NCBI RefSeq assembly: GCF_000002865.3
Contig: NW_001865040.1
Location: forward strand, 1,248,174-1,312,173
DNA length: 64,000 nucleotides
Direction of reading: 5' to 3'
Origin: Monosiga brevicollis MX1
Taxonomy: Eukaryota > Opisthokonta > Choanoflagellata > Craspedida > Salpingoecidae
A program made the translations under genes and the position numbers. The notes under the pieces were generated by a model. The model had not been told where the DNA came from and ran no database searches. It was given only the letters and a program-made list of their open reading frames with translations. This document shows, piece by piece, positions 1 through 64,000 of this stretch (its first letter is position 1; each line of letters starts with the position of its first letter).

Positions 1-3000
1 ACCTGAGTTCAGGCTGATGTTTTTGAGCGAATCGGGAAGCATGTCGTGATGGGCTGTCTCGATGGCTTCAACGGCACCATCTTTGCCTAGTATGAATCGC
101 TCCCACCCCTGGCGCCTCAGCCACGACCCCCATGAAGCCATGCCAATTCACAAATTGTGCTTGCTCGGCCCCCACCTACAGTGGCCAAACGGGTAGCGGC
201 AAGACTTTTACCATGCTGGGTAAGGCAAGAGTGGTACTGTACGCCATCTGCATCTCTTCTCTCCGGCAACCCTGAGTGGCTCACGCGCATCAAATTCACA
301 AACTAGGTGCGCAAAGCACTCTCGGCAGCCTTGTGGAGAACATGCAGGGCGTCATTCCCCGGGCGTGTGACTACATTTTTGATCACTTGGTACGTGGAAA
401 GAGCGTGAAAGAACCTCACGAGGGGTTTTCCCATTCAATCACAAATGCCACTTGCTTTGCTCTCACGCTTGGGCATACCCCCGCCGCGCTTCAGAATGAA
501 AGCGGATCAAGCTTCAAGATCAAATGCTCCATGGCCGAAATTTACAACGAGGCCGTCTATGATCTACTCGATCCAGCGGCCAAGGCTAAACCTGTGCGCG
601 AGGACAACGCCCGAGACATCGTGTTTGTTGAAGGACAAGAAGAGAAAATCATCGGCTCACCTCAAGAGGCCTTGGCCGTAAGTTGGTCAACGATAGTTCC
701 AGAAGGCGCCCGTGTCAACATGCTGCTGGCGCCATTGAATGCACCCTCTGTGCTGGCACTCACTGCGCGAGAGTGCGCTCTGACGCTTCAATCCAAGTTG
801 GTCGCCTTGTTTCCCTGACGTCCCGGTCTGCCCTCCTCGATGCTGTTATCCATAGGTTCTGGAGGAAGGCAATCGCAACCGCCGCGTGGCTGAGACATCC
901 ATGAATCGTGAAAGCAGTCGCTCTCACGCTATTTTCACCCTGAACATCGAAGTTGTGGTAAGTTGTTAATTCTGCTCGGCCCAAGAACACGTTGGTGGAA
1001 CACTCACGCATACATACTCACATACCTGACCCACCTTGTGATTGCTTATCAACAGCAAGAGCACGAGGGTGGCATCAAGACAGTGCGAAAGTCCCGGCTA
1101 AATCTTGTTGACTTGGCCGGCTCGGAGCGCCAACGTGACACCCAAGCTGCAGGCGAGCGTCTCAAGGAAGCCAGTCAGATCAACAAGTCACTCTCAACTT
1201 TGGGCAATGTCATCAACAGCTTGACTCGCACATCAAGCAGTGGGCGCCATGTTCCTTATCGTGATTCAAAGCTTACCTTCTTGTTGCGCGATTCGCTGGG
1301 TGGCAATACCCGAACAGCCCTCATCGCCACAATCAACCCCTCCAGCAAGTGAGTATGCACATCCAAATTCACGCCCTTGGGGCGTGCTGATGACCTGCCT
1401 GCCATGCCCTTCAAAGCATGTGCTATGCACCAGTTTATCAGGCACATGTCAACTCATCAACCTGATCTGTCCTCCCCGATGGCCAGATCATTTGGCGAGA
1501 CCCTGTCCACACTTCAGTTCGCGCAACGCGCCAAGCTCATTCAAAATCGCACCAAGAAGAATGAGGGCTTCACTGGCAGCGTAGCCGAGCTGCAAGCTGA
1601 GATTAAGCGGCTCAAAACTGCCCTCGAAAAATTTGAACGTACGGTCATTACTACAAGCCGCTTTAACCCCCCATCACCTCCAAGACCTGTCTTTTGATAC
1701 CTTTCCCTCCCGCTTTTCATGCACACACAAAGTCATCTTTGATATCCATCATACTTGGAACCGAAGCCATGACTCACAGTGCTTGACGTGTTTTTTTTTT
1801 TCGGCTCCTCGCCACCTTGTGCTGGCCCGCGATCGCTAGAAGGTGATGGGATTGCTGTGATGTTGCCAGCGGGCGCCAACGAGCCTCTTGCTGTTGTGGC
1901 CGCCAATGCACTGGAAAACCATCAAGAAGCTGAGCGTGAGAAGGTGACTCTCACACGCCGCCTCGAGTCAGAGGCCAAGCAGCGAGAAGTGTTGGAGAAG
2001 AAGGTTCGCGGCCTCACTATGCAGCTTAAGATGGCCGCTGCTGCCAAGCAACATGCCCGGGGCGGTGATGCCGAAGCCCTGGCCTCTGACGTCAGCAAAC
2101 TCTCGGAGCTGATTGCTACCTCCGTGCAGAACAACTCGTGGTGGCACGAGACCCAAGTCATTCAAAAGCTCACTCATTATCAAGAGCTTTTGGGTGAGCT
2201 AGAGCGCTTGCAGGCCACTTACCCTATCAAAGAGGATCACGCGCAGGTCGTTAAGCTCAAAACGCAGGTGGCGCAACTCGAACACGTTCTCAAAGACATG
2301 TTGGTTCGCGAAAATCGTGGTGGGGTTCCACGCACCCCCACACGCAACCCCGCTGATTCACCGGCTCGTGGCGCTGGTCAATCCCCACGAGCGCGAGGCA
2401 CCATGGCCGCTGATATTGAGCTTTCCAAGGTGCGCGGTGAACTCGAGCAGCGCATCAAGAAGCTTGAAGAAGCGCTGGAGGAGCAAAAGCGTCTCAGCTT
2501 GACGGTATGTAATGCAAATCACAGTAACACCATTTTGTGTGCTGGCACGCTTGGGTTGATGGTGCAACACTCATGCTAGCATCAATGATGTCTCCTCTTG
2601 CAGCGTGAAGACGAGTTTGCCACGGCTAAGGCTGAATTGCTAGCCCAACGTGACACGGCTCGCCGTGATCGCGACGAAATGGCTGACAATATGGAGGTGC
2701 TCCAAGAACAGCTTAGCCTCTTGACGAATCGTATTCAAGACGTCCAACTTGATGGCCTCAACGCAGGGCTCAGTGCCACTTCGGTGCGCCTATGCTCCTG
2801 CTTGTGCAATGATGTATCCATGATCATGCTCGTTTGAGTGCTCGAAAACACACTTTCTCAACCCCCGCCGGCCACTCGCACAGGGAGAGAGCTCGGTGCA
2901 AGATTTTGCCCAAAAGCTCGGCGCCATGAACCAGGAGCTTCAATCGCTGCGCGAGGCCAACAGCGATCTCATGGCCAAGGTTTGTTGTTGGAGATTGAAA

Positions 3001-6000
3001 CCGACCCCATCTGTTGATCCTGCGATGCAGCAGGCATCTGCTCACTCTGCCATACCGGGCTGGTGGGGCAAATTTCAGAACAAGACGCTCGGTTCGACAG
3101 TGCGTACCCACCGCGATGAATATGAAACCATCAAGGCCCGCTGCACCTCGCTCCAGGTATGACAGGAGGATGCTCGCGAGATGGGCGTGCCACCTGCAAC
3201 CGCGCTAATCCATCGTCTCTGCCAAAACTTTCAAAGGCCCTATTGGACGAGAAAGACCGGCAGCTGACCGACGCCTTGGCGGCCCATCAAGTTGCGTAAG
3301 TAGCTTGTTCCCTTGAACCTGTTCCAACACGCGCACCCTGTCCAGCATGTTCACCGCACACACTGCTTTCCTTCTTTTTTCGGATCTTAGTTTGCAAGCC
3401 AAAGTAGAGGAAGTAGACACCCTGACAACGCGAGTCGAGACAGCGGAACGTGACTTGGAGACCGCTCAGGCTCGTGAATCGCTTCTTCAAGACGTAAGTT
3501 GTTTTATACTCCTGTATATTTTAAATTTTTCAAAAATAAATTTCGGAGGGGCAATGAGTGGTGCACCGGTTGCCCCGAACCCCGAGCAACACGTCTGTTT
3601 CACTGCGGTGGGTCCATTGCACCCGATTTCTTTAGACGCATGAGGAGCAACTCAAGGGTTTGCGCGCCAGTGCCATGAAAATGGAGCATACTTTGAGCAG
3701 TGCCAATTCTCGCATCGAGGCGCTTGAAACGGATTTGGAATCCAAGGAGGAGCGAGTGCTTGAGCTCACGGTGTGTGCCCCTCATCGCTGGCGAAGGACG
3801 TTTGTCTGCTACATTGAAACTTGTTTACGCTGTCATAATCTTTGCTTGTACTCACGAGTGGGATTATTGCTCAACGTGGCCTCATTAAACTGAACACCTT
3901 GGCATTGTCTGTACAGGATGAGAACACGGTGTTGGATGAGGAGAAGAAGTTTTTGCAGAACCGCTACGACAACTTGCAAGCGGTAGGTTTGATGCAGGAC
4001 GACACTTACCATGAGCTCTATGATTGCAACAAAACGATTGCATGTTGCTTGTTCTTACGCGCAACCCGATGCTGACGCGCTTGCCCGGCTGCAACGTATA
4101 TAGTCGCTGAGTTCCACAGCGAACGAGCTACGACAAGCGCGTGAGGCCGTCAGTACATTGGAGGAACGACTTGCGGAAGAGATCAAAAATGCAAACAAGC
4201 TTCGAGAGCAAGCTGCTCAAGATGAAGGCGCTGCTGCCGAGCTGCAGCGCCTCGCCACCCTCGAAGAGGAACTGCAACAGGAACTGCGTGAGCAACGCAA
4301 GGAGAGCGAGCGTCTTGCTGATCGCCTTGCAGCAGCTCAAGATGAGCTTCAACAAGCCCATGCTACATATCAAGCAAAAAGCCAGGATAACGCTGCTCTC
4401 GTTGCGGACCTGACCTCCAAGTATCAGGACGTGCAAGCCAAGCTTCAGGTACGGGAACGAAGGCGCGTTTGCTTTGAACCAGCGTTATTTTGAGAAAACA
4501 AAATGGTGTCTCAAAGCAAAGTGTGACCATGCGCGTTTCTGATCGTCGCGTTCATGGCTTGCACCACACAGGTGAAGAATGAAAGCTATACAGAGCTCCA
4601 AGCTACTCTGGAAACCACCCAAGCGGCTTTGCATGAGCATGAGCAGAAGCTGGACGCCAAGGATGCGCAGTTGTCGCACTTGCAGGTTGGCGCAGACCCT
4701 TGCAGATGAGCCAATGTTCTTTCTTTTCTCGAGCATTCTGTGATGCTCTCACTTGATACTCCAACCGTTTTGAACACGGCCACCTGCTCCTAGTCTGAGC
4801 TCTCGCGCTTGCAAGTAACTATGGATGCCGATTCTTCGAGCCATGAAGCCAAGCAAGAGGCTTTGTTGGACGAACTGACAACCGCTACTGCACAGGTCAA
4901 AGAATTTGAGTCGCAACGTGATACGTTGCAAGCAAACGTTACGGTATGTTTGCTTGGCTTGTGGGTTCCGTCGCTTGGTCGCCCACGGCGCAAGGTGCCG
5001 TTGTGGCGCTTGGCATCAAGTGGAGGATTCATGGGTCGCGATTTTTGTTGCCAGGCTGTGCGTGAAGAATTAACCAACGTCAAGCAGCAGCTAGCTGATG
5101 CCCTGGCTGCTAAAGACGCTCTTCAATGCAAATTGGAGGTGACACAACAAGACTTTGAGAAAACGCAAGAGGTGCGTTTGGCTAAATTTGCAGCTGCCTT
5201 GAAACCTGTCCACCAATGCCCGCGTAGTTGTGGGCGTTTGGTGACGTACATTCGGTGTAGTGCTCATGCAAGTGGGAGTTGGCTTTAATAGGAGGTCGGT
5301 GCTCTGCGAGAACAGCTGAAGGCGGCCGATGGCACGAGTGACGCGGTGCAGTCGTTGCGAGAGGAGCTGAACGCCAAGAGCGAGAAGCTGCGCGAACTTG
5401 CACAGCAGAACGTACGCCATGGCCGATGCTTTTGCTATTGCCTTGTCCGCCACTCTGCACTGCTCGTCTCACACTTGCCTGCTACTGATGGAATGCTTTG
5501 CTACAGGACAAGGTCGTGCAGCATCTGACGCGAAGTGATGAAATCCGTGTGAGCTTGTACAAGGAGGTGGCACCATTGAAGAAGGAGGTGTCTGATCTCA
5601 AGGACCAGCTGGCCCAGGCTCGCGAGGAGGCGACACAGCAGCAAAAGGAGTTGTTGGCCGCGAATGACGATCGCCAGGCTTTGACGAGCGAGGTTGAGCG
5701 TTTGCAGCGTCAACTCACAGAGGCGCGTGCTGCTGGTGACTCCAAGGCCTCGGAGATTGAACAGCTAAACGAACAGATCAAGGTCAGTCTTCGATTGTGG
5801 GTGTCTGGGCGTGCGGCGAAGCAGGTGGCAAGGGACGTGGCGCTTGAGAGTGTTCAGGGCACCATTGTTCGAGGTGTTGTCAGGCTGACTTGTTGTGGTT
5901 CTGCCATACCCCCACGAGCAGAACTTTCGCAAAGTGGCAGATCACGCCACGCTCATCTCCGAGGCAATCGAGGATCACATGAAGACGAGTGCCGGACTCA

Positions 6001-6489
6001 AGGCAGAAAAGGAGGAGTATCGTCGACGCTACACAGAAACCAAAAAGAAGCTGTCCACGGCTCGCTCCGACATTCGACTGTTGGAGAAGGACAAGAAGGA
6101 TCTGGACCGTCAGGTTCAGGATGCTCGTCGCGAGCGAGACGAGCTTTTGGGCCACTCCAACCCCAAGCAAAAGATTCAGTACACCGCACAAATGAAGGAG
6201 CAATACAACCAACTCCAACGAGACTTTGCCAAGTTGCAAGCTGACTATGCCCGCCTGCAGAAGGTTTGTACAGCGTGATACGTGTAGATAGACGTGTCGG
6301 GGAAGATGAGTTGGAGGTTGGCTCGAGCTGTGAAATTTTTGGTATTTTTGGGGTATTTTGCTCGACTTTTAGTTTTTTTTCTTTTTCCTAACTCTTTCTC
6401 TCTCGTTCCTTTCTTTCGTTTGCCCTTTGCTCCAGGAATCGAAGTGTGGTGCTGCTGGTACGGAGAAGGAGAACGGCATTGCCAACTAG
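1..6489 (+). CDS. KIF15: Kinesin-12 (KIF15-like) motor protein, 5' end outside window
   Basis: Plus-end-directed spindle kinesin with a long coiled-coil stalk; KIF15 relatives help keep the bipolar spindle. The first visible exon (13-89) reads into the P-loop: [14 protein letters not shown] continues after the intron at 90-181. Further exons carry [18 protein letters not shown] (switch I), [15 protein letters not shown] (switch II), [12 protein letters not shown] and [17 protein letters not shown]. The wording around DLAGSERQ, the [15 protein letters not shown] segment and LQAEIKRLK are as in KIF15. About ten short exons of heptad-rich coiled coil follow. Near the C-terminus [11 protein letters not shown] matches the conserved KIF15 tail (GHQNLHQKIQY as I recall it). 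The last exon starts at 6436 after TTTGCTCCAG and ends EKENGIAN-stop at 6489. All junctions I read are GT-AG. The N-terminus and first motor exons lie left of the window. Confidence 0.93.
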
Positions 6490-7006
6490 ACCGACGTTTG
6501 TGTGGTGATGCTGTCACGTGTTATGATTTGTGTCCTTTCGCCGGTTGATGACCTCGTCAATTTCAAGTGTCAAGGAAGTCAGGAAAAGAAGAAAAAGCTG
6601 AGATGAAGATGTTCGTCTGCTCAATCGCACGATATTTAGTAATGTTTCGAGAAATCCAATTCATATTGATCTACCTGATGATGATCCTCAAAGACCGATT
6701 GACCGACAGCAGGTCACACCGTCGTCGAGGTTGAGTGAGAGCCCGTGGCATCCCTTCCTTCTGTTTTCGAACAGGGGGCGCTCAATATTTAAAATTAAAA
6801 GTAGGAAGGTTCTTGTCAGCCACGAGCAACTGCACTATTCGAGCTTCAATTAACATTCGGATGCATGCAATTACTGCAAGTACGTCTACTCTTTCGGAAT
6901 CTGACCTTCCAATCGCGCACCAAAGACAACGCGCAATGCCCGGCACAGAACATGCAATTTCGAGTCACACACTTCAATTCAATGGTTGTTATGGTTGTGA
7001 GTAGAA
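6490..7006. other. Convergent 3' intergenic stretch
   Basis: Lies between the stop codons of the kinesin (+) and the U-box gene (-). AT-richer than its flanks, with an A/T patch near 6785-6800. It presumably holds both 3' UTRs. I see no gene or RNA in it. Confidence 0.6.
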
Positions 7007-8392
7007 TCACATCATTCGGCAGACACTGGTAGAGGTACGTCGCTCCGCATCAGCTGCACCGGTGCGTCCGGACGTCGGTGCACGTGCACCCGCCTGTGCG
7101 GACAGCCGGTTGTAGCCGAGCTCACTATCTTGTGAAGGAACACCGAGTAGATGACTCTCGGTTTGCAGCTGTTGCTGGTACTGAGCGAGAAGAAATTGGT
7201 TGATGCTACTGGTATCTTCACGAGCATATCCAATCGGACCAAAGGCCGAGCGCTCGCCGGTGGAGGAGAAGGCCGGGCGCACTGTGCTGGCCAGGTGGCG
7301 TTGCACATCGCTGGCAGAGAGTTCTTGCTGCACCGGGAGATCGGCGAGCTGCACTCCCTTTTGCTCGCAAAAATCCCTGATGACAATTCGAAGTGCATGG
7401 TTGGGCAATAGAATGCGTGAGGGCAGCTCCTTTCCCGTCATGGGCGAGGTAGTATGCTCCTCAAACCAGCGGGCAATGCTCTCGCGCTCGTAGCTAAAGC
7501 CATCCGCTGTGAACAGCGATGGATCGGTCACCAAGTCAGATGAGATACAGCGGGGGCCAAGCGGCCATGCGGAGGTGTGGGCGCAGCAAGCATACCTGCA
7601 ACAACAGGATCCACCATAATGTCATAGGTGATGGAGCACAGATATTCGTTTGGAATTTCTGTTTTGCGGCTCCGGAGGGACCTGGTGGTGGAGGACGCTT
7701 GATCGCGGAAGGAGATGATGGAGGAAGCTCGGGGTTGGCGCTGCCAGTTGCAAGATGTGAGCGTCAGTCAGGGTGTCAGTGGGCAACCAAAGACGGGCAA
7801 GTGTACAAAAGGTCAACACAAATGGTGCTGGGGACAAAAAGCAGAACTGCCGTACCGGCGTACGATAGCCCGAAGCATCCTTGAGGCGCTGCCGACTTAG
7901 GGCCTGCTCAAGGGCCACGATGCGATAGGCCAGAGCTTGAGGTGGCGCAGCGGTCAGCCACTCCTCGGTGCTGCGACTGTCCAAAAATGCAGTTGGTTGC
8001 CAAGCTTCGACTTCTTCGTTCTGAGGTAGTTGAAGTGTTGCCTCACGGGTAAGTGAGGGCCAGCTTCCCAGCTCAAGCTCGGCTTCTGATCCACCACCAA
8101 TGACAGTGTTGGTCTCGTCATCCTCCTCATCGTTGACGTCTCCAAAATCCGAAGGCGGTACGGCATCACTGTTTGCGGAGCGCTCAGAGGGTAGAAACGG
8201 GCGAGATCGTCCTCGTTGAAGCTCGGGGAGCGGTTCGTCTGCACCGGCTTCTGCCGCCGTGACCGCCGGAGCCGACCGGGTGCGTCCATCGTCAAGCATC
8301 TCGTCTTGTTGTGCCGAGGATGCACCGGACTCAAAATCTGCCAAGTCGTCTTCCTGTGCACTCCAACTGGAGGCCCGGGGCTCAGCTGCCAT
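7007..8392 (-). CDS. U-box domain protein (likely E3 ubiquitin ligase)
   Basis: Three exons on the minus strand, 8392-7856, 7740-7596 and 7506-7007, join in phase to 393 codons. The U-box spans exons 2 and 3: EYLCSITYDIMVDPVVA continues as ADGFSYERESIARWF, followed by TSPMTGKELPS and LLPNHALRIVIRDF. This is the U-box fold used to bind E2 enzymes; the spacing resembles U-boxes of WDSUB1 type. The N-terminal 180 residues are acidic and low in complexity (EDDLADF, DVNDEEDDE) and end in a short helix-rich stretch. The C-terminal 110 residues are Q/S-rich with no domain I know. The start at 8392 is the first ATG. The frame stays open further upstream, so an extra 5' exon behind the CA-rich stretch is possible (a GT donor and CTCTCCACAG acceptor exist there). 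Substrate unknown. Confidence 0.82.
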
Positions 8393-8904
8393 TGCTTCGA
8401 TGTTGTTCAGGTCCTCTAGACGCCTGCTGAACTTCAAGCGCCCGCGCGGTTGGGATATGGCTGTGGAGAGCGACACAGGATCGGGTGCGAGGTCAAGACC
8501 AACCGAAGACACTGTGCATATCTGTGCACATGCATGCACACACCCATCCACAGACACATATACAGACACAGACACACACTCACAATCATAAAAGCTCAGC
8601 GATGCAAAACGCCAAGGCCAGCCACCACCGAGGTTGGTGGGAGGCAAGGAGGGCACAATGCCCGACGCCTCAACCACGTATCGTCTTGTCGTGCATCACC
8701 AAGCAAGCGGTATTTTTCTGACAATTAAAATGGCGTTCCTTTTGACAACTGTTGCATCGATGGGCGAGTGGTCTTGAGATGGACTGGCAAGTGTTACAGA
8801 ATTTGAAGCAAGAGGGGCAGGGGTGCGTTTGGACGGCAGGCTTGAGGAGGGTGATGATCACGTCAAGGAAGGAGAACAAATTGAAAAGATCGCTTTCAAA
8901 ATCA
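8393..8904. other. Intergenic stretch with CA-rich simple repeat
   Basis: Separates the U-box gene start from the stop of the glycosidase gene, both on the minus strand, so it should hold the U-box promoter and the glycosidase 3' UTR. An imperfect CA/TACA repeat lies at about 8519-8587; it could be intronic if the U-box gene has an upstream exon. Confidence 0.5.
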
Positions 8905-11900
8905 TCAATTGGTGTGCATCAGCCAGAAAGACAGCTGGAAGCGGCGGAATTGGTCGCAACCACAACCATTAAAAGTGTACGCGATGTCGCGCACCAAGCG
9001 TGGGGACGCCCACGGGTACGCGAACCACATGTGAGAGTTCATCATAGTCAAAATCAGCCTAGGAACCCGAACATTAAGGTGAGAGGGGCGCAAGAGCTTC
9101 GAATCAGGCTGGCATCGGGGCAAAGAGCGCACCGCAGAGCCGTCATGAGCTGTGACAGCGACAGGGCGATCGGCCAGGGTCAGAGCCCATTCGAATGACA
9201 AAGTCTGATGCTGGGAGACGGTAAGCTCCATGGTGAAGTCATCCTACATCATATCCCAACGGGGACAGCCACGAGGATAACAACGACACATCATATCACG
9301 AGTTCGCACCAAGGCCCATCCAGCCCAAACCACAGGGGGAGAATGAAACAACAGGAAGAGGCTACGGTGAGCCATTCTCAGCCGAGAAGTCGCGGCGCGT
9401 GAGCAAGGTTGACCACCCACCTTCCAGGTGTAAGTCACTTCACAGCCATGTCCTTGATGCGGGGCGCTCTCTGAAGTGCGCAGGGCAAACATGTCGCTTC
9501 GTACGGAGGGATCCACGGCTACACTCAGCGTGATCCGACCTACAAGGTGCCACCAAGTGAAAACAATGAAGATCACTCGACAGAGAAGGGTTCACGCTTG
9601 AGCGTGGGGGCAGGGCGTCGATGAAAGCAAAAAAAAACGCACTGGTTTCGCGTGGGGCGTTGCGTGGCACAATGTAGCCGGCACGTTGGTACACGGGGAA
9701 CTCAGCGAGGCTAAAGTTCTTCGTCACTTGCGCGCCCGCTGCGCATCCGAGCACCACAAAGCATGAGAACACCAGTCCCACAACAGCGTTAGAGGATAGG
9801 GCCCAGTGATGGCGCAGATGCGCTCCAGAGGCGAGCAGCAGCACCCGGATGCATTGGCGGCTATGGTCTACGTACGTGAATAACGGTCTGAGGCGTTGAC
9901 GAAGCTCACCCAGCTGCTATCGTTAGGCAACGTGAACGTGACTCGGGTGCTTTGGCCTATTCTCATCGCCCATGAAAGAAGCAGTGTCGATTGAGCAGGG
10001 GCCACGAAGCACGTGCGACCTTTGAATGCATCGTAGACCGCGACCAAGCTTGCGCTCAACGATGGTCAAGGCAAACGGAGTGTGTTCATCAAATCAGCCC
10101 CAACAGCAGCAAGACGCACCATCGCCCGCCTCATTGATCGGGTTCACGAAGATGCGGTCGCCCAACAGGTAGGCATAGGTCGGCGGATTGAAGTCGTCGA
10201 TGATCTAACGCCATATGCCCGGCAAAGCAGAAGGCGACTGAGAGGCCATAAACGGAGCAGGACGAAGAAGCTCGAGTCAATGACACCCATTGCCAAGGCA
10301 CAGATGCTTTGATCTGCAGCTCGCCCACAACCGGTCGGCTGTCTCACCTTGTCGATGAGGCTGTCATACGGTGCCATCGGGTGCAGAACACTAGTTCCAT
10401 TCTCAAGGGCCGCCGAGCCGATTGAGAGCAGATAAGACACCAACGAGTAGTGGGTGTCCACGTAGTTGCGATAAGTCTAATGCCACGAGGACGCGATGTG
10501 GATGAGCGGCTCAATCGGTAAATTTGCCAGGAGCAAGCCAGCGATGAGCCACGCAAAGTAGGACCGCGCCGCACGAAGTGAGACGTACGTCGGTGACAAA
10601 AGTTGAGCCGTTGGCATCAAACATCCAAGGGCGATGCTCGCCACCACCGCCATTCTAGCCCAAACAAAAGCAGACACAGAGATGGGATGGTGATGTCAAC
10701 ATGCACAAGTGCGTGCAGCAAACCCAGTCTGGCACGGCATTGGTTGTGACGTCAAGGGCCACGTACCTCCATGAGCGGGCTGAATGCACCCAGTTGAGCC
10801 CAGCGAAGAAAAAGTTCAGACTGGCGAGGCTTCTGGGGCGTGCGATATCCACCTGAATGGGGTCGGCATTTTCGGCGCCATAAGGACGAGTCTTCATGTA
10901 CGATCTTGAGTAGGATACAGACGAGGGTTGGCTTGGTTCAACAAACCGATGTCACTGCCAAAGTTGGCATAGTCACGCCAGGCGGACTGCAGATAACGCT
11001 TGAGCGCCTGCGTCAGACCGTCAAACGTGTCATCCTGGTCGCCTACCCAGCCCGAGGCCATGACATATTTCGGAGAAAACTCGACGAAAAACGACCCATA
11101 GGCGTCGACGGGACGGGACATGACGAGGCGATCGTTGCCAAGCTTCCTGTGCTCAAACGTGCACCAATGGTCGTGTGGTGAGCATGATCATCATTGCAAG
11201 CTCTGAGATAACGGCCAAGACTTTCGTACTCGCGCGTGTAGTTGAAGAAATCGCCGTAGTACATATGCGAGTACTCGCTATGGGCCACAACCGAGAGCAG
11301 CGGTACAGTAAGAAGAGCGAGCCGAGGCCAGCGGTATCGCGGCACGGGCATGGGCACGTACTGCCAGGTAACAGGGCCTTGAGCGCCTTGTGGCTCAATC
11401 AACTCGACGATGTAGGGGTCCGTGCCATCGCACTTCCACCCATCAATGTTCATGTCGAGCATGTTGTCCATCTACGCAAAAAGGAGGGGTCAATCGGCCA
11501 GCTTAGCTGTAGAAGGTAGATATTACCATGGACGTGGGTGGATGAGTTGGTGCGCGAGCCATCGTCCACCCAAAGCCAACCTGGTCATGCCACCATGCCA
11601 CAGCGTCGGGGTTCGTGTAGTCGACCAAACTACCTGTACCGTGCCACCACTTCATCTTGCCAGTCTCGTTCAGGATATTTCGGAGATAGTAGCCTGAGAG
11701 TAAGGTCAGTTGAGCAAACGTTGCGGTGCACAAGGCCAGGGATGAATTTAAGCGCGTCGCTTCCCAAATACCACGAGGAACCTCAGTCCAGGCGGGGTGG
11801 GAGGACAGTGAGAGCGGCGTACCATGCTTTTCGCCGTCGGCGTAATTGGGGGAGTCAGTATCGACCATGCTGGTGATCCAAAAGATGACACGCAGGTCCA

Positions 11901-12536
11901 ATGCATGCAGTTGTTCGATCATGTCGGTCATGTTGGGAAATCTGAGTGTGAGCAAAGATGCAGGCGCAACGTGTAAGGAACCAGAGTCGGTTCGAGAGCG
12001 AGCGATGGCAGTGGCGGCGCGCCAGGCCAGGTGATTGCCACATACTTGTTTGTGTCAGGGATAAAGTTGTTAAAGCCCTGCTCCCAGGTCGAGTCAATGT
12101 CCATGGCCCCTGCACATTGTTCGGTCCCGCACATGCTTTGAGGAGGGGGTGCTTTTTTTCTTTTTTTCTTTCAGGCGCCACCCATGTTGAGCCGGGTGCC
12201 TGCCAAGCCTACCGATTGTGATATTGTGGGAGATGTAGTCGTGCGCCAGCTCCAAGCAGTCAGCCTGGCCATTGCCTCCATGATCCAGCCAGACCCAATG
12301 CTGATTGATGAGTTACATCGAGGGCGGTGAGATGACTTGAGCAGTAGCTAGTTAGCAGTATAACTTGCCCAACGTACATGGTGCGCCCAGTCGGCATAAG
12401 GGGCAGCGCGCAGGTGCCGTGCAGCTGGCACGATCGTGGATGCTACTTCCAAGTTATCGAGCGGTGCGCCAAGGCCCATGGCAGCAAATACTGCCATGGC
12501 CAAGCCTACCATGGCCATTTCGGACGTGTTGGCCAT
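8905..12536 (-). CDS. Glycoside hydrolase family 31 (alpha-glucosidase-like)
   Basis: Multi-exon minus-strand gene for a family 31 retaining alpha-glycosidase. Read in order: a hydrophobic N-terminus (MANTSEMAMVGLAMAVFAAM, signal peptide or anchor), ADWAHH|HWVWLDHGG, VDIDSTWEQGFNNF, MTDMIEQLHALDLRVIFWI, then MKWWHGTGSLVDYTNPDA, the nucleophile segment DGWKCDGTDPY, YYGDFFNYTREY, the acid/base segment ASGWVGDQDDTFDGL, ANFGSDIG, the helix HYSLVSYLLSIGS, and the C-terminal beta domains with VTFTLPNDSSW and FPVYQRAGYIVPR. The catalytic aspartates (KCDG and GDQD) are inferred from family alignments. The usual large N-terminal beta-sandwich domain seems very short or absent, so the barrel begins soon after the leader. 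The final 100 residues form an uncharacterised tail. Substrate is not predictable; secretory-pathway location is inferred. Some exon borders remain unresolved. Confidence 0.85.
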
Positions 12537-13115
12537 CCTGATCTCTATGGCCCCTCTCCGCTGCACGTGTCGTCCCACATTGGCGGTGCAGAGTGGTTGG
12601 TCAGTCCACCAGCATCAAAAGCAGTGAAAATAGAGAGAGTAGAAGCCTTTCCCCCCTCTTGTCTACACCTAGCCTGCTTGGCACCACCGGCTTCTTCCTC
12701 CAGTTGGGCACCGATCAGGAGGTACATCCATGCAGCCCTCGTCCGATCTCAATGATCTTAATGATACCTACCTCCAAGAAAAAAAAAATCATCAAAACTT
12801 GTCAAGACAAGAATGACGCTGGGCCGATGACGCTGGGACGATGGCTGTCATGTATTTTTGTGGACGGTTGGATGGCAGCGATCTTGGTAGCTTGAGGACA
12901 GTCAACGGGGTAGTGGAACAGGGGCGAGGCAGCGAGGGGGAAGAGGGGCACTACGAGATAGTGGTGGGGGCAGGAGGGTAGGGAGGCCAGGGCTGTCGGG
13001 TGCACAGCCGTTAGCTTTTAGCAAAGGAAGGAGGGCGACCTGGTGTCGCGACTTTGGGGCGAGGTGAGCAGCCTGAGGAGGGAGTTGCCTTGCTTCGATT
13101 GAGGCTGAGGGTAGC
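12537..13115. promoter_or_regulatory. Divergent intergenic region (glycosidase / RING ligase)
   Basis: 579 bases between two start codons pointing away from each other, so it should contain both promoters. It has an A-run at 12780-12788 and a G-rich purine patch near 12910-12990. No clear TATA box is visible at a sensible distance from either ATG. Confidence 0.5.
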
Positions 13116-14165
13116 ATGGCTCAACTGAGTGTCGAGCAAGCTGCAGCGCTGCAACGCATGCGCACGGGCTATGATGCCTCAGCTTCTGAGCCGTCAAAGA
13201 GCACAGCGGCTACGACAGGAACGTCTAGCTTGTGTGACGGTGAGTGTGCTCGCTGTGACTACCCCATGGGGTCTGCTACAAGCAGCAAGGCTGCGTCAAC
13301 CGGCTGCTGACTTGTGGATCACGATCTGTCAGAGCGTTTCAGCTGCCGCATCTGCCTTGATGCCGTGGGCGACCCCGTTGTGACGCCCTGCGGACATCTC
13401 TATTGGTGCGTGGTCGGCTCCAAACTTCATGCGAGCAAAGAAGGAACCTTCTAGCGAAGTGCATGCGTGCTGAGTTCTTTCCTTCTCACCGCTTGATACT
13501 GTCTCAACTCACTTGGTACTTTGCTTAGTTGGCCTTGTCTGTACGAGGTAAGCCAACTGGGCCTGGCTGAATCGCATGAGGCGCCACTCGAAGATGTCTT
13601 ACTCCCCCGTTCCTACTTGTGGATGGCATTCCAATTTCAAGTGGCTGCAGCGTTCGCCTACCTGCCCAGTGTGCAAATCAGGCACACAGGCGGACAAAGT
13701 CATTCCTATATTCGTCGATGGCTGTGATCGAGATCCTCGGTACGCCAATCCGAAGCACATTATCCGCTTTCAATTTCACGAATGGCTACGTCCACGTTTT
13801 GGCTCTGGCCTGCAGCCCGATATGCGACCTGACACTTGTGTTTCGCCCTTGTAAGGAAAAACACACCGCCGCGCCCTCAACAACATCGCGAGCCGCCTCC
13901 ACATTTTGCGCAGTCGCTGAGCGACTTGTTTCAAAGCTTCTTCTCGCCAGGACGCCCAGCTACTGGGCTAGCTGACAATCTCAACGCGACCGCTCCAGAT
14001 GCGGGTGCGGGTGGACAGTTTCAAGCCTTTGTCGGGTTTCCTTTTGTTGGAGGCTTGATGATTCAACGGCAAGGCCAGCTCAGCAGTGTCCACCTCTTCT
14101 TCTTCGCGTTGTGGTGTTCCGTGGTGGTGCTACCTGTCCTCACTCAGTTTCTGCACATTGGCTAA
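13116..14165 (+). CDS. RNF185: RNF5/RNF185-type RING E3 ubiquitin ligase, membrane-anchored
   Basis: Five exons (13116-13239, 13333-13405, 13529-13547, 13642-13739, 13856-14165) join in phase to 208 codons. The RING reads FSCRICLDAVGDPVV, CGHLYCWPCLYE and TCPVCKSG: a C3HC4 zinc-binding set split over three introns. It is followed by ADKVIPIFVDG and NTPPRPQ, which mirror the DKVIPLYG and TPPRPQG stretches of RNF5/RNF185. The C-terminus ends in a hydrophobic segment (LFFFALWCSVVVLPVLTQFL) that fits a tail anchor. In animals these ligases act at the ER in protein quality control; that role is inferred here. The third exon is only 19 bases and encodes most of CWPCLYE, so gene finders may miss it. 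Length (207 aa) is close to the human proteins. RNF5 versus RNF185 cannot be settled. Confidence 0.92.
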
Positions 14166-14362
14166 ATGATGCGCGCCAAGACCCTGGATATCGATTGCAA
14201 CTTTGGATTCTGAGTCTCATCTCCTCTGTAAAGCGAGCACGAGAACGATAGTGGACCGTTCCGGGCGGTCTGCATGAAGATTATGGGAAGGCGGCTTGAA
14301 ATGTTAAACGAATAATTTACTCGCAAATACCAAACAAAAAAAACATTAAACCCTCAAGATGT

Positions 14363-16410
14363 TCAGGACGAATGGGCAACCGTTGAAGTGGTGACGGGCG
14401 CGTCGTGCACCAGTAGCGAAGGAAGGGACAGAAGGCTCGATTCGTCGGCCCCGGCTTGCGTGAAGGCGGCTTCAAGGGTGTGCGAGTGCTCGGTGAGAAT
14501 GGGCTCAGCCTCTTTGAGCATCTAAAAGGCAAACGTGTGCAAAACAGTGAGGGGATCTGACGATGGGCCAACAGGGCAAGCAAGGTATTTTCGCTTGCGT
14601 TCTCTTATGTACAGCGGGCATTCACGACGAAACAGCAAGACCTACATCGGAGAGAGCAAAGTCGAGGTTGGGCAGGGCCGAGCTATTGGACATGGTGTCC
14701 GAGTGCAAATGGTCCAATATGCCACCCAGCGGGTCAACCCCAGAGCCAGAACCATAGTTGAAGTCCCCTGGTCGACCCCTACATAAATGACCGGTTGGAG
14801 AACAACGTTGTCAAAACATGGCGTGACAGAGGTCCATTGTGAGCGGTTGCAAACTATCTTCTCTTTGCCCGTTCTACTTTGCATCTTGCCACCAATTTAG
14901 GTTCCACTCACATGTCATAGCGAGCCTGCGTTGAAGGGGCTGTCGTGACGCGCGGCACAAAGTCGTGCTCAAAGTCCGGGAACATGAACTCGGACGAGTT
15001 GAGCGATAGCAAGGATGGTGTCAACAAGGCCGCCAAAGAAGGATTTTTCGCCACATCCGATGACGCTTGGCTGGTGGCTGCTCCACTCGCAGACTCCGTG
15101 GGCCGCATGAAGGCACTCAACCCATGTGTTGCTTGATCGGAGTATCGCCAGTCTGATTGAAAGTGTGCGGTAGCTGAGCCTTGACCTGCCACCTTGGTTG
15201 CTGCAGAAGGTAGTGTTCCGGCAGGCCCCGCGTCTGGGGCCTTGGTGATGCGTTGCCGAAGAAAGACAGCATGATCACTGGCCAAACGTCGCTCCACTAG
15301 AAAGGTCAGGTATTCGCCAAATACCAACTGTACCAAGTGGAAGGAGCCTGTCATGATTCACCGATTGACCCCCAAACAAGAAGCGATACACGCAAAACCC
15401 TGTGAGTCACAGCTCAGGCTTATTGAACGCTCGGCTCTGGTACATTCTGTCACATCACGTACTAAAGCTGGAAGCATTTCGACGGCGTAGGTCACGCGTC
15501 AAGAGGCTGGTATAGTAATTGAAGATCATGATGAACCGCTTGGCGCGGGTTTGATATAAATCACCGTTCTATTCAACGTCGCCATAGCCAGCAATGATGA
15601 ACGCGGCAATCACTTTTCCCCCTTTCACACTTGCTGCACCGTGGCAAACATGCAAGAGCCAACCGTACCTTGACCCCGACGCAGTTTTCCAAAAGCTTGG
15701 AGAACCATTGGATATAGCTCTCTAGTGGGGTGCGCCGCCACAGCATCTCGGCAAACACATCCCGGGCTAAAGTTGAACAGGCCCCAGCCGTGTTAAAAAA
15801 AGGTCATGACGACAAACGCAACAAGCAGCCTTGATGGGACACGCACGCCATCTATGGGCAACTGGCTCGGGCCTGGCTTACCTCGGTGAATGTTGTGCAT
15901 GATGGAACGTGTCAAACACATGGAGACTTGCATGTCAATACTGGACCGATCGAGAAGCACATCTCAAGGTCAGTCCAATCGGAAGAGAGGGGGAATGCGC
16001 ACACACGTATCAAAGTGACGGTATCACAGGCATGTTTCTGCTCTCAGACGTACGCTTCAAAGTCAAGGCGACTCCAATCGGTGCGCATTTGGTCGGTGAT
16101 TGTGTCGGTGTTGAAGACGGTGATGGCCGCCTGCAACGCAATAGGGTTGAGCAATGGGACAATTTTCTGGTCACGATACGCCACTGATAGCAGCCACGCC
16201 AAAGGCGTTCAGTTGCCAGCATTTCCCTAGCTTTGCAGTCAACGCACCTGGGCGACATGGTTCAGTGACGTCTGTCGCTCAATGGCCTTGACAAATACAC
16301 GAGCGGTCTCTACACGCTTGGATAAAGCAGCACGAGACATGTAGGCCGCACTCTGAAATGCAGAAGGAGCATGAGACGGCGACAGCAATCATGTCATCGA
16401 GGTGGCAGGA

Positions 16411-16470
<60 letters not shown>

Positions 16471-19017
16471 GTGTGCGTGTGCGCGCGCACCTGCTCCACC
16501 CAAGAAATCCAATGACTGGCTAGGAAGCGCAGATGACGAATGTCGTCGCTACTGAGCGGCGTCAGGATATTTGATATGACTTCTACATGGGTCCCACCAG
16601 CCAACAATGTCAGGTCGATAACAGTACGTGAGTGGTCGGGCAAGCGCCACATGTCCTTGCATAGCTTGGTCCACAAACCTGAAAGAATGGTGGTGTAGAG
16701 TGTATTGTCGCAAGCACAAATGCAATCGACCACATGGCCCAGACTGAAGAGGTACTGAAGCTGACTTGGTAAACGGGCCCAGAACTCTGTGTATAGCTCG
16801 TGAACCTGCTCGCGAATGTGCAGGAGATGAGAGGTGCCTTCAGCATAGTCGTGGGCAGAAAGCAAACAGAGGTGCTTCGTACGTTTTGGTATGAGCCTTC
16901 GACAGCGGCTGTCAAAATCTGTTCGTAGGTTTTGCGCATCTCCCCGAACAAGAGAGCCACCTATTATGTGTTATCGAAGAATGAGGGGAAAACTAGTGAG
17001 GTGTAGTAGGCGGGGCATAAATGTGTATCTAAAGTGGCGCTGTGAGTGTGCGTCGGGTCCAAGTATTGACAGTGCCCGCCGCCTCTACAATGTACACCGA
17101 GCATGTACAAACATGATCGGACGAAGTGCCGGCAGGCAGCAGCTGAAAGTCCACGGTGGGAAACAGTGGCATAAAGGCAGGCTCCTTGGTCTTCTAAAGC
17201 GATGGGTAGGAGAGCAGATGCAAAGCGCATGTCAGTTCCATGTGCTCGACCATGGGAGTTCAAGCTGAATAGGTCATAATATGCTTCTCGTGCAAAGGTG
17301 TACGTACTCGCGGTGCAGCAGTGGTCTCATTGTAGGTTGACGTGGGCTTGAGCCGCAACCCGTAGTAGTGGTACTTGGACTAGGTTGTTGACCGGGCGGG
17401 AGAGATCAAAATGAGGTGCAACATCTGAAAAGTTGTAAAAATCATTGGTAAGCGGGTTGTTTTGGGGAGCACACCTGGCCACGCGTGCCCAGGCGACGCG
17501 TTTTGAGTTGCGGGAACTGTTGACGGATGATCTTGCCAAAGTTGGCAGCATTGGTGGGTTCCTGGCTGGTGAGCTCGCAGAACTTGACGTAGTTCTCGTA
17601 CAAGCTTGAGCGCAAGACGCAAGCGGCTTCCTTGAGCTCATAGTGCTCATGAATCCTGGGGAAAGAGGGGGGGGGGCGGAAATCAGAGACCAAGCATTCG
17701 AGAACAACGAGCGTGTAGACACTAGGTGCTGCACTTACCAAGCCACGATGTCAGGTGCTTTTGTGACGGAACCACGCTTCTTGGGAGAGGGCGAGGGGCT
17801 ACGCTGACTTTCGGAGCTGGTACTGGGCGGCAGCGGGGAGATTGAGCGGATGTGCGGCGCGTGACTGTCCTTTGGGGTATGTTGGTGAGGGTGCACGGGC
17901 GTGTTGGCGTGTATCAATCGCTCTACTGGCTGAACGACAGTGACACCACCCGATGGGTTGTCCAAGTCACTAAAACCCGAGTCCTTGCCATGCAGATAGG
18001 CCCCATCTGAGGCCCGAATCATGCCAAAGCGAGGGCGGGCATCATAGCCTCGAGGCTGGGCGTCATAAACATGAGCCCGAGCAGCCGGTTCAGGCAGCGA
18101 ACTGTAGTGTGGGGCTGATGCGGCGCTGTGAGTTGTCTCGTAGGACGGCCCTGGCGCGAAGTGACCAGTAGAGTGGCGCGAACTTGTGTGCGCAGGCACA
18201 TAGCCGTATGAATGCGCCGTGGGCTTTAAAGTTTGTGCAGGCTGGAGCCGCCGGAGATCTGGTGACGCATAGCCTAGAATTGCAAGTATCAGGGGTTTGG
18301 GTAAGCAAGGACGCTTGGAGAACAAGTTGAGCTGATGCCATGTCAGAATTCATGCACGGCAGCTTTGCTACCTTGGCTGTGATGCGCGGCTGAGGTGGAG
18401 GGAGCCATGTTAGCCAGTTGACTCATGGTGTGGCGCGGCACGGATTGAGGGGGGTGAGCGTGTCTGGAATCGTAGTGATGACGGTGCTGGGTCAGCTGCC
18501 GTGCCTCGTAGGGCTGGTTTAGTGAAAGGGCCGCGGTTGCGCTATCACTGTTGGGATGAGAAGCTGAAAGTATTGCAGAGGCCGACGTTAAGCCTAATGA
18601 ACTTCCGTAGGTGCTGGCACTTGGGCCCGAATAGGACGTTGGAGCCACGGCCGAGCTGGACGCAGCCCTAGAGCTCGTGTTTGTCATGCCCGAGCCTGAG
18701 CCTGAGCCCGAGCCTGATCCCGAGCCTGAGCCTGATCCTGAGCCCGATCCCGAGCCTGAGCCCGAGCTGCTGGAGCTATTATGATGCTGGGCGTGTGAGG
18801 CGGCCGTTGAATGACCGTGACCCACAAGGCCGCCGCGCGCCACCGCGCTACCACTGGCGGAGGGCCGCTTGGCTGGTGGGAGTCTTGCACCACGGCCCCG
18901 TCGACTGGCGAGCCCGTAGACATTGACTGTGGGTGGCGACTTTTTCTTTGCCGTCGGGGTTGGAGTTCGGTGTGTTGGAGTAGCTCGCGAAGAGCCTGCG
19001 TCCTTGGGGTCGGCCAT
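14363..19017 (-). CDS. RFX-family transcription factor
   Basis: Long multi-exon minus-strand gene. The RFX winged-helix DNA-binding domain lies around 17340-17745: DIVAW, then ENYVKFCELTSQEPTNAANF, GKIIRQQFPQLKTRRLGTRG, and in the next exon SKYHYYGLRLKPTST (acceptor CCTAG before SKY). These residues are diagnostic of RFX proteins, which bind X-box sites. The exon at about 16494-16865 looks like the conserved dimerisation region (LGHVVDCICACDNTLYTTIL). The N-terminal 400 residues are disordered and rich in S, H, P and G, with a Ser-Gly repeat. The C-terminus is rebuilt as DFNYGSGSGVDPLGG, then a last exon starting MLKEAEPILTEH and stopping at 14363. The start at 19017 (MADPKDAGSS) is the first ATG. 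RFX factors control ciliary genes in animals, and an RFX role in ciliogenesis has been reported in a choanoflagellate. Several internal exon borders are approximate. Confidence 0.93.
16412..16490. repeat. (GT)n microsatellite in an RFX intron
   Basis: Nearly pure TG/GT dinucleotide run ending in GTGC/GCGC variants. It sits immediately beside the dimerisation exon of the RFX gene, within a few bases of the likely splice donor (minus-strand sense: CA repeat). Confidence 0.95.
18684..18776 (-). repeat. Coding Ser-Gly repeat in the RFX N-terminus
   Basis: Six-base units (GGCTCx with varied third bases on the minus strand) encode about fifteen Gly-Ser pairs following a short poly-Ser. Synonymous variation between units suggests the dipeptide is maintained, or that the repeat is old enough to have drifted. 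Confidence 0.9.
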
Positions 19018-20187
19018 GGTCAGATTTGGTGCATATTTTCCCAAACCAAGGCGTTCAGGTGCTGCTCAGCGTTTTTAGGCACCCAGAAGAACAGGCAAAA
19101 AAGCCACGGGACACACCACCAAGCTTCAAAGTCACAAAAGGGCTGGGGTAAATGCCTCTGGGCACTCTTTGAGGTCAAGTGCGAGCCTGGACAGGGACTA
19201 CAACTGTGTAGCTGTTCAGTCTCCACAGTTCTGGGACAGCACGAGACTTTCCGAGGTGTTTTTTTTTATCAAGGGTCACCTATGTGCTGAGGTCGATAAA
19301 GAGGGACGCCGTTTTGCTGTGGTATAGATGCGGGTGAGCGACCGTCAGAGGCTGTGAGGAATAGGAACGAGCGGGAGCAAGCGCCTGGGCAAGAAGCAGA
19401 GCGCTACGCCAAGAGCTGTGATGTTCAGGAGTGCAAGCCGCAGACGGACAGTCGGTCGGCTTTATATCAAACAGGCGGGGCTGTAGACATTGAGCGAACG
19501 GAGGCGGGGCAGACACACCGTGCAGGGGGTCGGGCTCTGCGCTCTTCCGCTCGAGGGAAGAGGGTGGAACTGAGGTGTGGCATGGGCGCAGAAAGCTCAA
19601 GCCGTGGTTGTGACGTGGTACCTGTCACATTCACCTCATGACTTTTCTGGGGTGGAAGCTACTCCTGTGCCCTGCGGCGGTTGTGGATGCATAACAAGGG
19701 GAGGAAGCGCCTGCGAAGAGGACACGATGTGGGGGATGGCACCCCCTCGCTGCTACACTGGCCAGTGACGGGAGACCGTTCATGGTACCCAGCACGACCA
19801 TCACGTCCTGTCATTGTAAAGGTCGAGGCTGTGGGTCTGACTGGGGCCTCACACCGCGTCGGTGAGTGAACAGAAGTGTTGCGGTTATTCGTGCCCAGTT
19901 TTGCAGGAAGCTGGCACGGCCAGGTCAGCATCACGGCGCATCGCTCCCCGTTGCTGCGCAAAGCGTTTGGATGCGTGCGTTTGGGTCCGCAGTGCTGACA
20001 ATTACCACGAAGTGTTTGGAACACCTGTTGAGGAGAGCTGGGGTAATTATTTAAGAGGTTCTCACTGCATTCGTGTTCTACTAAGTTTGAACTGAGCGAG
20101 CGGAGCTTGACTGGCAACTGCAGCGGCGATTGTACTTGGTGTGCCACTGCGAAGTTGAGGAGAGACACTTTGCTGCCAAGGGGCATC
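19018..20187. promoter_or_regulatory. Divergent intergenic region (RFX / synergin)
   Basis: 1,170 bases between the ATG of RFX (-) and the ATG of the synergin homologue (+). It has a T-run at 19260-19267 and no convincing coding exon in either direction. It could hold 5' UTR exons for either gene. I see no palindromic X-box. Confidence 0.45.
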
Positions 20188-22074
20188 ATGGCACAAGGAT
20201 GGACGCCCCAGCAGATGCAGCAGATGCAGCAGATGCAGCAAATGCAGCAGATGCAGCAAATGCAGCAGATGCAGCAGATGCAGCAGCAGATGCAGCAGAT
20301 GCAGCAAGGGCAGCCGATGCAGCCGATGATGATGCAGCCAATGCATACGACCGCTCACCCAGCACAGGCGAATGGGATGCAGCAGCCGCCTCAGATGGCA
20401 TATGGTATGGGCGCAGGATCGACTCAAGGTCGATCAGCCCCACAGCCAGCGCAGGCATTTGCGGCTGGCCATGCCGGAAACTTGGCAAACATGTCTCCGG
20501 TGCGGGCCAGCACAGGTCTGTTTTCTGTCCAAAGAATGTCCCCGGCATGCTGAATTTTGTCCTGATCTGCACGAATAGGGGTCCCCACGGACGGCAGAGT
20601 CTGAGCGCAAGCGCCGTCTGGAAGAACAAAAGCGGAAGCTTGAGCGTGTGGTGGGTCGCCCCTGATCCTCTGGCCGTCATGGTGGCTTGTTAAATGCTCA
20701 TGTCTCTGCTTGGCGCCTCGCTTTGGTAGCGCCAAGGTGGTGGTGCAGCGGGGGCCTTTGACCTTAACACTTTCGATCTGGGTTTGGGAACGGTGAGCGT
20801 TTGCACTCGCCCGACGTCCAACGGACAACATGGCTGAACGCCACCTCGTTCTAGCTTCGTCCATGCATAAACCATTCATGGACGGATCATGATTGCACAA
20901 CGGTCTCGTCTCACCATCCTCTGCTTTGTGTGCGTGTGTGTGCATGTGTGTGCTTGCGTATGCTTGTGCGTCCTGCCATGTTTCAGACGTCAAAGACATC
21001 CTCAAAAGCTGGATCTGTGCCTGCCCCCCAGCCAGCATCACATGTGAATGCCGAGGCGGATGATTTTGGATCCTTTGCCGCAGCCACCGCACCCGCACAA
21101 CCCGAACCACCTCGTGGTGCCCTGCGCGATTACTCAGCCCTCGAAGCTTTGCGTGCCGAGAGCTCAGTCTTTGGTGAACCCACTCACAGCCCCAATTCGG
21201 CCTCAACCACAGCAGCATCCACTGCTGGGGCTGCACCGTCATCGATGACAACTGTTTCACCGCCTCATCCGTCAAGCGCGGCGACAACCCAGGTTACGGA
21301 TGGTCATGACGATTTTGGTGACTTTCAAGGCCAGATGGTCCCTGCAGTTACATCACAACCAACCGCTGTGCCCAACAAAAAAGCAGGCATGCCACAACGT
21401 GCACCGACTGCTCCCGCCTCAAGCGTGACACCACCCCCCTATCATGCTGCGTTGACACAGCCGGAATACCTCATTGACGCCGTGCGAGTCCAACCGGGGT
21501 CACCGGGTCCCTCTTCTGCTCATGAGCTTTCGAGTGCTGCTTTACGCACTCGGCAGTTCTCCATCAGCAGCGACACGTCACCTGCCATCCCGCCTACTAC
21601 CAGTGCAGCATCTAGGGTGGGTGCACCGCTCTTTGCTCGTCCAGCTTCCTTTTGCCCGCACTCGAAGCGCATGTCCTTCGTGTTGGTGTGCTTATTTGGT
21701 TGTGGCTTGTCCGTCTCCAAACGTCTCTTGGGCGACATTAGATAAGTTCTGATCCCCTCGAACAAGTCGCTTTTCAAGAAGGCATGGGTTACAGTGGCAT
21801 GGAGCTGGTACCACTTTTACAACGGAGCCAGCTTCCCCAGGTCTGTTCAGAGTATTCACAACCCTGTCTGACCTGCTTCATGCCTACACGAGGCACGACG
21901 CTATCCCCTGAGCGAGATGCTATTGTTCAGCAAATTTTTTTCACACAACAGTCGGTCGCGGCAACTATTTTTGCAGGAGACGCTTGCCAGCATCTGGCAG
22001 CAATGCAACCCTCAGAACCTGGCGTGGGTCTCGCGGGCCATGGCTCAAAATATGCTAACGCTTGCAGCCACGGC

Positions 22075-22115
<41 letters not shown>

Positions 22116-24687
22116 CACCTCAGCAGCCACCGCAACAAGCACCACAACAATCAACGCCACAACACCAACAACACCAACAACACCAACAACAACCACAACA
22201 CCAACAACCACAGCACCACCACCACCACCACCAACCACAACAACAACAACAACAGCAGCTGGGCAGTATCGTGGCAGGCGAGCTCTTGTCTCAAGGCCCC
22301 TTGGAAAGCAAGGTGACAAACACAAAGGGCCACGCTGGTGATGATTTTGGAGACTTTGGGGATTTCGCAGTCCCGACTGCTTCAAAGTCTGACACCGTCC
22401 CTAATGCACCGGGCGTCGTGAGTGATCCCCACCCGCCTGCTTCCACAGTTACACCCGACGATGATTTTGGTGAGTTTTCGACCACACCCAGTCTGGCTGC
22501 GTCGACTGGCGTGGACACGTCCGAAGCCGACAAGTACGCAGCCTTTGCGGAGTTGCGCATCCACTCGCCGATTGCGGCGGCACAAACAAACAACACTAGC
22601 AAACAGCCAGTAGATGATTTTGGGACCTTTGCCTCTCCAGTACCGATTGCCTCGACTCTGGGCGCTCCATCGCCGGCATATCAGAATGTCTCGTCTCAAG
22701 GAGACAATGAGCGCAAGACGGAAACGACTGCCGCTGATACTGCCGACGATGATGATTTCGGCGCGTTCTCGTCCCTGCGAGCCGCCCCACCCACTTCCAC
22801 AGCGTCTGCCACAGTGCCCTCCTCTGCACCCAACGCCGTCACAGCCCCGAAGTTGGGCGCTCCTGATTCCAAAGGGGCCCTCACATCTCATCTGGTGTCC
22901 CGTGATGAGTCAGATGATTTTGGCGCCTTTGCCGCCTTCTCTGCTTCAAGCGTGCCCGTGCCAGACCAGGTCTCAGCACCGCCGACGAACCCAGCCAAGA
23001 CGGCCGTGCTTAGCTCGAATGAGGACTTTGGTGCGTTTGCCACCTTTGAATCTGCGCCGGCCAAGGCAGATGAGTCTGATCCATACGCGGCCTTTCGTGA
23101 ACTTGTGCCCAAGGCACCATCGGTTCCCCTTCCAGCCTGGGGAAGTGAAGCTGAAGTTCCATCCTCCAAATCAGTGATCACGAGCCCCGCAGCAACGTCG
23201 GCACAGAACGCCCAAGATAATAGCCAAGGTGGTGGGCAAGATGTTCCAAATATCGAAGCTGCAGAGGATTTTGGCACCTTTTCTACCTCGAGTGCCCCCA
23301 CCGCTTGGCCCGAGCCCGGCATATCTGCCCCACCACACTCGACGGGAGTGGATACTGCGCGGGGCACTGTGAGCTCAGGCGCCGGATCGACCTTCGACGC
23401 TGGATTCGGCAGTTCTGGGTCTGGCCTGTTTCAAATGCCGGACAATGATGATTTTGGCGCCTTTTCAACCTCAAGCGCGCCTGCAGTCACCAGTGGGAGA
23501 GGTGACGGGCAATCTTTGGGCTCATCAACCGCTGATCCCTTTGATGTACGGGCGCCTGCGGGCAGCCCCGCAACTGGTGATGGTGCAGGCCAGAATCCTG
23601 CCTCCGAGGCTGAAGAATCAGATTTTTTCGGCTCATTCTCTACTTCCACAGCTTTGCCGAGCACAGAGCGCAGAATGACTGTGCCAGAGCGTGAAAAGCA
23701 GGCTGCCTTTGGTCTTGGGGCATCGCCAAATGTAGACTTTGGTGATTTTTCAACCTTCAACTCGGAAGCAACCACTGCTGCCCCACCAGTTGAGAAGCCC
23801 TCCAACGACTTTGGTGACTTTGCCAGCTTTTCAGATGCAGCCACACCCAGTCCGAGCATGCCTCCTGTTGACCGGTCTGTCCTTTGGGTTGATGCTTGGT
23901 TTCGCGAACGTTCATGGAATGTCCCTTTGTATATGCGTATTCTGATGCGACTTGATGAATTTCCGGGGGATGGGGGGTTTTGGGTCGGTCAAACTAGGTA
24001 TGCGGCTTTGAGTGACAACAGTGAGACATCAGAGGAGCTGGCGCGCTTGCGCCGTCTTTATGAGAGGTATGCTGCTGTTGTCGTCTCATTGCCCTTGGAA
24101 CCCTGTCTCACTGCTGGTCGGCGATCGTCTCTTGGTCCGTTTTAACTAGCTGTGTACATGAGCTTCAACGCGCCAGTAACTGGGTGCAGACACTGGTTGA
24201 TGAACAGCGCCAAGCTCTTTTGAACAGCTCGCAGACCCGGGTTTTTCGTTCCGGTGAGTTGACGTGTCTCGCTTTCCTCACTTGGTGACTAATTCTGGGT
24301 GTGCCGCTCACCTTCCGTGTTGTGTGGCGTGGATGTGCGGGTGTACGGCCAGGAGTGTATGAGCTGGCGCGATTTCAAGGTCGCTTGTTGGCTCGCTTGG
24401 AGATGGCACTGGGCCAGAGTCCAGCAGAGCCATTGCCTTCTTGCGCTCTCGCGTTGCGCACGTTGTCCGTCCAGCTTCCCGGCGGGCTGCCCACCGAGAA
24501 AGCGGTGTTGAGATCCGGTGATGCTTGCAATATTTGCCTTACTGGTTTCGAGGTCGCTTCAGGAACTGGGGTGGATGGCCGGCCTCGTGGCAATGACGCC
24601 ATCATCGAATTGGGGGCTCGGCGTTATCATGCTTCCTGTGCCAACTTTTGGCGTACGCACTTGGATGAGGCGCAAATGCTCCCATGA
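20188..24687 (+). CDS. SYNRG: Gamma-synergin homologue (AP-1-associated, EH domain, DFGxF repeats)
   Basis: Membrane-traffic adaptor. Starts MAQGWTPQQMQQ with a Q/M-rich repeat, then a charged helix (SERKRRLEEQKRKLE) as in synergins. An EH-type domain is split by an intron: MELVPLLQRSQLPQ joins ETLASIWQQCNPQNLAWVSR after acceptor TTTTTGCAG near 21977. The central region (21055-23830) carries about thirteen acidic-phenylalanine motifs such as DDFGDF, DDFGAF, EDFGTF and NDFGDF, the type that binds AP-1/GGA ear domains. The C-terminal exon has CNICLTGF and RYHASCANFW, matching the Cys/His-rich synergin tail, and stops at 24687. In animals synergin works with clathrin adaptor AP-1 at the trans-Golgi and endosomes; this is inferred here. 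A polyglutamine/His-Gln block interrupts the protein near 22075-22262. Intron positions around 21700-21980 and 23870-24310 are only partly resolved. Confidence 0.88.
20206..20322 (+). repeat. Coding CAGATG/CAG tandem repeat
   Basis: About a dozen nine-base units (CAGATGCAG with CAA variants) encode Q-M-Q triplets at the synergin N-terminus. The same run read out of frame gives alanine/aspartate-rich shadows, which I ignore. Confidence 0.9.
22075..22262 (+). repeat. Coding polyglutamine then Gln/His tract
   Basis: An almost pure CAG run of about 13 codons (22075-22114) is followed by CAA/CAC/CCA-based codons encoding Q, P and H, then another CAA/CAG run. It lies directly after the EH domain of the synergin homologue. 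Confidence 0.93.
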
Positions 24688-25237
24688 AAGACATAGAGAG
24701 ATTGAATTTGGGGTGGAAAACCAGCTATAGATGTCGTCCAGTCAATGCTGACAATTTTATAGTTTTGAATTATTGTACTGTGGTTTTTCAGATCCTGGTG
24801 ATTGTAGACACAACGCCGCTTAGTTACGCTGTCTTGAAGCTGCCGTCAAGTCGCGCGCACTTGTCTGTTTCAACGCTTCGCTGATCAGTCTCCTGTGTGG
24901 ACGGACACAACGATATAGCGAGCGGCACGCCGGGCGCATCGTGTTGTGCTTCGTTACATTGGTCACCGATGTTTGGCAGGTGTTTTCATCGTGCATTGGT
25001 TTTTGGGCATTGATCTTGACACGCCACCACAAAGCGATCAAGTCGAAGCGCTGGGATTTGGAACCTGCGAGGTCCATTGACGTTCGGGCCAGCTGTTTTT
25101 TTTCCGGGCCTTCCGGTGTCGATTGCCAGGCTGAAGGCTGAGCTGAGCGTGGTAGCCTAGCAGTCTGTGGCTGCATTACCAGAACTGGCTCGATAGCGCT
25201 GAGCTGCGCGGCACAAGCCCGAGAGAACAGAGCAGAC
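24688..25237. other. Intergenic stretch between tandem plus-strand genes
   Basis: Holds the synergin 3' UTR and the promoter of the Tctex1-type gene. AT-rich at 24720-24800, then GC-richer. No gene or RNA recognised. Confidence 0.5.
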
Positions 25238-26322
25238 ATGGCCACCCTGGACGTCGAGGCGAGCCTCGATGATGGCCGACGCAGCTCCTTGTTTGATTTT
25301 AACCGCCCCGACATTGCGGCAACCAGCCAAACCTCGCACACGGACGCCCCAGATCATGTATGGCTTGCGTTATCTTGCCTTGTTGTTGCCGAGGGCGGCC
25401 GTGAGCCGAACAGGCTTCAAAGAGACGTCATGGCCCGCGGCTGGTTTTGGCGGGATAGCAGCCTTGGTGGGTGAGCTGGCAAGTACTCATGGTCATGCAT
25501 GGTCCGTCGTGCAATGTAGGAAATGCCCAAGCGGCCCGTGACTCCCTTGGAGAACACTTACCAGCTTGAGCCAGAGATCAAGTTTAGTGCCAAGGCGGTT
25601 GAGGACATTATCAACGAAGTCCTGCCTGCCCAGCTCGAGGATGAGGAATATGACATGCAGTCAAGTCGACAGGTTGGTGGACTACCTCGCTCCGAAAACA
25701 TGTGATGCGCTTCCATAGTATGCGTTTAGGTTGCTTGTGCCATACCATCCTCACGGGTTGGATGTAACATGTGCTAGATGTCCAAGACATTGTCCACAAT
25801 CATCAACAACCGAGTCAAGGCGCTCAACTACGCGAGGTGTGTAGGCGCGACCGAGCGCGTGTGTTTATGTGCTTGAGAAAACATCTGCGACGATCGGGAT
25901 CTTGCTTTGCCTTGCTCTGCCCTCACGTGCTGATCAATGATCCCTGACACCTCATTTCAACAGGTACAAGATCGTTACAGTGGTCACTATTGGGCAGGTT
26001 GCGGAGCAAGGCGTTCATGTGGTATGTGGTCTTCTTGCCTTGCTGTCTCTCGTGCATACGGCTGTTGGGGAGCGCCAAACTATTGGCTGCCATGCCGTGC
26101 CGTGCCTGTTGCTGGGAATACGGCATTGGATTGGCAGCGCACAGCCAAGACTTGTTGCGCGATTTTCTGATGACTGGCCAACTGATGTCATGGGGACTGG
26201 TTGTGTTTTGACAGGTGAGCCGGTGCTTGTTCGATCAGGAAAAGGATACGTTTTCCTCCGGCTCTTACAAGAACAGCTCGTTGTTTGCCACGGCCACCGT
26301 TTATGGCTTGTATTTTGAATAA
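25238..26322 (+). CDS. Tctex1-domain dynein light chain (DYNLT5/TCTEX1D1-like)
   Basis: Five exons (25238-25357, 25520-25672, 25778-25836, 25964-26021, 26215-26322) join in phase to 166 codons. After a 40-residue variable N-terminus comes the Tctex1 fold: [20 protein letters not shown], then [51 protein letters not shown] and the C-terminal strand [15 protein letters not shown]. The pattern PxENTYxLxP...MxKTxSxxI...SRCLxD...NSSLFAxAxVYGxYFE is that of animal TCTEX1D1/DYNLT5. Such proteins bind dynein intermediate chains, and several serve axonemal or IFT dynein. Which complex this one joins cannot be read from sequence. Length (165 aa) is close to the human protein. The stop codon overlaps a canonical poly(A) signal. 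Confidence 0.93.
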
Positions 26323-26323
26323 A
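26318..26323 (+). terminator. Poly(A) signal overlapping the stop codon
   Basis: The bases GAATAAAG contain both the TAA stop (26320-26322) and a perfect AATAAA. If used, the 3' UTR would be only some 10-30 bases. Confidence 0.55.
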
Positions 26324-27480
26324 GACTTCGTGTTTCCCGCCTTCCGCTGACGCCCCCTTGAGTCCGGGATGGCCGTTTTGTCTGTACGTGTGTGTTTCCC
26401 ATCCCTGTCTCTGTCCGCATGTAAGCGTATCCTGCGTGCAGGGTACAAGGTGTTTATGTCAGTCAGGGCTTGCATTGTCGCTTCGACGGCCGGCCGGCCT
26501 AGCACGTTTATTTTGACACCCTCGGTTGACTTACCATCGCGTTAGGCCGGCCAAGGGCGTTGGTGCATGCTCCAATCTATAAGAACATCCCACAAAGGGT
26601 TTGGCCTCGGGCCATTACAATTTCACGAGCCTGGTCATCAGGGTCGCGAGCGAGCACCCCCTCTGCGCGATTTGCAAAGGGGACAAAAGGGTTGATCGTC
26701 TGGCTCGCCCCCGCTACCACCTGTCACAAATTGTTTCTTTGCGTGAGAGGTTGCAGTTTGGGTGTCAAATGGTAGCGTCATCCGTTAGAGAGAGAGAGAG
26801 AAGAGAGAGAAAGAAGAGAAGAGAAGAGAGAGCAGAGAGAGAGAAGAGAGAGCAGAAGAGAGATGAATTGGTTTTTAGAGTTTGAGAGAGTTTGAGAGAG
26901 GTTTGAGAGAGTGAGTTGTTCAACGGTCTTTTGTCTTTCAGCTTTTGGGCTCTTTCCTTCTGCTCCCCTGTTCTTGTTCTGCTCCTGTGTCCTGGGAGGG
27001 GTCGTTGGTCTACTTCTACTTGTGTGTGCGTGTGTGCGTGCGCTGGGTGCTGGCCGATCCCCATGGCCATGGTCTGAGCGAGGCCCCCTTCCTGTGAAGG
27101 ACACGTTTGATTGCTGCTGCCATCTTCCTCGCTTCGTGCCTTTGGAAAAAGGGGGAGCGGGGTTGAGAACGCCCTCTCCCTTCTGCTGGCTTGCCCTCCA
27201 AACCGTTGCGGGTCAAATTTTGAGGTGCGTACAAACGCTCAGGGTGCTTGGGACCCTGCTCCGCCGTTATGATTGACACGGCACAGCGCGACACGCACGC
27301 ATGCACGCACCCATCTGTACATATGCACAGCCCACGCACAAGCAAAGGAAGCGGGGTTGGGGAAGCTGCAACCCACCTTGATCCATTCGCCTGCTTCGAC
27401 TCGCGCGCACGTTCACAGCTCACAGCTCACACGCCACGCTGCCAAATCTTTTGCGGTGATCTGTAGCAAAGCCCGGACAT
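26323..27480. other. Intergenic region upstream of CHD1
   Basis: About 1.16 kb between two plus-strand genes. It contains FseI-like GGCCGGCCGGCC near 26490, the GA-rich block listed separately and mixed CA/GCA repeats near 27290-27330. No ORF in it resembles a known protein. CHD1 promoter and 5' UTR presumably lie in the right half. Confidence 0.5.
26786..26911. repeat. (GA)n purine-rich block
   Basis: GA dinucleotides interrupted by GAA and GCA units, followed by repeated GAGTTTGAGAGAG units. Almost all purine on the plus strand. Confidence 0.9.
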
Positions 27481-34997
<7,517 letters not shown>

Positions 34998-35355
34998 AGC
35001 GCCGAGCGCTGATGCGACCCAGGGCATTGGCATGGCCACGAGGGGCTCGTCCCCGACGCTCTCCTTCTGTCGTCATTTCCTCCCCTATGCCTGTCTCTGC
35101 TTGTTCTTGGCCTTGCGACCATTACGTCCGGTATCATCTTTCTGGATAGGAAGGTGCATACAGCTGAAGAGTGGTTGGTTGCCAGTCAATTTTTCCACTT
35201 TGCATGTCACGGGCAGATGGTCATGTTGTTGTGTTTCATCTTCTTTCTTGTTTCTTCATTCTTTTTTTCTGGGGAGGGCTTGCTTGCGGGAATCTTCCTT
35301 ATGTACCCCAGATGTTTTTGTTTTTGTTCCCTTTTCCTGACGCGAGGGCCACGTG
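34998..35355. other. Convergent 3' intergenic stretch
   Basis: Between the stops of CHD1 (+) and the orphan gene (-). T-rich on the plus strand from 35200 to 35340; likely two short 3' UTRs. Confidence 0.55.
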
Positions 35356-36621
35356 CTATGCAAGACCATCAAGCATTCGGCTGAGCCGAGTATTTTGATG
35401 GTCGGGCCACGTACTGCGTGGCAGCTTCGCCAGGCGTCGTGCCCATGTTTGACGCTGTTCCGGGGGCTGCAGTTTGGCAAGTGCCACTTCGATGGTCGCC
35501 ATCCATTCCCCGCGTTCGTTGTTCAACGTGCTTGCATGCGTGCAGGCCTCCAAGAGGGCCTCATCGAAGCAGCAGCGGCCTTGGTGGAGAAGACCACGGA
35601 AGAGGGCCAAGACATGGTTCAGCGCCTGCCTGAGAGCGGCCTTTGCGTCATCGTCTATGGTGTGAAGCGCGTCTCTTGATGCATCGCTGTCAACGACTTG
35701 AGAGTTATTGGCGTTGTTATCGTTGTGGTCTTGGAAAATCGGGGCCAGGGCGTTGTTGAGTTGCGTCCAGACGTGTGTCAGGTCGTGTTGCAGGAAGCGC
35801 AACGTTTCATCTATCAGTAATTGAGGACCGAGGTCAGGCCATTGCAGAACGAGGGCTTCCAGTGTGGCTGCTACGGCAGTCGCGCGCGAGCCATGACTGG
35901 TCGTTGAAGGCCGAGACTCTGGCAGGATTGAAGCCAGGGTGCGCAGGCCGCGAAATTGCAGCCAAGCCAAGAGGTGTGCGGGCGGCTGCCCCCAGAGCCA
36001 GGCGGCTAGATCCGGGATGGCGCTCATGTCGGGATCAAGTGTGGCCTGCCGCGCACGCTTCATACATGAATGCAAGCCTGACACATCAACGCGTTTGGGA
36101 TCCAGTGCTTGACACGTGACTGAGCTTAAGGTGAGACCGGGTTCCGCTTGCTGAATAGCAGCTATGATGTCGAAGAGCGAGTGCACCTGTGCTGCGGGCC
36201 AAATGTCCACGACTCCACGACAAGCGGGCTGAGTGAGCAGCCAAGGCGCGCCAGGTGTGGCTTGCCCGTCAATTTGCGGTGGTGACTCGGCAGCTATGTC
36301 GTCCCGTTTCTGAATTCGCAATACTAAGTATGGCCTTGTGGCACAGAGGGGCTCGAGCACAGGATCTGGGCGGCTCATGGCCTCGGCGTGCATCGCGATG
36401 AGTGCGAGCTGGTAGGGTGCTGCCGCCCAGGCGGCAGCGTGTGAGGCCTGTGCAAGGTCCAGATAGGCGGCTAAAAGACCAATGACGTGGCCAAGATCCA
36501 CTGGGGGTTTCACGAGGTTAAGGCATAGGCAAGCGGGCGGCGGGACCGCTTCGGTGGTAGAGGAAGCTGCAGCCAGCTGTTCGGTTTGCCGCGCGCGGCG
36601 CTTTGAGGCGCCGCTTCCCAT
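35356..36621 (-). CDS. Intronless orphan, predicted N-myristoylated
   Basis: A single 421-codon reading frame with an ATG start at 36621. I do not recognise the family. The N-terminus MGSGASKRRARQ fits the N-myristoylation pattern (Gly2, Ser/Ala at 5-6, basic patch after), suggesting a membrane-attached cytoplasmic protein; this is inference. The rest is rich in A, L and Q and looks all-helical (for example LGHVIGLLAAYLDLAQASHA, IPDLAAWLWGQPPAHLLAWL, ALRQALNHVLALFRGLLHQ). No membrane span, signal peptide or catalytic motif is evident. An Asn/Asp-rich loop (DHNDNNANNSQ) splits it near residue 300. Lack of introns is unusual beside its neighbours. It shares a divergent intergenic region with eIF4B. 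Confidence 0.7.
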   Translation of the reverse strand: MGSGASKRRARQTEQLAAASSTTEAVPPPACLCLNLVKPPVDLGHVIGLLAAYLDLAQASHAAAWAAAPYQLALIAMHAEAMSRPDPVLEPLCATRPYLVLRIQKRDDIAAESPPQIDGQATPGAPWLLTQPACRGVVDIWPAAQVHSLFDIIAAIQQAEPGLTLSSVTCQALDPKRVDVSGLHSCMKRARQATLDPDMSAIPDLAAWLWGQPPAHLLAWLQFRGLRTLASILPESRPSTTSHGSRATAVAATLEALVLQWPDLGPQLLIDETLRFLQHDLTHVWTQLNNALAPIFQDHNDNNANNSQVVDSDASRDALHTIDDDAKAALRQALNHVLALFRGLLHQGRCCFDEALLEACTHASTLNNERGEWMATIEVALAKLQPPEQRQTWARRLAKLPRSTWPDHQNTRLSRMLDGLA

Positions 36622-37432
36622 GTTTTAGGCTGGGGATGGTCCGTGTCGGTATGAACGCACAATGCGGACATGCGTGTTTGCCTACAGTCACCCCCCACTT
36701 CTTCACTCCGCACGTACACACGCACACACGCACACACGCACACGCGAGCGCATGTATGCATGCAGCCCGTTCGACGGTGGCGGTCGTCGAATGCAGGCTG
36801 ATTGGTGGTTTATGAACGATGCTGGATCGTACAGAAGGAGATCGGGCTGGTATCAGGCCGGGGTCGAGCCAATTGATATCAGCGGTAGCCAAAAGGCCAA
36901 TCTTTCACCTCTTCAGGGCTCTGTATGGCCAAGGACCAGCCAGGACCTCAGGCTCTGAGCAGCTGAGCGCCCTTCGACGGGCGGGGCGGGGGCGGAGTCC
37001 TCAAGCAGGAGCACAGCTCAATTGTCAGCATCTGTATCCAATGCCGACAACAGCTGTTGTATCCACCTGTACTGAATGTCAGACAATATGAGAAACGGCA
37101 CTACAATTGGTCACTACTGCTTCCACAGGCAGCGCGGTAGCAAACACGTGGATCTCAAGCACGAGAGCGGTCCAAGGCAGAACAAAGGACAATACAAAAG
37201 AAGCAACAAGACAGAGAGAGAGCAGAGAGAGGGAGAACAGAGAGAGAGAGAGACAAAAGAGAAATGCGTGAGACAAAAGACATCTCTCTCTCTGCTCTCT
37301 CTCTCTCTCTGTGCTGCTCAGCCCTTTCACCATTTGATCTGATCCGGTTGTGATCGGCCTGCAACCGCGTAGCTTTTGCGCCTCGCCCTCCCGCTTTCCT
37401 TCTCCTCGCTTGCACAGACAGCGACCGCCATC
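36622..37432. promoter_or_regulatory. Divergent intergenic region (orphan / eIF4B)
   Basis: 811 bases between opposed start codons. Contains a CA-type microsatellite at about 36712-36755 and a large GA/CT inverted repeat 120-220 bases upstream of the eIF4B ATG. A pyrimidine-rich stretch directly before the eIF4B start may be its initiator/5' UTR. Confidence 0.5.
37212..37310. repeat. GA/CT inverted repeat
   Basis: Left arm 37212-37230 (GA units with one GC interruption) is complementary to the right arm 37286-37310 (CT units with the matching GC). The two sit about 55 bases apart, with more GA units and an A-rich centre between them. Could form a hairpin in RNA or a triplex in DNA. Confidence 0.75.
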
Positions 37433-40327
37433 ATGGGTAAGAAGAAGGCTGGAAAGGCCCAAAAGATTTCCCTCTCCGAGTTTTTGGCCGACCACGATGC
37501 CCCCTCGTCGGACATCTCGCTTCCTTCGGCCCCGACTGCCCTTCATCAGGAAGTTGACATGTGAGTCGCCGGTTTCCGCTCGCATCCTCTGTCTCGTCGA
37601 GCGAGGGACCGGACTGAGCGCGCACAGCAATTGATCAGCTCGAGCTGGGTCAAATGCCGAGCGTACTGAGCTCTGCTGTTCCATCAGATGGTTGGAGCCG
37701 CCCGTACGCCAGGCAGGGGAGGGGTTAAAATGGCTGCAGCGTTCAAAGGTTGCAACTCCAAGCTTCATCTACTTCTCATCAATGTGTCCCTCGACCAATG
37801 CGGCCCACCTGAATGCCTTGTGCATTTTCAACATGCAGTGAGGATTTGCCCAAGTTTGGTCCCTTCAAGATTTTTGCCGGCAACCTTCCCTTTGAATTTG
37901 AAGATGACCAGTTGTTGAGGTTCTTCCAAGATTTTGAATGCGATGTCATCTCGGCATCTGTCGCCAAGTCGGGCGGCCGCACTCGCGGCTTTGGCTACGT
38001 CGAGCTTAGTAGCCGCACTGAAATGAAGAAAGCTCTTGACCTCAACAATGCGGTGCGACCATTCAAGACCTGGCTTCTCTCGCCAGCTCCAAGACTATGC
38101 AGCCTGCTCGTGGTCGGTTCTCGTTATAATCGCATGATGTTAATCTTTGCTGCTGGGTTCTGGTTGACATCTTTAGGAGCTGCCCGGTGGTCGTCGCATC
38201 AAGTGTGACCTGGCTGGTGGTAGCGGTGGTGCGTTGACGTGGCTCTCCTCGGACATTAACCTTCCAGTAAAATTGGCCTTTTTTTTTTTTTTTTTTTCTT
38301 TCCTGTGAATAGCGCTGATCGCGAGTTTGTCCTGGTGATGCAGACGATTCCGGTTTCGGAGGGCGCGATGGCTCCGGTGGTCGACCCCGCCTCTCTCTTC
38401 GTACGTTGCATTCATTTTTGCCTGGCCCAGCGACAGCTGTGAGCTCATGCGCCGTTACTCAACCACTGTTCGTACATGCATCACGTGCTCGTTCCTAGGC
38501 TCGGACGGCGCGAATGACTGGCGCACAGCCGAGAATAGCGATAACGCAATTGATCCTCGTGGTGATCGGTGCGGCATGCTTGCTCAGGCTAATTGCTCTT
38601 TATGTTTGCCCCTTATCCACCAACGATCTATACGCTCTTCGACCCGCAACATCGCCTGATGGCTATTCCTGCCTGGTGTGCCCCCCAACCCCCCTTCTTC
38701 CCAAATCTGAGTATAGTGGTTTTGGTGGTGGTTTCGGTCGTGATGATCGGGAACCTCGCCGCGGTGGCTTCGACGACTTTCGGCGCGAGGATATGCCGGC
38801 ACGTGGTGCTAGCGGTTTTGAAAGCGCGCGCGGCCCTCGTAGCGGTGGCTTTGAGGATGCTCGTGGACCGCGCAGCGGTGCCTTCGAGGGCTTTAGCCGG
38901 GAGGACATGCCGGCTCGTGGTAGCGCGCCACCCCGCAACAATGAGCCCAGTGCTTGGCGACGGGCCGACGATGCCCCTCGGTATGTCGGACAAGCCTTGA
39001 GACTCGTGCCTGCAAAAAGGTTGCCATCGGCTGATTAATTCTCCCATCGCGCCGCGCGCCTTTTAACGATGCCTTTCTGCTTTGTCAAATGTTGCAACAG
39101 TGATGCCCCGGGCGCGAGTGCGCCGGCCATGCGCCCCAAGCTCAACCTGAAGCAGCGGGAGAAGCCCGTCGAGACCGGTTAGTGCGCCTCGCCGGCATGT
39201 TACCAAGGCAATGCGCAGGCTATCATGTCCTTTGACATGTTTCGACCTGCACCGATGACTCTCTCTTTCTCGATTTGCTGCTTGTGTTTACTCCTTGTGC
39301 TCAATGAATGGGCTCATACACTTATGCACTCACGCTTCGCGTTTCTTGCGCTTTGATAACAGAAGGCAGCGACTCGAGTGGCTCGAACAGTGCCATTTTC
39401 GGTGGTGCCAAGCCTGTGGATGCCAACCAGAAGATTCTCGAGATGGAGGCCAAGGCCGCGGCCAAGGCCCAACCTGAGCCAGGTATGTTTATTTCAACTG
39501 CAGAGCCGGACACCACAAAGAGTCTCTCCTTCCTCCAGTATCATTGGAGATGCCGGGGCCGCGTCTCTTCCGAGCCAGACGACTTAGTCTTGTATTTTTA
39601 TTTTATTTTATACTTCCTTGCTTCCTCTGGCAGAACCCAAGGCACCAGCAGAGCCCAAGGCCAACCCTTTTGGTGACGCCAAGCCCGTGGATGCTAATCA
39701 GAAGCTGCTCGAGCTTGAGGTGAGTGTTTGTGTCTGACACAGAGGCCTTTCCTACATTTGCTTTCCCAAGGCTACCACGCTCTGCCTGCTTGGGATGCAT
39801 TGATGATTGGTGCATACCGCTTCTGGTGACTTACCCGGTGCAACTCATCTCAGGCCAAGAAGAAGGCAGAAGCGGAGGCCCAGGCAGCCGAGGCCAAGAA
39901 GAAAGCCGAGGCCGAGGCCAAGGCCAAGGTTGCAGAGAAGAGTGGATTCGATGATTTCGTGCGTGGCAAGGGCCCTCGCGAGAACCCTCATGAGAATCCC
40001 CGTGAGGGGCCTCGTGGCGGTGCTGCCCGTGCCGGGCCTCGCGATGGACCTCGTCGGGAGGGCCGTGGCCCTCGCCAGGACAAAGAAAAGCGTGGCAATG
40101 CTGAGAAGAGCAGCAAGCCTCGCCGTCAGCCGCGTGCCCGTGCCGTGGAGGCTGATGATGCCGAGTTTGAGGGTGCTGAGGTGGAGAAGGAGATCACTGT
40201 GGATGCCATGCCGGATGTACCGCGCCCCATCTCCAAGGGTGAATCGCACATGACCAATAAGTTTGCTGGTCTCATCGTTGACAGCGACGAGGAGGAGGCT
40301 GAGCCCTCCGCCGGTGCCAACGAGTAA
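37433..40327 (+). CDS. EIF4B: Translation initiation factor eIF4B
   Basis: RNA-binding cofactor that stimulates the eIF4A helicase. Starts MGKKKAGKAQKISLSEFLAD, as in eIF4B. The RRM reads FKIFAGNLPFEFEDDQLLRF (RNP2 side) and GRTRGFGYVELSS (RNP1), continuing GGRRIKCDLAG after an intron. Then comes a Gly/Arg/Asp-rich region (DDREPRRGGFDDFRRED, GPRSGGFEDARGPRSG), the eIF4B-typical block SIFGGAKPVDANQK seen twice (NAIFGGAKPVDANQKILE and NPFGDAKPVDANQKLLE), an Ala/Lys/Glu helix and an acidic C-terminus ending DEEEAEPSAGANE. Duplication of the KPVD block, each copy on its own exon, is a visible internal repeat. At least eight exons. It lies 12 kb from eIF4A, its partner, on the opposite strand; this is probably chance. 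Confidence 0.92.
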
Positions 40328-41345
40328 ACAGGACTCCCGACGACTCGGCTTTCCAGCATCGTCTGTTCACTCCTCTTCCATGTTTGCATCGGGAACATCT
40401 GTTTGCGTTTTCCTCTCTGCACATGCCTTGACTGAAGCCCGTGGTCCTCGTTGAAGCTACGTCTTTGATACGCGACTGGGTCTAGCATCCCCATCCGATT
40501 GTGTTTCTCCTTGGGACGTTTGTGCGGATGTTGTTGATTGTGTTATTCCCGCTCTTTGTGATCGACTTTTGTGTCATTTCTGATCTGATCCCCCCCTTCC
40601 ACTCCCGCTTTGCTCCTTTTTTCATCCGTTTTGTTTTTGCGCTTTTTCTTTCTGCTTTTTTTTTTTTTTTTTCCTTTCGAGTCTTGGATAAATCTTCCTT
40701 GGGTGGATAGGATATTCCGGCCGTTTTCCGCCTTCGCGAGACGTGTGCGTGTTTGGAAAGGCTGCTGACGTCTGACTTAGCTACTCTTTGCTTACATATT
40801 CTCCAGTCTTTCTTCTCTCGTGTGCGTCCGTCCCGTGACCGGACATCATGAATCTTTTTATGATTTGTCGGCGCAACGAACTCTCTTGCTAGACAACGCA
40901 AATTTAGCCATGTGCGGATGCTTGGTCCTTGCCAGACACGTCTTTTCATTGTCGTTTCCTCTTTGTCAGTAGATTGACAGGCATGGTGAAGGTGTGTTTG
41001 ATGGAGAGTGTGGGCTCTTGACCATCCCCGGCCTTAAACAGCACACATGCATGGTATAACAGAAGGCAGATGATGTTTGTTCGATGATAACACTCATCAA
41101 GAGAGGGTATGCTACTTGTCTCTCAGGTCGCCAACTTGCGATCAAGGCAGGCGTCTGTAAAAAAAATAAAGGATCCACATGCACAACATGGATGGACCCG
41201 ATGATTGGTATGGTGGAGGCAAAACAGCATGTAAAAGAAAAGAAAAGAAAAGAAAAAGAAAACGAAGAGAGTCAAAGGAAAGGGGACTAAAAGGTAGCAG
41301 AGCAATAAGCCACCCAGCAGCAGAGCGGCAAAACCATCAGGCGGC
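40328..41345. other. Convergent 3' intergenic stretch
   Basis: About 1 kb between the stops of eIF4B (+) and uL18m (-). T-rich on the plus strand at 40500-40690, including a T17-type run, and (GAAAA)n-like A-rich repeats at 41233-41275. AATAAA at about 41164 on the plus strand is far from eIF4B but could serve a long 3' UTR. Confidence 0.5.
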
Positions 41346-42380
41346 TCAGCCGTCAAACTCAATGCCCTGTGACCTTAACATCTCCACAAAAAGCTTGACA
41401 CGCCCATGATAGGGGGCATCGCCGCGATCAAACTTGACCTTGGTAATACCAGATTCATGCAGGCGTTGTGCTGTAATGAAGAGCAGGGGGCTTCGAGTGA
41501 GCCAAGACCATCGATAGCCAAACTGAGTCGAGCTTCAAGCAGGGATGTGGGCCTCACCTAGTACCAAAGCCAGATTTTGTGCTGCTGCCTTATCAGCGTA
41601 GCCATACAAATGCCGCGCAATGTTATATTCTTGTGTACTAAGATTTTTTGGGGAGGTGGGGGGAGAAGAAAAAAAATCAAAGCGCGAAGAGGTGAGATGA
41701 GACTGGCAAAACAGGGGCGAGGGGCTGCAAAGGGAGCGACCAACGCACGTGGCAGTCAAGACAATGGTGCGGTCGGGAGTATCAACGGCGGCAGAGATGT
41801 GCTTGTTGGAGCGTTCAAGGCGTAGGCTGTGGGGTGGTGGCGATGGGCAAGAAATGGTAGACAAGGCCAAGAAGGTCAGGTGGCGAAGTGAAGCAAACCG
41901 GACATTTGGACGCTTCGCGTACCGATAGAAGAAGGCAACGTCAACATGGGAAGTGGCAAAGCCACCGGCCCGGCGCACAGCGCCCGTTAGTTGCGCGCTG
42001 CGCGGGTTCCTGTTCAAAACCTGAGAAAGCCGATGCAAATCCCGCCGATGCGGAGTAGGAGAACATTGAGCGCCACACCAGGATGTTTCATGTTTCCAGC
42101 ACGACACAGAGAGGGAGAGAGGGTCGCAGGAGCGCGGTGACAACAACCGAGTCGGGCAGTCGACGAAAAATACCTTGAATTTGCCACATGTACTAGTGTA
42201 GTTGATGGTGCCCTCACGGTGCGTGGGGGCGGCGGTCGACGCCGCCCGAGACTGCGCTGCAAGCAGGACACTAGGCATGGGTCCGGAGAGGGCCATGTGG
42301 CGGGGTCCAGCTGCCACGGTTGACCGAAGTGTGGCCGTCATGGGTGCCAACATCCTGACAAAGCTTGCCTTGGCAGCCAT
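41346..42380 (-). CDS. MRPL18: Mitochondrial large-subunit ribosomal protein uL18m
   Basis: Starts MAAKASFVRMLAPMTATLRS: basic, no acidic residues, with an R-rich stretch (AAQSRAAST), a good mitochondrial presequence. Exons then read TSTCGKFK|VLNRNPRSAQL, LRLERSNKHISAAVDTPDRTIVLTAT, YNIARHLYGYADKAAAQNLALVL and a last exon with ITKVKFDRGDAPYHGRVKLFVEML ending EFDG-stop at 41346. FDRG...YHGRVKALA is the signature end of uL18 proteins, which bind 5S rRNA in bacterial-type ribosomes. Five or so exons; the stretch between 42190 and 41400 has several short introns with a T-rich acceptor. Confidence is highest for the C-terminal half. Confidence 0.85.
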
Positions 42381-43105
42381 CTTTGCCGCTCAGAGAACAA
42401 AGCCAAGCAAGGGGAAGAGAACTTTAATCGGCGCAGTACCGCGACTGTCGTATCGGCCACTTGCGCCCGCAGCCACCACCGGCGCCCCCCTGAGCTGCAA
42501 CAAGGTCAAAACAGTAAGAAAAAGTAAGAGACAACAGGTGTCTCTTCTCCACTCACACACACACACACTCTCTCTCTCACATGTGCTTCTCGCTCAACGT
42601 TGAGTGAGAGGGGTGGTGTTACCAACTGTCACTCTCAAATCTTTCACACATGTCTCTCTGTTTCTCTCTTTTTCCCCCTCTGTCTCATGTGGTGTACTTT
42701 TCCTTTGTGTCTTTCTCTACCAAACCAATCTCCCTCTTCTCTCTTTCTTTTCTCTTTCTCTCTCTCCTTCAAGTATTTTGGTTGACAACAGGTGTTGTGA
42801 AGACGACAGCCCTGACGACGACCAAGTCAAACGCTGCTGCTGCTGCTGCTGTGGCTCGGCTCGTTCAAAGTTGAAAACAGAGGCGAGGTCCGTGGCTGGA
42901 ATCGGCCGTTTGTTGCCGGCTGCCTCTGGTCGATCGGGGCCTTAATTTGAGGTTACAGCACGGGAAGCGGGGCGGCGGGGCGTACCACTTGAGCGCTGGT
43001 GGCCGCCGCTTCCTTGTGTGACCGCAAAGAGTCAGAAGCGAGGCGAGCATCGATTCGGTCACGTTGGGAACTGCGTCAATCGCCAGCGGCGTCTGTACAG
43101 GCGCC
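42381..43105. promoter_or_regulatory. Divergent intergenic region (uL18m / MYCBPAP)
   Basis: 725 bases between opposed starts. The middle (42540-42775) is strongly pyrimidine-rich on the plus strand with CT and CA runs, followed by a GCT repeat at 42831-42850. No coding exon recognised. Confidence 0.5.
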
Positions 43106-46100
43106 ATGGCCGCGTCCGTGCAACCGCAGCACCCTCAGCAACCTGTAGCTCCCGAAACAACCGATACTGAGACGCGTGGATCTATTCCTTATCGACTCGA
43201 TGCCAGCGGTCGGCTGGTGAACCATAGCTTTCTTGGCACCGCCCGAGATTTGAGCAAATTTACCGAGGTGCGCCTCATGCATCCTGCGACAGCCAACCTA
43301 TGCTCTTTGCCACCCTCACCGACAAGTGTGTCGTCCACAGATGCCCGAGCCACGCGTACCGACCCCTCCGAAAGCTGGTACGACTCACCTCGTCGATGGT
43401 GCCAGAATCTCTGCTCCTGGCCAGGCTCATGCCGTGCACCCCCACCTTCCCGCCCGACATTGTGCAGACAAGGCAGGGCGGCGGCCACGTCGTTCGCGCT
43501 ACAGAGCTGAGCCCATAGATCGCGAGGCACGCTCTCTCAATCACTGGGATGCCACGCTGAAGGAGTGGTCGCGCCAAGAGCGTCACATTCGTGAGCGCAC
43601 CGGTCAGGATGGCGCCACCCTCAACATGAATTCCCAGGACCTTGTACGCAGCAGTTACAACAAAAGGTTGGCCGCACTCATCCGCAGGCCCTTGCATGAT
43701 TCTTGCAAGTTGATCCTGAGAAGCGCGCCCGTCAACGCCACTCACGTTCACACCATTTGGTTGAGTAGGGAACAGCTGGAGCGTGCCATGCCTGAGCTGG
43801 AGACAGGGAAGGGATTTCGCTATAAATCGGAGTTTTGGCAAGAAATCCCCGTGTCGAAATCGGGCCTCAATTTTACCTTGTCCAAGGTAGGAGCACGCGC
43901 CGGCGCCGGCGCCGGCTTGTCACTAGATTGATGCACCGCCCTCACGCAATCGCTCTGGCCTAGGCTCAACGTGGTCAGCACCCGGAGCTTGAGTATCAAG
44001 GGCGGCCCTCCATCATCGACCGAGAGGTGGGCCATGGCCCCGCTCGGCACCCAACACATAGCTGGATGGACCGATCCCAATACCTCCATGAGCGCGAAAC
44101 CCAGCTCGAGTCAAATTTTGATGATTTTCAACGCCTTGAGCCCGACTATCGCAAGTTGTACATTCGTGGCGAACCAGCCGTCTTTGGTTCCGCGCCCAGC
44201 TCGGCGCCAACCGAGGAGGATGACTTGCTTCTTGGCCTTGCCCAAGATGACGCAGACATGGAAGACTTTGCCAGCTATGAGCAGGCCCTTGACGATAAGG
44301 CTGCCCAGAGCGGTAAACCGTCAGAAGCCGATGCTTCCGGCATCCAATCGGTTGACCCTCTGGTGGAAATGTATCCATGTGATCCTGATGAGCGAGCTCA
44401 TCAGCCCAAGCGCTTTTTTGAAGGCTGTCGCGTGGTTTTTCATGCCCACTGCAAAGAAAAGGTAACCAAGGCCATAGAACTTCGCAACGTCGGCAACACG
44501 GTCGTCTATTTTCAATGGCATCGCTCTGAGCGCGACAACGCCCTTGGGCGTCACGAAGATGACATGCATCGCTTCTTTCTCGACTGTGAAAGCGGTGCGT
44601 TCGTGACTTGAGCAATGCCCCTCTTTGCATCATTGCCTCCGTCGCCACCCACTCCCGAAGTGGGCGCTTCCTTGCGCTTGGCCTCTGACCGTGTCTTGAC
44701 GTGGCTGTATGCCAAATTTGTAGGAGCCATCTTGCCCAAGGAATCGCGCATTCTCACTGTAGCCTTTGTGAGCTCCAAATCGGGCGTCTTTTCCGACGAA
44801 TGGCGCCTACTGGTTCAGCCAACCATTGGGCATGCCTATCTGACTCTTGAGCTCTGCGGTGTCACAAAGCAGCATGATCCACAAAAGGCCGTGCGTGAAG
44901 CTCAAGAGACTCGCTTGGCACGCCGTGCTATGGAGCGCAGCCTTCGTTGGCTGGTAGAGGACATCGTATCTCGGTACGGCCCCAAGTCTGTCTGGTGGCT
45001 GCACTCTGCGTGCTGCCTGCATGCTTCTCATGTTTTGAAATTGGGTACATGGCTTTTGATAGGGTTGACAAATCGAATGGGCGCCATCTGCGAGTATCCT
45101 TGACTTCAAGCAGTGCAGATTCCTTTGCCCGGATCAATGAGTCACTGGTGTGTGCGTGCGTGTGTGCGTGTGTGCGTGCGTGTGTGCGTGCGTGTGTCCG
45201 AGCATGCCTGGAGACTTGGCTTTGCCCATGTTGACACGTTGACTCCTGAGCAGGAGGGGCGCCTGCTTGCTTTGATAACTTGGGTATCATGGGACATTGT
45301 TTTGTACAATCTCGGTTCTTCTGCACTCATGCCATTGCAATGTGACAGGGACAAGGCTATCATGCCGAGGTGGAGCTATACCTGAATCAGCTCTTTGACG
45401 CTGTATGGACCCATATTCATGACCGAGACCGTGAAACAGTCCAAACGTCGCAGTCAACATCACGTCCCAAGCGCCGGCAGGTCGCTGAGGTGGCTGCTGC
45501 GCCCGACGCTAGCGCGCCAGTCGCCCCGGCGCGGCCCAAGTGGACTCGGTCCTTGACCGAGCTCTTCGAGGTGGGTGGGCCTTCCGTTCTCTCGATAAGA
45601 AATGCCTTGCTCCCTGCGAGGCGCGTTGTTTGACCTTTTAGTGTGCACGTTGTCAAACTTTGATGATACGCGATAAAACGACTCATCTTTGTCGCTCGAA
45701 AATATCATGTCCTGTCGTAGCTCATTCAGACAGTGCTCGAGGATGACGCTCGTGAAGGCTTTCTGAGCGAGTATTATCGGCTTGTGGATGGCATGCAATG
45801 TCCGCCTCAGCCCCAAAATTTTCTTGATTCATTTCGTCTTGGGTGCGTGTCAACGCCATGCATGCGTGCCAGAAGCTTGCTCATTTCCCTGTCTTTGCCC
45901 TTCTCACCTTGCCCCTTGACCTTTCTTTGTGTCTCTCGGGTTGCTCGGGTGACTTTGCGTCTTGTAAACTGATTGCGCAGACGACAAGTCGTCGTGGAAA
46001 GTCTGGATCGATTTTCGACCATTGCCTTTGACGTGCGCACGACCATGGGACTACCAGCCCGACAGTTGACCGAGCAGGAGGTTGCTGCCACCAAAGGTCA

Positions 46101-46534
46101 GCCGGGCCGACCAATTGAAGCGTATAGCCACCTTAAGCTTGCCCTCGATCGGAAGTTGCTGGTGCCCTCACGATGGTTGTGCTGCACAGGCGTACGTAAG
46201 GAGTTGCGTGTCAAGTCGGCCACACGCCGGACACCGAGTGCAAGACTCCGCAGTGCCCAACCCTCTGAGCCTAGCGTTGAAGAGGCGTTGCCTACTCCGA
46301 CGGTCAACTCTGCAACCTATGCCCGCTATCATGCCAACCTCAGGCTCATGGTGAGCTGCTGGCAACTGACGTGCCGTGGACACTCATACACCACTCAGCG
46401 ATCTGATCTCACCCTTGCTCCGTGCGCTCGTTGTCTCTTCCGGTCCTGTTTTACAGGCACGCGACATTGTGTCGGATATGATCATCAAGCTGGCCGAGGC
46501 CGTGGAGGTGTCGCGCCAGCAACCTGCACCCTGA
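43106..46534 (+). CDS. MYCBPAP: MYCBP-associated protein (MYCBPAP; axonemal central-pair type)
   Basis: Starts MAASVQPQHPQQ. Key blocks resemble animal MYCBPAP: NHWDATLKEWSRQERHIRER with a MNSQD stretch, LETGKGFRYKSEFWQEIP, a GxPSI segment, an Ig-like/MSP-type beta region (VTKAIELRNVGNTVVYFQWH, FFLDCESG) and GAILPKESRILTVAFVSSKSGVFSDEW with a following beta strand (LELCGVTKQ). Later exons hold LYLNQLFDAVWTHIHDRD, LIQTVLEDDAREGFLSEYY and a last exon ARDIVSDMIIKLAEAVEVSR ending at 46534. In Chlamydomonas the related protein FAP147 is, as I recall, a central-apparatus component acting with the MYCBP homologue FAP174, so a flagellar role is likely. About nine exons; one intron holds a GT microsatellite. 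The region near 43290-43520 is poorly conserved and its exon borders are uncertain. Confidence 0.87.
45149..45197. repeat. GTGTGC-type microsatellite in a MYCBPAP intron
   Basis: Imperfect GT repeat with regular C interruptions (GTGCGTGT units). Confidence 0.9.
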
Positions 46535-46854
46535 TTCTCGTGGCACTAGAGCTCCGTGGCGCGCGCGTTGTCGCTATGAATAATTGTGTTGGCCTCAACT
46601 TGTTCGATGGTGCATCTCTTCGGCTTGTGTTATGCTTCTGTTGGCACCTTCCTTCTTCCTAAACGACTCGATAGCATAATGTGTCTGGCCTGCAAGCGTT
46701 GAGTTTGATGTCAACGTGGGAGGGGTCTTGTGTTGCTCAAGCAGCCATCACAAATTGCAATCATGCCTACTCAAATCGTTTCAGCACTCGATTCGACTCT
46801 GTTCGGTTTATCACGCTTCGCCGAGTCCACTGCCAGGCACCCGGCAGGGCACTC
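46535..46854. other. Convergent 3' intergenic stretch
   Basis: 320 bases between the stops of MYCBPAP (+) and carnosine N-methyltransferase (-). Nothing recognisable beyond presumed short 3' UTRs. Confidence 0.55.
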
Positions 46855-48926
46855 TCAAACCAGTGGCTTGCGGGCTACAAAAAAGACTGCGCGATAAGAA
46901 TTTTGTAGCATGCTGCGTGGATGGTTCATGTACGGCACAGGCACGTCTCGCTCCTCGAGCTGAGTGCATGAGAACTAGATGAGTCATGGCGCCCTCACTT
47001 CTCCCCGACCCAGCTCCCAGCAGTGCCGATGAAACTTGGGGCCTGGCGAGGTTGAGGAGTCTCGGCTTGGCTTACCTCGATCTGAAAGCCCGTGGTGAGA
47101 AGGACCTCTCGCAACTCCTCCCAGGTGAGCTCAATTGACATCTCCTGAACATGCCAAACAGTGTGTGAGGCAGGATCACAAGCTGGAAGGGGGAAGGGTT
47201 GAATTTGTCGCTTGATGCAGCCGACATAACATACATCGCGTCGGTCCTCAAAATGGTACAGCAATGGGCCAATATTAAACAAGTAGCCGCCCGGCTTGAG
47301 GATTGCAAACATGCGCTGTGTGGGTCCACTGTGGGTGAGACTGGCTCAATCCGACAAGCCGTAGGTGGCTTTGACACACATGAGAACTGAGTCCTCCCAT
47401 CCGTGCAAGCAGCCAAATACCTCAATGAAGCCAATGATGTTTGCGGCACAATCAAGGAAGAAACAAGACACAATGCCATCCCAGCTCGCCTCGGCTGTGT
47501 AAGATTCCAGAAAGTCGCCAGCTGTCATTGAAAAGTTGGTTTCGGCTGGGATGGCGCTCACGTCCACGTCTGGGATGGCCACGCTCAGCAGCTGACGTGG
47601 TATCGAGGAAGCGCTTTGCAATGAGAGTCATCACCGATTTGCAAGCGCCCCCTCAACTCATTTACCCCCCGCCTTCACCCCATGCACAATCTGTTCTTCC
47701 CCCACTTGCATACCTGATCCTCAGCTGCGACACAGTTGGAATACATGTGGGCAAAAGGGAAAACTGGGATGGCACCACGCTGCCCTCCGAGGCAGTTGAG
47801 CACGAAATTGGACGCAAAGAGCATGTAGGCGCTCCATTCGTTTCCTTGACTGGAGTAGCCTCGGTGAGCCAGCTCCCATGGAAGCCGACCAAGCCCGCAA
47901 CCCGGTACCAAAAGCGAGACCTCACTCTTTCTACCATGTCAGCACAGCGGTAGCAGATAGGAGTGTTCACCAGCAGTCCCAATGAGCCTACTAGCATTAT
48001 CAATCAGGGGCAAGCGAGCAAGCACGTCAAAAGGATTGATACTTTGGTGCGTTGGCAAAAGCCTTGTCCACCGCATCTAACAGGCGACCATAGCTGTGGT
48101 CCCGTTCGCTTTGACCCTATGTAAGAGGAACAGGCCCAATCAGCCGGGCAGTTCATAGTGGAGAAGTGTGGAGTGTGGGCACCGTTGCTTGCAGCAAGTG
48201 GTCAAGCTCAAGTGCACAGCCTCGGCCTTTAAACATCAATGCCGATACACCACACCATGGCAACCCGGCACACCCCACCTCGGCTGACCAATCGCGATAA
48301 AACTGCTTGATGGTCGTATAAACTTTGTCCATTTCAAAATCGGTCGGTGGTCCGTCTGGTTGGGGTGCGGTGTTTGGAGGATCAATCTGCACACCAGCGG
48401 AGTGATCATGGGAGTGATGCCCAGACGAATGTCCAGAGTGCTCAAGTTGCTGTGTTGACGGTGCCCCTCCTTCGTTGGACGAGGCTCTCTGCTGGGAGAC
48501 CACGGCTTCTCGCAAAGCCTGTGCCGGGGTGGCGACTTGGGCCTCCGCCTCGGCAGGATCAAAGAGGCCAGATTGAATGGCGATGGTTTTCACCAGTCGA
48601 TCATTGGTGACGATGGCATCCTGGCTAATGCGCCGCAGCTTGCGAATGAAGGTGGACACGCGAGCCTGTTGAGAGCGCGGTAGGCTTCGATAGCTGTTGC
48701 GCGCGCGCATGACCCGCGCCATGGCATGCGTGCTGTAGTATTGCAGGCAGCGTGCCACGCGACGAAAATGCGCCTATCACAAGGGGGTCACAGAGGCAAG
48801 CCGTGAGGTACGCGCAATGACCCAAACTCGCCGCACGAACGAGCCGTGTGCCACAAGCTGCAGGGCAGGGCAGTGCAGCTCACGGGTCACACACACCTCC
48901 TCTTGAGCTTGTTCGTCTGCATCCAT
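46855..48926 (-). CDS. CARNMT1: Carnosine N-methyltransferase (N2227 family)
   Basis: SAM-dependent methyltransferase; animal CARNMT1 converts carnosine to anserine. First exon 48926-48897 encodes only MDADEQAQEE, then (acceptor GTGATAG) AHFRRVARCLQYYSTHAM. Then come SYRSLPRSQQARV, EMDKVYTTIKQFYRDWSAE, GQSERDHSYGRLL, the SAM-binding loop LLVPGCGLGRLPWELAHRGY with SSQGNEWSAYMLFASNFVLN, NFSMTAGDFLESY, WDGIVSCFFLDCAANIIGFIE, ILKPGGYLFNIGPLLYHFED and SIELTWEELREVLLTTGFQIE. Reading on past this point gives an early stop at 46995. An intron at 47075-46960 leads in phase to a better last exon, LEERDVPVPYMNH...SYRAVFFVARKPL, matching the conserved FVVRKP end of the family. A His/Ser-rich insert (HSGHSSGHHSHDHS) lies in the N-terminal half. 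About seven exons. Confidence 0.93.
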
Positions 48927-49391
48927 GTTTGAGATTTTGATTTTGATTTTGATTTTTTTTTTTGAGAAAGTAAAATACAAAAAGTGTAACGGTTCAACAG
49001 TTGGATGTTGGCCGCTGTTTTGTGCGGTTGTCCCCGTATTCACCTCTTCAGTGACGTGGGATGGCGTGCATGATGGGATACCAAGCGCTTGTTTGCGGTG
49101 AACACACCGCTTGGGCTTTTGGTTACCTTCCTGATTCGAGCGCCGCTCCAAAACTCCAATGTGAAGAGAAAGTGATGTAGATAAAAGTCCATGAATTGAG
49201 TTAGAGGATTTGGGGGAGGGGGGGGGGGGGAGACACGGCGCAGCCGTGAGCGGAGGAACATGGGCACGACAAAAGAGTGGGCAAGAGCAAGGCCAAGCCA
49301 AGATGTTGGCCGTGGGACAAAGGTACACGAGCAAGGCCTATTTGAATGCCTGCTCAAGTGAAATGCTGATGGAGGGTGGATGCGGGGTTCT
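48927..49391. other. Intergenic stretch between tandem minus-strand genes
   Basis: Promoter of CARNMT1 plus the rhomboid 3' UTR. Has tandem ATTTTG units at 48934-48952 followed by a T-run and a G-run at 49217-49231. No gene recognised. Confidence 0.5.
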
Positions 49392-50909
49392 TCAGGTTTG
49401 AGAGCCGCTGCGCTTGATGGGAGAAGGCGTGGCGGGTGCGGAAATGCTGCGCGTGCGGGGCGGCGTCGCAGGTGCCAGGGTTTGACTACTCCGCAAATCT
49501 GCGATAGGGCTGATGGGCGAACTACTACGGGAGTCGCCAGCTCGCGCATCATAGGCGCCCGGTGGCGGCGAGCGTCGGCTGCGCGCACTTCCTCGGCGAC
49601 TCGCAACGGGCGTAGAGAACTCCACCATGGGCATGGCAAGGCCGTTTGTCTCCATGGCAAAGCTGTCTTGGCTACCGTTGCGAAAGGAGGGGTGGGCAGT
49701 CCCATGGACGCCATTCTCGCCCTCTTGCACGGTGGGCAGACGGGATACGGACACAAAGCCTTGCCAGACAGCAAAGCGCTGAACCAGACCAGTGCTCTCA
49801 AGGTTTTGCACGTGTTGATCAGTGAGCTGTACAAAGCGGAGCCAGCCCTGAACGTAGCAAAACCCGACGGCAAGACCCATAACGTGGCACCAGAATGTGG
49901 CGGAACGAAAGAGCAGCGAGAGCAAGAGCAGGACGGGGGGCATGATGGTGATGGGCAGCTCTATGGCCGGGCCGATGCTGATGCGAGTCCTTTTCACGAT
50001 AAGAGCAACCAACCAAGCCCACCGGTGATGAGATGGCGCCGCCATATCAAAGCAGCGACAGCAGACAGGGTGATGCAGACGATGGCCCAAATGCAAAAAA
50101 CAAAAAAGAAAACGTACTGGGCGGTGAAGCTGTAGACCCAGATGACCATGCACGCGAGAACGTTGCCGGAAAAGCCAGTGGCACAGCCGTACCAAAAGGA
50201 TGAGTCTTCACCGTAAAAGATGGCAGCAATGCCCGTGAGAAAGAGGTAGTAGAGGCCCAGGAGAAGAGTGACGACGAGGAGCAGGTATGCAAAACGAAAG
50301 CTGCCCAAGTCCTTTTCAAGCTGAGGTGCCACCATGATGAAGGCGCAAAGGTTAAAGGCCAGGTGGAAAATATCCCCATGTATCAAGGAGAATAAGAAGA
50401 GTCGTTGCACTGTGGAGGCAGGCATGGCAGCATGCGCGCAGGTGAGGCAGGGACAGAAAAGGGGGTGTTGCGCGTCGTTTGATGTTGAAATAAAAAACGA
50501 CAACATATTCACGTTTCAAGCAGATAGTGCGTGCATGACTAAGCGAGTTGGCCTGGCTCATCCTGTATGTTTTCAGTTGTGGTAATCCAGCCCAGGGGCC
50601 ACATTGGGATGGACGTACACTGGAGCTGCATGACGACTTTGAAAGGGGTGAGGCAAAGGAGTGTCAGCAAGGGGCTGAATACTTTGCTGACCAAGTAGAA
50701 CCCCAGGATGAGAAGCCAAACGCTCCTATTCGGACAAGGCGCGGATAGGCAGGTCAACTCCGCTGTGCCGATGAATCATGTGTCAAGACTTGTAGCTTTG
50801 GCCTGTTGGCTGGGAGGGGGGCTCACTACGAACGCCAATCCGCAGACACATACTTGGTCACAAGAGGCAGAGACGCCAAGAAGGCATGCAGAGTGTATAA
50901 GAGCGCCAT
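49392..50909 (-). CDS. Rhomboid-family intramembrane protein (RHBDD2-like)
   Basis: Four exons (50909-50854, 50725-50619, 50409-50118, 49977-49392) join in phase to 347 codons. It is a polytopic membrane protein: TM1 (TKSVWLLILGFYLVSK), then QRLFLFSLIHGDIFHLAFNL (the conserved TM2 histidine region of rhomboids), two further spans (FAYLLLVVTLLLGLYYLFLT), the catalytic loop GFSGNVLAC (Ser135) and a last core span WCHVMGLAVGFCY (His183). Both members of the Ser/His dyad are therefore present. The C-terminal 110 residues are cytosolic-looking, rich in S, P and R (SRRGSARSRRSPPP), with likely phosphorylation sites. The overall layout and length resemble RHBDD2, a Golgi rhomboid. The first exon has only 18 complete codons; its donor GTATGT and the acceptor GAATAG were chosen because they alone keep the frame. 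Confidence 0.87.
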
Positions 50910-51976
50910 GTTCACGGAGCACGGAGCACGGGGCAAACGTCGCGGGGCGAGTGATCTTCTAGATGAGCCGCAACAGTATTGGCGGGTGGGAAATGGAAGT
51001 GATGATTGAGAAATTGTTATCAGGGCTGCAATCGCAACGGCATCGGTTTGCTCGGGTCGGTCTTGGTCGGCACTCGTCAAGTGTATGCCTTAAATGACTC
51101 TGCCAGTTGCGGGAGAGGTGCAGCACAGTTCACCTGCGGCCATAGATGTACACACCGTTTTTTGCTGATCAAGGCTCGCGCTCCCTGCACGCAAGTGCGT
51201 GCAGGTGAGAATTGTGCGGCACCACGGTGCGAATATAGCCTGCTGATGGACCCGTGTCCAAACCCACTGTTCAAACGATCAATCGAGTGACAGCGGGCCA
51301 ACTGACAGGCAGGAAGAGCCGCAAGAGGGGAGACGAGGCCAGATGGCCGCCCCTGTGTGAATGGAGGCCACACAGCAAGAAAGAAGCAAGAGAAAGGGGA
51401 AAAAGGCGTTCAGGTTCAGTTGAAACAAAACATGGAGCGACCTTCTTTTTTTTCTTCCTTTGTTGCCGTTTTTTTTCTGCTTCTGTCACGGCTTTTGGAA
51501 GTGTGAGCGCGTGCATCTGCAAGTGGCAGTCCTTGACTGATGATTGCACTACGTGCAATGAGTGTCTTTTGGCTGCTGTTTTCTCTTTTGATGCGGGTGT
51601 CGTGTTCAAGACGCGAATCAAAAGTATTTTTTTCAACTTTTGGAAAGAAAAAAGAAAAGAGGGAGCAGTTGCTGTTGCAAACAACGAGTTTTAAGCGAGT
51701 AGAAGAAAGGGCAGAAACGAGTGGAATCAGGGAAGAAAAAAGGCATCCCACGAGCACTAAAGGCAGCAAAGTACACGCACATCAACGCCAGCGAAGAGCC
51801 AAAACTAAAAAAAGCAGGCAATCAGGGAAACAAGCAAAGGAAGCAGGCTCGACATCCAATGGCGGCGGCGACAAGTAAAAGAAAAAGGAAAGGACGACGA
51901 ATAAACGAGGCCAAAAGAGCCACAGGGATGATTGCAGGGGCCAAGGACGCCGCAAGGGATAAACAGGACACCAAGC
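50910..51976. other. Intergenic stretch, 3' of eIF4A and 5' of the rhomboid gene
   Basis: About 1.07 kb. The part nearest eIF4A (51380-51960) is purine/A-rich on the plus strand, that is T-rich in the sense of the minus-strand genes. No coding exon with recognisable homology on either strand. Confidence 0.5.
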
Positions 51977-53592
51977 TTAGATGAGGTCAGCAATGTTCAT
52001 GGGCATCTCCTCGATGCTAGTCGAGTAGAAGGACTCAATGTCGCGCATGACGCGCTGGTCGTCGGCGGTGACAAAGTTGATGGCAACACCCTTACGACCG
52101 AAACGACCGCCACGGCCAATACGGTGAATGTACTGCTCACGGCGGGTGGGCAGGTCAAAGTTGATGACCAGGGAAACCTGGTGCACATCAATACCACGGG
52201 CCAACAGATCGGTGGTGATCAGGACGCGAGAGCTGCCCGAGCGGAACTCGCGCATGATGACGTCACGCTCAGCCTGCTCCATCTCGCCGTGAATGGCAGA
52301 GACGGTGAAGTCACGGTCACGCATGGCGGTGGTGAGCCACTCGACTTTGCGGCGAGTGTTGCAGAAGATGCACGCCTGGGTGATGGTCAGCGTCTCGTAG
52401 AGATCGCAGAGGGTGTCAAGCTTCCAGTCCTCACGCTCAACGTTGACGTAGAACTGCTTGATACCATCAAGGGTGACCTGCTCCTTCTTGACAAGGATGC
52501 GGATGGGGTCGCGCATGAACTTCTCGGTCACCTCCAGGACCTCCTGGGGCATGGTAGCCGAGAGAAGGACGGCCTGGATGTCAGAGGGAAGAAGACGGAA
52601 GATGTCGTAGATCTGGTCCTTGAAACCGAGAGAAAGCATCTCATCAGCCTCATCCAGAACGAACATCTTGATCGTGTCGGGGTTGAGCGCACGACGGGAG
52701 ATGAGGTCCGAAACACGACCGGGGGTACCGACGATGGCATGAACGCCAGTCTCGAGACGGCGCATGTCCTCGGCAACCGAGGTACCACCGATGCAAGCCA
52801 TGACCTCAGCGCCCATGTACTCGCCAAGGGCCATCATGACCATGTGGCTCTGGTTGGCCAACTCACGAGTGGGGGCCAGGATGAGGGCCTGGCACTCACG
52901 CTTGGTGGTGTCAATGTTTTGCAGCACCGAGATGGAGAAAGGAAGCTCTCGGCGATCTTGTCCCAGTTGGACTCGATAACGCCATCGGGCTTCATACCAG
53001 CGGGTCCATCGTCACTATCCCAACAACAAACACCACATCATGCTGTGAGATGTGCGGAATGTGTGCAGCGCATACAGCGAGCATGCGATCTTTGACAACG
53101 TGCTTCTCATCGGGGAAAAAAAACGCAATGCCAGCCCTCGCTCTCAAGAGAAAAAAAAAACGTCAAAAAGCAATTCCACCAGATCCGTATGCGCCCTCAC
53201 TCGGCCTGGGTCTGCCCTCTCCTGAATCGCCCAAGCTTTTGCATGCCAGATCAAACAAAACAGAACGCCTCCGTCCGCCAAACATGGCCAACATGGTGCA
53301 GCCAGCTAGCCAGCCGGAAGCCTTGTTCTGTGCGCGCTCGTCTCGTCTCGGGTCGCGACCCCTTGAGCGCTGCAGCATTCGATACCGATATGCGGGCGCG
53401 ATGCGCGAGGGGGTCTTTGACCAACTTAAGCGACGAGACGAGGCCACGATGCCCCAAAAGCCCAAAGCCCATCCCTGACACGGCCTCGTGCTCAGGCGGA
53501 CGAAGGAAGAGCGCCGCACAAGCGCCGAAGAACGGTAACGCAAGAATGAACCCCCCAAAGAAAAAGGGCAGCTGGTCGACTTACGCTGACAT
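51977..53592 (-). CDS. EIF4A: eIF4A DEAD-box helicase with a missing motif Q/Walker A segment
   Basis: The eIF4A RNA helicase unwinds mRNA 5' leaders in the eIF4F complex. An 8-base first coding exon (53592-53585, ATGTCAGC, donor GTAAGT) joins an exon from 53014 down to 51977: [27 protein letters not shown], as in eIF4A. Downstream are APTRELANQ (Ia), [34 protein letters not shown] (DEAD), LLSATMP (SAT), [31 protein letters not shown] and [13 protein letters not shown] (VI), ending MNIADLI. Between AESF and FSISVLQ about 50 residues are lacking. This is the part that should carry FDDMxL, the Q motif and AxxGTGKT, and the two sides are in different frames at about 52942. No GT-AG intron explains it. 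As written the gene would not encode a working helicase; a local assembly error in an essential gene is the simplest explanation. Confidence 0.9.
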
Positions 53593-54330
53593 ATTGGGGG
53601 TGAGGGAAGGGTTTTGATCCGGTGATGAAAAGGAGATCAGAAGGGTTGCACGAGGCAAAAAACGGGAAAAGGGCAGCGGGGGAAGGAGCTTGAAATGACA
53701 CGAGGGCCAGAAAGAGAAAAGTGGATGGTGGTGTGGCGTGCCCCTCTTGATCGAGCCACCTCTGATCCACACTTGACATGCATGCCTAAAGGTTGTCAGG
53801 CTTCTAAAAGCTATACACCTGCATGCACAGCTTCAGCGGCTTTGCTGGTGTTGCGTTGCACGCGTCGTCGCTGACTTTCTCTCTCTCTCTCTCGTAAAGG
53901 GGAACACGCGGGCATGGCCTCGTGGGTCGGTGGAACGGCTACTTGGCGTCTACGCTATCATTTTAGTCATAAAAATATACGCAATTTCATTCAGTCCATA
54001 TGTCAGATTTTATCCGGCCCAAGGTGAGCAAGCAAAAAGCATCGGCAGCAGCAGCAGAAGACAAAGGGGGCTATCTTTGGAGACTCCCCCCTTGCATAAC
54101 AAGTGGACTGTTGAGTCAAATTCTTTGTGTTTTTTTTTGTCTCCCATTACATTTGGTTAAAAAAAAAAAAAAAAAGGATGGTCGACTGAATCAGATTCGG
54201 GTTTGCCAAGACTGCTCGGCAGTAGCATGGCGGGGAACGAAAGACGGTTGCATATGAGATGACAAGGCTGATCGGGTTGAACCTTGGCAGGCTCCAAGGA
54301 GAAAAGGGGATAAACGAGCCAGCACGGAGG
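53593..54330. other. Intergenic stretch 5' of eIF4A, 3' of RARS
   Basis: 738 bases between two minus-strand genes, containing the eIF4A promoter. Features a CT repeat at 53879-53895 and an A-run at 54159-54176. No gene recognised. Confidence 0.5.
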
Positions 54331-56240
54331 CTAAACTCGGTAGAGGGGGACCAAGCCAAGCAGCGAGAGACCGTGAGCAAGCGCGCAGCGCGCAGCAGCG
54401 TAAACAGCGAGGCGGGCTTGAGCCACGGGTGCGGGCTGCCCCTGTACGTAATGGGCAGCATGGGCAGCGTTGGCAGCTCGAGCGATGCGTAGGACCTGCT
54501 GAAGAAGGATGGAGGGATCCAAGTCCTCAGCAGCCTTGACGACCGTTGGCTCAAGCTTGCTGACCTCAAAGGCGAGCGCGTGCATTTCGTCGTCAATCAC
54601 GTGCGTGAGCTGCAGATCGGCGACCGAGATGGCGCCAGTATCGAGCCCACTTTGACGCTCCAATGAGGCCAGGCGCGCGTGGGTGTACTGCAACAAAGTA
54701 CCCGTGTCGCCGGTCGTGGAGAGCATGCGCTGCCAGTGAAACTCGTAGTCCTTGTGACGACGCGCCCGCAGGTCCTGCACCACGATGGCGGACAGTGCCA
54801 GCATTTGGGTCGTGCCAGCTTGATCATCCAGTTCACGTAATTTTTGGGGATTCAGGCTCAAGACCTGGCTCATGTGAAACTCAGTCTCTCGCAGTAGATC
54901 GTCCAGAAAGACGACCGTGCCCTGCCGCGTGCTCATGCCCTTGATCAAGCCAAAGCCCACGTGTTGTAACCCAGTGGCCACCTCCGACCGGCCCATGGCA
55001 GCGAGTAGCGCCTGCAGTTGCTTGAAATGCACGTCCTGGGCTCCGCCGGCCACGTAAATGGTTCGATCAGGGCCCTCGGGTCGCGCCGCACGCTCGAGTG
55101 CAGCGGCTAAATCCCGCAATAAATAGGTACTGGAGCCATCGGCCTTTTGCAAGACACAGGTGGGGAGGTCGGCAAAGTCCGCGACCCACGCACCATGGTC
55201 CACGCGCGCCCCGGGCAGGGCTGATAGGCGGTCACCAAGCGAGCGCGCCCCGGGCACGTAGTTGGATTCGCCCTCATAAGCATCAAAGCGAACATGTAAA
55301 GCACGATAAATGTGCTCGTAGGCGTCGATGCTGTCAGAGCGCAGTGCTCGCCATCGATTCAGCAAAGGGTGCTGCGCGTCACCGGCAACCAGGGCTTGTT
55401 CCAGCTCGCGATGCAGATCCCGAGCCCGCTGCAGGATGGTTGGGTCGGCCTCAGCGGCCTTGTTGGCAGCCACGTATGCACGGAAGAGGTCATGTAGGCC
55501 GGGTGGAGCGTTGGAACCAGCACTGGAACCAGCGCTGGTGGTGCCATCACTGGCCAGCAAGTCTTGGCCGATCATGACAAGGGCGAGCTGGCGGCCCCAG
55601 TCGCCGAGATAGTTGATGGCCGTCACGCGTTCCCCAGTGGCCTCGAGGATGTTGCGAAGGGCGTTACCGATGATGGTGCTGCGCAGGTGCCCCACATGAA
55701 AGGGTTTTGCAATGTTGGGGGAGCTAAACTCGAGCAACGTGTGGCGGGCCGAGTTGGCAACATCTGGGGTGGTGCACCGGTACTGCGGCAGCAAAGGCGT
55801 GGTGCCCTCGGTTGGCAGAGGCACATGATGGGGAGTGGCAGCCTCGAGCGCCCATCGAGCAAGCTGCGTCCGATCAACATGTACGTTGACGACGGGGCCG
55901 CGGACCTGGGTGTCAGCCCAGTCCAAATTGAGATTTTGGTGGATGCGCTGCGCCAAAGCAGCGGCCTCGGTGGCAGCTGTGCCGCCAGCTTGGAGCACGA
56001 GCGGCACCTTGATGGCCACATGACCTGGTGGGGGAGCCCAATATGGTTGGCGAGCGTCAGGCTCGCGGCGGGATGGCGAGGAGCGAGGCAGCAGGGAAAG
56101 CAGGCCCAAAGAGCTGAGGCGGCAGGCGCACCTTTGCGGTAGTCTTGATTGACATGAACACCGACGGCGCACGTTGACGCGGGAAGATCAAGCAGCGGTG
56201 CCAAGGCCTGGGCCAGCCGATTCCGAATGAGATGAGCCAT
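54331..56240 (-). CDS. RARS2: Arginyl-tRNA synthetase, organellar/RARS2 type
   Basis: Class I aminoacyl-tRNA synthetase that charges tRNA-Arg. First exon (start 56240) MAHLIRNRLAQALAPLLDLP...VNQDYRK joins after an intron of about 100 bases to GHVAIKVPLVLQAGG. Then come the catalytic half: EFSSPNIAKPFHVGHLRSTI (HIGH motif as HVGH), AINYLGDWGRQLALVMIG, a long helical insertion, DDQAGTTQ, and IKGMSTRQGTVVFLDDLL, where GMSTR stands for KMSKS as in many RARS2 enzymes. A tRNA-binding helical C-terminus follows, ending RCALAHGLSLLGLVPLYRV. About 600 residues, close to RARS2 (578). A clear presequence is not obvious, so the compartment is inferred from type only. The coding sequence after the first intron is uninterrupted. 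Confidence 0.92.
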
Positions 56241-56628
56241 CCCTGAACCACAGACCGGGCTGGGCCGGAGAAGAGAGTCCCACGATGGCCGTGCAACAAT
56301 GCCGATAAAAAAAATCTTAACATCCGGATGTAAAGATGTTATCAACACCACCTTGAGTGTTCCTGACAGTGGACACAGGTCTTTCATGCTCTTTTTCAAG
56401 TTGAGTGTTTTGGCCTTTCTCTTTTTGTGAGTGTGAGGTGATATGATGACCCGAATGCGAGATGCTTTTCATGTTCGTGCTTCCGTGTTGAGATGTGTGT
56501 TTGAGAAGGAGGGGACAAGATGGTTTAATTTCACTTCAGTTAAGGGTCAATTGAACAATAGACAAGGAAGCAAGGCAGAAATCAACCAGCCCGCATCAAG
56601 CCAGGAACAAGGCAGATGGAGAAGACGC
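56241..56628. other. Intergenic stretch between alpha-tubulin and RARS
   Basis: 388 bases that should contain the tubulin 3' UTR and the RARS promoter, both on the minus strand. AT-rich near 56310-56330; nothing else stands out. Confidence 0.5.
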
Positions 56629-58964
<2,336 letters not shown>

Positions 58965-60550
58965 ATGTCCTACCTGAACAAGAGCCAGCTGCAACTGGAC
59001 CAATCCGTGAATGTGATCGACGCCTCGGGCTCGGTCAAGCATGTGGGCGTCATTGTCTTTCTCCACCTCGCGAGCGATCAGCCCTATGTCGAGATTGAAG
59101 TACGACTGTGCAAATGCGCTGCTCTGCTGACCCTTTGACTCGCTGATCACCATTGCCCTGGCCCTTCTGTGGCTGCCACTGACGCCATCTGCCCGCCCGC
59201 TACTACCTTCCTCCGACGCGTTTTGCAGGTTGTGCAAGAGGATGGCACAACGAAGCGCATCACAGTCGACTTGCGCACAAACCGCCTCCCCCCCCCCCGC
59301 TCCGGGCCCAAAGTCCTGTGCTCTTGGCTGTTCCAACGGCGTTACTTGACCTGACGCTATTGCCATCTTGTATGTCTGACCGCTCTCTGGCCTTGTGCCG
59401 CTGGCTTGCCACAGGTTTGCCTCAGCTCAACTAAGATACTTCACTTTTGAACTCTTCCGCTGTGTCGAGCAAGTTGGCCGCTACGTCCTCAATGACGCAG
59501 TATTCGTACGCACCCTTCGCCCCGCTCGACACTGACCATGACACATCGCTGAGAATGCTAATCTTTTCTGGGCCCTCCCGCCTCGACACCTACACTGTCC
59601 TGGGTTGCCTTAGTTGCTCGCAGCTGAACAATTCGTGCCGGGCGAGCCCAACGACAACTTGCGCCGCCTAACCTTGTATCTTCCTGAGGGCAGCTACTCT
59701 GGTCACTTTTCGGTATGTACCCACGGCCACGGCCTGTATATACACATGGCACCCACCAACAGTGCTTCGCGTGACCTCTCGTCTTTCATTTTGTCTTGTT
59801 TTGTTGCTCCTTTTCTTTTTTTTCTTCTTCTTCCCCCTCCCTCTCCCCCCTCCCCCCCTTCTCTCTCTTTTCCTCCATGTATCTGCCTTGCCTGCCCTTG
59901 TCCTGCTTGCTGTTGCACCATGCTCCATTGACACGTCTCGGACTCTGTTAGGTGTGCATCCGGAGCGGTGCATTTTCCCATCACACGCATGTTCTGGAGG
60001 TCATCAACCCCGCTGCGCCTGCTTTACGCAATGGCCAGCTGGTGGACGCCCTACGGGAAGACGATGTTGCAGAGCAACGCCTCTTCGGGCTTGTGCAACC
60101 GGCTACTGAGGACCACTCGGCCTACGTGGATGTTGAGTGGTCCTTTCGTCTTGATCAAACTCAAGAAGTCTTGTTGCTGTTACGCAACATCTGCGTGGCC
60201 GACTCGGCGCACAAAGTGTCCTTTGGCGAGGACGAGGATGTGCAGACCACCGTCTTTGGCGTCATCAACTGCGACCAGTTGGCCGTTGGTCGAGCCCGTG
60301 TTTATTTGCCAAGCCCACGAGGGGATCAAAATGTTCAGGTTTGTCCAGGCCAACACGCGCCCGTGAAGGTTGTGCGCGTTCAGCTGACCATCCCTTCGCC
60401 GTCTTGGCACCCTTGGCACAGGATGACGACGTACAAGTCACCTTTTTCATTCATCAGAGAGGCGATCGGTCCCAAACTCGAGGTCCAACTCGAGGTCCTG
60501 AGCTCGCCCACCCTGTGGGCATTGCAGTAGCAGACAAACACAGCTCGTAG
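58965..60550 (+). CDS. Unrecognised 309-residue protein
   Basis: Six exons (58965-59099, 59229-59317, 59415-59505, 59614-59712, 59952-60338, 60422-60550) join in phase to 310 codons. I do not recognise the family. It starts MSYLNKSQLQLDQSVNVIDA and alternates short beta-like strands (KHVGVIVFLHL, YVEIEVVQED, LTLYLPEGSYSG, AYVDVEWSFRLD, VTFFIHQRGD) with acidic loops, suggesting a beta-rich fold. FELFRCVEQVGRYVL is a clear helix. No signal peptide or membrane span. The exon 2 donor (GTGCTC) is weak but is the only one that fits the frame of exon 3. A poly(A) signal follows at 60678. It shares a divergent promoter region with alpha-tubulin, and the next gene downstream is the STIL-like gene, so a cytoskeletal link is possible but unproven. 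Confidence 0.72.
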
Positions 60551-60894
60551 TTTATTGCCGCTCAACCATCTTTACGAGCCAAGAAGATACAGGCCGCCCC
60601 CCCCCCCGCCCCTCATCCCGCCAATTTATTTGCTGTCATGGATTATTTGCTGTTATGGAGTCAAATAACGTTCCATGAATAAATTCTTACATTTTGGAAC
60701 CCGTTACACACTAAACTTTCTCGCTTCACTCTGTCACATCGAGAAGACGCTGCACGACCAGGGGGACATAAGCGACGCGGAGATCTATTGCAGCGGCGGC
60801 GGCGGCGGTGGTGTCATCATTGTGGTGGTGGGCTTGCGACGGTTCGACCTCGCATCACCCTCTGCTGGGTGGGGGCGGGGATAAAACAGTACCA
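60551..60894. other. Short intergenic stretch between two plus-strand genes
   Basis: 344 bases holding the 3' UTR of the orphan and the promoter of the STIL-like gene. It contains a C-run at 60600-60608 and a GGC repeat at 60791-60810. Confidence 0.55.
60678..60683 (+). terminator. Poly(A) signal AATAAA
   Basis: Perfect AATAAA 128 bases after the stop of the 309-residue orphan, followed by T-rich sequence. Confidence 0.55.
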
Positions 60895-63581
60895 ATGGCG
60901 GAACAAGGGTCGCGGCACCAGAGCATTGTGGCTCGGTCTGGCTCGGACCAAGCAGACGATGGCTTTCCATTAACACGATCCAACCTCTGGAATGCAGCAC
61001 CAAATGGGACGCCACAAACAGTTGCCTGGCCAGCCTTTGATGTTGCCCTGCAGCACACCGCAGCGCAGCTGCTGACCACTTCGTCTCAGTTGCACCAACA
61101 CCTGGCCGCGCTCGCAGGTCATTGGACGACCAGCCCACCATCCAAGCCAGACTCATCCCCGGCCCTCACCCTCCTGCTGTCCGAAGTCCAATTTGACTCC
61201 TCGCCCAACGTGAGCCACACAAGCCTGGCCAGCCACGCCAGCCTGGCCAGCGGTGGTGATGACCAGCTCGCCGCCACGATCGAATTGCTGTCAGCCGAGC
61301 CCGCGACGGCGGTCCTGACCAGCCAAGACCAGCTACTCATCACTGGCCACCTGTCGCGCATCTCAAGCTCGTCCAATCAAGCCGTCCTGCACCTGCAAAT
61401 CAGTGCCCGTGCGCTTGGCCTCCAGGTAAGTTTATCCCATTTGAGCACCCACCTTGCCAAAATTGAATTGCTCAACCTTGACTCGCTGCGTACCAGGCCA
61501 TACCCCTACAACCCGTGCCGCACGTCAACAGCGCGCTCTGGCGCCACCTAACCTCCACCTCCCCGCCCGAGGTAACCCCATACGCTCCTGCTACCGCTTC
61601 ATGGTATTGCACAGAGACCCGATCCCGGGCCTGCACTGGAGCTGATCAGATCGCTCCCTCCTTCTGCTCCTTCTGCACTCCCGTTATCCGCTCGCAGACG
61701 CATGGTTGCCACAGCGGCTATCTCACCATGGACGGACACCGCCGAGCTCGGCTTGTGCTGAACGATGATCCACGTGCGACCACTTTACCGCTCGTCGGGA
61801 TGTACGTCCTACAGCCAGCTCGTCATTGCCTGAAGGAAGAATTGTCTCCACCTCACCCTTGCTTCTGCTTCCTGACAGCTGGTGTTTCTGCCCCGTTGCC
61901 TTGGCCTCACTTTGGTGGCGCCAGCAAGCTTTGAACTACTGGCTCGACGCGCGTCTGAAGGACCGCGTGTTCCGGGACAAGACCTGCTGCCTGCTTGCTG
62001 CCTTTGGGCCCGGCCAAACGTGCGTTGCACCCTCTTACTCCCGCTGGCACAAAGAGCAACGCTGGGGAAATTTCAAATGCGTAAATACCATCTCGACTGC
62101 GACTCACCTGAACTCCCTCTTTAGCCAACCAACATGGTTTGAGCTGTGCTTCAGCGATGTGGAGCCAGCCGTGGTCAAGCGCTCTGCCACCTTCTCACTG
62201 CCCCCACCTGCCTTGCCCATCTCCCCAGCACCAACCGCGGTGAGAATGCACATTCGTTGGCTCCTGGCGCCTTCACAAGATTCTTCCGGGGCTCGCCCTC
62301 ACTTGACACTGACACGCTCATCATTGCCATCCTTGGCGACAATCGTAGCCGCTGGTGACACGCATTGCCTTGCCTGAGCATGACGACCAAGCGCTAGGCC
62401 AGCGCGAGCTCTCCTACATAACCACGCACGCATCGTCCCCTGCACGCCCAAACCGCAAGACGGCTGATCTCAGCGCGCGCTCGCCGGGCCCGACGCATAG
62501 TCCACGCCTGAGCCCCATTCCTACTGCAGGTCCCAGTGAACCGGATAGCCCCGCCATCAGCCTCGTGAGTAGTCCAGAGCCAGAGCCAGCACCCTCTCCG
62601 AGGCATGCAATCGACAGCTCGCGCATCCTCCATAGCCTGCCCGAATCGTGGCGTGAAGCACGGCCCTTTACGGCCTCACCCAGCTCGCACCGTCCGCCCC
62701 TTACGGATGCGGGCACAACACCCTCTGCCATTGACATGGCACCGATGAGTACCAGAGCCACGAGTACCGGGAACGATGTTGACACTGAGGAAGAAGCACG
62801 ACCACGCCAGACATCTCCGGTCAAGGCCGCCCCTGCAGCGTGGCATGCCGAGCCCACCCCACACACCAGCGACTGTCTGGACCTCACTTTTGATAGTGTG
62901 GACGAAGGACCCGGCTTATCCACCACGAGTGGCCCTGCGGCACCCATGCACTCGAGCGAGACCAAAACAGCCACGCTTTCGCCCGTCTCTGCCAGCCTGG
63001 CCCCTCGATGTGCCAGCGCCAGCTCGAACCCTGTCTCGTCACCATCAAAATCGCAGCTACAGACTCGTCGACGTCAAGCACCGGGTCTAACAGATGTGAC
63101 CAATCGTGCCTGCCCAGATGCACAGCTATCTGCTGCACTCCCACAACTGCATGTATGTTCCACAGCACGCGCGCGATTTGGCAGTTGCCTCGAGTGTGGC
63201 GTGTGTTGCTCATGCTTTCAGCCGCCCCTGTATTGGGCTTTACAGGCACGCCTCAAACAAGTCTTGGATGCAGTGGCCTTGCCTAAGCCGCCCATTCAAG
63301 ACGCAGCACCAGCACAACGGTTGCAACGGCGCCCCAAAGCTGCCTTGCGCACGGAGATACAGCCTCCTGTATACATGCAAGTGCCCGCTGTACCGCTGAG
63401 TCCCTACATGCACGTTTCGCCGATTGAAACAAAGTCTTGGCTTGGGAGCACATCAGCCCCCAGCGGTGCGAGGTCAAGCCAGAGCCCCGGCACTTTGCCC
63501 GTGGCAGCCAAGAACGGGCGTAAGCTGCTGGACACGGTGTTTCTTCGCAGTCAACCCGCGCTGGGATCCGACGAAGGGTAG
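60895..63581 (+). CDS. STIL: STIL/Ana2-like centriole duplication factor
   Basis: Six exons (60895-61425, 61497-61571, 61698-61801, 61879-62019, 62125-62239, 62349-63581) join in phase to 733 codons. Exons 2-5 match the conserved N-terminal half of human STIL as I recall it: AIPLQPVPHVNSALWRHL (human KPIPIIPTALARNL), GYLTMDGHRRARLVLNDDPR (human KYGYLTMDETRK...SDP), LPLVGIW (identical), LNYWLDARLKDRVF (human LRYIFNSSVQERVF) and WFELCFSD (human EFYECFP). The LPLVGIW match appears only after splicing exons 3 and 4, which supports the gene model. The C-terminal 410 residues form one exon: disordered, S/P/T-rich, with a CGVCCSCF cysteine cluster and a candidate coiled coil (YWALQARLKQVLDAV), where STIL carries its PLK4-binding coiled coil. 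A C-terminal STAN motif is not clear. In animals STIL binds PLK4, SAS-6 and CPAP to start procentrioles; that role is inferred. Confidence 0.8.
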
Positions 63582-64000
63582 GGCAAGCCATGGTCACTAA
63601 TCGTATATCTGGATGTATTTATGAGCATGTTACTGATTAAAATTTAAAATGATTTATGCGTGCTGCGTTCGTGCCCCATACCGCCCATTGCAAATCACAA
63701 GCTTGAAGTCACATCTGCTCTAATTCATTCAAAAAAAAAAGCAAAAAAAATTCGAAAGAGGCATCAGGAGGAAGAATGTGGGGCACAGAGTCAGTCTGCA
63801 CGCCTATGGTCGCCTGCTTTTCCTCTTCTTCTTCTTCTTCTTCTTCTTCCTCTTCGTCGTCTTCTTCTTCTTCTTCTTCTTCTTCTTCTTCTTCTTCTGC
63901 TGCTGCTGCTGCTGCGTCTTCTTGTTGTTCTTCTCAGTCTCTCGCAGAAGTTGAACAACAGGGTGTGTCAACATGCGTGAGTATGCTCTGGCGCGCGGCG
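63582..64000. repeat. 3' flank with (TTC)n/(GCT)n repeat
   Basis: After the STIL-like stop the sequence is AT-rich to about 63660, has A-runs at 63731-63750, then an imperfect TTC repeat (63824-63898) joined to GCT units (63898-63914). On the minus strand this would read as poly-Glu/Lys/Gln. It might belong to a gene continuing beyond the right edge, but nothing confirms that. Confidence 0.7.

What the first reader, a model, noticed from the sequence alone, without database searches (positions are those of the whole stretch)
60895..63581. A STIL/Ana2-like centriole factor outside animals
STIL is poorly conserved and best known from animals. Here four consecutive exons rebuild its conserved core in the right order (PIP...L, GYLTMD, LPLVGIW, RLKDRVF, WFELC). 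LPLVGIW is created exactly at a splice junction, which a chance match would not do. The protein is shorter (732 residues versus nearly 1,300) and the C-terminal STAN motif is not evident, so the centriole-assembly module may be pared down in this lineage.
Basis: partly seen in the sequence, partly recalled or inferred. Interest (0 to 1): 0.75.

Follow-up and report, generated by a model that had tools for sequence, protein, structure and literature searches.

The report
Choanoflagellate STIL centriole-assembly gene
This is the STIL gene of the choanoflagellate Monosiga brevicollis, a real member of a known family of proteins that help build centrioles; databases already label it as such, but the public gene model appears to be wrongly fused to its neighbour and mis-spliced.

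Summary
Six exons (60895-63581) splice into a 732-residue protein that matches Pfam STIL_N at 76.5 bits (cut-off 27; E 2.6e-21) and the solved Trichoplax STIL N-terminal domain (E 9.6e-8).

The organism is almost certainly Monosiga brevicollis. The same gene is public as MONBRDRAFT_35916, with a UniRef name beginning 'STIL N-terminal doma'. 'Outside animals' is therefore not new, and papers imply STIL in flagellated fungi too. The public 924-residue model looks chimeric: it uses upstream exons, skips exon 2 and retains intron 4.

'Pared down' is only partly supported. STAN was not recognised, but an exact CPAP-binding motif, PRxxPxP, is present (6-7% expected by chance), and the genome's CPAP keeps all 8 STIL-contact residues tested. 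A short helix resembles the PLK4-binding coiled coil, weakly. SAS-6, CPAP and a PLK4-like kinase are in the genome.

No RNA evidence was available, and the structure model was unusable.

The parts
60895..61425 (+). exon 1, aa 1-177 (start ATG; first half of the N-terminal domain, diverged)
   Evidence: open frame, donor GTAAGT; the STIL_N match begins at aa 149
61497..61571 (+). exon 2, aa 178-202 (AIPLQPVPHVNSALWRHL...)
   Evidence: aligned to Trichoplax STIL; skipping it drops STIL_N from 79.1 to 57.1 bits
61698..61801 (+). exon 3, GYLTMD ... LPLVG
   Evidence: 126-nt intron 2 gives 79.1 bits against 69.4 (45 nt) and 68.6 (retained)
61879..62019 (+). exon 4, (I)W ... RLKDRVF ... FGPGQ
   Evidence: junction completes LPLVGIW; 38-nt alternative intron 3 scores 74.4
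62125..62239 (+). exon 5, QPTWFELCFSDVEP ...
   Evidence: retaining intron 4 (62020-62124, in frame and stop-free) lowers the score to 73.6
62349..63581 (+). exon 6, aa 323-732 and stop, Pro/Ser/Ala-rich tail
   Evidence: single open frame; composition
62502..62522 (+). PRLSPIP (aa 374-380), exact match to the CPAP-binding consensus PRxxPxP
   Evidence: 1346 of 20000 shuffles of aa 300-640 and 1172 of 20000 whole-protein shuffles contain the pattern; consensus from PMC3776556 (passages)
63228..63281 (+). LYWALQARLKQVLDAVAL (aa 616-633), candidate for the STIL coiled coil
   Evidence: longest Pro/Gly-free run of the tail; ungapped score 32 to human STIL-CC of 4yyp, reached by 64 of 5000 tail shuffles; only helix drawn in the tail of a low-confidence model of the public protein (its residues 807-822)

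Best explanation
This is the STIL orthologue of the choanoflagellate Monosiga brevicollis, best spliced as a 732-residue protein. It most likely works as animal STIL does, as a scaffold at the start of centriole (basal body) assembly: its N-terminal domain helps place it, a PRxxPxP motif in its tail binds the TCP domain of CPAP/SAS-4, and a short helix oligomerises and/or meets PLK4. Shown: family membership of the N-terminal domain, the exon structure by profile score, the PRxxPxP match, and the presence of SAS-6, CPAP and a PLK4-like kinase in the genome. Inferred: all binding, location and function. How it would reach SAS-6 without a recognisable STAN motif is open.
For: STIL_N 76.5 bits, E 2.6e-21, cut-off 27. 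Trichoplax STIL N-terminal domain is the best PDB match (E 9.6e-8; 2.9e-8). PRxxPxP at aa 374, between the N-terminal domain and the coiled-coil candidate. CPAP TCP repeats in the genome (3 matches, 2 over cut-off), with the 8 residues named in PMC3776556 as contacting STIL (F978, Y994, Y996, H1003, T1005, F1015, Q1019, E1021 of zebrafish; passages) identical in 8 of 8 against 52 of 100 overall. SAS-6 N domain 71.9 bits, cut-off 25. A kinase whose four best PDB matches are PLK4 (189-191 bits), before PLK3 (166), PLK2 (162), Snf1-type kinases (161-156) and PLK1 (153).
Against: No function tested and no RNA reads. The part before aa 149, which should hold the first half of the N-terminal domain, is matched neither by STIL_N nor in the PDB alignment. 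In one search designed Armadillo proteins follow Trichoplax at E down to 5.4e-7 through exon-1 sequence (no single stretch of theirs passes), so the PDB E-value alone is not decisive; the Pfam score is. STAN not recognised. The coiled-coil match is weak: shuffled human CC reaches the score against the real tail in 189 of 5000, and 6 of 600 window frames score 32 or more, itself included; PDB searches with the coiled-coil piece and with the PRxxPxP piece found no STIL or CPAP entry. The polo-box pieces are below cut-off (21.6 against 26.9), and PB1 and PB2 scans of the genome found none, an answer the tool itself calls no proof of absence. No CPAP of a STIL-less species was compared, so the 8 of 8 may reflect other constraints. 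The AlphaFold model of the public protein is unusable (mean pLDDT 35.4).
Confidence: 0.85

Rival explanations
1. The public 924-residue model is right: the STIL core is the C-terminal part of one longer protein made with the upstream exons, without exon 2 and with intron 4 kept.
For: It is the deposited model, and 923 of its 924 residues map exactly to open frames of the window.
Against: The upstream frame runs to its own stop at 60530; the fused model drops 159 bases of exon 1 and all of exon 2; its STIL_N score is 48.3 against 76.5 for the whole spliced protein.
Confidence: 0.05
2. It is a STIL-family protein but a truly reduced one: it recruits CPAP and perhaps PLK4 but has lost STAN, and SAS-6 is recruited another way.
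For: No second Pfam match even at E 10; only 99 residues lie after the coiled-coil candidate; PMC6559791 describes a pericentrin route to SAS-6 in animals (passages).
Against: No STAN profile was at hand; in a protein this diverged such a motif could be missed. No other choanoflagellate STIL was obtained for comparison (each returned only P0001).
Confidence: 0.35
3. The domain is STIL-like but the protein does something else in Monosiga.
For: Only the N-terminal domain reaches significance by sequence; fly Ana2 lacks this region (PMC4471874, passages), so it is not what every family member needs for centriole assembly.
Against: CPAP motif in the expected order and intact CPAP surface; other core genes are present; choanoflagellates build flagella (general knowledge).
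Confidence: 0.08
4. The motifs are a chance resemblance.
For: The motifs are short when read by eye.
Against: E 2.6e-21 over residues 149-292; best PDB match is a STIL domain.
Confidence: 0.005

Closest known systems
MONBRDRAFT_35916 (Monosiga brevicollis MX1), UniRef name beginning 'STIL N-terminal doma'
   Same: same gene; eight exact blocks covering 923 of 924 residues map to the window, residue 394 spanning a junction
   Different: public model uses upstream exons, loses 159 bases of exon 1 and all of exon 2, retains intron 4
Trichoplax adhaerens STIL N-terminal domain (PDB 5oi9, 5oid)
   Same: aa 176-295 align to its residues 196-317, E 9.6e-8
   Different: the earlier part, with the CEP85-contact residues L47 and R50 (PMC5928214, passages), was not aligned
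Vertebrate STIL
   Same: order N-terminal domain, PRxxPxP, short coiled-coil candidate
   Different: 732 residues against 1263 in zebrafish (PMC3776556, passages); STAN not recognised; coiled coil only weakly similar
Drosophila Ana2
   Same: PRxxPxP and a central coiled coil are family features (PMC3776556, PMC4471874, passages)
   Different: Ana2 lacks the N-terminal conserved region that is this protein's clearest feature (PMC4471874, passages)

Membership tests
STIL (vertebrate type) | STIL_N / conserved N-terminal domain above curated cut-off | tested here: met
   76.5 bits against 27, profile positions 140-286 of 404; positions before 140 and after 286 not matched
STIL (vertebrate type) | CPAP-binding motif PRxxPxP between N-terminal domain and coiled coil | tested here: met
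   PRLSPIP at aa 374; the pattern alone is expected in about 6-7% of shuffles, so supportive rather than decisive
STIL/Ana2 | central coiled coil (tetramer, PLK4 PB3 binding) | tested here: inconclusive
   one candidate helix, reached by 64 of 5000 and 189 of 5000 shuffles; PDB search empty
STIL/Ana2 | STAN motif (SAS-6 binding) | tested here: inconclusive
   no Pfam match besides STIL_N at E up to 10; no STAN profile was available to test directly
STIL/Ana2 | short C-terminal conserved region (CR4) | not tested
   no reference alignment fetched
STIL/Ana2 | required for centriole/basal body duplication | not testable with these tools
   needs tagging and gene removal
STIL/Ana2 | partners CPAP, SAS-6 and PLK4 in the same genome (supporting, not strictly defining) | tested here: met
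   SAS-6, CPAP TCP, PLK4-like kinase by best PDB match; its polo-box pieces are below cut-off

The most novel reading that the evidence does not exclude
The CPAP-STIL docking surface, and probably the PLK4-STIL-CPAP scaffold, was already fixed before animals arose, while the STAN link to SAS-6 is an animal addition, so choanoflagellates recruit SAS-6 by a different contact.
Probability: 0.25. Interest if true: 0.55.

Novelty: already known. Interest (0 to 1): 0.3.

Why it matters
STIL diverges fast and is often missed in orthology surveys (PMC10425847, passages). A better gene model outside animals gives a short, testable STIL and makes it possible to ask which contacts of the centriole-assembly module are old. 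It also shows that the public model hides exon 2 and part of exon 1 from comparative studies.

Tried and rejected
First splice guesses with a 44-nt intron 4 ending exon 4 at 62080 broke the frame (18 stops) and were dropped for 62020-62124.

Three protein searches each returned only the Monosiga protein itself; only the 7997 candidates sharing most words were scored, there were 122 candidates. The tool needs shared 5-residue words, so this does not show that other choanoflagellates lack STIL. Matches of exon 1 to designed Armadillo proteins (5 rows, 15 rows, E down to 5.4e-7) are read as compositional. A STAS_2 hit on exon 1 plus intron (15.2 bits, cut-off 29.2) was discarded. A promoter/terminator scan found nothing and has no bearing on a eukaryote gene.

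PLK4: Pfam PB1 and PB2 scans of the genome found nothing; POLO_box found a PLK1-like gene. Of the 12 loci fetched, a script looked at 8 and printed the 4 that hold an HRDLK-type frame (L018, L019, L021, L024); none of those 4 looked like PLK4, and the other 8 were not read. A candidate was then found on contig C52. A second candidate, on C56 (L038), did not look like PLK4 by eye and was not pursued.

AlphaFold on the public protein alone gave mean pLDDT 35.4, so no fold search was run.

Literature: ten searches. I opened 11 of the listed papers, for passages or one section each, and saw the rest only as listings; several listings were cut (20 of 30, 20 of 62, 12 of 322). In what I saw, no text describes Monosiga STIL. 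Figures and supplements were not seen. Hodges 2010 and Stevens 2010 are not held and were not read.

Full report
The window lies in a 39.5-Mb genome of 57 contigs. The region encodes a protein that is also public as MONBRDRAFT_35916 of Monosiga brevicollis MX1. Eight exact blocks covering 923 of the 924 residues of that public protein map to the window. The window is therefore Monosiga brevicollis, a choanoflagellate (taxonomy), or an extremely close strain.

Observation. Splicing 60895-61425, 61497-61571, 61698-61801, 61879-62019, 62125-62239 and 62349-63581 gives 732 residues and one terminal stop. The spliced protein matches Pfam STIL_N over residues 149-292 at 76.5 bits, E 2.6e-21, cut-off 27, and no other family was listed up to E 10. 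The frame 61482-61934 alone reaches 41.3 bits. In the PDB the best match is 5oi9, E 9.6e-8, which PMC5928214 (passages) gives as the Trichoplax STIL N-terminal domain. With residues 24-303 alone as query, the same chain is first at 2.9e-8, but 15 designed Armadillo proteins follow, from 5.4e-7, through exon-1 sequence, without a single stretch that passes on its own; I read these as compositional. In the whole genome STIL_N is found at one place only, this one (33 bits in the six-frame search).

Splice test. The whole public protein scores 48.3. The margins for introns 3 and 4 are small (about 5 bits), those for exon 2 and intron 2 larger. Introns 1 and 5 were not tested this way. LPLVGIW arises in 1 of 16 frame-keeping, stop-free GT-AG choices (46 pairs examined).

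The public model. P0001 takes residues 1-235 from 58965-60827, enters exon 1 only at 61054, skips exon 2, and keeps intron 4. The upstream reading frame runs to its own stop at 60530, so the two are most simply separate genes; this remains to be shown with cDNA. The upstream gene, 270 residues as joined by eye, has no Pfam match up to E 1.

Other STIL features. PMC3776556 (passages) defines the CPAP-binding consensus PRxxPxP for metazoan STIL. PRLSPIP stands at residues 374-380; 1346 of 20000 shuffles of residues 300-640 contain such a pattern, so on its own it is weak. The CPAP side adds weight: the genome has Tcp10_C repeats (3 matches, 2 over cut-off), and the TCP domain joined by eye from its exons matches zebrafish CPAP at E 1.2e-46. 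The eight CPAP residues that the paper names as contacting STIL are identical in 8 of 8, against 52 of 100 over the aligned stretch. No CPAP from a species without STIL was compared.

The human STIL coiled coil, with PLK4-contact residues L733, L736, I740, L743 and L744 (PMC4530586, passages), finds its best ungapped match in the Monosiga protein at RLLQAQIQRLLEAQSL / WALQARLKQVLDAVAL, score 32. Shuffled tails reach it in 64 of 5000, shuffled coiled coils in 189 of 5000, and 6 of 600 window frames score 32 or more, itself included. Read by eye along that alignment, extended by one residue, the five contact positions are Y, L, L, V, L. A PDB search with the piece found nothing. It is the longest run without proline or glycine in the tail and the only helix drawn in the tail of a model whose confidence is too low to use (mean pLDDT 35.4). 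I call it a candidate.

Partners. SAS-6 (71.9 bits) and CPAP are present. For PLK4, PB1 and PB2 Pfam scans of the genome found nothing, which the tool says does not show absence, and POLO_box found a PLK1-like gene. A kinase on contig C52, joined from exons by eye, has PLK4 as its four best PDB matches (189-191 bits), then PLK3 166, PLK2 162, Snf1-type kinases 161-156 and PLK1 153 (60 of 2273 shown). Its polo-box pieces match Plk4_PB2 at 21.6 bits, under the cut-off of 26.9. I take it as a probable PLK4; no tree was built.

Mechanism. By analogy with animals, PLK4 recruits and phosphorylates STIL, STIL gathers SAS-6 for the cartwheel and binds CPAP for the wall (as told in passages of PMC6559791, PMC4471874 and PMC3776556). 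In Monosiga the CPAP link is the best supported, PLK4 is possible, and the SAS-6 link is unresolved since STAN was not recognised. All of this is inference from sequence.

Novelty. The protein already bears a STIL N-terminal-domain name in UniRef. PMC13358043 (passages) speaks of loss of STIL in Neocallimastigomycota, which implies presence in other flagellated fungi. PMC6559791 (part 1 of section 4) and PMC6070874 (passages) say that the animal centriole-biogenesis proteins they searched for were found among fungi only in chytrids; the first lists STIL among those searched; the figures, which would show STIL by itself, were not seen. PMC11153136 (passages) profiled Monosiga for centrosome proteins; its figure was not seen. 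So a STIL outside animals is expected. What is added here is a corrected gene model and the CPAP-interface comparison.

Noticed in passing
58965-60827 and 61054-63578: The public gene model MONBRDRAFT_35916 appears to fuse an upstream gene to STIL, skips exon 2 and keeps intron 4.
   Followed up: yes
58965-60530: Upstream gene on the same strand, no Pfam match in the form joined by eye.
   Followed up: partly
63820-63934: TTC tandem array, 38.3 copies, 89% matches, just 3' of the gene.
   Followed up: no
61213-61251: 18-base repeat, 2.2 copies, inside exon 1.
   Followed up: no
L037:933-4649: Probable PLK4 gene on contig C52 with polo-box pieces too diverged for Pfam cut-offs.
   Followed up: partly
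L040:3739-5252 (minus strand): CPAP/SAS-4 gene with TCP-domain repeats over several exons; STIL-contact residues conserved.
   Followed up: partly
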